DNA of 64,000 nucleotides from Novosphingobium sp. 28-62-57. GTDB taxonomy: Bacteria > Pseudomonadota > Alphaproteobacteria > Sphingomonadales > Sphingomonadaceae. A program made the position numbers and the translations under genes. Positions 1-64,000 of this stretch are shown piece after piece. The notes under the pieces were generated by a model. It saw only the letters and a list, made by a program, of their open reading frames with translations. It ran no database searches and had not been told where the DNA came from. Location: contig NCGO01000011.1 in assembly GCA_002256985.1 (NCBI GenBank), positions 62,001 through 126,000 of the forward strand, read 5' to 3'. The stretch's first letter is position 1. Every line of letters begins with the position of its first letter.

Positions 1-17
1 GCGGTGGTGGAGGGGCT

Positions 18-869
18 TTACGCCGCCGCCTTGCCCGCCATCAGATAGTCAATCAGCTGCGCCAGCGTGACCTTCAGATCACGCCGATGCGTGACCATAT
101 CGACCATGCCATGCGCGTGGAGATATTCGGCGCGCTGGAAGCCTTCGGGCAGCTTTTCGCGGATCGTATCCTGAATCACCCGCTGTCCAGCAAAGCCAAT
201 CAACGCACCGGGTTCGGCAATCTGAATGTCGCCCAGCATGGCGTAGCTGGCCGTCACACCGCCGGTGGTGGGATCGGTAAGCACTACGATATAGGGCAGG
301 CCTGCGGCGCGCAGGCGCGAGATCGCCACGGTCGAACGCGGCATCTGCATCAGGCTGAGAATGCCCTCCTGCATGCGCGCGCCACCAGCAGCGGTAATGG
401 CGATGTAGGGGCACTTCTCGCGCACCGCACGCTCGCACCCGGCAACGAAAGCATTGCCCACGGCCATGCCCATCGATCCGCCCATGAACGCAAACTCCTG
501 CACACCGACGACCGCCTTCTGGCCCTCGATCTTGCCGAAAGCGTTGGTCAGCGCGTCGGCGTGGGGGTTGGCGGCGCGGGCGGCGCGCAGGCGATCAACG
601 TACTTCTTGCTGTCGCGGAACTTGAGCGGGTCTTCCTTGACCTTCGGCGCTGGCAGCAGTTCGTAGCCTGCATCGAGCAACTGGTCGAGCCGCGCGTCTG
701 CGCCGATGCGGCCATGGTGGTCGCAATGCGGGCAGACCGAAAGGTTGTCCTCATAGTCCTTGGTGAACAGCATTTCGCTGCACGAAGGGCACTTGATCCA
801 AAGGTTGTCCGGCGTGTCCCGCTTCGGCGTGAAGGGGAGGGCGTTGCGGACTTTGTTGAGCCAACTCAT
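18..869 (-). CDS. accD: acetyl-CoA carboxylase carboxyltransferase subunit beta
   Basis: This is the beta half of the carboxyltransferase that moves CO2 from biotin to acetyl-CoA to make malonyl-CoA, the first committed step of fatty acid synthesis, in the cytoplasm with AccA. The 283-residue protein has the family's N-terminal zinc ribbon (Cys27, Cys30, Cys46, Cys49) and then a crotonase-like fold with the GGARMQEG stretch near residue 160. It starts at ATG 869 and is full length. It lies downstream of trpA on the same strand, the usual trpFBA-accD order of alphaproteobacteria, but a hairpin repeat of about 95 bp separates the two, so it may have its own transcription signals. Confidence 0.97.
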
Positions 870-894
870 GACTGGACCTTTATCCTCATTCCTT

Positions 895-988
895 CGTCAT
901 TGCGAGTGGCGAAGCCGCGAAGCAATCCAGTGGCGGTTCTAATCTGCTCTGGATTGCTTCATGCGGCGCTGCCGCACTCGCAATGACG
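895..988. repeat. imperfect palindromic repeat, GTCATTGCGAG family
   Basis: The element opens with CGTCATTGCGAG and closes with CTCGCAATGACG. Inside are paired copies of GAAGC(A)ATCCAG and CTGGATTGCTTC, so the whole can fold into one long hairpin. It fills the accD-trpA gap and runs over the last codons of trpA, whose stop lies near 992. A second copy lies at 34650-34739. This is a dispersed intergenic repeat and codes for nothing. Confidence 0.85.
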
Positions 989-991
989 ATA

Positions 992-1786
992 CTATTGTGT
1001 GCGGGCAGAGTGGACGGCAGCGGCCAATGCGGCAGTGAGTTCCTTCACCGGGCCTGCGGCGTCTGCACCATGTTTCGCGACGAGATCGACCAGCGCCGAG
1101 CCGACGACGACGCCATCGGCGACACGGGCGATGGCTGCAGCCTGTTCAGGCGTGCGAACGCCGAAGCCGACAGCGACCGGGATCGTGGCCGAGGCCTTGA
1201 TGCGGGCTACTGCTTCGTCAATGCTAGTTTGCGCGGCCTGCTGCATGCCGGTGATGCCCGCCACCGAGACGTAATAGAGAAAGCCCGAAGAGCCATCGAG
1301 CACCGCCGGAAGCCGCGCATGGTCGGTCGTCGGCGTGGCGAGGCGGATCAGTGAGACGCCAGCATCGCGCAGGGCAGGCCCGAGTTCCGGGTCTTCCTCA
1401 GGCGGAATGTCCACGCAGATCACGCCATCGACGCCTGCCTTCATACATTCGGCAGCGAACCAATCGGCCCCGCGAATGGTCATCGGATTGGCATAGCCCA
1501 TCAGCACGAGCGGCACTTCGGGGTGGCGCGCGCGGAACTCGGTGGCGATGCGCAGAATGTCGGCAGTCTTCGTGCCAGCGCCAAGGCTGCGGATATTCGC
1601 CTCCTGAATCGCCGGGCCATCGGCCATCGGATCAGTGAACGGCATGCCCAGCTCGATCACATCCGCGCCGCCCTCGACGAGTGCGTCGAGGATAGATGCG
1701 GTAGCGTCAGGCGTCGGGTCGCCGCCCGTGACGAAAGTGACGAGGGCGGGGCGGCCCTTGGCGAAGGCGGAGGAAAGGCGGGTCAC
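992..1786 (-). CDS. trpA: tryptophan synthase alpha chain
   Basis: TrpA cleaves indole-3-glycerol phosphate to indole and glyceraldehyde-3-phosphate and channels indole to TrpB. The 264-residue TIM barrel keeps the catalytic acids: Glu45 in IELGMPF and Asp56 in DPMADGP. The start is a GTG at 1786 that overlaps the TGA of the upstream DUF559 gene as GTGA, which suggests translational coupling to it. In most relatives trpB lies directly upstream; here the DUF559 gene has come between them. Family and activity are well supported. Confidence 0.97.
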   Translation of the reverse strand: MTRLSSAFAKGRPALVTFVTGGDPTPDATASILDALVEGGADVIELGMPFTDPMADGPAIQEANIRSLGAGTKTADILRIATEFRARHPEVPLVLMGYANPMTIRGADWFAAECMKAGVDGVICVDIPPEEDPELGPALRDAGVSLIRLATPTTDHARLPAVLDGSSGFLYYVSVAGITGMQQAAQTSIDEAVARIKASATIPVAVGFGVRTPEQAAAIARVADGVVVGSALVDLVAKHGADAAGPVKELTAALAAAVHSARTQ

Positions 1787-2172
1787 TTAGCCCTCTCTCC
1801 TTCAGGGGAGAGGGTTGGGAGAGGGGGCTGCATTTCCCCAATCACGCTCGCCAGATGGATCAAAACGCCCTCCAAATTCTGCATAACGTCAACATTCGTG
1901 TATCGCACAACCCGATAGCCTTCCGATTCCAGAAAGCGAGTCCGGATTGCATCGCGGGCATCATCAGCGTCATGCGTGTGACCATCGATTTCCACCACAA
2001 TCTTGGGTTCGTTGGCAGCGAAATCGGCGATGTAGCTCCCGATGACCTTTTGCCTTCGGAACTTCACACCTTGAAACCGCTCGGCCCGCAATTGCAGCCA
2101 GATCCGCGTTTCCGGCTCTGACATGGCCTTGCGGTTTTCGCGGGCGAATTCTGTGAGGCGGACGTCGCGCAT
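1783..2172 (-). CDS. DUF559 (Vsr-like, PD-(D/E)XK fold) protein
   Basis: This is a small protein (129 residues from ATG 2172) of the DUF559 family, related in fold to very-short-patch-repair endonucleases. Asp50 and the pair Glu61-x-Asp63 followed by His65 fit the nuclease core; activity of such stand-alone proteins is not established. It sits between trpB and trpA and is flanked by two copies of one palindromic repeat (near 1791-1830 and 2174-2212). The copy at the 3' end is translated and supplies the last 16 residues or so, with the peptide LPTLSPEGER. The gene therefore looks like a cassette that arrived with its repeats. An open reading frame continues upstream of ATG 2172, but that part is repeat and trpB antisense. 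Confidence 0.85.
   Translation of the reverse strand: MRDVRLTEFARENRKAMSEPETRIWLQLRAERFQGVKFRRQKVIGSYIADFAANEPKIVVEIDGHTHDADDARDAIRTRFLESEGYRVVRYTNVDVMQNLEGVLIHLASVIGEMQPPLPTLSPEGERAK
1791..1830. repeat. palindromic repeat (CCCTCTCC type), copy at trpA side
   Basis: The stretch holds CCCTCTC-CTTCAGGGGAGAGGGTTGG, a GC-rich palindrome. It lies in the 3' end of the DUF559 gene, where it is translated. It matches, in inverted orientation, the copy at 2174-2212 at the other end of the same gene. Confidence 0.8.
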
Positions 2173-2173
2173 T

Positions 2174-2212
2174 GCCCCTCTCCCAACCCTCTCCCCTGAA
2201 GGGGAGAGGGCT
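2174..2212. repeat. palindromic repeat (CCCTCTCC type), copy at trpB side
   Basis: The palindrome CCCTCTCC...GGGGAGAGGGC lies just upstream of the DUF559 start codon and ends a few bases from the trpB stop codon. With the copy at 1791-1830 it brackets the DUF559 gene. Confidence 0.8.
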
Positions 2213-2215
2213 AGA

Positions 2216-3430
2216 TTACAACGAAACCCCAAGGTGCTCCGCGACCGAGAAGATGTCCTTGTCGCCCCGTCCGCACAAGTTGGCGAGGATGATCTGGTCC
2301 TTGCCCATCGTCGGCGCGAGCTTCTGGACCGCCGCAATCGCATGGGCGGGTTCCAGCGCGGGGATGATGCCTTCGGTGCGGCAGAGCAGTTGGAATGCGC
2401 TCAGCGCTTCCTTGTCGGTCACCGAGGTATAGTCCACGCGGCCGATTTCCTTGAGCCATGAATGCTCAGGCCCGATGCCGGGATAATCGAGGCCAGCGCT
2501 GATCGAGTGGCCCTCGGTGATCTGGCCGTCCTCGTCCTGCAGTAGGTATGTCTTGTTGCCGTGGAGAATGCCGGGGCGTCCGCCTGCGAGCGATGCGGCA
2601 TGTTCCTTGTCCAGCCCATGTCCGGCCGCTTCGACGCCCAACATCTTGACGCTCGGATCATCGAGGAACGGGTGGAACAGGCCGATGGCGTTGCTGCCGC
2701 CACCGATGGCGGCCACCAGCACATCGGGCAGGCGGCCAGTGCGGTCCATCATCTGGACGCGCGCTTCCTTGCCGATCACGCTCTGGAAATCGCGGACCAT
2801 TTCAGGATAGGGGTGCGGCCCGGCAGCGGTGCCGATGATGTAGAACGTGTTGTGCACGTTCGCCACCCAATCGCGCAGCGCCTCGTTCATCGCATCCTTC
2901 AGCGTGCCCGCGCCGGCCGTGACCGGCACCACTTCTGCACCCAGCAGCTTCATGCGGAACACGTTGGGGGCCTGCCGCGCAACGTCGGTCGCGCCCATGA
3001 AGATCACGCAAGGCAGGCCAAAGCGCGCGCAGACGGTTGCGGTGGCAACGCCGTGCTGGCCCGCGCCCGTTTCGGCGATGATCCGCGTCTTGCCCATGCG
3101 CATGGCGAGCAGGATCTGCCCGATGCAGTTGTTGATCTTGTGCGCACCGGTGTGGTTCAGCTCATCGCGCTTGAACCAGATCTGTGCGCCGCCAAGCTCC
3201 TCGGTCAACCGCGGTGCGAAGTAGAGCGGGCTGGGGCGGCCAACGTAGTGCTCCAGCAGATCGTCAAACTCAGCCTGAAATGCCGGGTCGGCCTGGGCCT
3301 TGCGGTATTCTCTTTCCAGATCGAGGATCAGCGGCATCAGCGTTTCGGCAACATAGCGCCCACCGAACTGGCCGAAGTGGCCACGATCATCAGGCAGGGT
3401 GCGGAAGCTGTTGGGTGTTGGGGCGTTCAT
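2216..3430 (-). CDS. trpB: tryptophan synthase beta chain
   Basis: TrpB condenses indole with serine to make tryptophan, using PLP, in a complex with TrpA. The 404-residue protein has the PLP lysine Lys98 in HTGAHKINN and the phosphate-binding GGGSNAIG motif in the C-terminal half. ATG 3430 is chosen because the conserved family N-terminus (MNAP...[11 protein letters not shown]) begins there; an open frame of 47 codons upstream has no family match. The gene is separated from trpF by a gene on the opposite strand and from trpA by the DUF559 cassette, so the classical trpFBA unit is broken up. Confidence 0.97.
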
Positions 3431-3826
3431 GCCCTGTCGCTTGGCAGAGCCGCGCGGGAAAGTCCAGATTTGCAGCGGCCCTTTGCGTGGCCAATCCCTT
3501 TGGGGCAGGGCTGCGCGAAAGCCCATCTGCAGCATGACGAAAGCCTGCATGTGACGTTCATCTTGCGGCAAGATGGTTCAGTCTAGAGGGCGATTGCCAC
3601 ATCGTGAAGGCGGCTCTGCAAAGAGTCGCCTTCTTTTGCGTTAGTAATGGGCCAGTAAAATTCAAGTGCAGAATTTTTGCTATCAATCATAATGTTGCAG
3701 TCTTGTCACATTTTGTGGGTGTTCTTTCCAAAAGATATTTTTCCTTATTGGCAAAGATTTGGACGAAACCTATCTGACCCCCGTCACCTTCATAACGAAG
3801 GGGCCAAAAAGTCAGGAGTACACTAT
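3431..3826. other. intergenic region between trpB and the 3827 gene
   Basis: These 396 bases hold the divergent start regions of trpB (minus strand) and the outer-membrane-type gene (plus strand). The right half is A+T rich, unlike its surroundings, with a likely plus-strand promoter at 3748-3776. No open frame in it looks like a gene. Confidence 0.6.
3748..3776 (+). promoter_or_regulatory. predicted sigma-70 promoter of the 3827 gene
   Basis: A -35 box TTGGCA (3748-3753), a spacer of 17 bases and a -10 box TATCTG (3771-3776) lie about 50 bases before the start codon. The spacing is ideal and the boxes are close to consensus. It is a prediction from sequence only. Confidence 0.5.
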
Positions 3827-4285
3827 ATGCGTCTGGTTCTTATCTCTCTTGCCGCCTCGCTTGTTGCGGCCACTCCCGCTCTTGCCAACGAAGCTCGCGT
3901 CGAAGCACGCGGCGGCGTGGCATGGAGCGCTGGTGAAAGCGAAGCCATTGCTGGCATCGCTGCTGGCTACGATTACGACCTCGGTGAAACCGCGTTTGTC
4001 GGTGCCGAAGTCTCGGCCGACAAGCTGCTGACCGACAACACCAAGGTTTCGTTCGGCTTCAACGGCCGCCTTGGCGCGAAGATTGCCGAAGCGGGCAAGC
4101 TCTATGCCGTTGGTGGTTACAACACCGAATTCTGTGACTTCTGCGACGGCACGTGGACGGCCGGTGCTGGGTACCAGCACTCCTTTGGCAAGTTCTACGG
4201 CAAGGTCGAATATCGCCACTTCTTCGTTCAGGACAGCACCGACGATGTCGATGCCGTGGCTGTCGGCGTTGGCGTGAAGTTCTGA
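3827..4285 (+). CDS. small outer-membrane beta-barrel-type protein
   Basis: The 152-residue product starts with a clear signal peptide (about residues 1-21, ending ATPALAN). The rest is made of short alternating polar and hydrophobic strands rich in Gly, Tyr and Phe and ends in GVGVKF, the aromatic C-terminus typical of outer-membrane barrels. A Cys-Asp-Phe-Cys pair in the middle could form a disulfide. ATG 3827 follows an AGGAG ribosome site and fits the signal peptide. It resembles small opacity/porin-like proteins; no specific function is recognised. It lies against the trp genes, splitting trpF from trpB. Confidence 0.75.
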   Translation: MRLVLISLAASLVAATPALANEARVEARGGVAWSAGESEAIAGIAAGYDYDLGETAFVGAEVSADKLLTDNTKVSFGFNGRLGAKIAEAGKLYAVGGYNTEFCDFCDGTWTAGAGYQHSFGKFYGKVEYRHFFVQDSTDDVDAVAVGVGVKF

Positions 4286-4318
4286 TAGCGCACCTTCATC
4301 CGCGCTTGGAATGGACGG

Positions 4319-4350
4319 CGGGCGGTCTCTTTTGAGGCCGCCCGTTTTCT
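4319..4350 (+). terminator. rho-independent terminator after the 3827 gene
   Basis: A 10-bp stem, CGGGCGGTCT with AGGCCGCCCG (one G-T wobble), is followed by TTTT. It lies 34 bases after the stop codon of the beta-barrel gene. Confidence 0.8.
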
Positions 4351-4357
4351 TTGGGGA

Positions 4358-5023
4358 TCAGGCGTTGCGCGCGTTGAAGCAGAAGGTGCGGATGCGCGTC
4401 TCGTCCTTCACGCCCGGAGCGCTTTCTACGCCCGAAGATACATCGACCATCGCAGTGCCGGTTCCGCGCACGGCATCGGCCACGTTGGCGGGGGCAAGTC
4501 CGCCGGCAAGGCCCCACGGCAGCGGGCCTTTGTAAGCCTTGAGCAAGTCCCAGTCGAAGGCCAGTCCCAGCCCTCCCGGCAGCGCCGCGCCCTTGGGCGT
4601 CTTGGCATCGAACAAGATGAAATCGGCAACGTCGGTATAGGCCGCTGCCTTGGCTACGTCGCCGGGCCCAGCCACCGAGATGACCTTCCAGACGGGTTTG
4701 CCAAACCGCGCACGCAAGGCCGCTGCACGGGCCGGGTCTTCCTTGCCGTGCAACTGGATCGCATCAAGGCTGGCCGCAGCCACCGCATCGGCGATGAAGC
4801 CGTCATCGGCATCCACAAACACGCCCACGCGCAGAATGCGTCCGGCGGCTTGTGCAGCCAGCGCAGGCGCATCGGCAAATTTCAGAAAGCGCGGGGATGG
4901 CGGAAAGAAATTGAACCCGACATGGCTTGCCTGTGCACGGATCGTGGCGTCGAGCGCTTCGCGGGTGGTGACCCCGCAAATCTTGATATCGGGTCCAGAC
5001 ATGAGCGGCGCGTTAGGAGACAC
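4358..5023 (-). CDS. trpF: phosphoribosylanthranilate isomerase
   Basis: TrpF converts phosphoribosylanthranilate to its carboxyphenylamino-deoxyribulose form, the third step from chorismate to tryptophan. The 221-residue TIM barrel has the N-terminal KICGVTT motif with the catalytic cysteine, the acid in FILFDAKTPK and GGLAPANV near the phosphate site. The start is taken as GTG 5023, which has AGGGG seven bases before it; ATG 5002, giving MSGPDIKICG, is a good alternative. It is co-directional with SIMPL upstream but cut off from trpB by the 3827 gene. Confidence 0.95.
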   Translation of the reverse strand: MSPNAPLMSGPDIKICGVTTREALDATIRAQASHVGFNFFPPSPRFLKFADAPALAAQAAGRILRVGVFVDADDGFIADAVAAASLDAIQLHGKEDPARAAALRARFGKPVWKVISVAGPGDVAKAAAYTDVADFILFDAKTPKGAALPGGLGLAFDWDLLKAYKGPLPWGLAGGLAPANVADAVRGTGTAMVDVSSGVESAPGVKDETRIRTFCFNARNA

Positions 5024-5046
5024 GCGCCGCCCCTGTCAATTCGGCC

Positions 5047-5799
5047 TTATTGTGCCAGTTCGTAGCTGACGTTTACCGTCACCGTCATTTCCAGCTCGCC
5101 TGCGGCCACCGGAGAAGATTTTGGTGCCGATGCCATGTCGGCCCTTGCGAACATGACCTGCGGCTGCGGCGGAGCCCAACCGGCATTTTCGGTGATCGAC
5201 AGCACCCGCACCACGCGAAGGCCCGCCGCCTTGGCATAGAGGTCCGCCCGCGCACGCGCTGTCTTCATCGCGGCGAGGCGCGCTTCGTCCATCGCGCCAT
5301 CGGGCGTGTCGATCTGAAAGCTTGGGCCGTTCACCTGATTCGCCCCTGCTGCCACCAGTGTGTCGATCACCTTGCCATACTGGTCCAGCTTGCGCTGGCG
5401 CACCGTCACCTGATTGCTGGCCTGATAGCCCACGATCACCGGCTCACGCTCTTCCATCGATCCATCGGGCAGGCGCTTGGGCTGGCCGTAGACCGGATTG
5501 ACCGAAAGGTTGCTGGTCTGGATGTCGCGCTCGGCAATGCCGTTCTTGCGCAGCGAGGCGATCACGGCGGTCATGCGCTGGGCGTTCTCGGTCAGCGCTT
5601 CACCGGCGGTCTTGCCCTGCGTGGTGACGCCTGCGGTAAACACCGCAAGATCGGGCGTGCGCACGGATTTGCCCTCAGCCGCAATGTTCAGCAGCGTATT
5701 GCCTGCGCTTACAACCGGACCTGAAGACATGACCTGCGCCTGTGCTGCAAAGGGAGTGAGGGCCGTAAGGGCGACGGCGAAAAGGAACTTGCGCTTCAT
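5047..5799 (-). CDS. SIMPL-domain (DUF541) periplasmic protein
   Basis: The 250-residue protein has a signal peptide (residues 1 to about 21, ending FAAQAQ) and then a single SIMPL/DUF541 domain covering nearly all the rest. Members of this family are periplasmic or outer-membrane associated and have been linked to oxidative stress, but the molecular role is unclear. Family marks visible here are the QTSNLSVNPVY stretch and a YQASNQVTV strand. The start ATG 5799 has CGGAGA at a suitable distance. It lies 23 bases before trpF on the same strand, so the two may be cotranscribed. Confidence 0.85.
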   Translation of the reverse strand: MKRKFLFAVALTALTPFAAQAQVMSSGPVVSAGNTLLNIAAEGKSVRTPDLAVFTAGVTTQGKTAGEALTENAQRMTAVIASLRKNGIAERDIQTSNLSVNPVYGQPKRLPDGSMEEREPVIVGYQASNQVTVRQRKLDQYGKVIDTLVAAGANQVNGPSFQIDTPDGAMDEARLAAMKTARARADLYAKAAGLRVVRVLSITENAGWAPPQPQVMFARADMASAPKSSPVAAGELEMTVTVNVSYELAQ

Positions 5800-5869
5800 C
5801 TGGGATCGTCTCCGGTAAATGTCAGTGCTGCCCGAGTGGGCGCAGCGACGTTACGCAGCGATGAACCGT

Positions 5870-6385
5870 TCAGCGCAGGCTTCGTTCCAGCACCACCATG
5901 CGGAACCGGTTGCCATCTCCGTAAGGGAAGGGCCGCGTTTCGGCGCTGCGGACATAGCCGCGCCGTTCGTACCAGGCGATCAATTCGGGGCGCGCATCGA
6001 TCACGGTCATCTCCATGATTTCGGCCCCGAATGCCTCTGCTGCCATATCCTCGGCATCGGCCAGCAGCGCGCGGCCAAGGCCTTCGGTCTGCAACTCTGG
6101 GTCAACGCAAAGCATTCCGAGATAGGCGCGGGCATTGCCAGAATCCGGGCCAAGATCGCGAATCGTCACCGTACCGGCCAGCTTGCCCTCAACCTCAGCC
6201 AGCAGCACGCGCGCGGCTTTATCGGCGATTGTTTCGGCCAGTTCAGCCTCGCTGGTGCGTTCATCGTCCAGCAGGTCCGCCTCGTGCGTCCAGCCCTGCT
6301 TGGCACTTTCGCCGCGATAGGCCTTTTCCACCAGCGCCCGCAGGCGCGGCACATCATTGGCTTTGGCAAGAGTGAAGCGAATCAT
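5870..6385 (-). CDS. GNAT-family N-acetyltransferase
   Basis: The 171-residue protein has the GNAT fold: a beta strand ending in LCVDPELQ followed by the acetyl-CoA pyrophosphate loop QTEGLGRALL, and a late strand-helix with WYERRGYVR. The substrate cannot be read from the sequence. ATG 6385 is preferred; a TTG at 6406, inside the end of pyrF, is possible. The gene follows the LapA-PyrF gene directly and is likely cotranscribed with it. Confidence 0.88.
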   Translation of the reverse strand: MIRFTLAKANDVPRLRALVEKAYRGESAKQGWTHEADLLDDERTSEAELAETIADKAARVLLAEVEGKLAGTVTIRDLGPDSGNARAYLGMLCVDPELQTEGLGRALLADAEDMAAEAFGAEIMEMTVIDARPELIAWYERRGYVRSAETRPFPYGDGNRFRMVVLERSLR

Positions 6386-6389
6386 GGGA

Positions 6390-7346
6390 TTAGAGCGTGC
6401 CTTCAATTGCGCGGGCGGCTGCTACCGGATCATCGGCGCGGCTGATCGGGCGGCCGATCACCAACACACTGGCCCCGGCATCGCGCGCGGCACGCGGGGT
6501 AACAGCGCGCTTCTGATCGCCCAGTTTGCCATCAGCAGGGCGCAGGCCCGGCACCACGAAAAAGCCGTTCTTCCAGCGCTTGTGAATTTCGCCCACCTCG
6601 TGCCCCGAACACACGATGCCATCCAGCCCGGCCTCCTGCGCCAGATCGGCAAGGCGCAGCGCCTGATCGTGGGCCGTTCCCGCCACGCCGATCGTGGGCA
6701 TGTCGGCATCGTCAAGGCTGGTCAGCACGGTCACGGCCACAACCTTGCAATGCTCGCCCGCCGCTGCCTTGGCATCTTCCATCATCGCGCGACCGCCACT
6801 GGCGTGGACGGTGACGATGGCAGGTTCCAGCACGTGGATGGACTGCATCGCGCCCGCCACGGTGTTAGGAATATCGTGGAGTTTCAGGTCGAGAAAGATC
6901 GGCAGGCCCACTTTGGCCACTTCGTGCACGCCATGGTGGCCATGCGCACAAAAGAACTCCAACCCCAGTTTCAACCCTCCGACATGGCCCTTGACCTTTT
7001 CGGCAAGGGCAAGTGCGGCGTCGAGCCGGGGCAGGTCGAGGGCAAGATAGCTTCTCGTGTTTTCGGTGGATGCCGCATCCAGGCTGGTCGATGTCAGCGA
7101 TGGCGCGGCTTTGACGTTCAACTGGGTTTCCAGCGTGGTGATACGACGTTGCAGCCGCCAGCGGGTGGCGCGATAGAGCAGCCAGGTGGGCACCAACCCC
7201 AGCAGAAACGCCGCAATCACCAGCGCGGGCAGCCGGGTTTCCAGCAGCAGGCCATCCCAGATGCGCACTTCGACCGGTTGCCAGTTCGCTGCGGTAAACG
7301 CGGCCAGCACGGCCACGACGAGAACCCAGAATATCGTGCGCAGCAT
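6390..7346 (-). CDS. pyrF: LapA-domain / orotidine 5'-phosphate decarboxylase fusion
   Basis: A single open frame of 318 codons runs through two domains. Residues 1-80 are LapA/DUF1049-like: two membrane helices (about 4-21 and 38-57) and a short basic cytoplasmic helix. Residues 98-318 are PyrF, which makes UMP from OMP; the catalytic DLKLHDIPNT motif, the PGLRP phosphate loop and VIGRPI are all present. ATG 7346 has AAGG eight bases before it. In relatives lapA and pyrF are neighbours as separate genes. No ATG or GTG lies in frame at the join (residues 80-98), but a TTG at 7121 (residue 76) with GGAAA before it could restart translation. The product is thus either a membrane-anchored PyrF or two proteins. 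Confidence 0.85.
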   Translation of the reverse strand: MLRTIFWVLVVAVLAAFTAANWQPVEVRIWDGLLLETRLPALVIAAFLLGLVPTWLLYRATRWRLQRRITTLETQLNVKAAPSLTSTSLDAASTENTRSYLALDLPRLDAALALAEKVKGHVGGLKLGLEFFCAHGHHGVHEVAKVGLPIFLDLKLHDIPNTVAGAMQSIHVLEPAIVTVHASGGRAMMEDAKAAAGEHCKVVAVTVLTSLDDADMPTIGVAGTAHDQALRLADLAQEAGLDGIVCSGHEVGEIHKRWKNGFFVVPGLRPADGKLGDQKRAVTPRAARDAGASVLVIGRPISRADDPVAAARAIEGTL

Positions 7347-7444
7347 TGCCATGCCCTTCGCTCCGTGAGCAGCCCGTCCTGATTTGTGCTTAAGGCAGGT
7401 TGAGCCGATTGGCCAGACCCCCGGCCCTTTACTCTGCCCTCCGC

Positions 7445-7532
7445 GCCCCCGCGAAGGCGGGGGCCTCAGGCGTTTTACGGAACGCTCGCGTAAACGGCCT
7501 GAGGTCCCCGCCTGCGCGGGGACGCCGACCAT
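7445..7532. repeat. palindromic repeat, CCCCGCGAAGGCGGGG family, copy 1
   Basis: A compound palindrome: a GC-rich hairpin (CCCCCGC..GCGGGGG), GCCTCAGGC, a short centre holding CGTTTTACGG..CGCGTAAA, then GCCTGAGG and a second hairpin (TCCCCGCC..GCGGGGA). It lies in the gap upstream of the LapA-PyrF gene. A near-identical copy follows at 7575-7655, and related ones lie at 21079-21150 and 28828-28907. Confidence 0.85.
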
Positions 7533-7574
7533 TGAGATGGCGTGAATGACAAGCCCCCCGCCAACTGTACTGTG

Positions 7575-7655
7575 CTCCCCCGCGAAGGCGGGGGCCTCAG
7601 GCGTTTTACGGAACGCTCGCGTAACCGGCCCGAGGTCCCCGCCTGCGCGGGGACA
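7575..7655. repeat. palindromic repeat, CCCCGCGAAGGCGGGG family, copy 2
   Basis: This is an almost exact direct duplicate of the element at 7445-7532, including its centre (GCGTTTTACGG). The two are separated by about 40 bases. Together they fill the gap of 340 bases between purB and the LapA-PyrF gene. No gene is seen in this gap. Confidence 0.85.
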
Positions 7656-7686
7656 CATAATGGCTGCAGTTCATAACGGCGGAGGT

Positions 7687-9003
<1,317 letters not shown>

Positions 9004-9085
9004 GTTCGACTCCAGTCAATACGGGCGCAAAGTTCGTGCCCGCGCCGCTAGGGAAGGGGGGGCGTGATGGCAAGGGGCAAGGCGC

Positions 9086-10615
9086 TCAGCTTGGTTCGCG
9101 AGGCTCTGCGATTTGCGGTACAAGCTGGTCCACCACCACGGCGTCTGCACCAAATTCCGTCAGATGCGTCCAGTCGGCGTAAATGGCCTTGCCCTGCCGC
9201 ACCAGCGCACACCCCTGGGCATCACACAGGACCTGCGTTGGATCGACATAGTGCGTAGCGGGAAGCTGTTGCGCTAGTCTTTCCAGCATCGGGTTGATGC
9301 GATGCCCCTCTGCCTGCGCACGCGGGAAGGATTGGGCGCAGGTGGCGTTGATATAGGACAGGCAGCGCAAGTAGCCGTCCTGCTCTACGCCGCCTGCAGC
9401 ACTTGCGGTGGGGACATTGCCCGTGATGACCAGACGGGTTGTGGCAGGCAGCGCAGCACGCAGCTGCATGATCCCGTCCCGCAACGCGGGCCAGCCTGCG
9501 CCTGACGTCGGGCCAAGTGGGCTTAGCCCGCGCTTGGTGTACAACTCGCGGTTCCAACGCTGCGCCCAGATGACCGTGCCGATCTGTCGTTGCCTCACCA
9601 GCTTGACCAGAACATCGGCCTGCGCGGCACAATCGTCTGCCATGTCCGATTGTTCGATGCGGTTTGTTGCTTGCGGCAAAGACATGCACCCCGGCACAGT
9701 CAGCAGCGCACCAGACCCAAGCCGTTGCTGCAGGCCCGGAAAGTATTGCCGCGCATGGCTGTCGCCAAACACCACGAAATCGATCTTCTGCCCCGGCGGA
9801 GGAATTCGGACGCCCACATGCTCTTGTGGTGGAGGACGGTTGCCAAGGGCCTCGCTGATCGCCCAACTGCGTGGCACGAAGGTGCGCAGATGGCCGCCGA
9901 TGCCCACGACCAGCGCCACCAACAGGCCCGTCCCGCACACCAGCATCAGGCCCCGCCGCGAAGGCAACACGGCTCCTGCCCGCACTGGCCGTTCGATCAG
10001 CGCCAGCGAGGCAAAGCCCAGCAGAAACGACAGCGCAATAACTCCGCCCGTCAGCCAGACCGGCGGACGATCAACCCAGACATAGTCGAGCGTGGCCAGA
10101 AGCGGATTGTGCCACAGATAGATGCCATAAGATGCCGCGCCTATCGCGGGCAGGGGGGCGAGCGCCAGCAGCGGAAACGCGATGTAGAACTGTTCCTCTG
10201 CCGAAAGGCTCCACAAATGGAGCAACGGCACATACCCCTCATCGTCGTCAAAATAGCCGGTCCGGCGGGCAAACAGCATATTTGCGCCAAATACGGCACT
10301 GGCCGCCAGTGCTTGCGCAAGGCGGCGGAAATCGGTCGGGATCATCACCAACCAGGCCAGCGCAAAGCTCACGCCGAGTACCGGAAACAGCGCAGGCAAA
10401 AGCCGCCGCGCGCGCCGTTCGTAAAACTGCGCGAGGGAAAAGGTGCCTGCCGCCTTGGCTTCTGCAATGGCCAGCGTGATCAGGTATCCGCTTATCACAA
10501 AGAACACGTCGACCCCGACAAAGCCGCCGCCAAAGCCCGGCACATCGGCATGGAACAGCACCACGGGCAGCACCGCTACGGCCCGCAGTCCCTCGATCTC
10601 ACGCCTGTGCTGCAA
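9086..10615 (-). CDS. OafA/YrhL-type membrane acyltransferase with SGNH domain, internally shortened
   Basis: The N-terminal part is an acyltransferase-3 domain (REIEGLRAVAVLPVVLFH, then GFVGVDVFFVISGYL), with the usual LWSLSAEEQFY at residues 134-144. The C-terminal part is an SGNH esterase-like domain with GDSH (284-287) and the D481-x-x-H484 pair. Between EEQFY and the next conserved block SYGIYLWHN (162-170) only 17 residues remain, where relatives have roughly 150 or more and several membrane helices. The frame stays open across the join. The start is a TTG at 10615 with a strong GGAGGGGGGG site. Full proteins of this type O-acetylate surface sugars; this one may be inactive. Confidence 0.8.
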   Translation of the reverse strand: MQHRREIEGLRAVAVLPVVLFHADVPGFGGGFVGVDVFFVISGYLITLAIAEAKAAGTFSLAQFYERRARRLLPALFPVLGVSFALAWLVMIPTDFRRLAQALAASAVFGANMLFARRTGYFDDDEGYVPLLHLWSLSAEEQFYIAFPLLALAPLPAIGAASYGIYLWHNPLLATLDYVWVDRPPVWLTGGVIALSFLLGFASLALIERPVRAGAVLPSRRGLMLVCGTGLLVALVVGIGGHLRTFVPRSWAISEALGNRPPPQEHVGVRIPPPGQKIDFVVFGDSHARQYFPGLQQRLGSGALLTVPGCMSLPQATNRIEQSDMADDCAAQADVLVKLVRQRQIGTVIWAQRWNRELYTKRGLSPLGPTSGAGWPALRDGIMQLRAALPATTRLVITGNVPTASAAGGVEQDGYLRCLSYINATCAQSFPRAQAEGHRINPMLERLAQQLPATHYVDPTQVLCDAQGCALVRQGKAIYADWTHLTEFGADAVVVDQLVPQIAEPREPS

Positions 10616-10782
10616 CGAGCCCCCCCCTCCCGGAATGGGGCGTGATGGCGGATCGTCAGGGTTGGCGCAACTGGCCAGAGCAATTACGGCCTGAACTATT
10701 GGCAGCCTGCCCGATTGGCCTCGATTGCCAGCATCCTGTCGTCGCGATATGCATGCGGCCCTAAGGTTTCAGGAGCAGTCGG

Positions 10783-10908
10783 ATGGTTCGCAAGGTTCTG
10801 GTTATCGCCGCGCTCGGGCTTTCGGTGGCGCTGGCCGGTTGCAACACGGTGAAGGGGCTGGGCCGCGATATCGAATCGGTGGGCAAGGCGGGCGAAAAGG
10901 CGATCTGA
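10783..10908 (+). CDS. entericidin-like small lipoprotein
   Basis: The gene encodes only 41 residues: a signal sequence ending in the lipobox LAGC (Cys20) and a short tail NTVKGLGRDIESVGKAGEKAI. This is the pattern of the entericidin A/B family, where relatives act as small envelope lipoproteins, in enterobacteria as a toxin-antidote pair. Here there is a single gene. ATG 10783 has AGGAGCAG before it. It lies alone between an acyltransferase gene and radC, both on the other strand. Confidence 0.85.
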   Translation: MVRKVLVIAALGLSVALAGCNTVKGLGRDIESVGKAGEKAI

Positions 10909-10923
10909 CAGCAAACGCGCCGC

Positions 10924-11661
10924 TCAGATCAGCCCTTTGGCCTTGAGCGAGGTATGCCCTTCGCGCCCGATGATGATGTGATCGTGCACCGTCATCCCCA
11001 TCAGCCGCGCTGCTTCGGTAATCTTGTGCGTGATCTGAATATCTGCGCGGCTCGGTTGCGGTGACCCTGATGGATGGTTGTGGACAAGGATCATCGCCGC
11101 CGCCCCCACCTCCAGCCCCTTTTTCACCACTTCGCGCGTGTAGATCGGGCTTTCGTCCAGCGTGCCATCGCCCACCAGATGATCGAGGATCAGCATGTTC
11201 TGCGTGTTGAGATAGAGCACGCGCACCCGCTCCACGTTCAAGTGCGCCATATCGATATGCAGATAATCCAGCAGCGCCTGCCAGTTTGACAGTACCGGCT
11301 GTTCGCGCACCGTCGTTTTTGCCAGACGGCGCGCAGCTACCCCCACGATATGAAGCGCCGCCGCGCTGGTCTCGCCCATGTTGGGATGCAGCGCCAGTGC
11401 TTGGGGATCGGCATTCAGCACCCCGGCAAGGTTGCCGAAACGCTGGATAAGCGACCGGGCAATCGGCTTGGTATCAATCCGCGGGCGGCCCGCCGCCAGC
11501 AGGTATTCGATCACTTCATGATCGGCCAGCGCATCATCGCCGCCTTCCAGCAACCGCTTGCGCAGCCGCGCGCGATGGCCGCTGGGGTCGGTCCCGTCGA
11601 ATGAGGCTTTCTTGCCCTTTGCGGGCTCCCGTTCAGGAAAGAGTTGGGTGTGGTCGGCCAT
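10924..11661 (-). CDS. radC: RadC family (JAB/MPN domain) protein
   Basis: The 245-residue protein has a helix-hairpin-helix-like N-terminal half and a C-terminal JAB-type metalloprotease-like domain with the metal motif HNHPSGSPQPSRAD. The old link to DNA repair is doubtful and the true role of RadC is unknown. ATG 11661 follows GGGGG. It is divergent from the ydbH-like gene and the two start codons lie 86 bases apart, so they share a promoter region. Confidence 0.93.
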   Translation of the reverse strand: MADHTQLFPEREPAKGKKASFDGTDPSGHRARLRKRLLEGGDDALADHEVIEYLLAAGRPRIDTKPIARSLIQRFGNLAGVLNADPQALALHPNMGETSAAALHIVGVAARRLAKTTVREQPVLSNWQALLDYLHIDMAHLNVERVRVLYLNTQNMLILDHLVGDGTLDESPIYTREVVKKGLEVGAAAMILVHNHPSGSPQPSRADIQITHKITEAARLMGMTVHDHIIIGREGHTSLKAKGLI

Positions 11662-11747
11662 GCATCCCCCCGCGGGCACCGAAAAGGTGCTGGCGCGTTC
11701 CACGCCGTGCATTGCCCAAGCCGCGGGAGTGCGCAAGAAGGGGGCAG

Positions 11748-14700
11748 ATGGCAGATCGTTTCGAAATGGCGGAATCCGACGCCGAACAGGGCGTCAAGCC
11801 TGCCCCTGCGCGGTCGCGAAAGTGGCGGCGCGCGGGGTTTTCGGCGCTTGCCTTGGTGGCATTGGCAGGCGGCGGTCTGTGGCTGTCGAAAGAGCGGCTG
11901 GCCGACCGAATCATCGTGGGCCAACTCGCCGCTTACGGCCTGCCCGCCACTTATGAGATCGAAAGCATCGGCCCCGGCCAGCAGATCCTGAAAAACCTCG
12001 TCGTCGGTGATCCCAAACGCCCGGACCTGACCGTTGACAGGGTGCTCGTCTCCATCCGCTATCGCTGGGGCGCGCCCTACTTGGGCGGCATAACCCTCAT
12101 CCGGCCAAAGCTTAACGGGCAGTACCTGGGCGGAAAGCTGAGCTTTGGCGCGCTCGACAAAGTGCTGTTCGCGCCCAAGACCGATGATGCCCCGTTCGCC
12201 TTGCCAAAGCTTGATCTGACCATTCAGGACGGACGCGGCCTGATGCTGACCGATTACGGCAAGATCGGCCTTGCGGTTGAAGGGCGCGGCGCACTGCAAG
12301 ACGGGTTCACCGGAACCCTCGCCGCCACCGCGCCCAGCCTAGCTCTGGCGGGGTGCACGGCAAGCGCCGCACAATTGTTCGGCAAAATCACCGTCCGGCA
12401 AGAGCGCCCCTCGTTCACCGGGCCGCTGCGGCTGGCAAACCTTGCCTGCGATGGCGGAGTGCGCAGCGGGCCGCTCACTGCCGAACTTGATGCGCTGGCC
12501 GACAAGGATTTTGCAGGCGTCACTGGCAATGCCGCCGTGCGCGGGCAGCAACTGGCCTTCCCCGGCGTCACCGCCGAATCCCTTGCGCTCGACACCCGCC
12601 TTGCCTTGCGTGATGGCGCGTTGAGCGGGCGGATTGAGGCCAACGCCGGCAGCGTGGCCAGCAATGGCGTCCGCTTCGGCCTGCTCGGTATCGACGGCGC
12701 AATCCGCGCCCGCGATGGCATGAATCGGGCAGAGTTTCGCGGCACCTTGCAGGGTGAGGGCTTGCGGCAGGGCACCGCAATGCTTGGCGCGCTCGATGCC
12801 GCCCAGCGCAGCGCCAGCGGCACCTTGCTCGCCCCGATGCTCGCGCAGATGCGCGCCAGCCTTACCGCTGAAGAGCGCGGCAGCCGCCTGACCGGCGAAG
12901 TCACACTGCGCCGCAATGGCGATGCGCTGTCGGTGGTGGTGCCACAGGCGCAATTGACGGGCGGCAGCGGGCAGGCCTTGCTCAACCTGTCGCGCTTCCA
13001 GCTTGCCAGCGCCAGCGTGGATGGCCCGCCGCTGCTGGCGGGCAACATCACGACAGGCGGGGCAGGCCTTCCCCGCATCACCGGACGGATGGAGCGCGGC
13101 CGCGCCGGGCAAGCGCTGTTCCGCCTCGCGCTCGCGCCTTGGCGGGCAGAAGGCGGCTCGCTTGCCATCCCCGAAATGATGATCGCGCAAGTGCCGGACG
13201 GCTCGCTCGGCTTTTCGGGCACTGCGCAGGTTTCCGGGGCGATTCCCGGCGGTTCGGTGCAGAACCTCATATTGCCTGTGAACGGCAGCTATGGCGCGCG
13301 CGGTGATCTGGCCCTGTGGAAGCGTTGCGTTCAGGCGCGGTTTGACCGGCTCGTGCTTGGCAGCATCGCGCTTGATGGCAATACGCTGGCGCTCTGTCCG
13401 CCGGGCGGGTCTGCCATCGTGCGCAATGGCCCATCAGGCCTGCGCCTTGCGGCAGGGACCCCTGCGCTCGAACTGACCGGCAGCCTTGGCGACACGCCGG
13501 TGACCGTCAAGACCGGCGCGGTCGGTTTCGCATGGCCCGGCTCGCTGAACGCCAAGGCGGTCGATGTCACGCTTGGCCCACCCGATAACGCCGCGCGCCT
13601 CCGTCTGGCGGATCTCGAGGCACAACTGGGCAAGGATTTCACCGGCCGCTTTGCCGGGGTGGAAGCGAGCCTTGCTGCCGTGCCGCTCAATCTTGCCAAC
13701 GCCTCGGGCCAGTGGCGCTTTGCCGATGGCAGGCTCATGCTCACCGGCGCAGGCTTTGACCTGACCGACCGGCTCGATCCTTCCCGTTTCGAAATGCTGC
13801 GCAGCGATGGCGCCACGCTCACACTGGCCGATAATCGTATCACCGCCAATGCCTTGCTGCGCGAAGCGAAGACCTTGCGTGAAGTCGGCTCAGCTGCGAT
13901 CAGCCACGATCTGAACACCAGCACCGGCCATGCCGACCTCTCGGTGCCAAATCTCGTGTTCAACGCAGGCTTCCAGCCTGCGCAACTCACCCGCCTCGCG
14001 CTTGGCGTCGTCGCCAATGTCGAAGGCAAGGTCACCGGCACCGGACGCATCGACTGGAACCCGCGCGCCGTTACCAGCACCGGCAATTTTGGCACCGAAA
14101 CCATGGACCTTGCCGCCGCCTTCGGCCCGGCCAAGGGCCTCAAAGGCCGCATCGAATTCACCGACTTGCTCGGCATGGTCAGCGCGCCGCACCAGAAGCT
14201 GACCGTCGCCTCGATCAACCCCGGCATCGAAGTGAACGAAGGTGTGATCGACCTGACGCTCCTGCCCGATCAGGTCCTGCGCCTGCACGATGCGCGCTGG
14301 CCGTTCCTTGATGGCACGCTGGTGCTCGAACCCACCGACTTGCGCCTCGGCATTGCCGAAGCCCGCCGCTACACGATGAGCGTGATCGGCATCGATGCCG
14401 CCAGATTTGTTGAAAAGATGGAGCTGGGCAACCTTTCAGCCACAGGCAAGTTCGATGGCCAGTTCCCGCTGGTGTTCGATGCCAACGGCGGGCGGATCGA
14501 GGAGGGCACGCTGCTGTCGCGTGCGCCGGGTGGCAACGTGTCCTATATCGGCGCGCTCACCTATGAAAACATGGGCGCGATGGCCAACTTCGCTTTCGAT
14601 GCGCTCAAGTCCCTCGATTACAAGACGATGGCCATCGCCATGCGCGGGGATCTTGAAGGCGATATCGTGACGAACGTGAAGTTTGACGGGGTGAAGCAAG

Positions 14701-14981
14701 GCGCTGGCACAAAGCGCAATTTCATCACCAAGCAGGTCGCCAACCTGCCAATCGAATTCCACGTCAACATCCGCGCGCCGTTCTACCAGATCATGACCTC
14801 GTTCAAGGCGATGTATGACCCGGCCTTCGTCAAGGACCCGCGCACACTCGGCCTTGTCGATGCAAAGGGGCGCGCGCTCCAGCGCTTTGGAAACGGCGTA
14901 CGCCCCGGCGGCACCCCCGTCATCGTCCTTCCCGGCTCACAGCCCATTATTCAGCCTGCAGAAAGCGGAACACTGCCATGA
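11748..14981 (+). CDS. ydbH: YdbH-family AsmA-like envelope lipid-transport protein
   Basis: The 1077-residue protein has a short cytoplasmic N-terminus, one membrane helix (about residues 28-45) and then a long repetitive beta-rich periplasmic region, as in the AsmA-like proteins YhdP, TamB and YdbH. In Escherichia coli these span the periplasm and carry phospholipids to the outer membrane. The conserved C-terminal part (about 800-1040) is the DUF-type YdbH core. ATG 11748 is preceded by AAGGGG. Its stop overlaps the start of the ynbE-like gene as ATGA, and a ydbL-like gene follows, the same trio as in E. coli. Confidence 0.88.
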   Translation: MADRFEMAESDAEQGVKPAPARSRKWRRAGFSALALVALAGGGLWLSKERLADRIIVGQLAAYGLPATYEIESIGPGQQILKNLVVGDPKRPDLTVDRVLVSIRYRWGAPYLGGITLIRPKLNGQYLGGKLSFGALDKVLFAPKTDDAPFALPKLDLTIQDGRGLMLTDYGKIGLAVEGRGALQDGFTGTLAATAPSLALAGCTASAAQLFGKITVRQERPSFTGPLRLANLACDGGVRSGPLTAELDALADKDFAGVTGNAAVRGQQLAFPGVTAESLALDTRLALRDGALSGRIEANAGSVASNGVRFGLLGIDGAIRARDGMNRAEFRGTLQGEGLRQGTAMLGALDAAQRSASGTLLAPMLAQMRASLTAEERGSRLTGEVTLRRNGDALSVVVPQAQLTGGSGQALLNLSRFQLASASVDGPPLLAGNITTGGAGLPRITGRMERGRAGQALFRLALAPWRAEGGSLAIPEMMIAQVPDGSLGFSGTAQVSGAIPGGSVQNLILPVNGSYGARGDLALWKRCVQARFDRLVLGSIALDGNTLALCPPGGSAIVRNGPSGLRLAAGTPALELTGSLGDTPVTVKTGAVGFAWPGSLNAKAVDVTLGPPDNAARLRLADLEAQLGKDFTGRFAGVEASLAAVPLNLANASGQWRFADGRLMLTGAGFDLTDRLDPSRFEMLRSDGATLTLADNRITANALLREAKTLREVGSAAISHDLNTSTGHADLSVPNLVFNAGFQPAQLTRLALGVVANVEGKVTGTGRIDWNPRAVTSTGNFGTETMDLAAAFGPAKGLKGRIEFTDLLGMVSAPHQKLTVASINPGIEVNEGVIDLTLLPDQVLRLHDARWPFLDGTLVLEPTDLRLGIAEARRYTMSVIGIDAARFVEKMELGNLSATGKFDGQFPLVFDANGGRIEEGTLLSRAPGGNVSYIGALTYENMGAMANFAFDALKSLDYKTMAIAMRGDLEGDIVTNVKFDGVKQGAGTKRNFITKQVANLPIEFHVNIRAPFYQIMTSFKAMYDPAFVKDPRTLGLVDAKGRALQRFGNGVRPGGTPVIVLPGSQPIIQPAESGTLP

Positions 14982-15232
14982 GGAACCCGGAATTGACCCG
15001 ATCCGCGAACCCTGCAACGAACTGGTGCATGGCATACGGATCACATTTCAGGCATCGCGCCCTGCTCGCGCTGCCGCTGATGGGGGCTTTGGCCATGGCT
15101 GGCTGCATCTCGGTTAACGCACCGGACAAGCCGATCGTGATCGAGCTCAACATCAACATCAAGCAGGAGGTCGTGTACCGGCTCGCACAGGATGCGAACG
15201 CCACGATCGAGACGCATCCGGACATCTTCTGA
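14978..15232 (+). CDS. ynbE: YnbE-like lipoprotein
   Basis: An 84-residue lipoprotein precursor with lipobox LAMAGC (Cys43). The mature part of about 42 residues contains IVIELNINIKQEVVYRL, the YnbE mark. In E. coli YnbE sits in the outer membrane and extends the beta groove of YdbH, forming the receiving end of the bridge. It overlaps ydbH by 4 bases (ATGA) and the ydbL-like gene by one base pair step (TGATG). An internal ATG at codon 18 would give a product nearer the usual family length and could be the real start. Confidence 0.85.
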   Translation: MRNPELTRSANPATNWCMAYGSHFRHRALLALPLMGALAMAGCISVNAPDKPIVIELNINIKQEVVYRLAQDANATIETHPDIF

Positions 15233-15660
15233 TGAAACCGGCAGGTTTGAGGATATTGACGATGGCCACACTTTCGATGCGCAAGAGTTTCGCGGCCCTG
15301 GCCGCAACCGGCCTTCTGCTGAGCGCAATCGCCGTGCCCGCCACCGCGCAGAATCGCGATCCGGCCTATGCCGCCGCGCGTGCTGCCGGGCAGGTGGGTG
15401 AAAAGATGGACGGTTACCTTGGCTATGTCACGCCTGCGGCTCCCGCCCTGCGCGCCGTGGTTGAAGACATCAATATCAAGCGCAAGGCGCTCTATGCCGA
15501 AAAGGCGCAGGCCAACAAGGCTACGGTCGAGGAGTATGCGCTGACTTCGGGGTGCCTGCTGATCGCCCAGACGAAACCGGGTGAGAAGTATCAGGCGCCT
15601 GATGGGTCGTGGCAAACCCGTGGAAACGGCCCGCCGTTGCGTGATTCGCGCTGCCCCTGA
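15232..15660 (+). CDS. ydbL: YdbL-like (DUF1318) periplasmic protein
   Basis: A 142-residue secreted protein with a signal peptide ending near PATAQN (about residue 40) and a DUF1318 domain: a helical region, the VVEDINIKRKALYAEKA stretch, and a C-terminal part with two cysteines. In E. coli YdbL acts as a periplasmic helper that keeps YnbE from stacking on itself so that it can pair with YdbH. The start overlaps the ynbE stop. ATG codons at residues 11 and 16 are alternative starts that give a more standard signal peptide. Confidence 0.85.
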   Translation: MKPAGLRILTMATLSMRKSFAALAATGLLLSAIAVPATAQNRDPAYAAARAAGQVGEKMDGYLGYVTPAAPALRAVVEDINIKRKALYAEKAQANKATVEEYALTSGCLLIAQTKPGEKYQAPDGSWQTRGNGPPLRDSRCP

Positions 15661-15878
15661 GCCGGTTTTCCGCATACGAATCGCCAGCCGTAAACACTGG
15701 CTTTTGCGCCCTTCCTCGCAGTTGCGGGGGAGGGCGTTCGCATTTGCACTCGTCCCATGGTCCAGACACGGTTTGTGACGGTTGACTCGCATCTACCCCC
15801 CGCCTAAGGGGGCGGCGCCCTCGGCGGTGATACGTCGTTTATGCTGCACTTTGGTCGGGCAACTGACAGGAGAGAAGC

Positions 15879-16199
15879 ATGGATGAAGAACCGTCCGGGA
15901 TTGAGCCTATCGGCGAGGATGCGCGGATCGACGCGCTCGACAAGCGGCTGAAAGCCCTTCGAGAGCGGGAAGAGGAGCGCAACCGGCCAAAGGCAGGCGG
16001 GGAAACCGATGCGAATTACCGCATGGGCAACCGCGTGCTGGCGGAGCTGATCGGGGGTCTTGCAGGCGGCGCGTTCATCGGCTGGGTCATTGACCAGTTC
16101 GCCGGAACCAGCCCCTGGGGGTTATTGGTGATGCTGTTCATGGGGGTCGTCGTGGCCTTCCGCAACATCATCCGAATTTCGAGCCGGCGCCCCGAATAG
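15879..16199 (+). CDS. atpI: ATP synthase-associated AtpI/AtpZ-type protein
   Basis: A 106-residue membrane protein with a charged, helical N-terminal third (residues 1-50) and two membrane helices (about 55-72 and 80-97). AtpI-type proteins help assemble the c-ring and have been linked to magnesium supply. ATG 15879 has AGGAGAG in front. It opens the Fo gene cluster, 39 bases before atpB, as in most alphaproteobacteria. Confidence 0.9.
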   Translation: MDEEPSGIEPIGEDARIDALDKRLKALREREEERNRPKAGGETDANYRMGNRVLAELIGGLAGGAFIGWVIDQFAGTSPWGLLVMLFMGVVVAFRNIIRISSRRPE

Positions 16200-16238
16200 G
16201 GCGCTGTTGTTGTATTCGACTGATACGGGGTTTTGCGC

Positions 16239-17021
16239 GTGGCCGAAGGCAAGGTCGATCCGGTTCACCAGTTCACGATTGAGACCCTTTTCGGGACCGA
16301 GAGCTGGGCCATCGGGGGTTACAACATCGCGTTCACCAACTCGGCGCTGTGGATGGCAATCACCACCGCTGCGATCGTGGTGTTTGTGGCAGGCGGTGCC
16401 AAGCAGCAGCTTGTGCCCGGCCGCTGGCAGATGGCCGTCGAAGGGCTGACCGGCTTTGTCGACAACCTGCTGATGGCCAACATCGGCAAGGCAGGCCGCA
16501 AGTACTTGCCTTACGTGTTTTCGCTCTTCGCCTTCATCCTGTTTGCCAACTTGCTGGGCCTGATGCCGCTGGCGCTGGTCGGGGTTCACCCGTTCACGGC
16601 CACGAGCCACTTCACGGTCACCGGTGTGCTTGCGGTGATGAGCTTTGCCATCGTGCTCGGCGTCGGTTTTGCCAAGCATGGCCTGCACTTCTTCTCGCTG
16701 TTCGTGCCGCACGGCACGCCTGTCCTGATGATCCCGATCATTTTCCCGATCGAGTTGATCTCGTTCATGGTGCGCCCGTTCAGCCTCGGTCTGCGTCTCT
16801 TCGTGGCGATGATGGCCGGGCACGTGCTGCTCGAAGTGCTCTCGGGCTTCGTCATCTCCGGCACCAATGCTGGCGTTGGCATCTTCTTCCTCGCGGCCCT
16901 TCCCAGCTTTGTGCTGATGATCGGCATCTGCGCGCTCGAACTTCTGGTGGCTGGCATTCAGGCCTATGTCTTTGCCCTGCTCACCTGCGTCTATCTGAAC
17001 GACGCCGAGAACCTTCACTAA
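16239..17021 (+). CDS. atpB: F0F1 ATP synthase subunit a
   Basis: Subunit a forms the proton half-channels next to the c-ring. The 260-residue protein has five to six membrane helices and the essential arginine in SLGLRLF near residue 187. GTG 16239 (MAEGKVDPVHQF) is chosen because GGGG lies ten bases ahead; a TTG six bases upstream is too close to that site. It is followed 46 bases later by atpE. Confidence 0.96.
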   Translation: MAEGKVDPVHQFTIETLFGTESWAIGGYNIAFTNSALWMAITTAAIVVFVAGGAKQQLVPGRWQMAVEGLTGFVDNLLMANIGKAGRKYLPYVFSLFAFILFANLLGLMPLALVGVHPFTATSHFTVTGVLAVMSFAIVLGVGFAKHGLHFFSLFVPHGTPVLMIPIIFPIELISFMVRPFSLGLRLFVAMMAGHVLLEVLSGFVISGTNAGVGIFFLAALPSFVLMIGICALELLVAGIQAYVFALLTCVYLNDAENLH

Positions 17022-17067
17022 TAACCCGCAACACTTATCCAGACGGATTGAAAAGGAGTTTTTTGAC

Positions 17068-17295
17068 ATGGACGCAGAAAGCGCAAAGCTGCTCGGTGCT
17101 GGTCTCGCTGCTGTTGGTGCAGGCCTTGCCTCGCTCGGCGTGGGCAACGTGTTTGCCAAGTTCCTCGAAGGCGCGCTGCGCAACCCCGGCGCCGCTGACG
17201 GCCAGCAGGGCCGCCTGTTCATCGGCTTCGCCGCCGCCGAACTTCTGGGCCTGCTCTCGTTCGTCGTCGCGATGATCCTGATCTTCGTCGCCTAA
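17068..17295 (+). CDS. atpE: F0F1 ATP synthase subunit c
   Basis: The 75-residue hairpin forms the rotor ring. Helix 1 has the glycine pattern GAGLAAVGAGLASLGVG, the loop has the RNP triplet (residues 38-40) and helix 2 carries the proton-binding Glu58 in AAAELLG. AAGGAG lies ahead of ATG 17068. Nothing is unusual. Confidence 0.97.
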   Translation: MDAESAKLLGAGLAAVGAGLASLGVGNVFAKFLEGALRNPGAADGQQGRLFIGFAAAELLGLLSFVVAMILIFVA

Positions 17296-17365
17296 GACTG
17301 ACAAATGACTGACCGGACGATTGCGCCACCCGGCGCAGTTGTCCGGCACGCAAACGGGCAACATC

Positions 17366-17926
17366 ATGTCTCTTCTCGTGCAGCTTGCCTCAGCCGCAGC
17401 AAACCTTCCTTCTCCTGAAAAGAAGGGCGGCATGCCGCAGATCACCCAGTTGGCAGACACTTATGCGGGCCAGATTTTCTGGCTGCTGGTGTTTTTCGGC
17501 ATCGTCTTCTTCGTGATCGGCCGGGGCATGCTGCCCAAGGTCGTCTCCACGATGGACGGCCGCGACAAGCAGATCGCCGACGACCTTGCCGCTGCCGAAG
17601 CAGCAAGGGCCGCTGCCGATGCGCAGGAAGAGGCATGGCGCGTTCAGGCCAACCAGCAGCGCGCTGCCGCTCAGGCGGTGATCGCTGCTGCCAAGGCTGA
17701 TGCTGCCAAGACTACCGAAGCCAGCCTCGCTGCGGCTGCGGCGCGCATTGACGCGACCGTGACCGCTGCTGAAGCCAGCATTGCCGCTGCTCGCGCTGCG
17801 GCGCTGGGCGAAGTGGAAGGCGTCGCTGCCGAAGCCGCGCAGGATATCGCAAGCCGCATCGCCGGCCTGTCGATCCCTGCCGACGAAGCCCGCGCCGCCG
17901 TGAAGGGAGTTCTCACGCATGGCTAA
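17366..17926 (+). CDS. atpF': F0F1 ATP synthase subunit b' (second b-type subunit)
   Basis: The 186-residue product has a short N-terminus, one membrane helix (about 38-58) and a long alanine-rich helix that forms the peripheral stalk with subunit b. Having b' and b as separate genes is the norm in photosynthetic and many other alphaproteobacteria. ATG 17366 is chosen because the Shine-Dalgarno is weak and the open frame upstream is non-conserved. Its end overlaps the b gene by 8 bases. Confidence 0.93.
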   Translation: MSLLVQLASAAANLPSPEKKGGMPQITQLADTYAGQIFWLLVFFGIVFFVIGRGMLPKVVSTMDGRDKQIADDLAAAEAARAAADAQEEAWRVQANQQRAAAQAVIAAAKADAAKTTEASLAAAAARIDATVTAAEASIAAARAAALGEVEGVAAEAAQDIASRIAGLSIPADEARAAVKGVLTHG

Positions 17927-18470
17927 TCCGGTCGAAACAACCGCCGTGGTCGAACACGGTGCCGCCGCCGAACACCACGTCGAACCTTCCGCGCTGGGCC
18001 TTGGGCCAAGCGCATGGGTCGCGCTGTCGATGGCCATCTTCCTCGCGATCCTCGTCTCCAAGAAGGTGCCTGGCGCGATTGTCGGTGGTCTCGACAAGCA
18101 GATCGGCGCTATTCGCAAGCAACTCGATGAAGCCAAAGTGCTCCGTGCCGAAGCTGAAAAGCTGCGCGCTGAATACGCCGCCAAGATCGCCAACGCTGAA
18201 AAAGACGCAGCCTCGATGGTCGAACACGCCAAGACCGAAGCCGCAGCGATCATTGCGAAGGCCGAAGCTGACGCAGCCATGACCATCACCCGCCGTGAAA
18301 AAATGGCGTCCGACAAGATCGCCGCCGCCGAACGCGCCGCCGTGGACGACCTGCGCGCCAAGGCCGCTGAAGCCGCCACGGCTGCAGCCCGCCAGTTGAT
18401 CGCCAGGAACCACTCCGCCGGAGCCGACAAGGCGCTGGTCGATGGAGCCATCGCCGGTCTGGTCAACTGA
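17919..18470 (+). CDS. atpF: F0F1 ATP synthase subunit b
   Basis: This 183-residue protein has a membrane helix (about 30-48, WVALSMAIFLAILVSKK) and a long charged helix, the stator stalk. The start overlaps the b' gene, so translation is probably coupled. The F1 genes (atpHAGDC) are not in the window; in alphaproteobacteria they usually form a separate operon. A terminator follows at 18507. Confidence 0.94.
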   Translation: MANPVETTAVVEHGAAAEHHVEPSALGLGPSAWVALSMAIFLAILVSKKVPGAIVGGLDKQIGAIRKQLDEAKVLRAEAEKLRAEYAAKIANAEKDAASMVEHAKTEAAAIIAKAEADAAMTITRREKMASDKIAAAERAAVDDLRAKAAEAATAAARQLIARNHSAGADKALVDGAIAGLVN

Positions 18471-18506
18471 ACCGTTAACCGCGCATCAGGGCTGAAAGAA
18501 CACGAG

Positions 18507-18540
18507 ACCCCTTCCGGTTAGCGCCGGGAGGGGTTTTGTT
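18507..18540 (+). terminator. rho-independent terminator of the Fo operon
   Basis: An 11-bp stem ACCCCTTCCGG with CCGGGAGGGGT (one wobble) around a TTAGCG loop is followed by TTTGTTT. It stands 36 bases after the atpF stop codon and before the convergent parE gene. Confidence 0.85.
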
Positions 18541-18545
18541 TGCGA

Positions 18546-18830
18546 TCAGAGGTGGCGCTCGACGTCCTGTTTGCCATGCAGGATGCGGATGATCTCAACC
18601 TCATCTTCCGTCATGCGGTAGTAGATCAAGTGTGAACCACAGCGGATTTTGAATAGGCCGACTCTGACACTAACCCTCCCGGTTCTGATGCCGCGCGCGA
18701 TACTTTCGCAGGCGTCCTGCAAGTTGTCCGTATAGCTCTCAGCCTGATCCACAGACCACTGGTCAGCCGTGTAATCCCAGATCTTATCAATGTCCGCATA
18801 AGCTGCTGGCGAAAATCGCAGCGCTTTCAT
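18546..18830 (-). CDS. parE: ParE/RelE-family toxin
   Basis: A 94-residue toxin of the RelE/ParE superfamily with the typical MKALRFSPAAYADIDKIWDYT start, GLFKIRCGSHLIYY core and EVEIIRILHGKQD end. ParE members poison DNA gyrase; the target of this one is inferred from family only. It overlaps the antitoxin gene by 4 bases, with the antitoxin first. Confidence 0.92.
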   Translation of the reverse strand: MKALRFSPAAYADIDKIWDYTADQWSVDQAESYTDNLQDACESIARGIRTGRVSVRVGLFKIRCGSHLIYYRMTEDEVEIIRILHGKQDVERHL

Positions 18831-19075
18831 CGTTCCTCGAATTCCCGACGTTTGCGCGCCTTAAACTCATCGAAATCGAACGGCTGCGGCTCACCTGATT
18901 CTTCGCCTTCGATCAGAGCCAGCTCAAGCGCACGCACCTTGGCCTCATGGTCCTCAAGCAGCCGAAGACCCGCCCGCACCACATCGCTAGCCGAACCATA
19001 ACGTCCGGTCTTGACCTGTGAGGCGATGAAATCGGTAAAGTGTTCACCAATGGTGACGGACGTGTTGCGAGGCAC
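18827..19075 (-). CDS. parD: ParD-family antitoxin
   Basis: An 82-residue ribbon-helix-helix antitoxin. The N-terminal half (TSVTIGEHFTDFIASQV..GRYGSASDVVRAGLRLLE) binds DNA and forms dimers, and the acidic C-terminal tail wraps the toxin. The start is GTG 19075. Antitoxin-first order and overlap with parE fit a self-regulated type II module. Confidence 0.92.
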   Translation of the reverse strand: MPRNTSVTIGEHFTDFIASQVKTGRYGSASDVVRAGLRLLEDHEAKVRALELALIEGEESGEPQPFDFDEFKARKRREFEER

Positions 19076-19140
19076 AATCTACCCTTTCAGCGAGAAGAGT
19101 ACCAAAAAGTAATACAAACGCCGTCGATCTTCAAGCGGCC

Positions 19141-20169
19141 TCACGCCCGCGTAGACCCCCGGATCACCAACCGCACCGGCACGCGCCGCCCGGACCCTTC
19201 CGTTCCGTTGATCTTCGCCAGCAACTGCTCGACCAGCAGCGCGCCGGCCATCTGGAAGTCCGGTTCGATGGAGGTGAGGGGAGGGGTGGACCATGCGCCT
19301 GCGCGGATGCCGTCAAACCCGATGATCCCCACCTGATCCGGGATGGCAAAGCCCCGCGCGGTCAGTTCCTTCAGCGCGCCCAGCGCCATTTCATCGCACA
19401 CCGCAAAGATGGCGTCGAACTGCTCGCCGCTCTCCGCCAGCGCAATCGCCGCAAGCCGTCCCTGTTCCTCACGCGCCAGTCCGCTATCCACCTGTTGCAG
19501 GCGCGGCTCCAGCCCGGCAGAGCGCATCGCTTCGGCATAGCCCTCGTACCGCTCCTGAAACTGCCTCTGCGGCGATGTGGCAGAGCCGATGCACACGATC
19601 TGCTTGTACCCGCGCACCAGCAGGTGCCGCGTGGCCAGCGTTGCGCCTGAAAGGTTGTCGCTGCGCACCCATGGCATGTCGTTGTCGGGCGATCCCCAGC
19701 AGGTCCAGTGCGTGCCCTGCGGCATGTCGCGGAAATAATCCCACGCCTTGGTGTTGGTGGTCGTGCCGATCACGATCATGCCATCGGCCTTGCGCCGTTC
19801 CTGAAAGTGCCCCCAGAAGTTCTCCGGCGCATCCTGAAACGCCACCAGCGTCTCGTAACCCCGCGCCGATGCTGCCGCGCAAGTGCTGCCCAGCAGCGAG
19901 AAGTAGAACGGGTTGATGTCCTTGCGGTCCTGCGCCTCGCGGCAGATCATCACCACCGCCAGCGTTCCGGTGCGCCCGCGCCGCAGCCGCGCCGCGTTCT
20001 CGTCCACCTGATAGTTCAGCCGCCGCGCCGCCTCGATCACGCGCTGGCGCGTTGGCTCACTGATTGAGGTATCCCCTGCCAGCGCACGGCTCACGGTGGA
20101 CTGGCTCACGCCCGCCGCCTCGGCCACGTCGAACGACGTTACGCGGATAATCTTCCTGTCGCTCGGCAA
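19141..20169 (-). CDS. LacI-family transcriptional regulator
   Basis: The 342-residue protein has the LacI helix-turn-helix near its start (TSFDVAEAAGVSQSTVSRAL), the hinge-helix region with LNYQVDENAARLR, and a periplasmic-binding-like sensor domain. The start is a TTG at 20169 with GGGGGAAA ahead. No sugar transporter or catabolic gene lies next to it, so its targets are probably elsewhere. Confidence 0.9.
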   Translation of the reverse strand: MPSDRKIIRVTSFDVAEAAGVSQSTVSRALAGDTSISEPTRQRVIEAARRLNYQVDENAARLRRGRTGTLAVVMICREAQDRKDINPFYFSLLGSTCAAASARGYETLVAFQDAPENFWGHFQERRKADGMIVIGTTTNTKAWDYFRDMPQGTHWTCWGSPDNDMPWVRSDNLSGATLATRHLLVRGYKQIVCIGSATSPQRQFQERYEGYAEAMRSAGLEPRLQQVDSGLAREEQGRLAAIALAESGEQFDAIFAVCDEMALGALKELTARGFAIPDQVGIIGFDGIRAGAWSTPPLTSIEPDFQMAGALLVEQLLAKINGTEGSGRRVPVRLVIRGSTRA

Positions 20170-20211
20170 TCTGTTTCCCCCGGGTCAGCGTGTCCCTTAG
20201 CAGGATCGGCG

Positions 20212-20976
20212 TTAGCGGAAAGTATCCTTGGCAAGGCGCAGCGCGGCAAATGTCTCCACCGGGGAAGCGCCGCCCCAACGATCTGCCATGTCCGCATCAT
20301 CGGCCCGCAGGAATGGATTGGCCGCAAGTTCTGCCCCCAGCGTGGTCGGCACAGTCCACGCCCCACGCGCGCGCTTGTCCTCCACCCCATCGACATAGGC
20401 ATGCAGCGCCGCATTGTCGGGATCGGCAAACACCGCAAACCGTGCGTTCGCCTGCGTATATTCATGCGCGCTGTAGAGCGTCGTCTCAACGGGCAGCGCC
20501 TTCAGCCGCGAAAGGCTCGCCCAGAACTGCTCGGGCGTCCCTTCAAACATGCGCCCGCAGCCAAGCGGAAACAGTGCATCCCCCACAAACGCCACCGCCA
20601 CCTCTGGCACATGATAGGCGATGTGCCCCAGCGTATGCCCGCCTACATCGATCACGTGTGCGCTGAACATCCCCAGCGCCACCACATCACCATCCGCCAC
20701 CGCCCGGTCAATGCCCGCAATCTTGGCCGCATCCCCCGCCGGAGCGATCACCACGCACCCCGTCGCCGCCTTGATCGCCGCATTCCCGCCCGCATGATCA
20801 GGATGCCAGTGCGTGTTCCAGATCTGCGTTATCCGCCAGCCCTTCACCTCGGCCTCGCGCAAGTAAGCATCGGCATCGGGCGTATCGATGCACGCCGTCT
20901 CCCCGCTCACCGGGTCATGGACAAGGAAGCCGTAATTGTCGGACAGGCACGGAAATTGGTGGATTTGTAGTGTCAT
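20212..20976 (-). CDS. gloB: hydroxyacylglutathione hydrolase (glyoxalase II)
   Basis: GloB hydrolyses S-lactoylglutathione to lactate and glutathione, the second step of methylglyoxal removal. The 254-residue metallo-beta-lactamase-fold protein has the metal motif THWHPDH near residue 55 and later metal ligands in GGHTLGH and FVGDALF. ATG 20976 is chosen because the conserved N-terminus (MTLQIHQFPCLSDNYGFL) begins there. Confidence 0.94.
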   Translation of the reverse strand: MTLQIHQFPCLSDNYGFLVHDPVSGETACIDTPDADAYLREAEVKGWRITQIWNTHWHPDHAGGNAAIKAATGCVVIAPAGDAAKIAGIDRAVADGDVVALGMFSAHVIDVGGHTLGHIAYHVPEVAVAFVGDALFPLGCGRMFEGTPEQFWASLSRLKALPVETTLYSAHEYTQANARFAVFADPDNAALHAYVDGVEDKRARGAWTVPTTLGAELAANPFLRADDADMADRWGGASPVETFAALRLAKDTFR

Positions 20977-21024
20977 GCTTCGCACTCTAGCGCCGCCCCC
21001 GCCACAAAGCAAAGCACACGACAA

Positions 21025-21060
21025 AGCAAAAGCCCGCCCGGATTGCTCCGGACGGGCTTT
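21025..21060 (-). terminator. rho-independent terminator downstream of rpsA
   Basis: A 14-bp stem, AAAGCCCGCCCGGA with TCCGGACGGGCTTT (one wobble) and a TTGC loop, reads on the minus strand into CTTTTGCTTTG. It lies between the rpsA stop and the gloB start and would end the rpsA message. Confidence 0.75.
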
Positions 21061-21078
21061 GCAATTTCTCACCAACCG

Positions 21079-21150
21079 TTCCCCCGCGAAAGCGGGGGCC
21101 TCAGTCGGTGTGGTGCTTGGCTGCCTGAGGTCCCCGCCTTCGCGGGGACG
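21079..21150. repeat. palindromic repeat, CCCCGCGAAGGCGGGG family, copy 3
   Basis: It has the same plan as the elements at 7445 and 7575: a GC hairpin (CCCCCGCGAAAGCGGGGG), CCTCAG, a different short centre, CTGAGG and a second GC hairpin. It lies directly after the rpsA stop codon. Confidence 0.85.
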
Positions 21151-21166
21151 CACAAGCTCAACACGC

Positions 21167-22873
21167 TTAGTTGCGAGCCTTCAGCGCCGCACCAAGGATG
21201 TCGCCCAGCGATGCGCCGGCATCCGACGAACCGTACTGTTCCACGGCTTCCTTCTCTTCATGGAGCTGACGCGCCTTGACCGAGAAGTTGGGCTTCTTCG
21301 AACGGTCGAAGCCGGTGACCATCGCGTCGAGCTTCTGGCCAACCTGGAAGCGGTCGGGACGCTGTTCGTCACGATCACGGCCAAGGTCCGAACGCTTGAT
21401 GAAGCCGGTTGCGCCGTCTTCGCCAGCCTGCACTTCAAGCCCGCCATCGCGCACTTCAAGCACGGTCACGGTGATCACTTCACCGCGGCGCAGCGATCCG
21501 GTCGCGCTTGCAGCAGCGCCACCGGCTGCCGGAGCACCCTTTTCAAGCTGCTTCATGCCAAGGCTGATGCGTTCCTTTTCCACATCCACGTCGAGCACGA
21601 CGGCCGAAACCTGCTCGCCCTTGCGGTGCAGCGCCAGCGCGTCTTCGCCCGAGATGCCCCATGCGATGTCCGACATGTGGACCATGCCGTCCACGTCGCC
21701 GTCCAGACCGATGAACAGGCCGAACTCGGTGGCGTTCTTGACTTCGCCTTCCACGGTCGAACCGACCGGGTGCTTGTCGGCAAAGGCTTCCCACGGGTTC
21801 TGCTGGGCCTGCTTGAGGCCAAGCGAGATGCGGCGCTTGTCGCTGTCGACTTCGAGCACCAGCACGTCGACTTCCTGCGAAGTCGAAACGATCTTGCCGG
21901 GGTGGACGTTCTTCTTGGTCCACGACATTTCCGAAACGTGGACCAGGCCTTCGATGCCCGCTTCCAGTTCCACGAACGCGCCATATTCGGTGATGTTTGT
22001 GACAACGCCCGAAAGCTTTGCACCCACCGGATACTTCGCAGCCACGCCATCCCACGGATCGCTTTCCAGCTGCTTCATGCCCAGGCTGATGCGCTGCGTG
22101 TCCTGGTTGATGCGCACGATCTGCACCTTCACCGTGTCGCCGATGGCGATCACTTCCGAAGGATGGTTCACGCGCTTGTAGCTCATGTCCGTCACATGGA
22201 GCAGGCCATCGATGCCGCCAAGATCAACGAACGCGCCGTAATCGGTGATGTTCTTGACCACGCCGTCGATGATCTGGCCTTCCTTGAGGTTCATGATCAG
22301 GCCAGAACGCTGTTCTGCGCGGGTTTCTTCGAGGACTGCGCGGCGCGAAACCACGATGTTGCCACGGCGGCGATCCATCTTCAGGATCTGGAACGGCTGA
22401 GGCATGTCCATCAGCGGGGTCACATCGCGCACCGGGCGGATATCAACCTGCGAACCGGGCAGGAACGCCACGGCGCCATCGAGGTCGACCGTAAAGCCGC
22501 CCTTCACGCGGCCAAAGATCACGCCTTCAACGCGCTTGCCTTCGCCGAATTCGTTTTCAAGCTTGTCCCATGCGGCTTCGCGGCGTGCGCGGTCGCGGCT
22601 GAGCATTGCTTCGCCGTCCGAGTTTTCGACCCGGTCGACATAGACTTCCACTTCATCGCCGACCGAAAGGCCATGCGGCTGGCCGGGCGAGGCGAATTCG
22701 CGCAGAGCCACGCGGCCCTCGCTCTTCAAGCCCACGTCGATGACGGCCTTGTCGTTTTCAATTGCGGTAATGGTGCCTTTGACGACGCGGCCTTCAAAGC
22801 CCCCGTTGGCGGCTCCGCCAAGCGATTCGTCAAGCATCGCGGCGAAATCGTCGCGCGACGGATTGGTAGCCAT
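21167..22873 (-). CDS. rpsA: 30S ribosomal protein S1
   Basis: S1 helps mRNA bind the 30S subunit, mainly when the leader is structured. The 568-residue protein has six S1/OB-fold repeats, seen as repeated GAFVDLGG..GLLHVTDMSYK-type blocks at regular intervals. ATG 22873 with AGGAAG ahead gives the conserved N-terminus MATNPSRDDFAAML. In most relatives cmk lies directly upstream; here about 3.1 kb of foreign-looking DNA separates them. Confidence 0.97.
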   Translation of the reverse strand: MATNPSRDDFAAMLDESLGGAANGGFEGRVVKGTITAIENDKAVIDVGLKSEGRVALREFASPGQPHGLSVGDEVEVYVDRVENSDGEAMLSRDRARREAAWDKLENEFGEGKRVEGVIFGRVKGGFTVDLDGAVAFLPGSQVDIRPVRDVTPLMDMPQPFQILKMDRRRGNIVVSRRAVLEETRAEQRSGLIMNLKEGQIIDGVVKNITDYGAFVDLGGIDGLLHVTDMSYKRVNHPSEVIAIGDTVKVQIVRINQDTQRISLGMKQLESDPWDGVAAKYPVGAKLSGVVTNITEYGAFVELEAGIEGLVHVSEMSWTKKNVHPGKIVSTSQEVDVLVLEVDSDKRRISLGLKQAQQNPWEAFADKHPVGSTVEGEVKNATEFGLFIGLDGDVDGMVHMSDIAWGISGEDALALHRKGEQVSAVVLDVDVEKERISLGMKQLEKGAPAAGGAAASATGSLRRGEVITVTVLEVRDGGLEVQAGEDGATGFIKRSDLGRDRDEQRPDRFQVGQKLDAMVTGFDRSKKPNFSVKARQLHEEKEAVEQYGSSDAGASLGDILGAALKARN

Positions 22874-23153
22874 AATTAAAGCTTCCTGTAACAAGTATCC
22901 CGGCCAGGCGGTTGTTTCCGCCGGTCTTTCCTCCACGATCCGCCCCATGCGAACCGCAGGCCAAAAAGGGCCGAACCGCCCCCGAAGCCGAACGCTGGCG
23001 GAGGCACCCGTGCGAGCGTGAGCCTGCACAGATGGGCGGCGCTTAGGCGCAAAGGGTGGGAAAGGCAAGGAAAATGGGGGTGCGCAGGACAAGTGCAACC
23101 GCCAGTCATTCAGGACCGGAAGTGAGCAATAAACCAGGCTTAAAAAATTTTTT

Positions 23154-23205
23154 CCCCAGGGATAAAATCTATCAGATGCATATTGACGGATAAATATCCC
23201 TGGGG
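23154..23205. repeat. perfect 11-bp inverted repeat upstream of the DGQHR gene
   Basis: CCCCAGGGATA at 23154-23164 is matched by TATCCCTGGGG at 23195-23205, 30 bases apart. A run of A and T (TTAAAAAATTTTTT) lies just to its left. It may be a hairpin, a regulator site or the edge of the inserted segment. Confidence 0.7.
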
Positions 23206-23230
23206 CATTAATCCTTCACGCCTGGAGTGG

Positions 23231-23265
23231 CCCACCTCTAAGTGTCCCACCTCTAAGTGTCCCAC
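23231..23265. repeat. 15-bp tandem repeat (CCCACCTCTAAGTGT)
   Basis: The unit CCCACCTCTAAGTGT occurs twice in full and a third time in part (CCCAC), ending 30 bases before the DGQHR start codon. Its place just ahead of the gene suggests operator-like repeats, but a leftover of insertion is equally possible. Confidence 0.75.
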
Positions 23266-23295
23266 TCGGCAGGTGAGCTTTGAAAGAGAATTTTT

Positions 23296-24762
23296 ATGTA
23301 CGCCAAGGTTGACGGTCTGCCTACCCCCATTCGTTCGATGCAAACGCTTGATGCTCTTGATGCGCTTTCGGACTCCGGCGACATCAATGAGACGCCGTTT
23401 AATGTTTTTATCGGACATAATCTCGGCCATCGCGTCTTCACGATGTCTGTCCCATTCCGCAAGTTTTTTGATATTTCGGACGTTGCAAACAACCGAGAAG
23501 CTGGACCTGTCGCCCAACGGACATTGGACGAGAACCATGCAAAGAAGCTGGCGATTTACATGGCTAAAGGGCTGGTTTCTGCAGCGAAAATGCGCCGTAT
23601 CGCAGCTGATAAGCCGGTGCCTGCCGCGTTTGATGTCATCCTGCGTCAGCTTGGTGAGCAGCCTTATTTTTCGTTGCAGCCGCTGGTTTGTAACATTCGC
23701 AACATCCCGCCTGGCGGAAATGGGACGGGCGGCATTCGCGGATTTCGGTTGGAAACGAATACTGGCGAAACCGCTGCCTTTAAGGTCTTTCTATCTGAGC
23801 GTCACATTTTGTGGGTAGTTGACGGTCAGCACCGCCGATATGCGGCAGACATGGCGATGACCTTTCTGGATCAGGTGCGCCAGTCTGGAAAATATCCCGG
23901 TAAGGGAGCTGTTCTTTTTGCGGAGAAGGGGCGCGCTGTTACTGAAGAAGAAATGCTTGTTTGGAACGAGACGTATGAAGCAGCTCGTGCTTATGCAACT
24001 TTGACAGTCGAAGTTCATTTGGGCTTGGATATTTCTCAGGAAAAGCAGCTTTTTCATGACTTAAATCGGCTCGGTAAGAAAGTCGATGCTTCGTTGGCGT
24101 TTCAGTTCGATGGTTCCAATCCGATCACACACTTCATCAAGCGGAACCTGGCTGGTGACCTTGGCATTGCAATCACCGAGTCCGAAGCAAAAGATTGGGC
24201 TGAGGACACCGGAGCCTTGGTTTTGAAAGATTTGGTTGGTGTCAATGCGATCGCTTTCCTCAACAAAGGAAACATTGCAGGCGCAACTCCGGCCGTAATT
24301 GAGCCGCGCGAGTCAGCGGTGATGGAGCTTTGGAGCCGTGTCGTTGAGATTCCTAACTTTGCGTCAAATCGCGCTAAAGAGAAAACCGTTGCGGCCCAAC
24401 CGGTAGTTTTGAAAGCACTTGCTAAGCTCACTTATGATTTGAACTTTAGCAATCGTAGGCCGGAAAACGCCGATGAGTTGTTTCAACAATTTTTGAGTGG
24501 CCTAACGGAGGTTGATTTCTCACACAGCAATCCGATGTGGAACTATTACGGTCTGAGCGAAGGCGAACGGCTGGATGCCGGCCTTTCCGGTTTGGCGGCA
24601 TATTTGCCCGATGATTTAAGTGGAAACCGCGACGTCGGTTCTATGCAGGGAAGCTACATGCGCTTCGGTTCAAAGCACAATGATATCTTTCCGATCTTGG
24701 CTGATATGATCCGCTGGGCTTTGAAATTGCCAAGCCGCCGCGACAACTCTGTTCTACTTTGA
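23296..24762 (+). CDS. DndB-like DGQHR-domain protein
   Basis: The 488-residue protein carries the DGQHR signature at residues 176-180 (VVDGQHRRYAADM), an upstream ParB/DndB-like stretch (QRTLDENHAKKLAIYM, about 75-90) and a downstream HDLNRLGKKVD block. The family includes DndB, the regulator of DNA phosphorothioation systems, and related proteins of DNA-modification islands. No dnd, dpt, ssp or other modification gene lies nearby, so it is an orphan here. Its codons and base content are clearly more A+T rich (about 45-50% G+C in sampled lines) than its neighbours, a sign of transfer. A strong terminator follows. It lies in the middle of what is normally the cmk-rpsA junction. Confidence 0.85.
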   Translation: MYAKVDGLPTPIRSMQTLDALDALSDSGDINETPFNVFIGHNLGHRVFTMSVPFRKFFDISDVANNREAGPVAQRTLDENHAKKLAIYMAKGLVSAAKMRRIAADKPVPAAFDVILRQLGEQPYFSLQPLVCNIRNIPPGGNGTGGIRGFRLETNTGETAAFKVFLSERHILWVVDGQHRRYAADMAMTFLDQVRQSGKYPGKGAVLFAEKGRAVTEEEMLVWNETYEAARAYATLTVEVHLGLDISQEKQLFHDLNRLGKKVDASLAFQFDGSNPITHFIKRNLAGDLGIAITESEAKDWAEDTGALVLKDLVGVNAIAFLNKGNIAGATPAVIEPRESAVMELWSRVVEIPNFASNRAKEKTVAAQPVVLKALAKLTYDLNFSNRRPENADELFQQFLSGLTEVDFSHSNPMWNYYGLSEGERLDAGLSGLAAYLPDDLSGNRDVGSMQGSYMRFGSKHNDIFPILADMIRWALKLPSRRDNSVLL

Positions 24763-24779
24763 GAGCGAGGTTGCATTGT

Positions 24780-24813
24780 GCTCGTCCGATGTAAAGTTTC
24801 GGACGAGCGTTTT
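24780..24813 (+). terminator. rho-independent terminator after the DGQHR gene
   Basis: A perfect 10-bp stem, GCTCGTCCGA with TCGGACGAGC, closes on a 9-base loop and is followed by GTTTT. It lies 18 bases after the stop codon, so the gene is a self-contained transcription unit. Confidence 0.85.
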
Positions 24814-24828
24814 GCCAATGCGAGCACC

Positions 24829-24919
24829 GTCACCCTGAACTTGTTTCAGGGTCCATTTTTCGTCCCGCGCGGACAGTGGGTGAGGAGGAATGGATGCTGA
24901 AACGAGTTCAGCATGACGG
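24829..24919. repeat. palindromic repeat, CCTGAACTTGTTTCAGG family, single copy
   Basis: It opens with GTCACCCTGAACTTGTTTCAGGGTCCAT (in parts) and closes with ATGGATGCTGAAACGAGTTCAGCATGACG, an imperfect large inverted repeat. It is a diverged member of the array found at 25331-25877 on the other side of the GIY-YIG gene. Confidence 0.75.
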
Positions 24920-24984
24920 GTTTTTGGGGGGTGGTTTGCTGTAGTTGTTTTGCGGAAGCTTGTATGGTTGCGCTGTCCTGCGGT

Positions 24985-25320
24985 TCAGGGGGCATTTCCC
25001 GGAACTGGCTGGGCCAACGGGTCAAACCCCAACCCCACGGCCAAATCCCGCCAATCGGGATTTATCTCGTTGATCAGATTGATCTTCCACTGACGCCGCC
25101 AGTTCTTGAGCTGCTTTTCGCGGCTGATCGCCCGCTCCATGTCGCCGAACAGTTCGAAGTGGACGAGGCGTTTTACGCCGTGATCTGCGGTGAATCCGGG
25201 AAGTGTGCCTTCGCGGTGTTGCCACAGGCGCTTCATAAGGTCTGACGTCACGCCGATGTAAAGGGTGCCGTAATGCCCGCTTGCGAGGATATAGACGCAG
25301 GGTTGCTTTTCGTCCGGCAT
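24985..25320 (-). CDS. GIY-YIG nuclease-family protein
   Basis: A 111-residue single-domain GIY-YIG protein, with CVYILASG...TLYIGVTSDLMKRLWQHR as the active-site block near residues 8-36 and a later ERAISREKQLKNWRR helix with the catalytic-type Glu. Such stand-alone proteins are common in alphaproteobacteria; their substrate is not known. The gene is enclosed by palindromic repeats of one family on both sides (24829 and 25331 onward), and the reading frame ends start in or beside them. Confidence 0.88.
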   Translation of the reverse strand: MPDEKQPCVYILASGHYGTLYIGVTSDLMKRLWQHREGTLPGFTADHGVKRLVHFELFGDMERAISREKQLKNWRRQWKINLINEINPDWRDLAVGLGFDPLAQPVPGNAP

Positions 25321-25330
25321 GATCCCTGCG

Positions 25331-25366
25331 TGCCGAGGGATGGACCCTGAGACAAGCTCAGGGTGA
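25331..25366. repeat. partial palindromic repeat next to the GIY-YIG gene
   Basis: GATGGACCCTGAGACAAGCTCAGGGTGACG-type half element, the right arm of the family described at 25408-25877, lies just upstream of the GIY-YIG start codon. The left arm is missing. Confidence 0.6.
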
Positions 25367-25407
25367 CGCCGTTTTGGTGGGAATTGCTTTTCCCCTTCCC
25401 ACCTCCT

Positions 25408-25877
25408 TCGTCATCCTGAACTTGTTTCAGGATCCATCGTGCCGATCAGGCTGCGGGTTGCGGGGAGAGATGGACCCTGAAACAAGTTCAGGGTGACGGT
25501 TGGGTTTGGGGGTGAGGGATGGTTTGAGGGTGAGGGATGGTTTGAGGGTGAGGGCGGCAGTGCATTGTGATTTGCGCAGCCTTCCCACCACTTTCGTCAT
25601 CCTGAACTCGTTTCAGGATCCATTTTGCCGATCAGGCTGCGGGTTGCGGGGAGAGATGGACCCTGAAACAAGTTCAGGGTGACGGTTGGGTTCGGGGGGA
25701 AGGATGGTTTGCGGGCGAGGGGCGTTTTGTTGGCGACGGTGGCCGGGCATCGTGATGCGCCCAGCCTTCCCACCTCTTTCGTCATCCTGAACTTGTTTCA
25801 GGATCCATCGTGCCGATCAGGCTGCCGGTTGCGGGGAGGGATGGACCCTGAAACAAGTTCAGGGTGACGGTTGGGTT
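25408..25877. repeat. array of three palindromic repeat units (about 98 bp each)
   Basis: Three near-identical units lie at 25408-25507, 25594-25692 and 25779-25877. Each starts TCGTCATCCTGAAC, contains TTTCAGGATCCAT and GATCAGGCTGC, and ends GTTCAGGGTGACGGTTGGG. Within a unit the two arms CCTGAAC..GTTTCAGG and CCTGAAAC..GTTCAGG fold as hairpins and also pair with each other. Units are separated by about 86 bases of less conserved sequence. This fills the 646-base gap between the GIY-YIG gene and cmk, and no gene is seen in it. It is not a CRISPR array. Confidence 0.85.
25514..25549. repeat. 18-bp short tandem repeat inside the array
   Basis: The unit GAGGGATGGTTTGAGGGT occurs twice in a row between the first and second palindromic units. 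Confidence 0.75.
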
Positions 25878-25966
25878 TGAGAGGTAAGGTTTGGTTCCAG
25901 GGTGACGGGTTGGTTTGAGTGTGGTTGGGAATTGCAGTGTGCGCAGCCAACAACCCGTGCACCCAA

Positions 25967-26593
25967 TCACCCCCGCGCCACCTGCTTCTCCACCAGCGCA
26001 ATCGCCGTCGCCACCGCCATCTCCCGCGTCAAATTCGACGTGTCCAGCAACGCCGCGCCCTCGGCCTGCCGCAACGGAGCCTCCGCCCGGTTCCGGTCAC
26101 GCTCATCGCGCTCCGCCAGATCCGCCTCGATCGCCTCGCGCGCCACGTCCTTGCCCAGTCCGCGCATTTCCACCCAGCGCCGCATTGCGCGCGCGCTGAC
26201 GCTGGCGGTGACGAACAGCTTGGCGTCGGCATGGGGGGCGATCACGGTGGCGATGTCGCGGCCGTCCAGCACGGCGCCGCCTGCTTGGTTCGCAAAGGCC
26301 TGCTGCCGCGCCAGCAGCGCCGCGCGCACCGCCGGATGCACCGAAACGCGGCTGGCATAGCCGCCGGTTTCTTCGCTGCGCAGTTCGGGATCGTCCAGCA
26401 GGCTTTCCGCAAAATCGCAGGCCGCCAGCGCTGCGTGGGCATCATCGGGGTTGCCGCCGCTCAGGAAAACCTGCCGCCCCACCGCGCGATAGAGCAACCC
26501 GGTGTCCAGATGCGGCAGGCCGAAATGCGCAGCCAGCGCCTTTGCGATGGTGCCTTTGCCCGAAGCAGTCGGGCCGTCCACGGCGATGATCAT
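25967..26593 (-). CDS. cmk: cytidylate kinase
   Basis: Cmk phosphorylates CMP and dCMP with ATP in pyrimidine salvage and supply. The 208-residue protein has the P-loop GPTASGKGTIAK near its start and the VLDGRDIATVI motif in the middle. ATG 26593 overlaps the aroA stop as ATGA, so the two are coupled. The usual next gene, rpsA, lies 3.1 kb away beyond an insertion. Confidence 0.96.
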   Translation of the reverse strand: MIIAVDGPTASGKGTIAKALAAHFGLPHLDTGLLYRAVGRQVFLSGGNPDDAHAALAACDFAESLLDDPELRSEETGGYASRVSVHPAVRAALLARQQAFANQAGGAVLDGRDIATVIAPHADAKLFVTASVSARAMRRWVEMRGLGKDVAREAIEADLAERDERDRNRAEAPLRQAEGAALLDTSNLTREMAVATAIALVEKQVARG

Positions 26594-27939
26594 GCAGCAC
26601 GCGCCCCGTCGAGCAGGCTTTCGAACACCGGAAAGCTGGTGGCGATGGGCCGTGTGTCGTCCACTTCCACGCCGCGCTTGCTGGCGATACCGGCAATCGC
26701 CATCGCCATCGCAATGCGGTGGTCAAGGTGCGTCACGACGCTCAGCCCCTCTGCCGTGCCGGGCAGCGGATCGCCGCCGGTGCCATCGATGATCAGCCCG
26801 TCCTCGGTCTCGGTCACGGTTGCGCCCGCCAGTTCCAGCGCGGCGCGCATTGCGCTGATCCGGTCAGATTCCTTCACGCGCAGTTCTTCAAGGCCGGTGG
26901 TCACCGTGCGGCCATGGGCCAGTGCGGCGGCCACGAACAGCACCGGGAATTCGTCCACCATGCTCGGCACCACGGCGGGATCCACAGCGATGCCGGTCAG
27001 CAGCGAATGGCGCACGCGCAAGTCGGCCACCGGTTCACCGCCCACATCGCGCCGGTCCAGTTCCTCGATGCTCCCGCCCATCAGCCGCAGCACATCGAAC
27101 AGCGCGGCGCGCGTGGGGTTCAGCCCCACGTTTTCCACCACAAGATCAGAGCCTTCGACCAGCAGCGCCGCCACCACAAAGAAAGCGGCAGACGATGGAT
27201 CGCCCGGCACCACGATGTCCTGCGGCTGCAATTCCGCCTCACCGCGCACGCGGATCACCCGCGCACCATCATCGGCCAGATCGACCGTCAGTTCCGCGCC
27301 AAACCCGCGCAGCATCCGCTCCGAATGGTCGCGCGTCGGCACCGGTTCGATCACCGTCGTGATCCCCGGCGTGTTCAGCCCGGCCAGCAGAATGGCGCTC
27401 TTCACTTGCGCCGAAGCCACCGGCAGCCGGTATTCGATTGGTACCGCAGGCGAAATTCCGCGAAGGGTAAGGGGAAGTCGTCCGCCGGGGCTGGCGGTAA
27501 ATTCCGCGCCCATTGTGGACAGCGGATCGATCACGCGACCCATCGGGCGCTTCGACAGCGAACCATCGCCCACGAACGTCGCGGTAATCGGATGCGTGGC
27601 GACCAGCCCCATCAGCAGGCGGGTGGATGTGCCCGAATTGCCCATATCGAGCGCGCTTTGCGGTTGCAAAAGCCCGCCGACGCCCACGCCGTGCACATGC
27701 CACATGCCGTCTGCATCGCGCTCAATCGTCGCGCCCATCGCGCGCATGGCGGCGGCGGTGGAGAGTACGTCCTCGCCCTCCAGCAAGCCCGTCACCCGCG
27801 TCTCGCCCACCGCCAGCGCGCCCAGCATGATCGAGCGGTGGCTGATCGACTTGTCGCCTGGAACGCGGATGCGGCCCTTCAGCGGGCCATTGGCGGAGAA
27901 GCGGCGAGGGCGCATTTCAGCGGGATCGTGTGAGGACAC
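26590..27939 (-). CDS. aroA: 3-phosphoshikimate 1-carboxyvinyltransferase (EPSP synthase)
   Basis: AroA joins PEP to shikimate 3-phosphate on the route to aromatic amino acids. The protein of about 449 residues has PGDKSISHRSIML at the start, LDMGNSGTSTRL, ASAQVKSAILLAGLN and LEELRVKESDRI. It resembles the class II enzymes (CP4 type) in pattern, but the residue at the glyphosate position is glycine (NSGT), not the alanine of CP4, so natural resistance is not expected from that site. The start is taken as GTG 27939; ATG 27915 is the alternative. Confidence 0.94.
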   Translation of the reverse strand: MSSHDPAEMRPRRFSANGPLKGRIRVPGDKSISHRSIMLGALAVGETRVTGLLEGEDVLSTAAAMRAMGATIERDADGMWHVHGVGVGGLLQPQSALDMGNSGTSTRLLMGLVATHPITATFVGDGSLSKRPMGRVIDPLSTMGAEFTASPGGRLPLTLRGISPAVPIEYRLPVASAQVKSAILLAGLNTPGITTVIEPVPTRDHSERMLRGFGAELTVDLADDGARVIRVRGEAELQPQDIVVPGDPSSAAFFVVAALLVEGSDLVVENVGLNPTRAALFDVLRLMGGSIEELDRRDVGGEPVADLRVRHSLLTGIAVDPAVVPSMVDEFPVLFVAAALAHGRTVTTGLEELRVKESDRISAMRAALELAGATVTETEDGLIIDGTGGDPLPGTAEGLSVVTHLDHRIAMAMAIAGIASKRGVEVDDTRPIATSFPVFESLLDGARAA

Positions 27940-28113
27940 GGTGGGACTTTCCGAACGGGTAAGGGCCAATAAAGCGCGCGGCTTTTGACAGCAGCGCGCC
28001 GCTATGGCAAGGCGCGCCCTCTCTTGATTCCGCGAAGCTGCGGACCCATCAAGCGTGCAGTTTCTCCGCCCGCGCGAAATCTTGTCGTGCAGGGCCAGTC
28101 TTGAGGAAGTTTC

Positions 28114-28431
28114 ATGGTCAAGCCGGAATGGGGCGCCAAGCACGGTTGTCCGAAGTGTGGCACCCGCTTCTATGATCTGGGCAACACTGACCCGATCACC
28201 TGCGTTGAATGCAAGTACACCTGGACCGCAGAGCCGGTGCTGAAGTCGAAGCAGCCGATCCCCTATGAGGAGATCCAGAAGGAGAAGGTTGACGCCGTGC
28301 CCGACGTCGATCTGGCCGACGAAGATCTCGACATCGACGAAGACGGCGATTCGCCCGACAATGACGTTGATCTTGGCGGCGACGATGATCTGGGCGTTCC
28401 CGGCCAGAGCGGGGACGACGACGAAGTTTGA
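28114..28431 (+). CDS. FYDLN-acid (TIGR02300) protein
   Basis: The 105-residue protein has a small zinc-ribbon-like head (CPKCGTRFYDLGNTDPITCVEC: Cys12, Cys15, Cys30, Cys33) and a long highly acidic tail of Asp and Glu. This is the TIGR02300 family of alphaproteobacteria, whose role is not known. ATG 28114 is 23 bases after a GAGGAAG site. It is divergent from aroA. Confidence 0.9.
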   Translation: MVKPEWGAKHGCPKCGTRFYDLGNTDPITCVECKYTWTAEPVLKSKQPIPYEEIQKEKVDAVPDVDLADEDLDIDEDGDSPDNDVDLGGDDDLGVPGQSGDDDEV

Positions 28432-28601
28432 TCTCTGGGTGTGACGCATTTCGGAGCTGGCCAAGCAGGCTGGCTCCGAAAAATCATCCGGCGTCAAAAA
28501 ATGGTCTTGTCAGCCGGGAAGCCTTACCTTAGAGGCGCGGCTCCCGGCAGGGCCTACCCCGCCGGAACAGTCTGCTTCCCACGGCAGCCTGTTGGAAATA
28601 T

Positions 28602-28677
28602 GGGGCCTTAGCTCAGCTGGGAGAGCGCCTGCATGGCATGCAGGAGGTCAGCGGTTCGATCCCGCTAGGCTCCACCA
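28602..28677 (+). tRNA. tRNA-Ala (GGC)
   Basis: A 76-base cloverleaf with encoded CCA. The acceptor stem pairs GGGGCCT with AGGCTCC, the D arm has AGCTCAGCTGGGAGAGC, the anticodon stem is CCTGC/GCAGG around ATGGCAT (anticodon GGC), and the T arm has GGTTCGATCC. A perfect terminator follows. Confidence 0.97.
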
Positions 28678-28699
28678 TTTCATTTGGCATTTCTCCAGA

Positions 28700-28723
28700 A
28701 AAGCCGCCCTAGGGCGGCTTTTT
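28700..28723 (+). terminator. rho-independent terminator after tRNA-Ala
   Basis: A tight stem AAGCCGCCCT/AGGGCGGCTT is followed by TTTTG, 23 bases after the tRNA. Confidence 0.85.
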
Positions 28724-28827
28724 GCGTAATGGAGCCATGGTTCGGGCGTCGATTCCTGAAGTGCACCTAGATGCACCTAGGAGCACTGAACCGCACCCAA
28801 GCCGTACAGAACCATCACCAAAACGAA

Positions 28828-28907
28828 CGCTCCCCCGCGTAGGCGGGGGCCTCAGGAAGTGTAGCGCTGTGCGGCCTGAGGCCCCCGCCTGCGCGGGGGA
28901 GCGTTGC
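28828..28907. repeat. palindromic repeat, CCCCGCGAAGGCGGGG family, copy 4
   Basis: ACGCTCCCCCGCGTAGGC and its exact inverse GCCTGCGCGGGGGAGCGT bracket CCTCAGG..CCTGAGG. It is the most symmetrical copy in the window and lies between tRNA-Ala and the 2OG oxygenase gene. Confidence 0.85.
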
Positions 28908-28934
28908 TCCTTTTTGTGAAAATGTCCTTGCCGG

Positions 28935-29876
28935 TTATTTCTTCAACCCAATCTCGCGCAGACGCTCCTGCAGGTAATCGTCCGCGGTGATCGACACCGG
29001 GTAGCGGTCTGGATTTTCCTCGCTGATGCACTCCGGCAGTGTTTCGAACCGGAAATCGCTGCGCAGGTGCAGGAAGAACGGCATTGAATAGCGGCTGTGC
29101 TGCGCCCGCTCGCCCTCAGGGTTGCGCACGCGGTGCGTGGTGGAGGGCAGGACGTGGTTGGTCAGGCGTTGCAGCATATCGCCGATGTTGACTGCCAGCG
29201 CGCCTTGTGGGGGCGAGACGCTGATCCAATCGCCTGATTTTGTGCGCAATTCGAGGCCTGCTTCCTCTGCGCCCAGCAGCAGCGTGATCAGGTTGATGTC
29301 CTCATGCGCCCCTGCCCGAATCGCGCCGGGCTGTGCATCGGCGGGCAGCGGCGGGTAGTGGAGCAGGCGCATTACCGAATTGCCGTCTTCGATGGCCGGG
29401 TCGAACCAATGCTCGTCCAGCCCCAGCCACACCGCGATCCGCGCCAGAATGCGCGCGCCGACTTTGTCGAACTGCGCGTAGAGTTCCTCGAACGTTTCGC
29501 GGAAACCTTCGGGGCGGTTGGGCCAGATGTTGGGGAACATCGACATCGCGGCCAGCGGATGATCGGCCGGAAGATCGCGGCCAACGTGCCAGAACTCCTT
29601 GAGATCATGGACTTTTGCGCCCTTGGCAATTTCGGTGCCGAAGGGCGTGTAGCCGCGCGCGCCGCCAAGACCGGCAATGGCATAGCTGCGTTTTTCGTCC
29701 TCGGGCAGGGCAAAGAACTGCGCGGTCAACTCCCATGCGCGGGCGATGAGGTCCGGATCGATGCCGTGGTCTTTCACCATGGCAAAGCCAAAGGTCTGAA
29801 AACTCTCACCCAATTCACGCGAAAGGGTATCGGCTTCGCTGTTCAGCGAGATAACCGGCAATGTATCAAGGGGCAT
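28935..29876 (-). CDS. isopenicillin N synthase-like 2-oxoglutarate/Fe(II) oxygenase
   Basis: The 313-residue protein has the two parts of this family: an N-terminal DIOX_N region (GFAMVKDHGIDPDLI, about 29-43) and a C-terminal jelly roll with the iron ligands of GAHEDINLI and the distal His of TTHRV, followed by an Arg for 2-oxoglutarate (SRYSMPFFL). The substrate is unknown. ATG 29876 has GGAAC ahead. It is divergent from the EVE gene with start codons 63 bases apart. Confidence 0.92.
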   Translation of the reverse strand: MPLDTLPVISLNSEADTLSRELGESFQTFGFAMVKDHGIDPDLIARAWELTAQFFALPEDEKRSYAIAGLGGARGYTPFGTEIAKGAKVHDLKEFWHVGRDLPADHPLAAMSMFPNIWPNRPEGFRETFEELYAQFDKVGARILARIAVWLGLDEHWFDPAIEDGNSVMRLLHYPPLPADAQPGAIRAGAHEDINLITLLLGAEEAGLELRTKSGDWISVSPPQGALAVNIGDMLQRLTNHVLPSTTHRVRNPEGERAQHSRYSMPFFLHLRSDFRFETLPECISEENPDRYPVSITADDYLQERLREIGLKK

Positions 29877-29939
29877 GGTGTTCCAGTTCGCACAATTGTC
29901 GCTATGACCCTGCCTGTAACGGGAATCGCGCAGGCTTTC

Positions 29940-30383
29940 ATGACCAAAATCAACATCACCGACACGACTGGCCGCAACCTGTGGCTGATGAAGTCCGAAC
30001 CCGACGTCTATGGCTGGGATGATCTGGTGGCCGAGGGCGAAGGCACTTGGGACGGGGTGCGCAATCATCTGGCCGCGCGCAACCTGCGGACAATGCAGGA
30101 AGGGGACCTTGCGTTCTTCTACCATTCGAACATCGGCATCGAAATTGTGGGCGTGATCGTGATCAGCCAGGGCGGCTTGACCGATCCGACGGACCCCGAA
30201 GGCAAATGGGCGGCGGTGAAGGTTAAGCCTGTGACAAAGCTTCCGAAGACGGTGACGCTCAAGCAGGTGAAGGCAACGCCGGAGCTTCAGGACATGGACC
30301 TGATCCGCCTGTCGCGCCTGTCGGTGGGGGCAGTGCGGCCTGAGGAGTGGGCGCTGGTGCTGAAGATGGCTGGGGCACTGTAA
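29940..30383 (+). CDS. EVE-domain protein
   Basis: The 147-residue protein is almost wholly an EVE domain: WLMKSEPDVYGWDDL, WDGVRNHLAARNLRTM and GDLAFFYHSN are clear marks. The EVE fold belongs to the PUA-like group and is thought to bind modified bases in DNA or RNA. ATG 29940 is used; an ATG at 29904 is in frame and also possible. The gene next to it is a 2OG oxygenase on the other strand. Confidence 0.9.
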   Translation: MTKINITDTTGRNLWLMKSEPDVYGWDDLVAEGEGTWDGVRNHLAARNLRTMQEGDLAFFYHSNIGIEIVGVIVISQGGLTDPTDPEGKWAAVKVKPVTKLPKTVTLKQVKATPELQDMDLIRLSRLSVGAVRPEEWALVLKMAGAL

Positions 30384-30464
30384 CGGGAACCGGATGGCCC
30401 GTTCGCGCGTAGTATTCTCCGAGAGGGCGGACGATTTCTGCCATAACAATCAAGGAGATCCCCG

Positions 30465-30647
30465 ATGGGTGAAATGACCGACAAGGCCAAGGGCCTCGCC
30501 AACGAAGCTGCCGGCAACATCAAGCAGGCGACGGGCAAAGCCACCGACAATGCCAGCCTTCAGGCCGAAGGCATTGCGCAAGAGCGCAAGGGCGAAGCCC
30601 AGCAGCTCAAGGGCAAGGTCAAAGGTGCCTTGGGCGACAGCATCTGA
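30465..30647 (+). CDS. CsbD-family stress protein
   Basis: A 60-residue hydrophilic protein of the CsbD family: MGEMTDKAKGLANEAAGNIKQATGKATDN... with no membrane segment. Members are induced by general stress in many bacteria, but their job is unknown. AAGGAG lies eight bases before ATG 30465. A terminator follows at 30696. Confidence 0.92.
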   Translation: MGEMTDKAKGLANEAAGNIKQATGKATDNASLQAEGIAQERKGEAQQLKGKVKGALGDSI

Positions 30648-30695
30648 CCCCAAGATCCTGATCGGCGCGGATAATCATCGCGTCAAAACCATCTG

Positions 30696-30721
30696 GGCCG
30701 TCCCGCAAGGGGCGGCCTTTT
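30696..30721 (+). terminator. rho-independent terminator after csbD-like gene
   Basis: Stem GGCCGTCCC/GGGGCGGCC with a GCAA loop is followed by TTTT. One G-T wobble. Confidence 0.8.
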
Positions 30722-30820
30722 GCATTTGCCGACTGGGCAACTTCTGTCCCGCGTTGGAACGGTCCCGAAATGGCGGAAATCTGCCATTTCTAAAGGTAAA
30801 GAATGCGTTAAGCTGATGGC

Positions 30821-31090
30821 ATGAACAGGTCATTCGCAACCGCAGCTGGTGCCGCCTATGGCACCGCCCGCCACCCCTTTCGCGCGTCCTTGCCACGGCA
30901 TGCGTTGCGCGAATTGCCCAAGCTGGAGCCCGAAGTGATGGCCGCAATGCGCAAAGCCGAAGAGCGTTTGCGCGATATGGATGTGCGGTCTGATCCCGTC
31001 GATCTCAAGCGCATCACCATGCAGGACGTGCGCGATTTCATGATCGCTTATTGCGCCTGCTTTCTGGCGGTGATGGCGTTTATTGCGTGA
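30821..31090 (+). CDS. small hypothetical protein with C-terminal membrane helix
   Basis: An 89-residue product of no recognised family. The first 60 residues are basic and helical and the last 18 or so (FMIAYCACFLAVMAFIA) form a membrane helix ending in a dipeptide after the membrane, a tail-anchor pattern. It has an ATG, in-family codon use and a stop just 4 bases from the convergent MFS gene. Not certain to be translated. Confidence 0.55.
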   Translation: MNRSFATAAGAAYGTARHPFRASLPRHALRELPKLEPEVMAAMRKAEERLRDMDVRSDPVDLKRITMQDVRDFMIAYCACFLAVMAFIA

Positions 31091-31094
31091 CTTT

Positions 31095-32405
31095 TCAGGC
31101 GGCCTGCGCGGCCTTTTCGGCCTTGTAGAGCAGCCAGCCCAGCCACGCCGAAACCACGCACATCGCGGCACCGAGCAGCAATTGATCGACCAGCGCCACG
31201 CCCGCGCTGCTCAGCGCTCCGGCGATCAGGGCGCCTGCGACCATGGCGCCGGAATTGACGATGTTGTTGGCGGCAATCGTGCGGGCGGTTTCGGACTTGT
31301 CGACCACCGTCGTCAGGAAGGCGTATAGTGGTACCACGAACATGCCGCCTGCCACCGCGATGCCCAGCAGGCTCAGCAGCAGCGGGATGGCAAGTGGCTG
31401 GACGATGAAGGTGGACACGTCCATCAGAGCCTGTCCCGGCATGTCTGGCCACATCCGGCACACCGCGTAAAAGGCGATGACAAACAGCCCCATCACGATC
31501 ACCGAAGCCGGAGAATAGCGCGCCGATACAGTGCCTTTAAGCAGGGCGTTGATCGACATGGAGCCGATGGCGATGCCGACCGAGAACATCACAAGGAACA
31601 GGCTGGCCACTTCCTTGCTGGCATAGAGCACGTTCTTGGCCAGCGGCGGGAACTGGATGAACAGCACGGTGCCCACGGTCCAGAAAAAGCTGATAGCGAC
31701 GATGGCCATGAACACCTGGCTATGGCGCGTGGTGTTGCGGATCAGGCGCCATGATGCGGTAAAGACGTTGAAATCGATCTTCTGCGCTTCTTGCAGCGGC
31801 GGGGCCGGGGGCACTTGCCGTCCCGAAATATAGCCGATCAGCGCGGTTAGCACGACGCCGCCTGCGGCAACCTCTACTGGAATCCAGCCTGCCAGAATCG
31901 TGCCGGCAAGGATGGCGATATAGGTGCCTGCTTCGACCAGACCGGTCCCGGCCAGAACCTCGTTATCGTGCAGGTGCTGCGGCAGAATCGCGTATTTGAT
32001 CGGGCCGAAGAACGTGGAGTGGACGCCCATCGCCAGGAGCGCGGCCAACATCAGCGGAATGGCGATGGCTTCCACTTCCATCCCCAGCCACGCCATGACA
32101 AGGCCCGCGCCGCCCACCAGCATGATGGCGATTTCGCAGGCTTTGACCACGCGGATAATCTGCGCCTTGTCGCGCATGTCGGCCAATTGGCCCGCCAGTG
32201 CCGAAAGCAGGAAGAACGGCAGAATGAACAGGGCCGAGGCGATCGCCGAAAAGCGCGCCTCTTCGGCTTCGGAGCTATAGACGTTGTACACGACGTACAG
32301 GACCATCGCGTTCTTGTAGAGATTGTCGTTGAAGGCCCCCAGAAGCTGGGTGACGAACAAGGGCAGGAAGCGGCGCGTGCGCACCAGATGCGTCGATGTT
32401 GTCAT
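31095..32405 (-). CDS. MFS transporter, lysophospholipid transporter (LplT)-like
   Basis: The 436-residue protein has 12 predicted membrane helices. Its start (FLPLFVTQLLGAFNDNLYKNAMVLY) and the central GPIKYAILPQHL motif are marks of the LplT group, which flips lysophospholipids inward for re-acylation; in many alphaproteobacteria the transporter is fused to an acyltransferase-acyl-ACP synthetase. Here it stands alone, divergent from pgsA, another phospholipid gene. The function is by family. Confidence 0.88.
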   Translation of the reverse strand: MTTSTHLVRTRRFLPLFVTQLLGAFNDNLYKNAMVLYVVYNVYSSEAEEARFSAIASALFILPFFLLSALAGQLADMRDKAQIIRVVKACEIAIMLVGGAGLVMAWLGMEVEAIAIPLMLAALLAMGVHSTFFGPIKYAILPQHLHDNEVLAGTGLVEAGTYIAILAGTILAGWIPVEVAAGGVVLTALIGYISGRQVPPAPPLQEAQKIDFNVFTASWRLIRNTTRHSQVFMAIVAISFFWTVGTVLFIQFPPLAKNVLYASKEVASLFLVMFSVGIAIGSMSINALLKGTVSARYSPASVIVMGLFVIAFYAVCRMWPDMPGQALMDVSTFIVQPLAIPLLLSLLGIAVAGGMFVVPLYAFLTTVVDKSETARTIAANNIVNSGAMVAGALIAGALSSAGVALVDQLLLGAAMCVVSAWLGWLLYKAEKAAQAA

Positions 32406-32543
32406 TTAATCCGTTGCCAGCATCTCTACTCAGGTCACCCTTAGCCGTGAGCGGGCCTTGGGCAAGCAGTTTTGAACCTGAATGCGGTAGGCTGCGAATG
32501 TTGCGATTCCGTTTGTCGCATTTGCGCGCTATGCCCGGTTGCG

Positions 32544-33137
32544 ATGCTGACCTTGCCAAACCTGCTCACACTGTCGCGGATTGTGACTGTCCCTGTCCTT
32601 GCGGCGCTGCTGTGGTGGCCGGAATGGCGACTGGGCTATGGCCTTGCTTTCGGCGTTTACTGCCTGATGGGCATCACCGATTATTTCGACGGCTATCTGG
32701 CGCGCGCGCAAGGGGCGGTGAGCAAGCTGGGCATCTTCCTTGATCCGATTGCCGACAAGATCATGGTGGCCGCGGTGATTCTGGTGCTGACCGCACAAGG
32801 CATTCTGCGCGGGCCCTATGTGGGGGACATGCATGTGATTGCGGGCCTGATCATCCTGCTGCGCGAAATCGCGGTTTCGGGCCTGCGCGAGTTTCTGGGC
32901 GGCATTCAGGTTTCGGTGCCGGTCAGCCGCCTGGCCAAATGGAAGACCACGTTTCAGATGGTGTGCCTTGGCGCGCTAATCCTTGGGCAGGCGCTGCCGG
33001 GCTGGCTGATGCCGATTGGCGGCATCGAAGTGAACGTGCCGCACACTGTGGGCCTGACCACACTGTGGGGCGCGGCGGTGCTTACGGTGATTACGGGCTG
33101 GGATTACCTACGCGTAGGGCTGAAGCACATGGATTGA
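32544..33137 (+). CDS. pgsA: CDP-diacylglycerol-glycerol-3-phosphate 3-phosphatidyltransferase
   Basis: PgsA makes phosphatidylglycerol phosphate, the first step to phosphatidylglycerol and cardiolipin, in the inner membrane. The 197-residue protein has the CDP-alcohol phosphotransferase motif across DYFDGYLARAQG..FLDPIADK (D-G-x2-A-R-x8-G-x3-D-x3-D). ATG 32544 gives the family start MLTLPNLLTLSRI. Starts further upstream lack family support. Confidence 0.95.
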   Translation: MLTLPNLLTLSRIVTVPVLAALLWWPEWRLGYGLAFGVYCLMGITDYFDGYLARAQGAVSKLGIFLDPIADKIMVAAVILVLTAQGILRGPYVGDMHVIAGLIILLREIAVSGLREFLGGIQVSVPVSRLAKWKTTFQMVCLGALILGQALPGWLMPIGGIEVNVPHTVGLTTLWGAAVLTVITGWDYLRVGLKHMD

Positions 33138-33141
33138 GGGG

Positions 33142-33438
33142 TTAGAAACCCACGATCAGCATGTCCAGTGCAAGCGAAATGCGATCTTCTTCTGTGATCA
33201 GCGAGCTGACTTTTTCGCCAAGATCACGCACCGAAATGCTGGCCGCAAACTGCGTGGCCATGACATGGCGCTGATCCTGAACAACGAAAACAGGATTGAG
33301 CCGGGTCAACGGCTTTGGTGAATCGTCTTCCGCCAAAAGTGGGACGACAAATCGGGTTGTCAGGTGTTCGAGGAGGTCCGCCTGACAGTCCAGCAGCAAA
33401 GTGCCTTCGCGTGTTCTGAAAACGTCAAACTTTGCCAC
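33142..33438 (-). CDS. ccdB: CcdB-family toxin
   Basis: A 98-residue CcdB-type toxin (MAKFDVFRTREGTLLLDCQADLL, FVVPLLAEDD, LNPVFVVQDQRHVMATQ, ends DMLIVGF). CcdB traps DNA gyrase. Three C-terminal residues of plasmid CcdB (Trp-Gly-Ile) are essential in E. coli; here the end is VGF. It lies 12 bases after the antitoxin gene. Confidence 0.92.
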   Translation of the reverse strand: MAKFDVFRTREGTLLLDCQADLLEHLTTRFVVPLLAEDDSPKPLTRLNPVFVVQDQRHVMATQFAASISVRDLGEKVSSLITEEDRISLALDMLIVGF

Positions 33439-33450
33439 GCTAAGGGTGTG

Positions 33451-33702
33451 TCAGAACTGACGGTAGCGGGCGAGGGGCAGGCCATTACGCTCTACCCATG
33501 CGTTTGAGCTGGCGATCGCCTCGGCATTGTCCGCCTGCCATTGCAGAGCATGTGCCTTGGCAATTTCCGCCGACAGACCCGTTTCGCAAGCGCGGGAAAC
33601 GTTGATTCCAAGGCGCTTTGCCTCTTCAACCATTCCGGCCTGAAGGGAGACATTGGTTGCTTTGCGCTGCGTATCGGCGAAATCGTGGTTATGGCGAGTC
33701 AT
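33451..33702 (-). CDS. ccdA: CcdA-family antitoxin
   Basis: An 83-residue antitoxin: an N-terminal ribbon-helix-helix (KATNVSLQAGMVEEAKRLGINVSRACETGL) and a C-terminal toxin-binding part ending NAWVERNGLPLARYRQF. ATG 33702 is chosen as the family start. The gene precedes ccdB on the same strand, with a promoter and palindromic operator immediately upstream at 33703-33738. Confidence 0.92.
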   Translation of the reverse strand: MTRHNHDFADTQRKATNVSLQAGMVEEAKRLGINVSRACETGLSAEIAKAHALQWQADNAEAIASSNAWVERNGLPLARYRQF

Positions 33703-33738
33703 ATGCGCATGTTTCTGCGCATGGAGACAAAATGTCAA
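33703..33738 (-). promoter_or_regulatory. ccdAB promoter with palindromic operator
   Basis: Read on the minus strand, a perfect -35 box TTGACA (33738-33733) is followed after 17 bases by GAAACA (33715-33710), a poor -10 box. A perfect inverted repeat, ATGCGCA-6-TGCGCAT, covers 33703-33722, so it overlaps the -10 region and touches the ccdA start codon. This is the layout expected for repression by CcdA/CcdB. Confidence 0.6.
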
Positions 33739-34631
33739 CCCGCCCGCAATTCGTGCGCCAGCATGCGGAATTCCTCGGCGCGCGGGCTGTTTTTGCGCCA
33801 GACCAAGGCGATGTCGCGCCATGCGTGGTCGGAGGTGAGGGGGCGGACGACGATCTGGGTATCGTGCAGAATGCCCGCATCGATGGCCATTTGCGGCAGC
33901 ATCGTGAGGCCAAGGCCATTGTCGACCATTTGCACCAGCGTGTGCAGCGATGTGCCGATCATCGTGGCGCTGGCGCGCATTTCGGGGCGGTTGCAGGCGG
34001 CCAGCGCGTGCTCTTTCAGGCAGTGGCCATCTTCGAGCAGCAAGAGTCGTGTCTCGTCGATCAGGCCCGGCGTGATCGTGGCGGGCGGATCGCGCGGATC
34101 GTCCTTGGGGAAGGCGACGAAGAGTTCGTCCTTGAACAGAATCTCGGCCTCCACTTCGCCTGTAGCAAAAGGCAGCGCCAGCAGCACGCAATCGGCGCGG
34201 CCATGGTGCAGCGATTCGATGGCGGCGGCGCTGGGTTCTTCGCGCAGGAACAGCTTCAACTGCGGCCGTTCCTTGCGCAGCCGGGGCAGCATGCGCGGCA
34301 GCAGAAACGGAGCGATGGTGGGGATCACGCTCATGCGCAATTCGCCCGCCAACGGGGCGCCATGGCTTTGCACCAGTTCGGAAAGCTCTTCTGCCTCACG
34401 CAGCAGGCGATGCGCCTTGGCCACCACCTGATTCCCGAGCGGGGTGAAGCGCACGACGCGGCGGGTGCGTTCAACCAGCACCACGCCCAGCAGCGATTCC
34501 AGTTCGCGCAGGCCCGCCGAGAGCGTGGACTGCGAGACAAAGCTGGCATCGGCAGCGCGGCCGAAATGCCCGTGTTCGTGCAGCGCGACGAGGTATTGCA
34601 ACTGCTTGAGAGTGGGCAGGTAGGTGCTCAT
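33735..34631 (-). CDS. oxyR: hydrogen peroxide-inducible regulator OxyR (LysR family)
   Basis: The 298-residue LysR-type regulator has the N-terminal winged helix (LKQLQYLVALHEHGHFGRAADASF) and an effector domain with the redox cysteines in EDGHCLKEHALAAC, the positions of Cys199 and Cys208 in E. coli OxyR. It is therefore probably a peroxide sensor that activates catalase and related genes. Its stop lies close to the ccdA promoter. A GTCATTGCGAG hairpin repeat precedes it. Confidence 0.94.
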   Translation of the reverse strand: MSTYLPTLKQLQYLVALHEHGHFGRAADASFVSQSTLSAGLRELESLLGVVLVERTRRVVRFTPLGNQVVAKAHRLLREAEELSELVQSHGAPLAGELRMSVIPTIAPFLLPRMLPRLRKERPQLKLFLREEPSAAAIESLHHGRADCVLLALPFATGEVEAEILFKDELFVAFPKDDPRDPPATITPGLIDETRLLLLEDGHCLKEHALAACNRPEMRASATMIGTSLHTLVQMVDNGLGLTMLPQMAIDAGILHDTQIVVRPLTSDHAWRDIALVWRKNSPRAEEFRMLAHELRAG

Positions 34632-34649
34632 CGGGCCTCAATAAAGCTT

Positions 34650-34739
34650 CGTCATTGCGAGCGTAGCGAAGCAATCCAGTGATAGCGCCAGAGATAGCGA
34701 GTGCCGCACTGGATTGCTTCGCTGCGCTCGCAATGACGA
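34650..34739. repeat. imperfect palindromic repeat, GTCATTGCGAG family, copy 2
   Basis: The unit starts CGTCATTGCGAGCG..AGCAATCCAGT and ends ACTGGATTGCTTCG..CGCTCGCAATGACG, so the arms pair over most of their length. It matches the element at 895-988. It lies between oxyR and rnd. Confidence 0.85.
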
Positions 34740-34759
34740 GATGAATGTTGGCCTTATGA

Positions 34760-35977
34760 TCATTCTTCTACCGCAACTTCGGGTTCGGCAACTTCAAGCT
34801 TCTCAACCACATCATCGATGTGCGTCATCTTGAGCTTGCCGTTCACGACGGCAAAAGCCAGCTTGCCCTCGACCAGATCGAGCGCATCGCGGCCGAACTG
34901 TTCGTAGCGCCAGCCTTCGAGGATCGACAGGTTCTTGCGCTGGCCGGCGGCGAGCAGTTCCAGATCGTCGGTGCGGGCAAGCAGGCGGGCGGCGATGTCG
35001 ATCTCGCGGCTGCGGATTTTCAGCAGCAGTTTGAGCAGGTCGGCGACCAGTGCGCCTTCCTTGCCCAGCGGGGCACCGCGCGGGGCCTTGGGCGGCATTT
35101 CTGCGTCGGTCAGGGGCTTGGCATCGGCGAGCGTCTGCATCAGGCGGCGGCCGATGTCGTTATCCTTCCATCCGGCAGAAAGCCCGCGCACTTTGGCAAG
35201 GTCTGCCTGATCGCGCGGGGGGTGGCTGGCGATATCAGCCAGCGTTTCATCGCGCATGATGCGGCCGCGCGGGATGTTCTTGTCGATGGCTTCGCGTTCA
35301 CGCCACGCGGCAAGGGCCTTGAGGCGGCCCAGCACGGCGGTGTTGCGGCTGGGCGCGCGGATGCGCTGCCACACGGTGTCCATGTCGACGCGGTAGTTCT
35401 CCGGGTCGGCCAGTTTTTCCATCTCGATATCCAGCCACGCTCCGCGCCCGGTCTTGATCAGGCGCTTCAAAAGCTTGGGGAAAATCTTGGACAGGTGGGT
35501 AACATCGCCAATGGCATATTCGATCTGGCGTTCGGTCAGCGGGCGGCGTGACCAGTCGGTAAAGCGGGCGCCCTTGTCGATGGTGAGGCCGAGCCAGGAT
35601 TCCACGAGGTTGGAATAGCCGATCTGCTCGGACTGGCTGACCGCCATCATCGCGATCTGCGTGTCAAAGATCGGGTGCGGGGTCTTGCCGGTGAGGTTGT
35701 AGATGATTTCCACATCCTGCCCGCCGGCGTGGAAGACTTTCAGCACGTCCTCATTGTCGCACATCAGATCGAGCAGCGGCTTCAGATCGATGCCGGGAGC
35801 CAGCGGATCGATCGCGGCGGCTTCCTTGTCATCGGCGATCTGGACGAGGCACAGTTCCGGCCAGAACGTGTTCTCGCGCATGAATTCGGTGTCGACCGTG
35901 ATGAAATCGGCCTTGGACAGACGCTCGCACAGTTCGGTCAGCGCTTCTGTCGTGGTGATGAGGGGATGTATCTTCAT
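34760..35977 (-). CDS. rnd: ribonuclease D
   Basis: RNase D is a 3'-5' exonuclease that trims tRNA precursors. The 405-residue protein has the DEDDy residues: D-x-E in ITVDTEFMRE, Asp in VFHAGGQDVEI, and YAIGDV with Tyr and Asp, followed by an HRDC domain in the second half (LAAWREREAIDKNIPRGRIM). Start ATG 35977 and length fit. It is divergent from aspS. Confidence 0.95.
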   Translation of the reverse strand: MKIHPLITTTEALTELCERLSKADFITVDTEFMRENTFWPELCLVQIADDKEAAAIDPLAPGIDLKPLLDLMCDNEDVLKVFHAGGQDVEIIYNLTGKTPHPIFDTQIAMMAVSQSEQIGYSNLVESWLGLTIDKGARFTDWSRRPLTERQIEYAIGDVTHLSKIFPKLLKRLIKTGRGAWLDIEMEKLADPENYRVDMDTVWQRIRAPSRNTAVLGRLKALAAWREREAIDKNIPRGRIMRDETLADIASHPPRDQADLAKVRGLSAGWKDNDIGRRLMQTLADAKPLTDAEMPPKAPRGAPLGKEGALVADLLKLLLKIRSREIDIAARLLARTDDLELLAAGQRKNLSILEGWRYEQFGRDALDLVEGKLAFAVVNGKLKMTHIDDVVEKLEVAEPEVAVEE

Positions 35978-36065
35978 CGGTCTTTTCTGTATGGCGCGCC
36001 TGTGAAAGCGGCCCGGTGGTGCCCCCTGCCGGGGACGTCGCCTTGGCCAATAGAAGGGCCTTGGC

Positions 36066-36094
36066 TTGACAAATACGCGGCCATCGCCTGTTAG
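36066..36094 (+). promoter_or_regulatory. predicted sigma-70 promoter of aspS
   Basis: A perfect -35 box TTGACA (36066-36071) is followed after 17 bases by TGTTAG (36089-36094), 50 bases before the aspS ATG. The -10 box is weak (three of six). Confidence 0.45.
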
Positions 36095-36143
36095 CCGCGT
36101 GAGTTTCCCCTGCCCGATTGCAGACCGATTGGAAAGAGTTTCG

Positions 36144-37937
36144 ATGCACCTTTATCGTTCCCATACCTGCGGCGCGCTGACGCGCAGCGATGTCGGGCAG
36201 ACCGTCCGCCTTTCGGGCTGGGTGCACCGCAAGCGCGATCACGGCGGCGTGCTGTTCGTTGATCTGCGCGATCACTACGGCATGACGCAGATCGTGGCCG
36301 ATGTGGATAGCCCGGCGCTGGCGATCCTTGAGGGATTGCGCGTGGAATCGGTGGTGACCATCGATGGTGAGGTGAAGGCACGGTCTGATAGCACGGTGAA
36401 CCCGAACCTGCCGACCGGCGCGATCGAGGTTTATGCGCGCGGGGCCACGGTGCTCTCGGCGGCGGAAGAACTGCCGATGCCGGTGGCCGGAGAGCAGGAA
36501 TATCCCGAAGATATCCGCCTGCGTTATCGCTTCCTCGATCTGCGGCGTGAAACGCTCCACGCCAACATCGTCACGCGCACCAAGGTCATTTCCGACATGC
36601 GCCGCCGCATGGAAGGCGCTGGGTTTACCGAATACTCGACGCCGATCCTGACGGCCTCATCGCCAGAAGGCGCGCGCGATTTCCTCGTGCCGAGCCGCAT
36701 TCATGCGGGCAAGTTCTATGCGCTGCCGCAGGCACCGCAGCAGTACAAGCAGCTGTTGATGGTGGCGGGTTTCGACCGCTACTTCCAGATCGCGCCCTGT
36801 TTCCGCGACGAAGACCCGCGCGCGGATCGTCTGCCGGGCGAGTTCTACCAGCTCGATCTGGAAATGAGCTTCGTCACGCAGGAAGAAGTGTGGGAGACGA
36901 TGGAGCCGGTGATCGGCGGCGTGTTTGAAGCCTTTGCCGCCAAGGACGGCAAAGTCCGCAAGGTTACGCCCACGGGCAGCTTCCCGCGCATTCCCTATGC
37001 GGAAGCGATGCTGAAGTACGGGTCGGACAAGCCTGACTTGCGCAACCCGATCATCATTTCCGACGTTTCGGACGAGTTCACGCAGTCTGGCTTTGGCCTG
37101 TTTGAAAAGATCGTCGGCACCGGTGGCGTCGTGCGGCTGATCCCGGCACCGGGCACAGCGGAGAAGAGCCGCAAGTTCTTTGACGAAATGAACGATTGGG
37201 CGCGCGCCGAGGGCCATGCTGGCCTAGGCTATGTCACGCGCAAGGGCGGTGAATTCGGCGGGCCGATTGCCAAGAACCACGGGGCCGACAAGATGGCCGC
37301 GCTGTTTGACAAGCTGGGCCTTGGGCCGGATGACGGCTGCTTCTTTGCTGCTGGCAAGGCCGAGCAGGCCGCCAAGCTGGCAGGCGCTGCCCGCACCCGC
37401 GTGGCCGACCAGCTGGGCCTGATCGACAAGGACAGCTTCGAGCTGTGCTGGATTGTCGATTTCCCGTTCTATGAATGGGACGAGGAAAACAAGAAGGTCG
37501 AATTCAGCCACAACCCGTTCTCTATGCCGCAGGGCGGAATGGACGCGCTGTGCAATCAGGACCCGTTGACGATCAACGCGTTCCAGTATGACCTTGTCTG
37601 CAACGGCTTTGAAATCGCATCGGGTTCGATCCGCAACCAGTCGCCCGAAACGATGGTCAAGGCGTTCGAGATTGTCGGCCTTTCGAAACAGGATGTGGAA
37701 GAGCGCTTTGGCGGCCTGTACCGCGCATTCCAGTATGGCGCACCGCCGCATGGCGGGATGGCCGCGGGTGTGGACCGCATTGTCATGCTGATCTGCGGCG
37801 CGCAGAACTTGCGCGAGATCACGCTGTTCCCGATGAACCAGCGCGCCGAAGACCTGCTGATGGGGGCACCGTCTCCGGCGGCACTCAAGCAGTTGCGCGA
37901 ACTCAACATCCGTGTGGTGGAGCAGACCAAGGGATGA
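36144..37937 (+). CDS. aspS: aspartate-tRNA ligase
   Basis: AspS loads Asp onto tRNA. The 597-residue protein has an N-terminal OB-fold ([19 protein letters not shown]), the class II core with [21 protein letters not shown] and the bacterial insertion domain (about 280-420), and the C-terminal [17 protein letters not shown] 36144 has GGAAAGAG ahead. Whether it also charges tRNA-Asn depends on gatCAB elsewhere and cannot be told here. Confidence 0.97.
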
Positions 37938-38054
37938 GTTGTAACTGGCCGGGTGTGGCGTGATCCACAGTCCACCCCTTGCCAGTCTGCAATCCGTTCA
38001 TTAGGGCGAAATCCGAAACCAGAATTCCAACGCTTTCCTTCGAAGGGGCATTTC

Positions 38055-38291
38055 ATGAGCGATACCGCCGACCGCGTTAAGAAGATCGTTGTCGAGCACC
38101 TCGGCGTAGAGGCAGACAAGGTCACCGAAGAAGCAAGCTTCATCGACGATCTGGGCGCTGACTCGCTTGACATCGTCGAACTGGTGATGGCGTTCGAAGA
38201 AGAATTCGGCGTCGAAATCCCTGACGATGCAGCCGAGAAGATCTCGACCGTGCAGGACGCGATCAAGTACATCGACGAAAACAAGGGCTGA
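38055..38291 (+). CDS. acpP: acyl carrier protein
   Basis: The 78-residue acidic carrier has the phosphopantetheine serine Ser37 in [10 protein letters not shown]. It carries the growing acyl chain in fatty acid synthesis. It starts at ATG 38055 with GAAGGGG ahead and is followed by fabF, the common order. Confidence 0.98.
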
Positions 38292-38304
38292 TCGCCCCTT
38301 TCCC

Positions 38305-38395
38305 CGTTTTGCCCTGAGCTTGTCGATGGGCTGCCCAAGGTGTGAAGCGCCGGGCAGGGGAGGACTTCGGCAGGCTCAGCCCTATTGCAGGGGCT
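38305..38395. repeat. imperfect palindromic repeat between acpP and fabF
   Basis: The arms GCCCTGAGCTTGTCGA.. and ..GGCAGGCTCAGCCC, with inner GGGCTGCCC, form a loose hairpin. It is of the CTGAGC type of sphingomonad intergenic repeats, distinct from the other four families here. Confidence 0.5.
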
Positions 38396-38426
38396 GGGCC
38401 TGTTTGCTTATTTTCCGGAGATTTCA

Positions 38427-39689
38427 ATGCGTCGTGTCGTCGTAACCGGACTTGGCCTCGTCACCCCGCTGGGGGCGGACGTGGAAACCGTGTGGAAGAA
38501 CCTGCTCGCTGGAAAAAGCGGTGCGGGGCCGATCACCAAGTTTGATGTGAGCGACCAGAAGTGCAAGATCGCCTGCGAGGTGAAGCCTGCCGACCATGAA
38601 TATGGCTTCGATGCGGGCAAGCGCGTGGATCACAAGATTCAGCGGCAGGTCGACCCGTTCATCGTCTTCGGCATCGATGCGGCAGGCCAGGCACTGGAAG
38701 ACGCAGGCCTTGTCGACATGGACGATGCGCTGAAGATGCGCACCGGCTGCTCGATCGGATCGGGCATTGGCGGCTTGCCGGGCATCGAAAGCGAATCGAT
38801 TGTGCTGAAGGAAAAGGGCCCCGCCCGGGTTTCCCCGCACTTTGTCCACGGCCGCCTGATCAACCTGATCTCGGGCCAGGTGTCGATCAAGTACGGCTTG
38901 ATGGGCCCGAACCACGCAGTCGTCACCGCATGCTCCACCGGCGCACATTCCATCGGCGATGCCGCGCGCATGATCCGCGATGACGATGCCGACATCATGC
39001 TGGCAGGCGGCGCGGAAAGCACGATCAACCCGCTGGGCGTGGCTGGCTTTGCGCAAGCCCGCGCGCTCAACTGCAGCTATAACGACCGCCCGACCGAAGC
39101 GAGCCGCCCCTATGACAAGGACCGCGATGGCTTTGTGATGGGCGAAGGCGCAGGCGTGGTGGTGCTCGAAGAGTATGAACACGCCAAGGCGCGTGGTGCC
39201 AAGATCTATGCCGAAGTCGTCGGCTATGGCCTGTCGGGCGATGCCTATCACGTCACCGCGCCGCACCCCGAAGGCAAGGGCGCGGAACTGGCCATGCGCA
39301 TGGCGCTGAAAAAGGCCGGGATGACGGCGGGCGATATCGACTATGTCAACGCCCACGGCACATCGACGATGGCCGATACGATTGAACTGGCCGCAGTGAA
39401 GCGCGTGCTGGGCGATGATCTGTCGGGCGCATCGATGAGCAGCACCAAGTCTGCCATTGGCCACTTGCTGGGCGGCGCAGGCGCGGTGGAAGCGATCTTT
39501 TGCATCCTGGCCATTCGGGACCAGATCGTGCCGCCAACGCTGAACCTGCACAATCCTGATGAAGGGACCGAGGGCGTTGACCTCGTGCCGCACGTCGCCA
39601 AGCGCCGCAAAGTGCGCGCGGCGCTGAACAATTCGTTCGGCTTCGGGGGCACCAACGCCAGCGTGATCGTCAAGGCGGTGGAAGACTAA
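38427..39689 (+). CDS. fabF: beta-ketoacyl-ACP synthase II
   Basis: FabF joins malonyl-ACP to the growing chain. The 420-residue thiolase-fold protein has the active Cys in VVTACSTGAHSIG (about residue 170), His in NAHGTST and the second His in SAIGHLLGGAGAVEA. ATG 38427 opens MRRVVVTGLGLVTP and has CCGGAG ahead. It lies between acpP and mltG, a conserved trio. Confidence 0.97.
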   Translation: MRRVVVTGLGLVTPLGADVETVWKNLLAGKSGAGPITKFDVSDQKCKIACEVKPADHEYGFDAGKRVDHKIQRQVDPFIVFGIDAAGQALEDAGLVDMDDALKMRTGCSIGSGIGGLPGIESESIVLKEKGPARVSPHFVHGRLINLISGQVSIKYGLMGPNHAVVTACSTGAHSIGDAARMIRDDDADIMLAGGAESTINPLGVAGFAQARALNCSYNDRPTEASRPYDKDRDGFVMGEGAGVVVLEEYEHAKARGAKIYAEVVGYGLSGDAYHVTAPHPEGKGAELAMRMALKKAGMTAGDIDYVNAHGTSTMADTIELAAVKRVLGDDLSGASMSSTKSAIGHLLGGAGAVEAIFCILAIRDQIVPPTLNLHNPDEGTEGVDLVPHVAKRRKVRAALNNSFGFGGTNASVIVKAVED

Positions 39690-39717
39690 GCGGCGCAGAA
39701 GGCCGGAGACGCACCCG

Positions 39718-40695
39718 ATGGCCCGCCGTCGTCGCTCTAAGTTGCCACTGCTGGCCGTGCTGCTTGCCATCGTGGGCGCTGCGGGATGGCTGCTGGGCGG
39801 CTGGATCGCGGCAGGCCCGCTGGAACAGCAGATCGAATTCGATGTGCGGCAGGGGGCGGGGCTGAGCGCGCTGGCCGATGATCTGGCCGAGCAGGGGGCC
39901 ATCCGTTCGGCCGCGCTGTTCAAACTGCGCGCGCGGCTGCTGGGGGGCGGGACCGAGGTGCGCAAGGGCGCGTTCCTGATCCCCAAAGGCGCCAGCGAAT
40001 CCACGATCCTTGAAATCCTCAAGGGCGACAAGGTCATCCGCCGCCTGATCACGATTCCTGAAGGCATGCCCTCGATCATGGTGGCCGAACGGCTGTTGGC
40101 CAACAAGGACCTGACCGGCCCGGTGCCTGTGCCCAGCGAAGGATCGGTCCTGCCCGACAGCTATGATTGGCAGAAGGGCCAATCCCGCGCTGCCGTGCTT
40201 GAGCGCATGCAGGCAGCGATGGACAAGACGCTGGCCGAACTGTGGGCCAAACGTTCGCCCCGCACGGTGGCCAAGACGCCGCAGGAAGCGCTGATCCTTG
40301 CATCCATTGTGGAAAAGGAAACCGGCAAGCCCGAAGAGCGCCGGATGGTGGCGGGCCTCTATTCGAACCGCGTGCGCAAGGGCATGCTGCTCCAGGCTGA
40401 TCCCACGATCATTTATCCGATCACCAAGGGCAAACCGCTGGGCCGTCGCATTCGCCAGTCAGAGATTCAGGCGGTGAACGGTTACAACACGTATACAATG
40501 GTGGGGCTTCCTGCCGGGCCGATCACCAATCCCGGGCGCGAATCCATTGCCGCCGTGCTTGATCCGGCCGAAACAGCGGCACTGTTCATGGTGGCCGATG
40601 GCACGGGCGGACACGTTTTTGCCGATACGCTGCAACAGCATAATGCCAACGTGGCCAAGTGGTTTGCCCTGCGCAAGGCGCGCGGCGAACTGTAG
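39718..40695 (+). CDS. mltG: endolytic murein transglycosylase
   Basis: MltG cuts nascent peptidoglycan glycan strands inside the chain and sets their length. The 325-residue protein has an N-terminal membrane helix (about 11-29), a LysM-like part and the catalytic YceG domain with Glu in SIVEKETGKPEERRMVAGLYSNR and LQADPTIIYP. ATG 39718 has GGAG ahead. It follows fabF by 28 bases. Confidence 0.95.
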   Translation: MARRRRSKLPLLAVLLAIVGAAGWLLGGWIAAGPLEQQIEFDVRQGAGLSALADDLAEQGAIRSAALFKLRARLLGGGTEVRKGAFLIPKGASESTILEILKGDKVIRRLITIPEGMPSIMVAERLLANKDLTGPVPVPSEGSVLPDSYDWQKGQSRAAVLERMQAAMDKTLAELWAKRSPRTVAKTPQEALILASIVEKETGKPEERRMVAGLYSNRVRKGMLLQADPTIIYPITKGKPLGRRIRQSEIQAVNGYNTYTMVGLPAGPITNPGRESIAAVLDPAETAALFMVADGTGGHVFADTLQQHNANVAKWFALRKARGEL

Positions 40696-40767
40696 AATTC
40701 CTGCTGCCGGGAACGTGTGCCGGGTGCGGTTCGGGAATCTTGTCCGAAGTGGTTTACAGATTCTTCC

Positions 40768-40903
40768 AATCTTAAGATTTGTATCCTAAGCACAACTACG
40801 GAGGCACCGGGACAAAGCTTGCTTTGCCCAGAATCCGGGGAACATTCCGGCTGTACCGAGCCGCCCGTTACCACGGGTATTTGCGGTTTTGCCGAATGTT
40901 CCC
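40768..40903. other. structured intergenic segment (four inverted repeats)
   Basis: In the 262 bases between mltG and the LigT-like gene there is a chain of palindromes: AATC-TTAA-GATT (40768-40779), CAAAGC-TT-GCTTTG (40813-40826), an outer pair GGGAACATTCCGGC / GCCGAATGTTCCC (40838-40851 with 40891-40903) and inside it CCCGT-TACC-ACGGG (40864-40877). No U-run follows, so it does not look like a plain terminator. It may be a small RNA or a leader. No matching known family was recognised. Confidence 0.4.
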
Positions 40904-40957
40904 ACCACCTCCCGCTTTGCCCCAGACAACCCCACAGATTTGTGCAAAGCAAGGCCC

Positions 40958-41485
40958 ATGCTGCCTGACCGCGCGCCCCTGATCATCACCGCCACGCTGC
41001 CGCCCGAGGTCCAATCATGGGCCGATCGCCTGCGCCGGACGCACTATCCGCCCGACCGCAATCAACTGGCCGCGCATGTCACCCTGTTTCACGCGCTACC
41101 ACCCAGCCTGCTGGGTGAAGCGCGCACGCTGCTGGCTGCGTTGGCTGGCGAAGTGGCCCCCATTGCAGCATGGATCGATGGCGTGATGGATCTGACCACC
41201 GGCACCGCTTTTGCCATTCACAGCCCCGCCATGCTCGATCTGCGCGCGCAGATGGCCGAGATGTTTCACGGCATGTTGAGCGCGCAGGACCAAGGCGTGC
41301 CGCGCCTCCACGTGACCGTTCAGAACAAGGTGCTGCGCGCCCAGTCGAGAGCGTTGCAGCAGGAGCTGGAGGCGCAGTTTGTGCCCCGCAGCTTCGCCTT
41401 TGCGGGCCTTGAACTGCACCACTATCGCGGCGGACCATGGGAGGCTGCGGGGCGTTGGACGTTTCGCGGCAAACGCAGGGCTTGA
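40958..41485 (+). CDS. 2'-5' RNA ligase (LigT/2H phosphoesterase) superfamily protein
   Basis: The 175-residue protein has the two H-x-T motifs of the 2H family: HVTLFH near residue 45 and LHVTVQN near residue 115. Such proteins act on 2',3'-cyclic phosphates or similar ends; the natural substrate here is unknown. ATG 40958 gives the short N-terminus MLPDRAPLIITATL. It runs into bioA 31 bases later. Confidence 0.9.
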   Translation: MLPDRAPLIITATLPPEVQSWADRLRRTHYPPDRNQLAAHVTLFHALPPSLLGEARTLLAALAGEVAPIAAWIDGVMDLTTGTAFAIHSPAMLDLRAQMAEMFHGMLSAQDQGVPRLHVTVQNKVLRAQSRALQQELEAQFVPRSFAFAGLELHHYRGGPWEAAGRWTFRGKRRA

Positions 41486-41516
41486 TCGCGCGCGCGAAGC
41501 ACGACAGGGCAGGGGG

Positions 41517-42803
41517 ATGAGCGAACACCCCGATTGGTACAGGACTGGACGCGGCCATGTATGGCTGCCCTATACCCAGATGCAGACCGCGCGCGCGCCG
41601 CTCCCCGTCGTCAGCGCACAGGGTGTGCGGCTGACACTGGCCGATGGGCGGGAACTGGTTGATGGCATTTCCAGCTGGTGGGCCTGCGTTCACGGCTATC
41701 GCCACCCGCATATCGAGACCGCCGTGCGCCAGCAGCTGGAGACGCTGCCGCATGTGATGCTGGGCGGCCTTGCACATGAACAGGCCTATGTTCTGGCGCG
41801 GCGGTTGGCTGCACTGCTCCCCGGTGATTTGAACCACGTGTTCTTCAGCGATTCCGGTTCGGTCGCGGTTGAAGTGGCGATGAAGATGGCCGCGCAATTC
41901 TGGCTCAACCGCGGCCAGCGCCGGGTGAAATTCCTGTGCTTTCGCGGCGGTTATCACGGCGATACCTTCGCCACGATGAGCGTGTGCGACCCGGATGAGG
42001 GCATGCACAGCCTGTTCAAGGGCGCGCTGCTGGAGCAGGTCGTGGTCGATCTGCCCCGCGATGCGGCGGGTGAAGCGGCGCTGGGCGAAGTGCTGGCCCA
42101 ACATCGCGGAGAGCTGGCCGGGATCGTCGTGGAGCCGCTGGTGCAGGGCGCTGGCGGCATGGTGTTCCACGAAGCCTTCACGCTGCAGGCACTGCGCAGA
42201 TTGGCCGATGAGCACGATCTGCTGCTGATTTTTGACGAGATTTTCGTTGGTCTCGGGCGGCTGGGCGATGCGATGTTCGCCTGCCAGATTGCCGGTGTGC
42301 AGCCCGACATCGTCACCCTGTCCAAGGCGCTGACCGGAGGCACGCTGCCGCTGGCCGCCACCATTGCCAGCACGCGTATCCATGATGGCTTTTTGTCAGA
42401 TGATCCGCTGCACGCGCTGATGCACGGCCCGACGTATATGGGGAACGCCCTGGGCTGCGCCGCCGCCAACGCCTCGCTTGATCTGTTTGAAAGCGAGCCA
42501 AGACTGGCGCAAGCCCGCGCCATCGGGGCAAGGCTGGAACACTTGCTCAGCCCTTTGCGCGGGCTTCCCGGCGTGAAGGATGTGCGCATGCGCGGCGCGA
42601 TCGGGGTGGTCCAGCTTGATCGCCCTGCGCCTGCAGACCAGCTTTCGGCTGCCTGCATCGCACGCGGCGTCTGGCTGCGCCCCTTCCGCGACATCCTCTA
42701 CACCACCCCGCCGCTGACCATCAGCGAGGAGGACCTGGCCCAAGTCGGCACCGCAATGGTTGCCGCCATCAGCAGGTGGAGCCAAAACCTTTCACGCAGC
42801 TAG
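41517..42803 (+). CDS. bioA: adenosylmethionine-8-amino-7-oxononanoate aminotransferase
   Basis: BioA uses S-adenosylmethionine as amino donor to make DAPA in biotin synthesis, with PLP. The 428-residue class III aminotransferase has HVWLPYTQM, the helix SWWACVHGYRHP, FRGGYHGDTFA and the PLP lysine in LSKALTGG. ATG 41517 has AGGGGG ahead. Other bio genes are not in the window. It may serve the biotin-dependent AccD complex and the nearby carboxylase. Confidence 0.95.
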   Translation: MSEHPDWYRTGRGHVWLPYTQMQTARAPLPVVSAQGVRLTLADGRELVDGISSWWACVHGYRHPHIETAVRQQLETLPHVMLGGLAHEQAYVLARRLAALLPGDLNHVFFSDSGSVAVEVAMKMAAQFWLNRGQRRVKFLCFRGGYHGDTFATMSVCDPDEGMHSLFKGALLEQVVVDLPRDAAGEAALGEVLAQHRGELAGIVVEPLVQGAGGMVFHEAFTLQALRRLADEHDLLLIFDEIFVGLGRLGDAMFACQIAGVQPDIVTLSKALTGGTLPLAATIASTRIHDGFLSDDPLHALMHGPTYMGNALGCAAANASLDLFESEPRLAQARAIGARLEHLLSPLRGLPGVKDVRMRGAIGVVQLDRPAPADQLSAACIARGVWLRPFRDILYTTPPLTISEEDLAQVGTAMVAAISRWSQNLSRS

Positions 42804-42863
42804 CGGAAAACCTCTTGCCTAGCCCCCCACCGCTGGCTAAACGCCGCCCTTGCCCAAGGGCAG

Positions 42864-42939
42864 GCCGCTTTAGCTCAGTCGGTAGAGCACATCATTCGTA
42901 ATGATGGGGTCAGGTGTTCGAATCACCTAAGCGGCACCA
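42864..42939 (+). tRNA. tRNA-Thr (CGT)
   Basis: A 76-base cloverleaf with encoded CCA: acceptor GCCGCTT/AAGCGGC, D arm AGCTCAGTCGGTAGAGC, anticodon stem CATCA/TGATG around TTCGTAA (anticodon CGT) and T arm GGTGTTCGAATCACC. Confidence 0.97.
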
Positions 42940-42960
42940 TTTCTCTGACAGTTCAGCCCT

Positions 42961-43890
42961 TCAGGGCTTCTTCTCGCTCAGCAGGCCGGTCATCGGCCAG
43001 AAGGTCAGCGTGTGTACGTCGTGGGCGCTCGTCCATACGCCTTTGGGGGTGTAGCGCAGGGCGCCGCTGCCTTCTGCTTTGCCGTAGCGGCCTGATACCG
43101 TCATTGTCTTGGGGTCGATTTCGGCCATGGTCTGATCAAAGGTGGTGCGCAGCCACACTTTGCCGCCGCCTACATCGATATCGCCGTATTTCAGGTTATC
43201 GCCCACTTTGATGCGGCCTGTGACATGCCCGGTGGCGGGATCGGCGCGGACGAGGGTGCCTTCGCCCTGCTCCTGCACCCACACGCCGCCTTCGCCTGCG
43301 GCCAGGAAGCCGGGCATTTTGCCCAGCGCGGCGCGGGCGACGACGGTGTTGGTCTTGGGGTCGATCTTCTGCAGCGTTTGCTGCGTGGCACTGACGGCCC
43401 AGACGGCGTCATAGCCGTAGGTAACGTACCAGGTGTCAGCATCGACGGGGATGCTGGCGACGATGGTATTGGTTGCAGGATCAACGCGGGCGACGGCGCC
43501 TTCGGGCTTGCTGGCGATCCAGACAGAGCCTGCGCCGGTGGCCACGATCAACTCGCCCTGCTTCTGGTTGGCGATGCCGGTGGGGATGGTGGCGACGATC
43601 TTGGCGGTTTCCAGATCGATCCGCACCAGCGTGCGCGCGGCACAATCGGCCACCCACAGCGAGCCGAATTCCACGGTCATCGCACCGCACGGCTTGGCGA
43701 TGGCGACTTCGGCCACTTTGCCGGTGCGCGACCACTTTTCCACGCGCCCGCGATTGGTGGCCCACACCGAATCGCCATCCACGGCAAGGAAATCGGCGAA
43801 ACCGGGCACGGTCTGCACTTGCTCCACCACTTGTGCATGGGCAGCACAGGATGCGAGCGCGGCAGCAAGGACAAGCGATTTGCGGAGCAT
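42961..43890 (-). CDS. YncE-like secreted beta-propeller protein
   Basis: A 309-residue protein with a signal peptide (residues 1-19, ending AAHAQ) and then repeated blocks of about 40 residues with WxxD/VDPxTN patterns (VDPATNTIVASIPV, IDPKTNTVVARA), typical of seven-bladed YncE or Vgb-type propellers. These bind unknown ligands in the periplasm; no lyase activity is assumed. It starts at ATG 43890, 35 bases after allophanate hydrolase on the same strand, so it may be the last gene of that operon. Confidence 0.8.
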   Translation of the reverse strand: MLRKSLVLAAALASCAAHAQVVEQVQTVPGFADFLAVDGDSVWATNRGRVEKWSRTGKVAEVAIAKPCGAMTVEFGSLWVADCAARTLVRIDLETAKIVATIPTGIANQKQGELIVATGAGSVWIASKPEGAVARVDPATNTIVASIPVDADTWYVTYGYDAVWAVSATQQTLQKIDPKTNTVVARAALGKMPGFLAAGEGGVWVQEQGEGTLVRADPATGHVTGRIKVGDNLKYGDIDVGGGKVWLRTTFDQTMAEIDPKTMTVSGRYGKAEGSGALRYTPKGVWTSAHDVHTLTFWPMTGLLSEKKP

Positions 43891-43925
43891 GGGAGAGGCC
43901 TTTCGCGGCAAGAGATGCGGGAAGA

Positions 43926-45698
43926 TCAGGCTTTGCTGGCGATATAGGCGCGCCATCCGCCAAGGTCCGTGATGTCTTCGGCGCCGGTCAGCGCGCGCGG
44001 TTCGGACACGAAGCCTTTCACGCTGCTGCCGTCAGCCAGCGTGACCGTGCCGATCGCCAGCGGCGGGGGCACATCCACGACGAAGCTGCCGAATTCGGCC
44101 ACGCCCAGTTCGTAAACCTCAAGCTTGATCGCCGCGCCGCCCTCTTCGCTGAAGACCAGTGCGGGCTTGGGCGGGACGCTGTCGGCGATGGCATAAAGCT
44201 TGTAGGTGGGCGCGGTTTCGAACGCGCCGATGAAGGTGGCGTTGCGCGATGTCAGCTGCCAGTGCAGCGGCATGCCTTCAAGGTGTGCGCCAACGACGGC
44301 CAGTTTCACGGTCTGCATTCTGCCCTCCAGATCGAGCGGGGGTGGGGGTGGTAGTTGAGCGGCGGACAGCCACGCATCGGCGGCCGTTATCAGGGCGCGA
44401 TCGCTATCGGCCGGGCCGATCAGTGTGATGCCAAAGCCGGTGCCATTGGCGCGCTGGCCCGCGGGCACAGCTATTGCGGCCATATCGAGCAGGTTCACGA
44501 AGTTGGTATAGGCACCCAGATTGCTGTTGAGCGCTACGGGGGCGGCCAGCAATTCGTCGACGCGATAGGTGGTGCCGGTGGTGGGGAAGACCAGCATGTC
44601 CACTTGTTGCAGCAACTGGTCGGCATGGCGCTTCAGTTCGGCCATGCGGTAAATGCCGTTCCACAGCTCGACCGCGCTCTTGTCCCACCCGGCCTGCACC
44701 ACGGTGCGCACAGTGGGATCGACCGCATCAGGGCTTTCGGTCAGCAGCTTGGCGATGGCCGCGGTGCGTTCTGCGACCCACGGTCCGTTGTAGAGGAGCA
44801 GCGCTGCTTCCTGCAGTGGGGCCATGTCGATTTCGACGACTGTTGCCAGTTCCGCCAACTTGGCCAGCGCCTGATCATAAAGGTATTCGGATTCCAGATC
44901 ACCGAACCACAGCCGCTGTTCGCGCCGGGGGACGCCGATAACTTTGGCGGCAAGATTGTGATCGGCCAAAGGCTTTGACCATGGATCGGCAGGATCGAAC
45001 CCGGCGATTACATCATCGACCAGACGCGCGCCTGCGGTGTCATCGGTGAACACGGTAATGCAATCGATGCTGCGGCAGGCGGGGACCAGACCGTGGGTAG
45101 ACCAGCGGCCCTTGGTGGGCTTCAACCCGATCAGATGGTTGAAAGCGGCCGGCACACGGCCTGACCCGGCGGTATCGGTGCCCAGCGCAAAGGGCACGAG
45201 CCCTGCCGCCACGGCCACGGCAGAGCCGGAACTCGATCCGCCGCTGACGTAGGCCAGATTCGAAGCATTGCGTGGAATGCCATAGGGGCTGCGCGTGCCG
45301 ACAAGGCCGGTGGCGAACTGATCAAGGTTGGTTTTGCCGACGCAGATTGCACCCGCAGCGGTCAGGCGTTCGATCACGGTTGCGTTGGCTTGCGGCGCAT
45401 AGGCAAAGGCCGGGCAGGCTGCTGTCGTTTGCATGCCCGCCACATCGATGTTGTCCTTGGCGGCAAAGGGCACGCCTGCCAGTGGCAGATGCTCGCCTGC
45501 TGCCACGCGCGCGTCAACGGCGTGGGCCTGCGCCAGCAACGCATCGGCAGAGGCGCGGCTGATCCACACTTGCGGTTGAATGGCATCATAGGCGGCAATG
45601 CGTTCGAGCGTGGCTTCCATCACCGCCGCCGCGCTGGTCGCACCCGAACCTACGGCCTTAGCAATTGCCGTTGTGCTCTGCCGGAAAGACGCGCTCAT
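43926..45698 (-). CDS. atzF: allophanate hydrolase
   Basis: This enzyme splits allophanate into ammonia and CO2, the last step of the pathway. The 590-residue protein has the amidase domain with Lys in FAAKDNIDVAGM, the serine triad in GGSSSGSAVAVAAG and a following TDTAGSGRVPAA, and the C-terminal domain of allophanate hydrolases (about 465-590) that the simpler amidases lack. The start overlaps the carboxylase stop as ATGA, so the pair is coupled. Confidence 0.93.
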   Translation of the reverse strand: MSASFRQSTTAIAKAVGSGATSAAAVMEATLERIAAYDAIQPQVWISRASADALLAQAHAVDARVAAGEHLPLAGVPFAAKDNIDVAGMQTTAACPAFAYAPQANATVIERLTAAGAICVGKTNLDQFATGLVGTRSPYGIPRNASNLAYVSGGSSSGSAVAVAAGLVPFALGTDTAGSGRVPAAFNHLIGLKPTKGRWSTHGLVPACRSIDCITVFTDDTAGARLVDDVIAGFDPADPWSKPLADHNLAAKVIGVPRREQRLWFGDLESEYLYDQALAKLAELATVVEIDMAPLQEAALLLYNGPWVAERTAAIAKLLTESPDAVDPTVRTVVQAGWDKSAVELWNGIYRMAELKRHADQLLQQVDMLVFPTTGTTYRVDELLAAPVALNSNLGAYTNFVNLLDMAAIAVPAGQRANGTGFGITLIGPADSDRALITAADAWLSAAQLPPPPPLDLEGRMQTVKLAVVGAHLEGMPLHWQLTSRNATFIGAFETAPTYKLYAIADSVPPKPALVFSEEGGAAIKLEVYELGVAEFGSFVVDVPPPLAIGTVTLADGSSVKGFVSEPRALTGAEDITDLGGWRAYIASKA

Positions 45699-48600
45699 GC
45701 GGCTTTCTCCAGCGCAAACATCGGCGCACCGGGCTGCAGCGATTGCTTTTCAGCGCAGTACATCGCTACGACCTTGCCCGAATTGGGGCTGAGGACCGGG
45801 CATTCCATCTTCATCGATTCCAGCACGGCGATGGTATCGCCAGCCTGCACCTGATCGCCGGTGGCCACCAGCAGCTTCCATACGCTGCCGCCGAAGGGGG
45901 CTTCGACCACATCTGCGCCATCGGGCACGGTGATCGCAGCTTCTGCCGGGATGTCCGAATCGCTGAGCGCAGAGACGCGATCAAACTCGCCCATGGCCTG
46001 CCAGTCTGCGCGCTCGGCATCGAAGGCGGCTTTGCGCTGTGCTTCGAAGGCGCTGATCGCTTCGGCATTGTCGGCCAGATACTTGCGGTAATCCGAAAGG
46101 CGGAATTCGGACGGTTCGATGGTGATGGAGCGTCGCCCGCTGGGGAAATCACGCCGCCATTCGGCCAATTCCTCGGCGCTGACCGGATAGAAGCGAATCT
46201 GGTCGAAGAAGCGCAGCAGCCACGGCTTGCCTTCGATAAAGTCGGCGGTCTGGCGGTGCGTATTCCACACTTGCACGGTGCGGCCAAACAGCTGGTAACC
46301 GCCGGGCCCTTCCATGCCATAGATGCACATATAGGCCCCGCCGATGCCGACCACATTGGGCGGCGTCCAGGTGCGCGCGGGGTTGTACTTGGTGGTGACC
46401 AGGCGGTGCCGGGGATCGACCGGGGTGGCCACCGGCGCGCCGAGGTAAACATCGCCAAGGCCCATCACCAGATAGCTGGCCTCGAAGATCAGGTTCTCCA
46501 CCGCCGCCACATCGGGCAGGCCATTGATGCGGCGGATGAATTCGATGTTGTCCGGGCACCATGGCGCATCGTCGCGCACTGCGCCCATGTACTTTTCGAT
46601 GGTTTCGATGGTGGCAGGGTCGCGCCAGCTCAGCGGCAAGTGGACGATGCGTGATGGGATCGCGAAGTCCTCCAGATCGCCCAAGCGCTCCTCTGCCGCA
46701 ATCAGCGCGGCCAGTGCAGCGGCCTGATCAAGTGCTTCGCCATCGAAGTGCAGTTGCAGCGAGCGGATGCCGGGGACGATGTCGATCACGCCGGGCAGGG
46801 CCATGCGCTCCAGCTCGGTCATCAACGCGTGGACACGGATGCGCAGTTCGATGTCGAGCACGATCGGGCCATATTCGACGAGAATGTTGCGATCACCCTG
46901 CTGGCGATAGACGGTGCGCGGGCGGCCGGGGCCTTCGGGCAGGTCTGCCAGCACCGGAGTCTGCGTTGCCACCGCGCAGGTGCGGCTTGGGGGCGTCTTG
47001 GTGCCGTTCAGAAGCAGCGCTTTTTGTGCTGATGATGCGGCGGTTGCTTCGGCCATTGTCACTGGCACGAAGCGCACTTTGTCTCCGGCTGAAAGCTGGC
47101 CGACTTTCCACAAGTCTGCCGCGATCACCACGAAGGGGCACACGAATCCGCCCAGCGAGGGGCCATCCGGGCCAAGGATGATCGGCATGTCGCCGGTAAA
47201 GTCCACCGCGCCGATGGCATAAGGGTTATCGTGGATGTTGGATGGGTGGAGACCCGCCTCACCGCCATCGCGCCGTGCCCATTCGGGCTTGGGGCCAACC
47301 AGGCGCACGCCAGTGCGGTTGGAATTGTAATGCACTTGCCAGTCCGCCGCGACGATCATGTCGATATCGTCATCGGTAAAGAAATCGGGCGAACCATGCG
47401 GGCCATAGAGCACGCGCAACGACCAGTCGGTTGGCAGCGCGGGCAGGGGGATTGCGGGCGTGGCTTCGCTGGAGGGCGCGCCTGCCAGATGCAGAACATC
47501 GCCTGCCACCAGACGCCGTGCAGCATGGCCACCGAACTGGCCCAGTTCGAAGGTGCTGCAACTGCCAAGATAAGGGGCGATGTCCAGCCCGCCTGCGATC
47601 AGCAGATAGCCGCGCATGCCACCGCCATGCGCGCGGCCAAGGCTCAACGTCTGCCCCGCCGCGATGTCGAACGGGGTGCCCAGCGGCACGGGCTGGCCAT
47701 CCAGCGTCGCGCCAAAGTCCGCGCCGGTCAGGCACACGCGCGCAGCGGCGGAGAATGCCAGCGTCGGGCCGGTGACGGTCAATTCCAGACCGGCCATGCC
47801 TTCGGGATTGCCGAGCAGGCGGTTGCCGATGCGGAACGACTGGTCGTCCATCGGGCCTGAAGGTGGCACGCCCACGGCCCACAGCTTTTGCCGCCCCGGC
47901 CAGTCCTGCACGGTTGTGGCGGTGCCGCCGCTGATGACGCGGAAGCTTTGCGGGGTGTAGGTCACGCTTTCCAGCGCGCGGGTGGAAACCTCGCCACTGG
48001 TAAAAGCGGGGCAAGCCACCACATCGCGCAGCCAGCGCAGGTTGGTTTCGATTCCGTCGATGCGGCTGGCAGCCAGCGCCTGCTGCATCGCGGCCACGGC
48101 GGCTTCACGGGTGTCGGCATGGACGATCAGCTTGGCCAGCATCGGATCGTAAAACGCGCTGACTTCGCTGCCCGCCATGATCCACGTTTCGGCGCGCACG
48201 CCTTCCGGGAACTGCACGGAGGTAAGCGTGCCCGAAGTGGGCCGGTAATCCAGCGCCGGGTCTTCGGCATAGAGCCGCACTTGTACCGAATGGCCCTTTG
48301 GCGTGGTCGGCGCGGTGTCGAGGAAGCTGTAATCGCCCGCAGCGCCGCGGATCATCCATTCGACCAGATCCACGCCGAAGACCATTTCGGTCACGCCGTG
48401 TTCCACCTGCAGGCGGGTGTTCATTTCGAGGAAGAAGAACTCCTCGCGGTCGGCGTCGTAAAGGAACTCCACGGTGCCTGCGCTGCGATATTGCGCCGCC
48501 TCACCAAGGCGGATCGCGGCGGCGAACAGCGCTTGCCGCACCGCTTCAGGCAGGAGCGGGGCGGGGGCTTCTTCCACGACCTTTTGGTTGCGCCGCTGCA

Positions 48601-49306
48601 GCGAGCAATCCCGCTCGCCCAGCGCCACCACGCGCCCCGCGCCATCGCCGAAGATCTGCACTTCTACGTGCCGCGCGCGGCGCACGAAGCGTTCGAGGAA
48701 CACGCCCGCATCGCCAAAATTGCTCTGCCCGAGCCGCGCCACGGCGGCGAAGCCTTCGCGCACATCGGCCTCGCTCTCACACACGCGCATGCCGATGCCG
48801 CCGCCACCTGCGGTGGCCTTGAGCATCACCGGAAAGCCGATGGCCTGCACTGCCGCAATCGCCGCCGCCTCATCGGTCAGGAGGTCGCTCCCCGGCGCCA
48901 GCGGGAGTCCGTGTGCGGCGGCCAGTTCGCGCGCGCTGTGCTTCAGGCCGAAGGTGCGGATATTGTCCGCCGTCGGCCCGATGAATTCGATCCCTGCATC
49001 GGCACAAGCTGCCGCAAAATCAGTGTTTTCCGAAAGGAACCCATAGCCCGGATGGATCGCGCCTGCGCCGGTGCGCTTTGCCGCCGCGATGATCTTGGCG
49101 ATATCCAGATAGCTCTCGCTCGGCCGCGCGCCGCCGATGCAGACCGCCTCGTCAGCCTCTGCCACATGCAGCGAGCCTTCATCCGCATCGGAATAGACCG
49201 CGACGGAGCGCAGGCCCATGGCGCGCAACGTGCGGATGATCCGGGTGGCAATCGTCCCCCGGTTGGCAATCAGGACGGTATCGAAGGTCATGGGTTTAAC
49301 AGTCAT
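45695..49306 (-). CDS. uca: biotin-dependent urea/guanidine carboxylase
   Basis: A large multidomain enzyme of 1203 residues. Order: biotin carboxylase (about 1-450, VLIANRG..RTLRAMG and the ATP-grasp with KATAGGGGIGM), KipI/KipA-like carboxyltransferase domains (about 500-1090) and a biotinyl domain at the end with the biotin lysine in LESMKMECPV. It carries CO2 to its substrate using ATP. The neighbouring DUF1989 pair and SsuABC-type transporter are the set that recent work ties to guanidine, with carboxyguanidine as product; fungal-type enzymes prefer urea. Which substrate is used here is inferred from context. ATG 49306 overlaps the upstream gene by 4 bases. Confidence 0.93.
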   Translation of the reverse strand: MTVKPMTFDTVLIANRGTIATRIIRTLRAMGLRSVAVYSDADEGSLHVAEADEAVCIGGARPSESYLDIAKIIAAAKRTGAGAIHPGYGFLSENTDFAAACADAGIEFIGPTADNIRTFGLKHSARELAAAHGLPLAPGSDLLTDEAAAIAAVQAIGFPVMLKATAGGGGIGMRVCESEADVREGFAAVARLGQSNFGDAGVFLERFVRRARHVEVQIFGDGAGRVVALGERDCSLQRRNQKVVEEAPAPLLPEAVRQALFAAAIRLGEAAQYRSAGTVEFLYDADREEFFFLEMNTRLQVEHGVTEMVFGVDLVEWMIRGAAGDYSFLDTAPTTPKGHSVQVRLYAEDPALDYRPTSGTLTSVQFPEGVRAETWIMAGSEVSAFYDPMLAKLIVHADTREAAVAAMQQALAASRIDGIETNLRWLRDVVACPAFTSGEVSTRALESVTYTPQSFRVISGGTATTVQDWPGRQKLWAVGVPPSGPMDDQSFRIGNRLLGNPEGMAGLELTVTGPTLAFSAAARVCLTGADFGATLDGQPVPLGTPFDIAAGQTLSLGRAHGGGMRGYLLIAGGLDIAPYLGSCSTFELGQFGGHAARRLVAGDVLHLAGAPSSEATPAIPLPALPTDWSLRVLYGPHGSPDFFTDDDIDMIVAADWQVHYNSNRTGVRLVGPKPEWARRDGGEAGLHPSNIHDNPYAIGAVDFTGDMPIILGPDGPSLGGFVCPFVVIAADLWKVGQLSAGDKVRFVPVTMAEATAASSAQKALLLNGTKTPPSRTCAVATQTPVLADLPEGPGRPRTVYRQQGDRNILVEYGPIVLDIELRIRVHALMTELERMALPGVIDIVPGIRSLQLHFDGEALDQAAALAALIAAEERLGDLEDFAIPSRIVHLPLSWRDPATIETIEKYMGAVRDDAPWCPDNIEFIRRINGLPDVAAVENLIFEASYLVMGLGDVYLGAPVATPVDPRHRLVTTKYNPARTWTPPNVVGIGGAYMCIYGMEGPGGYQLFGRTVQVWNTHRQTADFIEGKPWLLRFFDQIRFYPVSAEELAEWRRDFPSGRRSITIEPSEFRLSDYRKYLADNAEAISAFEAQRKAAFDAERADWQAMGEFDRVSALSDSDIPAEAAITVPDGADVVEAPFGGSVWKLLVATGDQVQAGDTIAVLESMKMECPVLSPNSGKVVAMYCAEKQSLQPGAPMFALEKAA

Positions 49307-49950
49307 GCTGCCACGATCATGCGGACGGGGGTGGGGTTGAAGGCGTTGCACGGGTTGTTGATCTGCGGGCAGTTTGAAACGACCACGGTCACGTCCATCT
49401 CGGCATAGAGGTCCACGGTCAGCCCCGGCGCGGAGATGCCATCGACGATGCCGAGCGTCCCGTCGGCCTCGACCGGCACGTTCATGAAGAAGTTGATGTT
49501 CGGCACGATATCGCGCTTACCGCGCCCTTCGAGCAGGTTGGCCTCAAGGAAATTCTCGACACAGGCATGTTGAGACTTGGTGTGATGACCGTAGCGCAAG
49601 GTATTGGATTCGCACGAGCATGCCCCGCCGATTGTATCGTGATATTCCACGGCAGAGGCGGCGATGGTCATCATCGGGCGGCCTTCGTTTGACATCAGCT
49701 TCGTGCCGGTGCGCAGGAACAGGTTGCCTTGCGCGGCCACGGTATCTTGCGCGCTGTAGCGCTCGGCGTCGTCAGCCGTGCTGTAGAGCAGGAAATCGAC
49801 TGCCTGATTGCCTTCAAGGTCGACAATGCGCAGCGTCTGGCCCTTGGCCACGTGATAGAGCCACGGCGCGCGCGAGGGCACGATCTCGTCATGCACGATG
49901 GTGGCAGACAGGCCAGAGAGATAATGGCCGGAGAGGTGGGGATCGCTCAT
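49303..49950 (-). CDS. DUF1989 protein (urea amidolyase-associated protein 2 type)
   Basis: The 215-residue protein belongs to the DUF1989 family, one of two such proteins that go with bacterial guanidine carboxylase and together act as carboxyguanidine deiminase, giving allophanate. It keeps the full Cys/His pattern: AVEYHDTIGGACSCESN, RYGHHTKSQHAC. Its stop overlaps the carboxylase start. It lies 16 bases after its paralogue at 49967. Confidence 0.9.
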   Translation of the reverse strand: MSDPHLSGHYLSGLSATIVHDEIVPSRAPWLYHVAKGQTLRIVDLEGNQAVDFLLYSTADDAERYSAQDTVAAQGNLFLRTGTKLMSNEGRPMMTIAASAVEYHDTIGGACSCESNTLRYGHHTKSQHACVENFLEANLLEGRGKRDIVPNINFFMNVPVEADGTLGIVDGISAPGLTVDLYAEMDVTVVVSNCPQINNPCNAFNPTPVRMIVAA

Positions 49951-49966
49951 CAGATGGTTCCTCGCT

Positions 49967-50791
49967 TCAGCGACGGTAGTAGTCTTCGACGTTCAGGAAG
50001 GCGCGAAGACCCTCCGGCGTCGCATTGCGGATGCTATCGTCAGCAGCGGTGACGGCCCCGCGCCAAGCGGTGGCGCGCAGCGGGGTGACCGCGTATTCGG
50101 CGCGCGGATCAAGCACATGCGGGCAATTGGCGATCACCACGATCACTTCCATTTCTGCGCGCAGCACCACTTCGCGTGCGGGCGCAAATGGGCCGACCAC
50201 AGGCGTGATCGTGCCATCCAACTCGATCTTCGTGCCCTTGAACAGGTTGACGCAAGGATGCACATCGCGCCGCCCCAGCCCATGCTTGGCTGCGCCGAGC
50301 AGGAAGCGGTCCCGCCCGTTGGGATAGGCCCCGCTGTTCCGGCCTTCGCCATACTTCGCCAGATTGGTGGCGGCATTCGACGTGCCGCTGAAGCAATCGT
50401 GTGTTTGCGCATCGTCCGCCTCGATGCTCATCAACACGCGGCCCATGTCGGACAGCAGCAGCTTGCCTGCCTCAAGATAGGCGTTCCACTGCACCTTGAC
50501 CGTATCGGCCACGTTCAGGCGCTCGGTCGGCATTTCCGCGTTGAACACTTGCAGCCCGGCGCAGGCATCGCCCTTCACATCGATCAGCCGCAACCGGCTG
50601 CCGCGTGCCAGACGCCGCGTGGCATAGCCGCCCGCTGCAATCGTCTCTTCCCACACCACATCATCGGCGGAGATGCCATCGGGCAGATCGCTGGCGACTG
50701 GGGGCAGCACCGGCATGGCTTCCACCACGGTGCCCCCCATGCTGCGCGCATGATCGCGCGCGGCCATCGGGTTAGCGAGAGTTTCGGTCAT
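49967..50791 (-). CDS. DUF1989 protein (urea amidolyase-associated protein 1 type)
   Basis: The 274-residue paralogue is longer at its N-terminus. In the key region it has THDCFSGTSNAATNLAKYG where its partner has HDTIGGACSCESN..LRYG, so the Cys-x-Cys and some of the later Cys/His are absent or moved, while VHPCVNLFKG remains. The two subunits probably form a heteromer; which one carries the active site is open. Its start overlaps the regulator gene's stop. Confidence 0.88.
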   Translation of the reverse strand: MTETLANPMAARDHARSMGGTVVEAMPVLPPVASDLPDGISADDVVWEETIAAGGYATRRLARGSRLRLIDVKGDACAGLQVFNAEMPTERLNVADTVKVQWNAYLEAGKLLLSDMGRVLMSIEADDAQTHDCFSGTSNAATNLAKYGEGRNSGAYPNGRDRFLLGAAKHGLGRRDVHPCVNLFKGTKIELDGTITPVVGPFAPAREVVLRAEMEVIVVIANCPHVLDPRAEYAVTPLRATAWRGAVTAADDSIRNATPEGLRAFLNVEDYYRR

Positions 50792-51267
50792 GTCACCGCT
50801 CCATCGGTTTCGCCTTCGCTTCCGTCCTGCTCATAGAGCGGCGGGAGAAGGGCGGTTGTCGTTACGAGTTCAAGCTGCTGCACCCCGCGCACACGGCGCA
50901 GCGCATCGGAAAGCTCTTTCAGCCGCTCGGCCGCGCCTTGGACCAGCAGCACTTCGAGCGATTGATCGTCCTGCAAAAAGACATGCTGCGACGAGATCAC
51001 CTCCTTGAGGTAATCGGCCTGAGTCTGCGCCAACTGGTGCCGCACCCGGCCCCGGTCGCCGCGATAGACCACGGTCACCGTGCCGGCGAGCGTCTCCTCG
51101 GGCCGGGTATAGGCCTCATGCGCAGCCAGTGCGTGGCGGATCAGTTCGGAGATCAGCTGGGACCGCGATGGCAGGCGGCGTTCCTCCACCATCATGTCCA
51201 GCTTGCGGAACAGGCTGGCGGGCAGGCTCATGCTCAGCCGCGCAAGGGGTTCGGGCGCAGGCGTCAT
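50788..51267 (-). CDS. NikR-like ribbon-helix-helix/ACT-type regulator
   Basis: The 159-residue protein has an N-terminal ribbon-helix-helix (LSMSLPASLFRKLDMMVEERRLPSRSQLISELIRHAL) and a C-terminal half that aligns with the regulatory domain of NikR (TVVYRGDRG, SSQHVFLQDDQSLEVLLVQG). Of the four nickel ligands of E. coli NikR (His76, His87, His89, Cys95) only His87 is kept (His95 here); the others align with Phe97, Ser103 and no His. It is therefore unlikely to sense nickel like NikR. Position inside the operon suggests it controls these genes. Both ends overlap neighbours. Confidence 0.85.
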   Translation of the reverse strand: MTPAPEPLARLSMSLPASLFRKLDMMVEERRLPSRSQLISELIRHALAAHEAYTRPEETLAGTVTVVYRGDRGRVRHQLAQTQADYLKEVISSQHVFLQDDQSLEVLLVQGAAERLKELSDALRRVRGVQQLELVTTTALLPPLYEQDGSEGETDGAVT

Positions 51268-52034
51268 GCCGCAGCCCCTTGTGCAACAGGTGCCTCCGGC
51301 TCGACCGGCGCAGGCTTCGTGAGCGGCAGGTCATAGACCGCCGTTGCGCCATAACGGTGCGGCGCGTGCGGATCATGGCGGCGTTTGTCGAGCGCCAGCA
51401 CGCGGGTGCCCAGCGAAAACGCTTCGCGGATGTCGTGCGTCACCATGATCACGGTCAGCTCATACTGCCGCCACAGCCGGGTGATCAGCGTGTGCATATC
51501 GGCGCGAATGCCTGGATCGAGCGCGCCGAAAGGTTCGTCAAGCAGCAGGATGCGCGGGCGCTTGATCAGGGCCTGCGCGATGGCAAGGCGCTGCTGCATC
51601 CCGCCCGACATTTGCGCCGGGTAAAGGTGCATGCTGTCTTTCAGGCCCACAGCTTCCAGCATTTCTGACGCTTCTGCCTCGGCCGCCTTGCGCCGTGCGC
51701 CAAACAGGCGGGCCAGCAGCGGTGCTTGCGTGCATTCCAGCCCGAACACCACATTGCCCAGCACGGTCAGGTGCGGAAAGACCGAGTATTTCTGGAACAC
51801 CACGCCCCGGTCCGGCCCGCATTCGGGCGGCAGCGGCGCACCGTCGAGCGTGATCGTTCCGCGCGTCGCCTGTTCCTGCCCCAGGATCACGCGGAGGAAG
51901 GTGCTCTTGCCTGCACCCGAGGGGCCGACGACCGAGACGAACGAGCCTGCGGCCACATCGAGATTGACCTTTTCGAGCACGATGCGGTCGCCATATTCGA
52001 CCCACACGTCCTTCAATGTCAGCAGCGCGCTCAA
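51264..52034 (-). CDS. ABC transporter ATP-binding protein (SsuB/TauB type)
   Basis: The 256-residue ATPase has Walker A GPSGAGKST, the Q-loop, the signature MSGGMQQRLAIAQAL, Walker B ILLLDEPFGALD and the switch VTHDIREA. It belongs to the nitrate/sulfonate/taurine group. The start is a TTG at 52034 that overlaps the permease stop (TTGA), so translation is coupled. The operon context suggests it imports guanidine, urea or a related compound. Confidence 0.92.
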   Translation of the reverse strand: MSALLTLKDVWVEYGDRIVLEKVNLDVAAGSFVSVVGPSGAGKSTFLRVILGQEQATRGTITLDGAPLPPECGPDRGVVFQKYSVFPHLTVLGNVVFGLECTQAPLLARLFGARRKAAEAEASEMLEAVGLKDSMHLYPAQMSGGMQQRLAIAQALIKRPRILLLDEPFGALDPGIRADMHTLITRLWRQYELTVIMVTHDIREAFSLGTRVLALDKRRHDPHAPHRYGATAVYDLPLTKPAPVEPEAPVAQGAAA

Positions 52035-52846
52035 TGTGCTGCTCCATGGGCCCAGGGGAAGGCTCTCGTGCTGAGCTTTGACAGCGCCACGTCCATCACG
52101 ATGGCCAGCAGAGCGATCCACGCGACATATGGGATGATCACATCCATCGCGAGGTAACGGCGGACGAGGAAGATGCGGTAGCCAAGCCCCACGTCAGACG
52201 CGATGGCCTCGGCCGAGATCAGGAATACCCATGCCGGGCCAAGCGCCAGTTTAAGCGCCACCAGCAGCCGGGGCAGGGCTTGCGGCAGCGCCACGCGCAG
52301 CATGATCTGCCAGCTTCCCGCGCCCAGCGTCTGCGCTTTGACAATCTGTTCGCGCGGCAGGGCGCCCACATGCCCTGCCACATCGCGTACCATCACCGGG
52401 GCAATGCCGATCACGATCAGCGCCACTTTGGCGGTTTCACCAAGGCCCAGCGCGATGAACAGGATCGGCAGAAGCGCGATTGGTGGGATCACGGCGATGC
52501 CGGTGACCAGTGGGCCAAACATGGCCCGGACCGGTGGCAGCACGCCCAGCAGCAAGCCCACCAGCAAGGCCATCAGCGTGGCAATACCAAGGCCAAGCCC
52601 CAAGCGCTGCAGGCTTGCCAGCGTATCGGCCCAGAACACCAGATTGCTGCTGAGCACATCGGGCTGCTGCATCATCTTCCAGATCGCCGTCCCCATGGCA
52701 GAGGGGAGCGGCAGGATCTTGTCAGCCGGGTTTGCAGCGTGGCGCTGGGCCGATGCCACCAGATAGCCGATGGTCAGCAAGCCAATCGGAATGGCACCCA
52801 GCCCGAAGGCCTGTCTGCGCCCGATGTGTCGGTTTACCCAGCGCAT
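52031..52846 (-). CDS. ABC transporter permease (SsuC/TauC type)
   Basis: The 271-residue protein has about six membrane helices and the cytoplasmic EAA-type loop AQTLGAGSWQIMLRVALPQALPRLL. ATG 52846 has AAGGAGG ahead. It is the membrane half of the transporter with the genes on each side. Confidence 0.92.
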   Translation of the reverse strand: MRWVNRHIGRRQAFGLGAIPIGLLTIGYLVASAQRHAANPADKILPLPSAMGTAIWKMMQQPDVLSSNLVFWADTLASLQRLGLGLGIATLMALLVGLLLGVLPPVRAMFGPLVTGIAVIPPIALLPILFIALGLGETAKVALIVIGIAPVMVRDVAGHVGALPREQIVKAQTLGAGSWQIMLRVALPQALPRLLVALKLALGPAWVFLISAEAIASDVGLGYRIFLVRRYLAMDVIIPYVAWIALLAIVMDVALSKLSTRAFPWAHGAAH

Positions 52847-52901
52847 GCATGCGCCTCCTTGAAAACGTGATGGCCGGGCCGGAGAGCCTGCGTCTTGGTG
52901 A

Positions 52902-53984
52902 TCACAGCTTGTTGTCGGCGGCCAGCTTCATGAAGCTTTCATCGAAGCGCAGCGTCACTCGCGCCGGATCACCCAGTGTTACGCCGCCGGGAAAGCCCAT
53001 GCCCACCGCATCGGCAGAGGTCGCCCCCTGAAACAGGCCCTTGGAGAAGCTAAAATCGCGCACTTTGGTCATTGTCGAGATCAGTTCGGGCGACGTGGTT
53101 GCGGCCACGGCTTCCTTGGCATCGATGTAAAGGCGCGTCGTCTTCAGCTGCGCGTCGAACACATCGGGCGTGGTGCCAGCCAGCTTGGCCATGGCCGCGC
53201 GGGCTTCCTTGCCCTGCGCATCGTCACGCATCATCAGGCTGACAGTTTCATACCAGATCCCCGCCAGCGCCTTGCCCAGATCGGGGTTGGCTTTCAGGGT
53301 TGCAGTGTCGACCACCAGCAGATCAAGGATTTCCCCGGGGATGTCGGCGGAGCTGAATACCTGATTCGCGCCCGCCTGACCGCGCATCACCGAAAGCTGA
53401 GGGTTCCACGCGACAGCGGCCTTGGCATCGGGGCTGCTGAAAGCGCCAACGATATCGGCGTCGCCGGTGTTGATCGTCTTCACATCGGTCAGCGACATGC
53501 CATTGCTGTTGAGCGCACGCGCCAGCAGGTAGTGCGAGACCGACAGTTCGACGAGATAGATCGACTGGCCCTTGAGTGCGGCCACCGTGTTGCCACCCTT
53601 GAGCAGCACGCCGTCGTTTCCGTTGGAATAATCGCCCACGATGATCGCGCTGGTGTCCTTGCCACCTGCGGCCGGGATGGTCAGCGCGTCCATGTTGGCC
53701 ACGGTTACGCCGTCAAACTTGCCCGCGGTGTACTGGTTCACCGATTCGACATAGTCGTTGACCTGCACGATGTTGATTTTCAGGCCATATTTGTCGGCCC
53801 ACTTCTTCACGATGCCAGCCTGCTGTGCATAGGGCCAGGGCATCCATCCGGCATAGATCGACCAGCCGATGCTGAATTCGCTGCGCTTTGGCGCAGGCGC
53901 ATCTGCCGATGGAGAGCACGATGCCGCCAGCAACGTGGCGGCGATCAGGAGTGCTTTCCCGGACTTGCCGATCAGCCTGAACAT
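52902..53984 (-). CDS. ABC transporter substrate-binding lipoprotein (SsuA-like, urea carboxylase region type)
   Basis: The 360-residue protein starts with a lipoprotein signal (LLAASCSP) and continues as a two-lobed binding protein: EFSIGWSIYAGWMPWPYAQQAGIVKKWADKYG is the family's mark. It belongs to the group found next to urea/guanidine carboxylases. ATG 53984 follows AAGGAAA. It is the first gene of the operon; its upstream region carries the candidate operator. Confidence 0.92.
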   Translation of the reverse strand: MFRLIGKSGKALLIAATLLAASCSPSADAPAPKRSEFSIGWSIYAGWMPWPYAQQAGIVKKWADKYGLKINIVQVNDYVESVNQYTAGKFDGVTVANMDALTIPAAGGKDTSAIIVGDYSNGNDGVLLKGGNTVAALKGQSIYLVELSVSHYLLARALNSNGMSLTDVKTINTGDADIVGAFSSPDAKAAVAWNPQLSVMRGQAGANQVFSSADIPGEILDLLVVDTATLKANPDLGKALAGIWYETVSLMMRDDAQGKEARAAMAKLAGTTPDVFDAQLKTTRLYIDAKEAVAATTSPELISTMTKVRDFSFSKGLFQGATSADAVGMGFPGGVTLGDPARVTLRFDESFMKLAADNKL

Positions 53985-54045
53985 GCGTGATTTCCTTTTT
54001 TCTTGCCGGAACGCCATTACACATGGGGGAAAGTGACCGGTCTGC

Positions 54046-54072
54046 GTATTACGCTTTTTGCGTATGGTAATA
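54046..54072. promoter_or_regulatory. candidate operator before the guanidine operon, site 1
   Basis: TATTAC (54047-54052) and GTAATA (54067-54072) form a perfect dyad with a 14-base spacer. Inside is a GTATTACG / CGTATG pattern. The centre lies about 75 bases upstream of the first gene's start codon. The half-site and spacing recall the tetrameric ribbon-helix-helix (NikR-type) operators. Confidence 0.5.
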
Positions 54073-54152
54073 ATTTTACCGAGCCGCGATACCGTGTGGT
54101 CACAACGGTTTGGCCCGCGCATGGACGGGCGTCAACGCGCTGAATCTGCGCT

Positions 54153-54178
54153 GTATTACGTCATTCGACGTATGCTAT
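54153..54178. promoter_or_regulatory. candidate operator, site 2
   Basis: GTATTACG (54153-54160) and CGTATGCTAT (54169-54178) repeat the pattern of site 1 with one base more between the halves and less symmetry. It lies between the operon and the divergent hydroxylase gene. Confidence 0.35.
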
Positions 54179-54243
54179 GCTTTGACAAACGCTGCATACC
54201 AGCCTCGCACAGATGTGCCCGGATTTTGGAGAGGTGTTCGCGC

Positions 54244-55188
54244 ATGTCCGCTTCAAGCATGACCAATGCCAGTGGCACCACCGAGGGCAGTAGCACCACC
54301 GGGCGCATCGCGCAGCGCCTCGTCAATCTTTTGCCGCCGATCATGGTGGCGATTGCCGTATCCTTCTGGGCTTTTGCACCCGATGCGTGGGTGCAGAACA
54401 CTTGGGTCGTCATCGCGGTGAGTTCGGCGATCACGCTGAGCGTGCTGTTGCTGGAAATCCCGCTGGAGCGCCACGAAGGCTGGCGGATGAACCGGCGCGA
54501 ATTCTTTACCGACCTTTTTTATGTCGTGCTCAGCGCCACGGTCATTTCGAAAGCCACCAATTTTCTGGCGGAAAAGCCGTTGGAATCGGTGAAGCAATCG
54601 TTCGGCATTGCCACGCCCTGGGCGGAGCAGATGCCGTGGCTGCTGCAGGTGGCCTTCGTGGTCTTTCTCGTCGAATTCGGGCAGTACTGGATGCACCGCC
54701 TGATGCACAATTCGACGCCGTTCTGGCTGACACATGCTCCGCATCACCACATTACCCAGCTGAATGCGATGAAAGGTGCGGTCGGCAACCCGATCGAACT
54801 GTGGTTGATCAGCCTCAGCGTGGTGATTCTGTTTGATCTGCAGCAGTCGGCCGTGTTGGCCGGATATAGCGTGATGGGCGTCGTTTCGACATTTGCCCAT
54901 GCCAATGTGCGGTCAAATCCGCCGCTGTTCTATTCCTTCATCTTTACCACGATCCGCCATCACAGCCTGCACCATTCAGTCCCTTATGAAGATACCCGCT
55001 GCAATTATGGCAACTCCCTGATTTTGCTGGATCGGATTTTCGGCACTTACAAGGAAGGGGAGGCGGCCTTGGTCGGTCAGGATGATCGGCGGCGGCTATC
55101 GATCAAGGAGCAATGGCTGTTTCCGTTCGTGCCGCTGATCCAGAAGTTCAGAGCGAAGCCGACAGCCGGTTCGGCACCGCTCAACTGA
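54244..55188 (+). CDS. sterol desaturase / fatty acid hydroxylase superfamily protein
   Basis: The 314-residue membrane protein has the diiron histidine boxes of the superfamily: HRLMH (about 160), HAPHHH (about 172) and HHSLHH (about 243), plus four membrane helices. Members hydroxylate or desaturate lipids, sterols or carotenoids; which one is unknown here. ATG 54244 is used; the open frame upstream is not family-like. It lies beside the photosynthesis cluster, so a carotenoid role is worth testing. Confidence 0.85.
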   Translation: MSASSMTNASGTTEGSSTTGRIAQRLVNLLPPIMVAIAVSFWAFAPDAWVQNTWVVIAVSSAITLSVLLLEIPLERHEGWRMNRREFFTDLFYVVLSATVISKATNFLAEKPLESVKQSFGIATPWAEQMPWLLQVAFVVFLVEFGQYWMHRLMHNSTPFWLTHAPHHHITQLNAMKGAVGNPIELWLISLSVVILFDLQQSAVLAGYSVMGVVSTFAHANVRSNPPLFYSFIFTTIRHHSLHHSVPYEDTRCNYGNSLILLDRIFGTYKEGEAALVGQDDRRRLSIKEQWLFPFVPLIQKFRAKPTAGSAPLN

Positions 55189-55435
55189 TCCGATTTCAAC
55201 AAACCTGCGCGCGGCATGCAGCGTGGACTTCGCATGTCATGATGGTTTCATGCGCGATGAAGTTTATGGAAGGTAACGATATTTCCCGTTAGGTGACCTG
55301 AAGATTCTGGTCCATGGCAGGTTTCATTATGGGCAGAGCCCAAAATACCATGTTGCGCGGCCAGTGCACTCATGGTTATTTACGTGCGCCGTTTATCTTT
55401 AAACGCGCATCATCTCGCACTATGGGTGGATGCAA
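55189..55435. other. intergenic region before the cytochrome c gene
   Basis: About 247 bases of mixed composition. No palindromic repeat of the other families and no clear PpsR-type TGT-N12-ACA site was found by eye. The cytochrome promoter must lie here. Confidence 0.4.
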
Positions 55436-55963
55436 ATGAGGCAATCTTTTCAGTACATTGCACTAATGTCGGCAACGCTTCTCCTCGCATCTTGCGGTGG
55501 CGGTGGTGCGGACAAGGCTGCCGAAGGTTCGGCTGCCAAGACCGAAGAAACAACCACGGCGGCGGCTCCCGCTGCTGCGCCTGCAGCGGCAACCAGCGCT
55601 GCGGCACCAACGGCTGATTCCACCGACACGCTCGATGGTACCACGCTCGCTTCGCTGACGCCGGATGCAGCACATGGCAAGACGATCTTTGCCCAGTGCA
55701 AGGCTTGCCACGCAGTTGAAGAAGGCAAGAACATGGTCGGCCCGTCGCTCGCCGGCATCGTCGGCCGCGCCGCAGGGTCGGTGGCTGGCTACAGCTACTC
55801 GAACGCCAACAAGAACAGCGGCATCACCTGGACGCCTGAAAAGATGTTCCAGTACCTTGAAAAGCCGGCACGCGTCGTTCCGGGCACCAAGATGGCCTTC
55901 GCAGGCCTTTCGAAGGCGCAGGACCGTGCAGACGTGATCGCCTATCTCAAGGCCCCGAACTGA
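55436..55963 (+). CDS. cycA: lipid-anchored class I cytochrome c (c-550/c2 type)
   Basis: The 175-residue protein has a lipoprotein signal ending LLASC (Cys20), a flexible Ala/Thr/Pro linker of about 55 residues and then a class I cytochrome domain with CKACH for haem and the sixth-ligand Met in TKMAFAG. In phototrophic sphingomonads a cytochrome gene sits beside hemA; it likely feeds electrons to the oxidised reaction centre. The lipid anchor and long linker would let it work like membrane-bound cytochrome cy. ATG 55436 is used; ATG 55430 is also possible. Confidence 0.9.
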   Translation: MRQSFQYIALMSATLLLASCGGGGADKAAEGSAAKTEETTTAAAPAAAPAAATSAAAPTADSTDTLDGTTLASLTPDAAHGKTIFAQCKACHAVEEGKNMVGPSLAGIVGRAAGSVAGYSYSNANKNSGITWTPEKMFQYLEKPARVVPGTKMAFAGLSKAQDRADVIAYLKAPN

Positions 55964-55997
55964 GCCATTAGGCCCAATCGGGTTTGCCCAAAGACAA

Positions 55998-56031
55998 AGG
56001 GCGCGGAACCAATGGTTCCGCGCCCTTTTTC
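55998..56031. terminator. bidirectional rho-independent terminator
   Basis: A perfect 13-bp stem, AGGGCGCGGAACC with GGTTCCGCGCCCT, closes on AAT and is followed by TTTTT on the plus strand; the minus strand has TTTGTCTTTG. It lies between the convergent cycA and hemA genes and probably serves both. Confidence 0.9.
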
Positions 56032-56048
56032 ATGTCCCTGGCTCTAGC

Positions 56049-57269
56049 TCAGGCGGCGGCGGAGCGCCGCGCCAGTTCGCACTGCGACCAGATGTCGCTG
56101 AGTGCATTGATCAGCTTTTCCACATCGGCATCGCTGTGAACGGGCGATGGCGTGATGCGCAGGCGTTCGGTGCCGCGCGGCACCGTGGGATAGTTGATCG
56201 GCTGCACATAGATGCCGTGGTTGTCCATCAACCAGTCGCTGATGCGCTTGCACTTGTGCGGATCGCCGACCATGACCGGGATGATGTGGCTGGGATTGGG
56301 CAGGTGGGGAATGCCCATCGCGTCAAGCTTGCGGCGCACCGTGGCCACGCGCTCCTTGTGCCGCGCGCGTTCGATCTCGCTGCCCTTCAGGTGGCGGATG
56401 CTGGCCGCAGCGCCTGCAGCCAGAGCTGGCGGAAGGGCCGTGGTGAAAATGAAGCCGCTGGCAAATGTGCGGACAAAATCGCACAGCGCGGCCGAAGCGG
56501 CGATGTAGCCGCCCATGACGCCAAACGCCTTGCCCAGCGTGCCTTCGATTACCGTGATCCGGTCCATCAGGCCTTCACGTTCGGCCACACCGCCACCGCG
56601 CGGGCCATAAAGGCCAACGCCGTGAACTTCGTCGATATAGCTCATTGCGCCATGCTTTTCGCAGACGTCCAGGATGTCGGCGAGGGGGCCGATATCGCCG
56701 TCCATCGAATAGACGCTTTCGAAGGCCACCAGCTTGGGCACATCAGGTCCGTATTCGGACAGCAGCTGGTCCAGATGCTCCACATCGTTGTGCCGCCATA
56801 CGCGGCACGTAGCGCGCGAGTGGCGAATGCCTTCGATCATCGAGGCGTGGTTCAGCGCATCGGAGAACACGACGCAGCCCGGCAGCTTGGCACACAGCGT
56901 GCCAAGGCCCGCCCAGTTTGAAACATAGCCGCTGGTGAACAGCAGCGCGGCTTCCTTGCCGTGCAGGTCGGCCAGCTCGTTTTCGAGCAGCACGTGGTGG
57001 TGGTTCGTGCCCGAGATGTTGCGCGTGCCACCGGCACCGGCGCCGCATTCATCCAGCGTCTTGTGCATGGCATCGAGCACGGCCGGATGCTGGCCCATGC
57101 CGAGGTAATCGTTCGAGCACCACACGGTGACCTGTTCGGTCCGGTCTTCGACATAGCGGGTGGCATGCGGATAGTTGCCGCAGCGGCGCTCGATCTCGGT
57201 AAAGATCCGATAGCGTCCTTCGTTCCGGACCGCGTCCAGTTCCCCCTGGAAGTAGGCTTCGTAATCCAT
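56049..57269 (-). CDS. hemA: 5-aminolevulinate synthase
   Basis: HemA condenses glycine and succinyl-CoA to 5-aminolevulinate, the first step to haem and bacteriochlorophyll in alphaproteobacteria. The 406-residue PLP enzyme has [13 protein letters not shown], the [13 protein letters not shown] segment with the PLP Asp and the lysine in [15 protein letters not shown] 57269 fits. It ends the photosynthesis gene run, 62 bases after puhE. A second copy for housekeeping haem may exist elsewhere. Confidence 0.97.
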
Positions 57270-57331
57270 GTCGTCGGTCCTCTTCGTGTGTTCTCGTTCG
57301 AGTACGTAATTGCGAATTCAGTTAGCCAAAC

Positions 57332-58111
57332 TCAGTTAGCTGGCCGTCGTGTCGGCAAGGCCCAGCCCCACAGCGCGCCATCGCGCACCGGCAGGGCCAA
57401 AAACAGGTGTTCGAGCGCCCCCAGCGCGGCGAGCGCGAATAGCAGGCTTGCCCCTGCTGCACTGGCACTGCCCTCGGGCGCATTGAGCGCGATCAAACCA
57501 AGCCAGATTGCGAGGCCTGATGTGCCAGCAATCGCCAGCACCAGTTCGATTCCCAGACGGCGCGGGCCGAAATAGGTTTTCAGATAGGCAAGGTGCGGCG
57601 GGAAGATCTCGGTGCTCATGTTCGGCACGCCGAAGAAGATCACCATCTTGGTCGACAGGCGCATGACGAGCAGCAACGTGAAGGTCATCGCACCAAGCTG
57701 GTTCGGCGCATCCCAGCTGAGCGAAATCAGGCCAAGTGCGCTGAGCGCGAGCGCGATCTCATGCCAGGCAATGGCCCCCACGGCGTGCGCGAACCTGGCA
57801 AACCCGCGCGCGTCGGCCGGGCAAGGCTCGCGCCGCGGGCCGGTGATGGCGCCGGTCAGGAAAGTGATCTCGTGCCATGACCAGATCAGGATAGCCCCGG
57901 CGAACGCGGCATAGACGCCCCACAGCGAGGCAGATTTCATCGTCTGAGCGACCATGACCAGCCCGCCCACGCCCGCAGCCCCTGCCAGCAGCAGGCTGAG
58001 CGGGAAGGTGCGGCGTTCACGGTTATCGGCCCACGCGATCAGGCCTGTTGCCAGGAACCAGACCGCGATCGTGGCAACGACCGGCAGGACATGGCCGGTC
58101 CAGCTTACCAT
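57332..58111 (-). CDS. puhE: photosynthetic complex assembly protein PuhE
   Basis: The 259-residue membrane protein (DUF3623) has seven or so helices and the family stretch [28 protein letters not shown]. It is needed for full levels of the reaction centre in Rhodobacter, but its action is not known. Its start overlaps acsF by 7 bases. Confidence 0.9.
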
Positions 58112-59199
58112 GCGGGCTGCATCCGCACCGTGGCGGGCAGTTCGTTGGTGCGCGGACGCAACAGATACATGCGGGCAAAGTTCAGTCCGGCACCGATAGT
58201 GCCCGAAGCGCGCAAGAGCGCGCCGGAAAGGCCACCCTGCTTCTTCCCCGCTTCGATCTTCTGGCTGGCCACCAGCAACCGGTCCATCGCGCGGCGGAAG
58301 CGCGGATCTTCAGTATCCAGCTCTACCGGGAAGACCTGACGGCTGATCGCGGTGCAGATGGAAAAGACGTTGTAATCATAGGTCTTGGGATCAAGGCCGA
58401 GCGCCTTGTGGAAGACCGGGCGCGCATGATCGCGCACGTACATGGTGGAATAGACGGCCAGCAGGAAGAACCGCACCCACAGCTTGTTCATGCCTGTCAG
58501 CAGTTTGGGATCGGCGCGCAGCAGCAGGGCGAAAGCCTCACCGTGACGAAACTCGTCATTGCACCACGATTCGAACCAGTTGAAGATCGGATGGAAGCGA
58601 AGTTCAGGATGCTTGGCGAGCTGGCGATAGATCGCGATATAGCGGGCATAGCCAATCTTTTCAGACAGGTAGACCGAGTAGAAAATGAACTTCGGCTTGA
58701 AGTAGTGATACTTCTTGGCCTTGGTCAGAAAGCCCAGATCGATGCCGATACCGGCATCTTTCAGCGCTTCGTTGATGAAGCCAGCGTGGCGGCTTTCATC
58801 GCGGGCGAGCAGTTTGAACAGCTGCTTCATGTCCGGGTTCTTGGTCCGTCGTGCCATTTCGGCATAGAGGATGCAGCCCGAAAACTCCGACGTCAGCGAG
58901 CTGACGAGGAAGTCGATGAATTCGGCGCGCAGTTCAGGCTCAAGCCCTTCGATGATCCCGGCAAAGCTGCCTTCGCGCTTGAAGTGCAGCTTGTTGGGAT
59001 CGCTGACCATTTCGTCCATCAGCGCGTCCCATTCCTTGCGCACCAGCGAGACGTCGATCGAATCGAGCGCGGCGAAATCGGTGGTGTAAAAGCGCGGGCT
59101 AAGCACGGTTTCGTGCTGCACCATCGCGTGAACATCAGGCTTTTCCGGGAGAGCTGCGGCGCTTTCATAGGGCCGGGCGATGACAGTGTGGGCGTTCAT
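58105..59199 (-). CDS. acsF: Mg-protoporphyrin IX monomethyl ester oxidative cyclase
   Basis: AcsF uses O2 to make the fifth ring of (bacterio)chlorophyll. The 364-residue protein has the two E-x-x-H motifs of a diiron enzyme: [14 protein letters not shown] (about 145) and [13 protein letters not shown] (about 225), with Glu ligands before. It marks an oxygen-dependent route, as expected for an aerobic phototroph. ATGA overlap with the upstream small gene. Confidence 0.96.
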
Positions 59200-59486
59200 T
59201 TCATGCTCCCAGGATTGAAGCTGACTTCATAAAGTTCGGTAAGGCCAAGATAGGCCACAAGCCGCGTCCAACTGCGCAGGACAAGCCCGGCGCGTTCCAC
59301 CGTCGCCATCCGATCGATCACCATGCTCTGGCCGAAGGGGATGCGGATGGGGTCGCCATGGACGCGCACTTTGTCACCGGGCTGGACGGCAATATTCCCG
59401 GCCAGTTCGACATGCGCGTGGAAGTGCGCCTCGCTTTGCTCCACCGCGATCCGGCAGGGCACATCAAAGGCGCGCGGGCCAATCAT
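59196..59486 (-). CDS. conserved small protein of the puh operon
   Basis: A 96-residue soluble protein with no named domain recognised. It has a beta-rich middle ([19 protein letters not shown], then [15 protein letters not shown]) resembling a small barrel, and a C-terminal helix. It is inserted between puhC and acsF with 4-base overlaps on both sides (ATGA), so it is part of the operon and likely helps the cyclase or reaction-centre assembly. A function is not claimed. Confidence 0.85.
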
Positions 59487-59995
59487 GTGGCGTTCGCCAC
59501 GGCCTGCGTTTTCGAAGCGCTTTGGCTCTTCAGGAACCTGATGAATGCGGCGCGATTGTCAGGACCGAACGAGCCGAGTTCAACCGAACGACCCGTGGCC
59601 GGATCGAGCAGCGAGAGCGAGCCATTGCCCCAGAGAGAGAGTTCGAACGGCGTGGCCTGCCCGATCCCGCTCATCTTGCGTTCGCGGGCCATGCCGCGCA
59701 TCACGCCGCGCACGAAACCGCCGCCATCCCCTTCACCCTTGAGCACGGCGAGGGTTTCGTCGCTGTCGGCATCCTTGACCACGACCGCACCATCGGCGCG
59801 ATCGTCAAACGTCAACTTGCGCGTATCAACGGCGACAACGCCCGCGCTGGCCCGCGCAACCGAAGGGACGGCTTCGCGGTTCATCACGCCTGTTTGCACC
59901 AGCGCGGTGAGGGCCAGCGTGGTGGCGATCAGCCCGCCGGCCAGCAGCAACGCCGGACGCGGAACGGTGTTCTGGTGATCGTGGACGAGGCTCAT
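59483..59995 (-). CDS. puhC: photosynthetic complex assembly protein PuhC
   Basis: The 170-residue protein has one N-terminal membrane helix (about 12-32) and a periplasmic domain with RKLTFDDRADGAVVVKDADSDE and GFVRGVMRGMAR. PuhC aids assembly of the LH1-reaction centre complex. The ends overlap both neighbours by 4 bases. Confidence 0.9.
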   Translation of the reverse strand: MSLVHDHQNTVPRPALLLAGGLIATTLALTALVQTGVMNREAVPSVARASAGVVAVDTRKLTFDDRADGAVVVKDADSDETLAVLKGEGDGGGFVRGVMRGMARERKMSGIGQATPFELSLWGNGSLSLLDPATGRSVELGSFGPDNRAAFIRFLKSQSASKTQAVANAT

Positions 59996-60630
59996 GCCAT
60001 GGCTCCCTGCATGCCGTGATCACGGACAGGCGCTGTTGCCGGTGCAACATTGCTGCGTTGCGCGGCCGGTGCTGCGTTTGGCACGACTGCAGCGCAAGCC
60101 TGCGCCAGCACTTTGGCAACAGCCTGAGCATCGGGCAGGGCGCGCAGCATCGGCTGAGGCTTTGACAGATGCCACGGACGGGCATGCGGCCAGATCGTGG
60201 CAAGGCCAAGGCGGTGGCTGCCGGTCAGGACCAGAGCGATTTCACCATGGCCTGCGCCAAGTTCGCGCATGTTGGCTGCACCGATCAGCGCCAGCGGCAG
60301 ATTGATGCACTTGTTCAGCGCAATGCCCACACGCAGGACCACCCGGCGGTTGGTGATGGTATAGACCGTGGTCCGTGCCACCAACACCGCGAACAGCGCA
60401 AGCAATCCCAAGGTGATGGCGCCACCGATGACCGCTGCTGCTGCACCGATCAGCTTGCCGCTGGCCAGGCCCAGCACGGCAAGGGCTGCGAAATAGGCGC
60501 TGACCCAGCGAGTGTGCAGCGCGCTGCGAGCGAAGGTCCGCCATTCGGGCGACCCCTGCCAGATGATGTGTTCACCGGCAGGAAGTTCGCCCGGAAGGCC
60601 ACGGACAGGTTCATGATCGTATTCGGTCAC
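59992..60630 (-). CDS. puhB: photosynthetic complex assembly protein PuhB
   Basis: A 212-residue protein with PH-like membrane-associated part: EYDHEPVRGLPGELPAGEHIIWQGSPEW at the start, two membrane helices (about 45-85) and the TVYTITNRRVVLRVGIALNK strand-helix. It assists reaction centre assembly. The start is GTG 60630, which overlaps the puhA stop as GTGA. Confidence 0.92.
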   Translation of the reverse strand: MTEYDHEPVRGLPGELPAGEHIIWQGSPEWRTFARSALHTRWVSAYFAALAVLGLASGKLIGAAAAVIGGAITLGLLALFAVLVARTTVYTITNRRVVLRVGIALNKCINLPLALIGAANMRELGAGHGEIALVLTGSHRLGLATIWPHARPWHLSKPQPMLRALPDAQAVAKVLAQACAAVVPNAAPAAQRSNVAPATAPVRDHGMQGAMA

Positions 60631-61391
60631 ACCAGTGGCTCCAGACGATCGGCGTTGGCATAGAGATAGCCAGTGCCGTAGTAGGCGACGGTCCGCTCTT
60701 CTTCATAGCGGGTGATTTCCTGCGGGTTGGCCGGGAACGGCGCACCTGCGAAATCGGCGGCATTGATGGCATCGATGATCACCGCATTCTTGCGGACGAC
60801 TGCCATCGGCATAGGGGCCAGCACGGTATTGGTGCCCGTATCGACCGCAAGGTAGCGCACCATGTGTTCTGCGCGATCAACCCACAGATCGGTCACAACA
60901 CCGGCCTTGAGGCCATCAGCGCCATAAACCGGCAGGCCGCGCGGATCGGTGCTGGCCGTGGCGACAGTAATTTCCGGCATGACGCCCATGGGCACGATGC
61001 GCGGATTGCCATGGGCATCGATATCGGCCCACTTGGCGCGATCGGCATAAGAGCCAGGGCCAATGCCCGCAGCAAACACATCACCCACGGGAGTGAAGGG
61101 CGCACCGCCAAAGTTTTCACGGCGCTTGCCGTTGATCTCGAACGGATCGCGGCTGCCATTGGGGAACGAGATCGTGCCCTTGCCGAATGGCAGGATGAAA
61201 GTTTTGGGTGCAGCCGTGGAGAGCGGCCCGCCTTCGGGATCGAGACGGCCGGTCAGCGCGTCTTCAAGGGGATAGCCTTCGCGGCGGTCTTCGCGGCGCA
61301 GCCAGAAGACCAGCGCGATGAAAAAGCCGATGAATGTTATCATTGCGATCTGTGCGGCATCTATTGTGCCAACGATATTGCCCGTGTTCAT
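60627..61391 (-). CDS. puhA: photosynthetic reaction centre subunit H
   Basis: The 254-residue H subunit has one N-terminal membrane helix (about 14-32), the RREDRREGYPLED cytoplasmic stretch and the PRC-barrel domain that caps the reaction centre and guides protons to QB. The conserved PKTFILPFG and GLPVYGADG blocks are present. ATG 61391. L and M subunits are not in the window. Confidence 0.96.
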   Translation of the reverse strand: MNTGNIVGTIDAAQIAMITFIGFFIALVFWLRREDRREGYPLEDALTGRLDPEGGPLSTAAPKTFILPFGKGTISFPNGSRDPFEINGKRRENFGGAPFTPVGDVFAAGIGPGSYADRAKWADIDAHGNPRIVPMGVMPEITVATASTDPRGLPVYGADGLKAGVVTDLWVDRAEHMVRYLAVDTGTNTVLAPMPMAVVRKNAVIIDAINAADFAGAPFPANPQEITRYEEERTVAYYGTGYLYANADRLEPLV

Positions 61392-61440
61392 GTCAGTGTC
61401 CTTCCGGTTCTCAGCTGGCCCGCTCTCATATGCCCCGGCC

Positions 61441-62879
61441 TCATGTGGGAAACTCCGTCAATCCGAAGCGATTGCCGCTGGAGTTGATGCCGGTTGTCCG
61501 GGCGGCAGCCGGGGTCTGGCCTACCAGCGGGCCAAGCACGACAAGCGTGGCGAGCAAGAGGCAGATTTCGATGATGTAGATGGTGGCATAGCCAGTGCTG
61601 CGGTGCGCCAGCGTGTGGCCCAGGCCATCGGCCACGGCGAGACTGGACACCACATCGCGCAGCACACCGCCCAAGGCGATGGCAATACCTGCAAAAGTTG
61701 TTTGCACAGCGCCCCATGCGCCCAGCGCGAGGCCGGCTGTCTTGGTATCGGACAGCGCCATCGCGGTGGTCAGCGTGCCAACCAGAAACAGGCCGGCGCC
61801 TGCACCGATCAGCATGGAGCCAAGGCCGAGCGCGACCGGGCTGGCCATCGGTGCAGCAAAGATCACCAGCATGAAGGCGGCAATGCCGACGACGACGCCA
61901 TAGCCTGCGATCCGCAAGCTGTCGGTGCCGCGGCCGAGCCAGCGGGCCGACAGCGTGAAAGCAACCAGCGCACCCAGCGCCCATGCGCCGGTCAGCGCGG
62001 TGGTGGCCCCGACTGAGAGCCCGAGGATTTCACCGCCATATGGTTCGAGCAACGCATCCTGCATGGCAAAGGCCGTGGCGCCGAGAGCCACGGCGGTGAG
62101 CAGACGCATTGTTACGGGTTGTGCGGTAAAGGCTTGCCATACTTCGGAAAAAGCGGGGCGATAGGTATCAAGTGCAGCCGTTGCGGCACTGCGGGCTTCC
62201 TGCTTCCACAGCGCGACAAGGTTGAGCACAAAGGTGAGCACGGCGGCACCCTGAATGACTTGCACCAGACGGGTGGGGCTGAACTCGACCAGCAGACCGC
62301 CGATAACCAGCGATGACAGCATCATGCCGGCCAGCAAGGACAGATAGAGCAGCGAGACGGCGCGCGGGCGGTGCTCCTCATCGGTCAAGTCGCCAACGAG
62401 TGCGAGCCCGGCTGTTTGTGTGGTGTGCATGCCGAACCCTGCCAGCAGGAAGGCAAGCGCACTGGTGGCAACGCCCACGCCGAACAGCGCCGGGTCGCTC
62501 ATCAGCAGCAGCGCGAAGGGCATGATGGCGAGGCCGCCGAACTGCATAAGCGTGCCAAACCAGATGAACGGTACGCGCTTCCACCCCAGCACCGAGCGAT
62601 GCACATCCGACCGGTGGCCGATCAGGGCGCGGAACGGTGCGGCCAGCAGCGGAATGGCGATCAACAGCGCCACCAGCCATGCCGGAATGCCCAATTCGAC
62701 GATCATCACGCGGTTGAGCGTGCCATTGAGCAGCACCATGGCCATGCCGACGCTGACCTGAAACAGCGACAAGCGCAGCAGGCGCGAAAGTGGAACCTGA
62801 GCCGTGGCAGCATCGGCAAAGGGCAGCCAGGTGACTGCCACCCGGCTCCAGTTTGCGTAGAAGGCCTGCCTTTGCTGCA

Positions 62880-62880
<1 letters not shown>
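61441..62880 (-). CDS. lhaA: LhaA/BCD-family MFS protein, light-harvesting assembly
   Basis: The 479-residue protein has 12 membrane helices and belongs to the BCD (LhaA/PucC) branch of the MFS. It has the LRLSLFQVSVGMAMVLLNGTLNRVMIVELG start and the GHRSDVHRSVLGWKRVPF loop between helices. It helps build the LH1 antenna and may bring in bacteriochlorophyll. ATG 62880 overlaps the bchM stop. Confidence 0.95.

Positions 62881-64000
<1,120 letters not shown>

Follow-up and report, generated by a model that had tools for sequence, protein, structure and literature searches.

Between cmk and rpsA, the window analysed here (a stretch of 64,000 nucleotides from Novosphingobium sp. 28-62-57) carries a DndB-like gene preceded by a row of CCTGG/CCAGG sites, through which the encoded protein, judging from the sequence, probably switches its own gene off. 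We consider it likely that a phased operator, a promoter, the gene and a terminator together form a mobile, self-contained one-gene cassette, autorepressed by a ParB-like/DndB-like protein that acts through a cooperative operator. On our best reading, the phased CCWGG array is a mark of DndB-like upstream regions that is new within the literature searched and unlike the published DndB operator.

Composition of the cmk-rpsA interval

The ORF listing and, for rpsA, the cmk loci of relatives place rpsA (21,167-22,873) on the left border of the interval and cmk (25,967-26,593) on the right, both on the minus strand, with aroA upstream of cmk and a gap of 3,093 bp from the rpsA start at 22,873 to cmk. 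The preliminary description had reported this order and a spacing of about 3.1 kb, which the measurement bears out, and had regarded the gap as a single insertion splitting an aroA-cmk-rpsA unit. The gap is real, but cmk and rpsA form no tight unit in the genus: among 29 relatives whose cmk locus was retrieved, rpsA follows cmk within 0.2-1.93 kb in 18, was not found within 8.3-9.6 kb of it in nine, and gave no call in two. The interval is not one insertion either, but three separate things: the rpsA leader, a foreign one-gene cassette and a GIY-YIG gene among palindromes.

The edge of the cassette emerged from the proposed comparison of this junction in related genomes. When positions 22,000-27,000 were searched with blastn against the relatives' loci, homology with 18 of them ran past the rpsA start and stopped at 22,934-23,096, four of the 18 rows ending at exactly 23,080. 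The conserved leader (22,874-23,080, minus strand), native DNA outside the insert, reaches approximately 23,080, and the foreign cassette spans about 23,081-24,810. In the nearest relative, as judged by cmk, this joint is occupied by other A+T-rich DNA. Rather than being conserved at this place across the order, the DndB-like gene was found in one of the 98 genomes searched, its own, and in none of the 97 relatives. This distribution, the breakpoint in leader homology and the differing joint argue for a transferred single-gene module, as had been suggested.

The DndB-like (DGQHR) gene (23,296-24,762, plus strand) encodes 488 amino acids, including the motif VDGQHRR, and is, as initially noted, on the opposite strand and A+T-richer than its surroundings (GC 0.51 versus roughly 0.6-0.7 in most 500-bp windows on either side). 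Its product scores 99 bits with the PF14072 DndB model (Pfam gathering cut-off 29.1), narrowly misses the curated cut-off of the TIGR03187 DGQHR domain (56.6 versus 58.85 bits) and falls far below that of the TIGR03233 DndB equivalog (24 versus 328 bits). No match under E 0.87 was returned by a PDB sequence search, and the rows of a structural comparison include nucleotide-bound ParB, to whose pocket motif we take the DGQHR motif to correspond. From family and fold, we infer a ParB/DndB-type DNA-binding protein. In the 5' leader, at 23,226-23,265 (plus strand), a repeat search detected a 15-bp repeat (AGTGKCCCACCTCTA) that occurs twice, followed by part of a third copy. Downstream, a hairpin at 24,779-24,809 (plus strand; -22.7 kcal/mol, z -4.79, equalled in 0 of 200 shuffles) followed by GUUUUG is the probable intrinsic terminator of the cassette, in agreement with the earlier attribution of a terminator to this gene. 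This hairpin is missing from the output of a generic terminator scan, which listed four sites against 4.6 in shuffles; the terminator that the scan placed at 24,832 was rejected, since it is a REP palindrome and the hairpin is the better candidate.

The GIY-YIG gene (24,985-25,320, minus strand; PF01541 50.1 bits, cut-off 22.6) and the repeat array of the preliminary description were both recovered. CGTC-tagged REP palindromes, several in pairs, occupy 24,826-25,870, with a period of about 185 bp at 25,317-25,872, and eight palindromes with up to two mismatches were counted where 0.02 are expected. They carry the CGTC tag, short-loop stem-loop and CCA tail of this class, and CGTCACCCTGAACTTGTTTCAGGGTCCA occurs on both sides of the gene, which is flanked by inverted copies. 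Of 30 GIY-YIG loci, 25 have tagged stem-loops on one side of the gene or both, and 18 of these have them on both. Swapping flanks between these loci as a control yielded shared repeats of up to 25 nt, because different GIY-YIG loci carry the same repeat type; a cmk control yielded 7-16 nt. The close-relative scan found no kin of the window's GIY-YIG gene in viral contigs. One insertion bearing both genes was considered and rejected, as GIY-YIG genes with inverted palindromes recur in genomes of the genus that have no DndB-like gene. On sequence grounds, this part is a separate, common REP-linked element, distinct from the DndB-like cassette.

The phased CCWGG array and its family

A site scan located four CCWGG sites upstream of the DndB-like gene, at 23,134-23,138, 23,156-23,160, 23,199-23,203 and 23,221-23,225, at successive distances of 22, 43 and 22 bp. 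The third falls within the spacer of a probable promoter, TTGACG-17-CATTAA (23,183-23,211, plus strand), assigned from promoter-site geometry in the family; another promoter match (9/12) lies at 23,140-23,168. The four sites constitute the sole phased chain of at least three in the 64 kb, with 0.05 expected from 100 shuffles. CCWGG is also the Dcm methylation site.

The same geometry recurs among kin. Each of 22 family upstream regions holds 2-5 CCWGG (or CCATGG) sites; of the 52 gaps between sites, 50 measure 22-23, 31-33, 42-44 or 54 bp. Phased chains of at least three sites were present in 16 of 20 family upstream regions and in 0 of 1,379 control windows from the same 20 loci (the 22 loci without L010 and L099). 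A site lies at most 17 bp after a TTGAC-like hexamer in 15 of the 22, a count that has no control. Operator counts exclude the gene fragments L042, L048 and L101, the broken near-copy L047 of L046 (two sites 31 bp apart), the held-out locus L100, the distant L113-L122 (22-31% identity) and the phage-type L105 and L112, which have no sites.

Phased sites were missing upstream of 22 other DGQHR genes (22 of 26 loci, without the short L007, L008, L025 and L028, and with starts set mechanically), and the array was missing from ten phage-type copies (L049 and L050 from 21 phage records, the other eight from viral contigs). In five of eight phage-type copies the best-scoring promoter begins with TTGACA, so that these array-less copies look constitutive. 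A specificity residue for CCATGG operators was looked for and none was found. The motif TACG-N10-CGTA occurs in 0 of 30 family upstream regions; it was published as the DndB operator of one Salmonella operon (PMC4507180) and may therefore not define the whole DndB family. The preliminary suggestion of a DNA-binding regulator thus becomes specific, with a predicted phased CCWGG operator at the gene's own promoter.

A proposed autorepressive switch and its alternatives

Kin covering most of the gene (42-82% identity) occur in scattered Proteobacteria, on plasmids of Proteobacteria and Bacillota and in Pseudomonas phages. Computable pairs of kin show dN/dS of 0.03-0.10, the signature of purifying selection, which suggests that the product itself is useful to its carrier. 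The neighbour tabulation proposed at the outset indicates that these kin stand mostly alone, a layout repeated in many lineages, and that in three loci the gene heads CBASS or GHKL-ATPase genes. The lone form is hence the usual state, the window copy included, but not a universal one, as some kin adjoin or head defence-type genes. No neighbour is common to all loci; no GHKL partner was found in phages, nor in the window's own genome by a search that had no positive control.

We propose that the protein most likely binds the CCWGG/CCATGG sites. With these separated by whole turns of the helix, several molecules would line up along the same DNA face, bind cooperatively, cover the -35/-10 spacer and shut off their own promoter. 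Binding of ATP/GTP is reported for a DndB-like protein (PMC12704722); going by published work on DndB, the state of the switch probably depends on a nucleotide bound in the ParB-type pocket. Where the DndB-like gene stands first, as in the three CBASS/GHKL-ATPase loci, the same switch would gate the genes behind it; stand-alone copies might, more speculatively, act in trans on foreign or defence functions, either controlling them or competing with them. A broader formulation, which we regard as distinctly unlikely to hold in full, makes the family mobile ParB/DndB-type switches that read Dcm-site CCWGG in helically phased arrays, with nucleotide state and possibly operator cytosine methylation setting expression, chromosomal and plasmid copies gating genes of CBASS, GHKL and restriction type, and phage copies, which lack the array, serving as trans counter-regulators of such operons.

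Two alternatives reinterpret the repressed gene and its defence neighbours. The product could be a defence effector, a ParB/Srx-type nuclease or NTP-degrading enzyme that its own operator would keep off until infection sets it free. Tight repression of lone genes would fit, and defence-type or GHKL neighbours occur in 8 of 22 loci, a count drawn from chosen neighbours without a control; a nuclease or nucleotide-degrading role for ParB-type proteins such as DndB is raised in the portion of PMC10853773 available. Phages carry the gene too, however, and would hardly be expected to retain an anti-phage effector, so we judge this explanation unlikely, though a serious candidate. Alternatively, plasmid and phage copies may silence resident defence operons by binding at their CCWGG operators. 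The constitutive appearance of phage-type copies is consistent with such counter-regulation in trans, as are the kin that head CBASS and GHKL genes behind an array, but the control windows contained no phased chain of three away from a DndB-like gene, and we give this reading a small though appreciable chance.

Single-protein partition without ParA exists in some small plasmids, and the array could be a centromere bound by a ParB-like maintenance factor, in line with the ParB rows of the fold comparison and with a copy on the 5.8-kb plasmid pHAE2, whose incomplete gene table lists no par gene. Several copies nevertheless lie on long chromosomal contigs (e.g. L037, L099) or in phages, and a 68-kb carrier plasmid has its own ParA gene, which makes partition very improbable. 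DndB is a regulator of phosphorothioation (dnd) operons and DGQHR genes occur in modification islands; a copy with no partner beside it could hence be an ordinary relic of a lost defence or dnd operon. The ORF, operator and terminator are intact, however, and the low dN/dS among kin and the recurrent stand-alone layout render a relic quite improbable. The preliminary description had asked whether a dnd system elsewhere in the genome might claim the gene: the search, which covered DndC, found none over the cut-off (best 94.6 versus 290.4 bits), the best match being a PAPS-reductase-domain protein beside a C5 methylase on an 11-kb contig.

The autorepressive switch we favour would represent a DndB subfamily freed from phosphorothioation operons, well conserved in protein and found in few carrier species, and a type of switch apparently taken up by some immune operons. 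Its distinctive predicted operator is recognisable from sequence alone, which makes its targets, inducing signal and NTP role directly testable. If phage copies act in trans, they would reveal a counter-defence strategy directed at regulators of defence genes.

Comparison with known systems

Ssn single-strand nucleases are GIY-YIG nucleases whose substrate is the single-stranded form of a genomic repeat linked to them; the comparison here is at gene level, through the tagged stem-loops on at least one side of GIY-YIG genes in 25 of 30 loci. The REPs share tag, stem-loop and CCA tail with the CGTC-tagged class as described in the available text of PMC3733652, which presents these REPs as lacking a dedicated transposase and in which the word GIY-YIG is absent; here, in contrast, GIY-YIG genes stand between inverted copies.

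Structural rows tentatively link the DndB-like protein to nucleotide-bound ParB among ParB-CTPase-fold proteins, but neither a partner ParA nor parS accompanies the window copy, and its sites are 5-6 bp long and arrayed at one promoter. According to the available parts of the sources, RptR, CapW and BrxR are promoter-bound regulators of defence operons (PMC12255303, PMC9122588, PMC9122601, PMC9122589), and, as in the DndB-like family, the regulator gene stands first or next to the first gene in some such operons. RptR and CapW have palindromic sites over the -10 region (PMC12255303; PMC9122588), three short palindromes in series in the case of RptR, as adjacent 9-bp repeats (PMC12255303), whereas DndB-like sites are 22, 33 or 43 bp apart; as far as these sources describe them, all three regulators belong to other protein families, and DndB-like copies mostly stand alone. 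With the DndB of dnd systems the window protein has in common the PF14072 domain, the DGQHR motif and proposed autorepression at its own promoter, but it differs in its TIGR03233 score, in residing in a genome with no DndC over the cut-off, in a CCWGG array in place of TACG-N10-CGTA, and in belonging to a cassette with its own terminator.

The cmk-rpsA interval and the spread of its DndB-like gene

The insertion between cmk and rpsA put forward in the preliminary description is real, and its edge can be placed by junction comparison. The two genes are separated by 3,093 bp. Alignment to the loci of relatives identifies the DNA from the rpsA start to ~23,080 as native rpsA leader; in 18 relatives' loci the alignment crosses the rpsA start, enters the leader and ends at 22,934-23,096. 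Beyond it lies a foreign cassette (~23,080 to ~24,810) comprising a CCWGG array, a promoter, the gene for the 488-aa DGQHR (DndB-like) protein (23,296-24,762, GC 0.51) and a strong terminator-like hairpin (24,779-24,809), followed by CGTC-tagged palindromes surrounding a GIY-YIG gene (24,826-25,870). In the 5′ leader between operator and start codon (23226-23265), a 15-bp repeat (AGTGKCCCACCTCTA) occurs twice in full and a third time in part; no such repeat was noticed by eye in the other leaders displayed.

The relative with the most similar cmk (90% identical, and 97% for rpsA) lacks the DndB-like gene at this joint. Its spacer of 1,745 bp (48% GC) instead holds ~1.5 kb of different, A+T-rich DNA (L082, 706-2244), with two small ORFs and an HNH-like ORF scoring slightly below the Pfam cut-off. 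Since this relative carries other DNA at the same joint, the joint looks like a place that takes in foreign DNA. In nine of 29 relatives rpsA was not found within 8.3-9.6 kb of cmk, and two more of the 29 were unscored.

The foreign origin proposed for the DndB-like gene is likewise upheld. The gene is not conserved across the order: a protein search of 98 genomes recovered it from the source genome alone, and from none of 58 other genomes of the genus or 39 of the order. Across the order, any PF14072 gene at all is present in 24 of 296 genomes, one of which (G324, locus L010) carries close kin at 76% identity. At class level a subfamily profile matched 4 of 385 genomes, including the source genome and one 3′ fragment, and at phylum level 1 of 398, the source genome only; within the genus of one carrier, a protein search matched 1 of 24 genomes. 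A one-genome-per-species scan returned at least 13 loci at 63-82% identity (one of them a 3′ fragment), a lower bound because the scan requires exact short patterns, with carriers including Sphingomonas, Gluconobacter, Komagataeibacter, Shinella, Bradyrhizobium, Pseudomonas, Stenotrophomonas and Luteimonas. Eight plasmid records matched, five across at least 80% of the query, with identities from 67% on a 5.8-kb Paracoccus plasmid down to 42-47% on Bacillota plasmids; two Rhizobium records among the eight matched at just 24% identity over 45%. All 21 matching phage records are Pseudomonas phages (44-45%), and kin of almost full length are present on 11 viral contigs (44-56%), with weak matches on ten more. 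In the protein tree, the Sphingomonadaceae copy L010 groups with the Rhizobiaceae copy L038 (100/100), as horizontal transfer would have it.

A phased CCWGG array upstream of the gene

In the 150 bp immediately preceding each of 22 family genes, CCWGG is the top k-mer, with 57 copies against 6.2 in shuffled sequences. Within 200 bp, 50 of 52 neighbouring pairs of sites lie 22-23, 31-33, 42-44 or 54 bp apart (38 of 40 when the count is limited to 16 less similar loci), where random placement would put 11.7% of pairs in these classes; the circular statistic of site spacing, 0.87, was reached by none of 5,000 random placements. Site density per 200 bp is 3.50 upstream, against 0.45 both within the gene and downstream of it and 0.49 over the remaining parts of the loci. 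Phased chains of at least three sites occur in 16 of 20 upstreams versus 0 of 1,379 other 200-bp windows, and the chain before the DndB-like gene is the sole one in the 64-kb window. In four loci (L034, L036, L038 and L010) CCATGG replaces CCWGG at most or all sites with spacing unchanged. A site also falls at most 17 bp after a TTGAC-like hexamer in 15 of 22 upstreams, an uncontrolled count.

Upstream of 22 other PF14072 genes there was no array, merely four scattered sites. L100, a locus held out from motif finding, has five sites with gaps of 21, 21, 22 and 64 bp, so that one of four gaps falls in the preset classes, or three of four if 21 is allowed. No CCWGG site was present in any of ten phage-type upstreams examined. 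These array-free copies reside in Pseudomonas phages of ~96-107 kb and similar viral contigs (L049, L050, L104-L106, L108-L112); the L049 phage is classed as Otagovirus, and the best promoter starts with TTGACA in five of the eight scored.

From its sequence pattern, we regard the array as a putative operator of a new type, belonging to a mobile gene that is related to DndB and mostly stands alone, an identification that leaves the insertion better defined than it was from sequence reading alone.

Neighbouring genes and selection

The view of a lone single gene stands in part: most loci are stand-alone, but CBASS or GHKL genes follow in three. In L044 a CBASS 2TM effector and cyclase come 10 bp after the DndB-like gene. 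Two distant carriers, L039 (11542-13380) and the viral contig L102 (3278-5116), have a 612-aa GHKL ATPase directly after it; these ATPases are 54% alike and match no PADLOC model, and they may represent an undescribed defence-type gene. PD-T7-1 lies farther along in L039. Seven plasmid records hold kin of the ATPase at 27-41% identity, none of which also matches the DndB-like protein; a 73-76-aa ORF precedes the ATPase gene by 10 bp in two of three plasmid regions examined, and in the third no small preceding ORF is among the listed genes.

When the neighbours of homologues were tabulated, as the preliminary description had proposed, no other gene common to all loci was found. Defence-type or GHKL neighbours were present in 8 of 22 loci (an uncontrolled count over selected neighbours). 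L031, L038, L044 and L096 (the wider L010 locus) have genes for a C5 methylase and Vsr close to the DndB-like gene, and L038 also has one for a BglII-like enzyme; an RmrA-like gene is 2.2 kb away in L035, and a PDC-M30 pair adjoins the gene in L107. Elsewhere in the source genome, an 11-kb contig (L095, G000:C8) encodes a DndC-like PAPS-reductase-domain protein adjoining a large C5 cytosine methylase (614-4314). An ORF farther along that contig appears integrase-like by eye.

A perfect 9-10-bp hairpin follows within 90 nt of the stop in 12 of 22 loci (uncontrolled). Substitution ratios point to purifying selection among the kin, with dN/dS of 0.03-0.10 in the eight pairs with computable dS; dS was saturated in the remaining printed pairs, including all 14 with the window copy. 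Given such selection, the product is probably used even in stand-alone loci.

The GIY-YIG gene and its repeats

Of 59 genomes of the genus, 38 contain the family to which the window's GIY-YIG gene (24,985-25,320, minus strand) belongs. CGTC-tagged repeats of this kind are described in PMC3733652, which states that they have no dedicated transposase. Inverted CGTC-tagged stem-loops occupy both flanks in 18 of 30 GIY-YIG loci (24826-25870 and L130-L159) versus none of 29 cmk loci, and at least one flank in 25 of 30, the cmk control having counted the both-flank case only. Repeat sequences differ between GIY-YIG subgroups and are subgroup-specific. The GIY-YIG genes of the genus would be a candidate source of an enzyme for REPs reported without one. 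A 2025 paper reportedly describes GIY-YIG single-strand nucleases (Ssn) that act on linked repeats, and the genus genes between CGTC-tagged REPs possibly belong to this Ssn family; in light of that work, the link between GIY-YIG genes and REPs may already be known.
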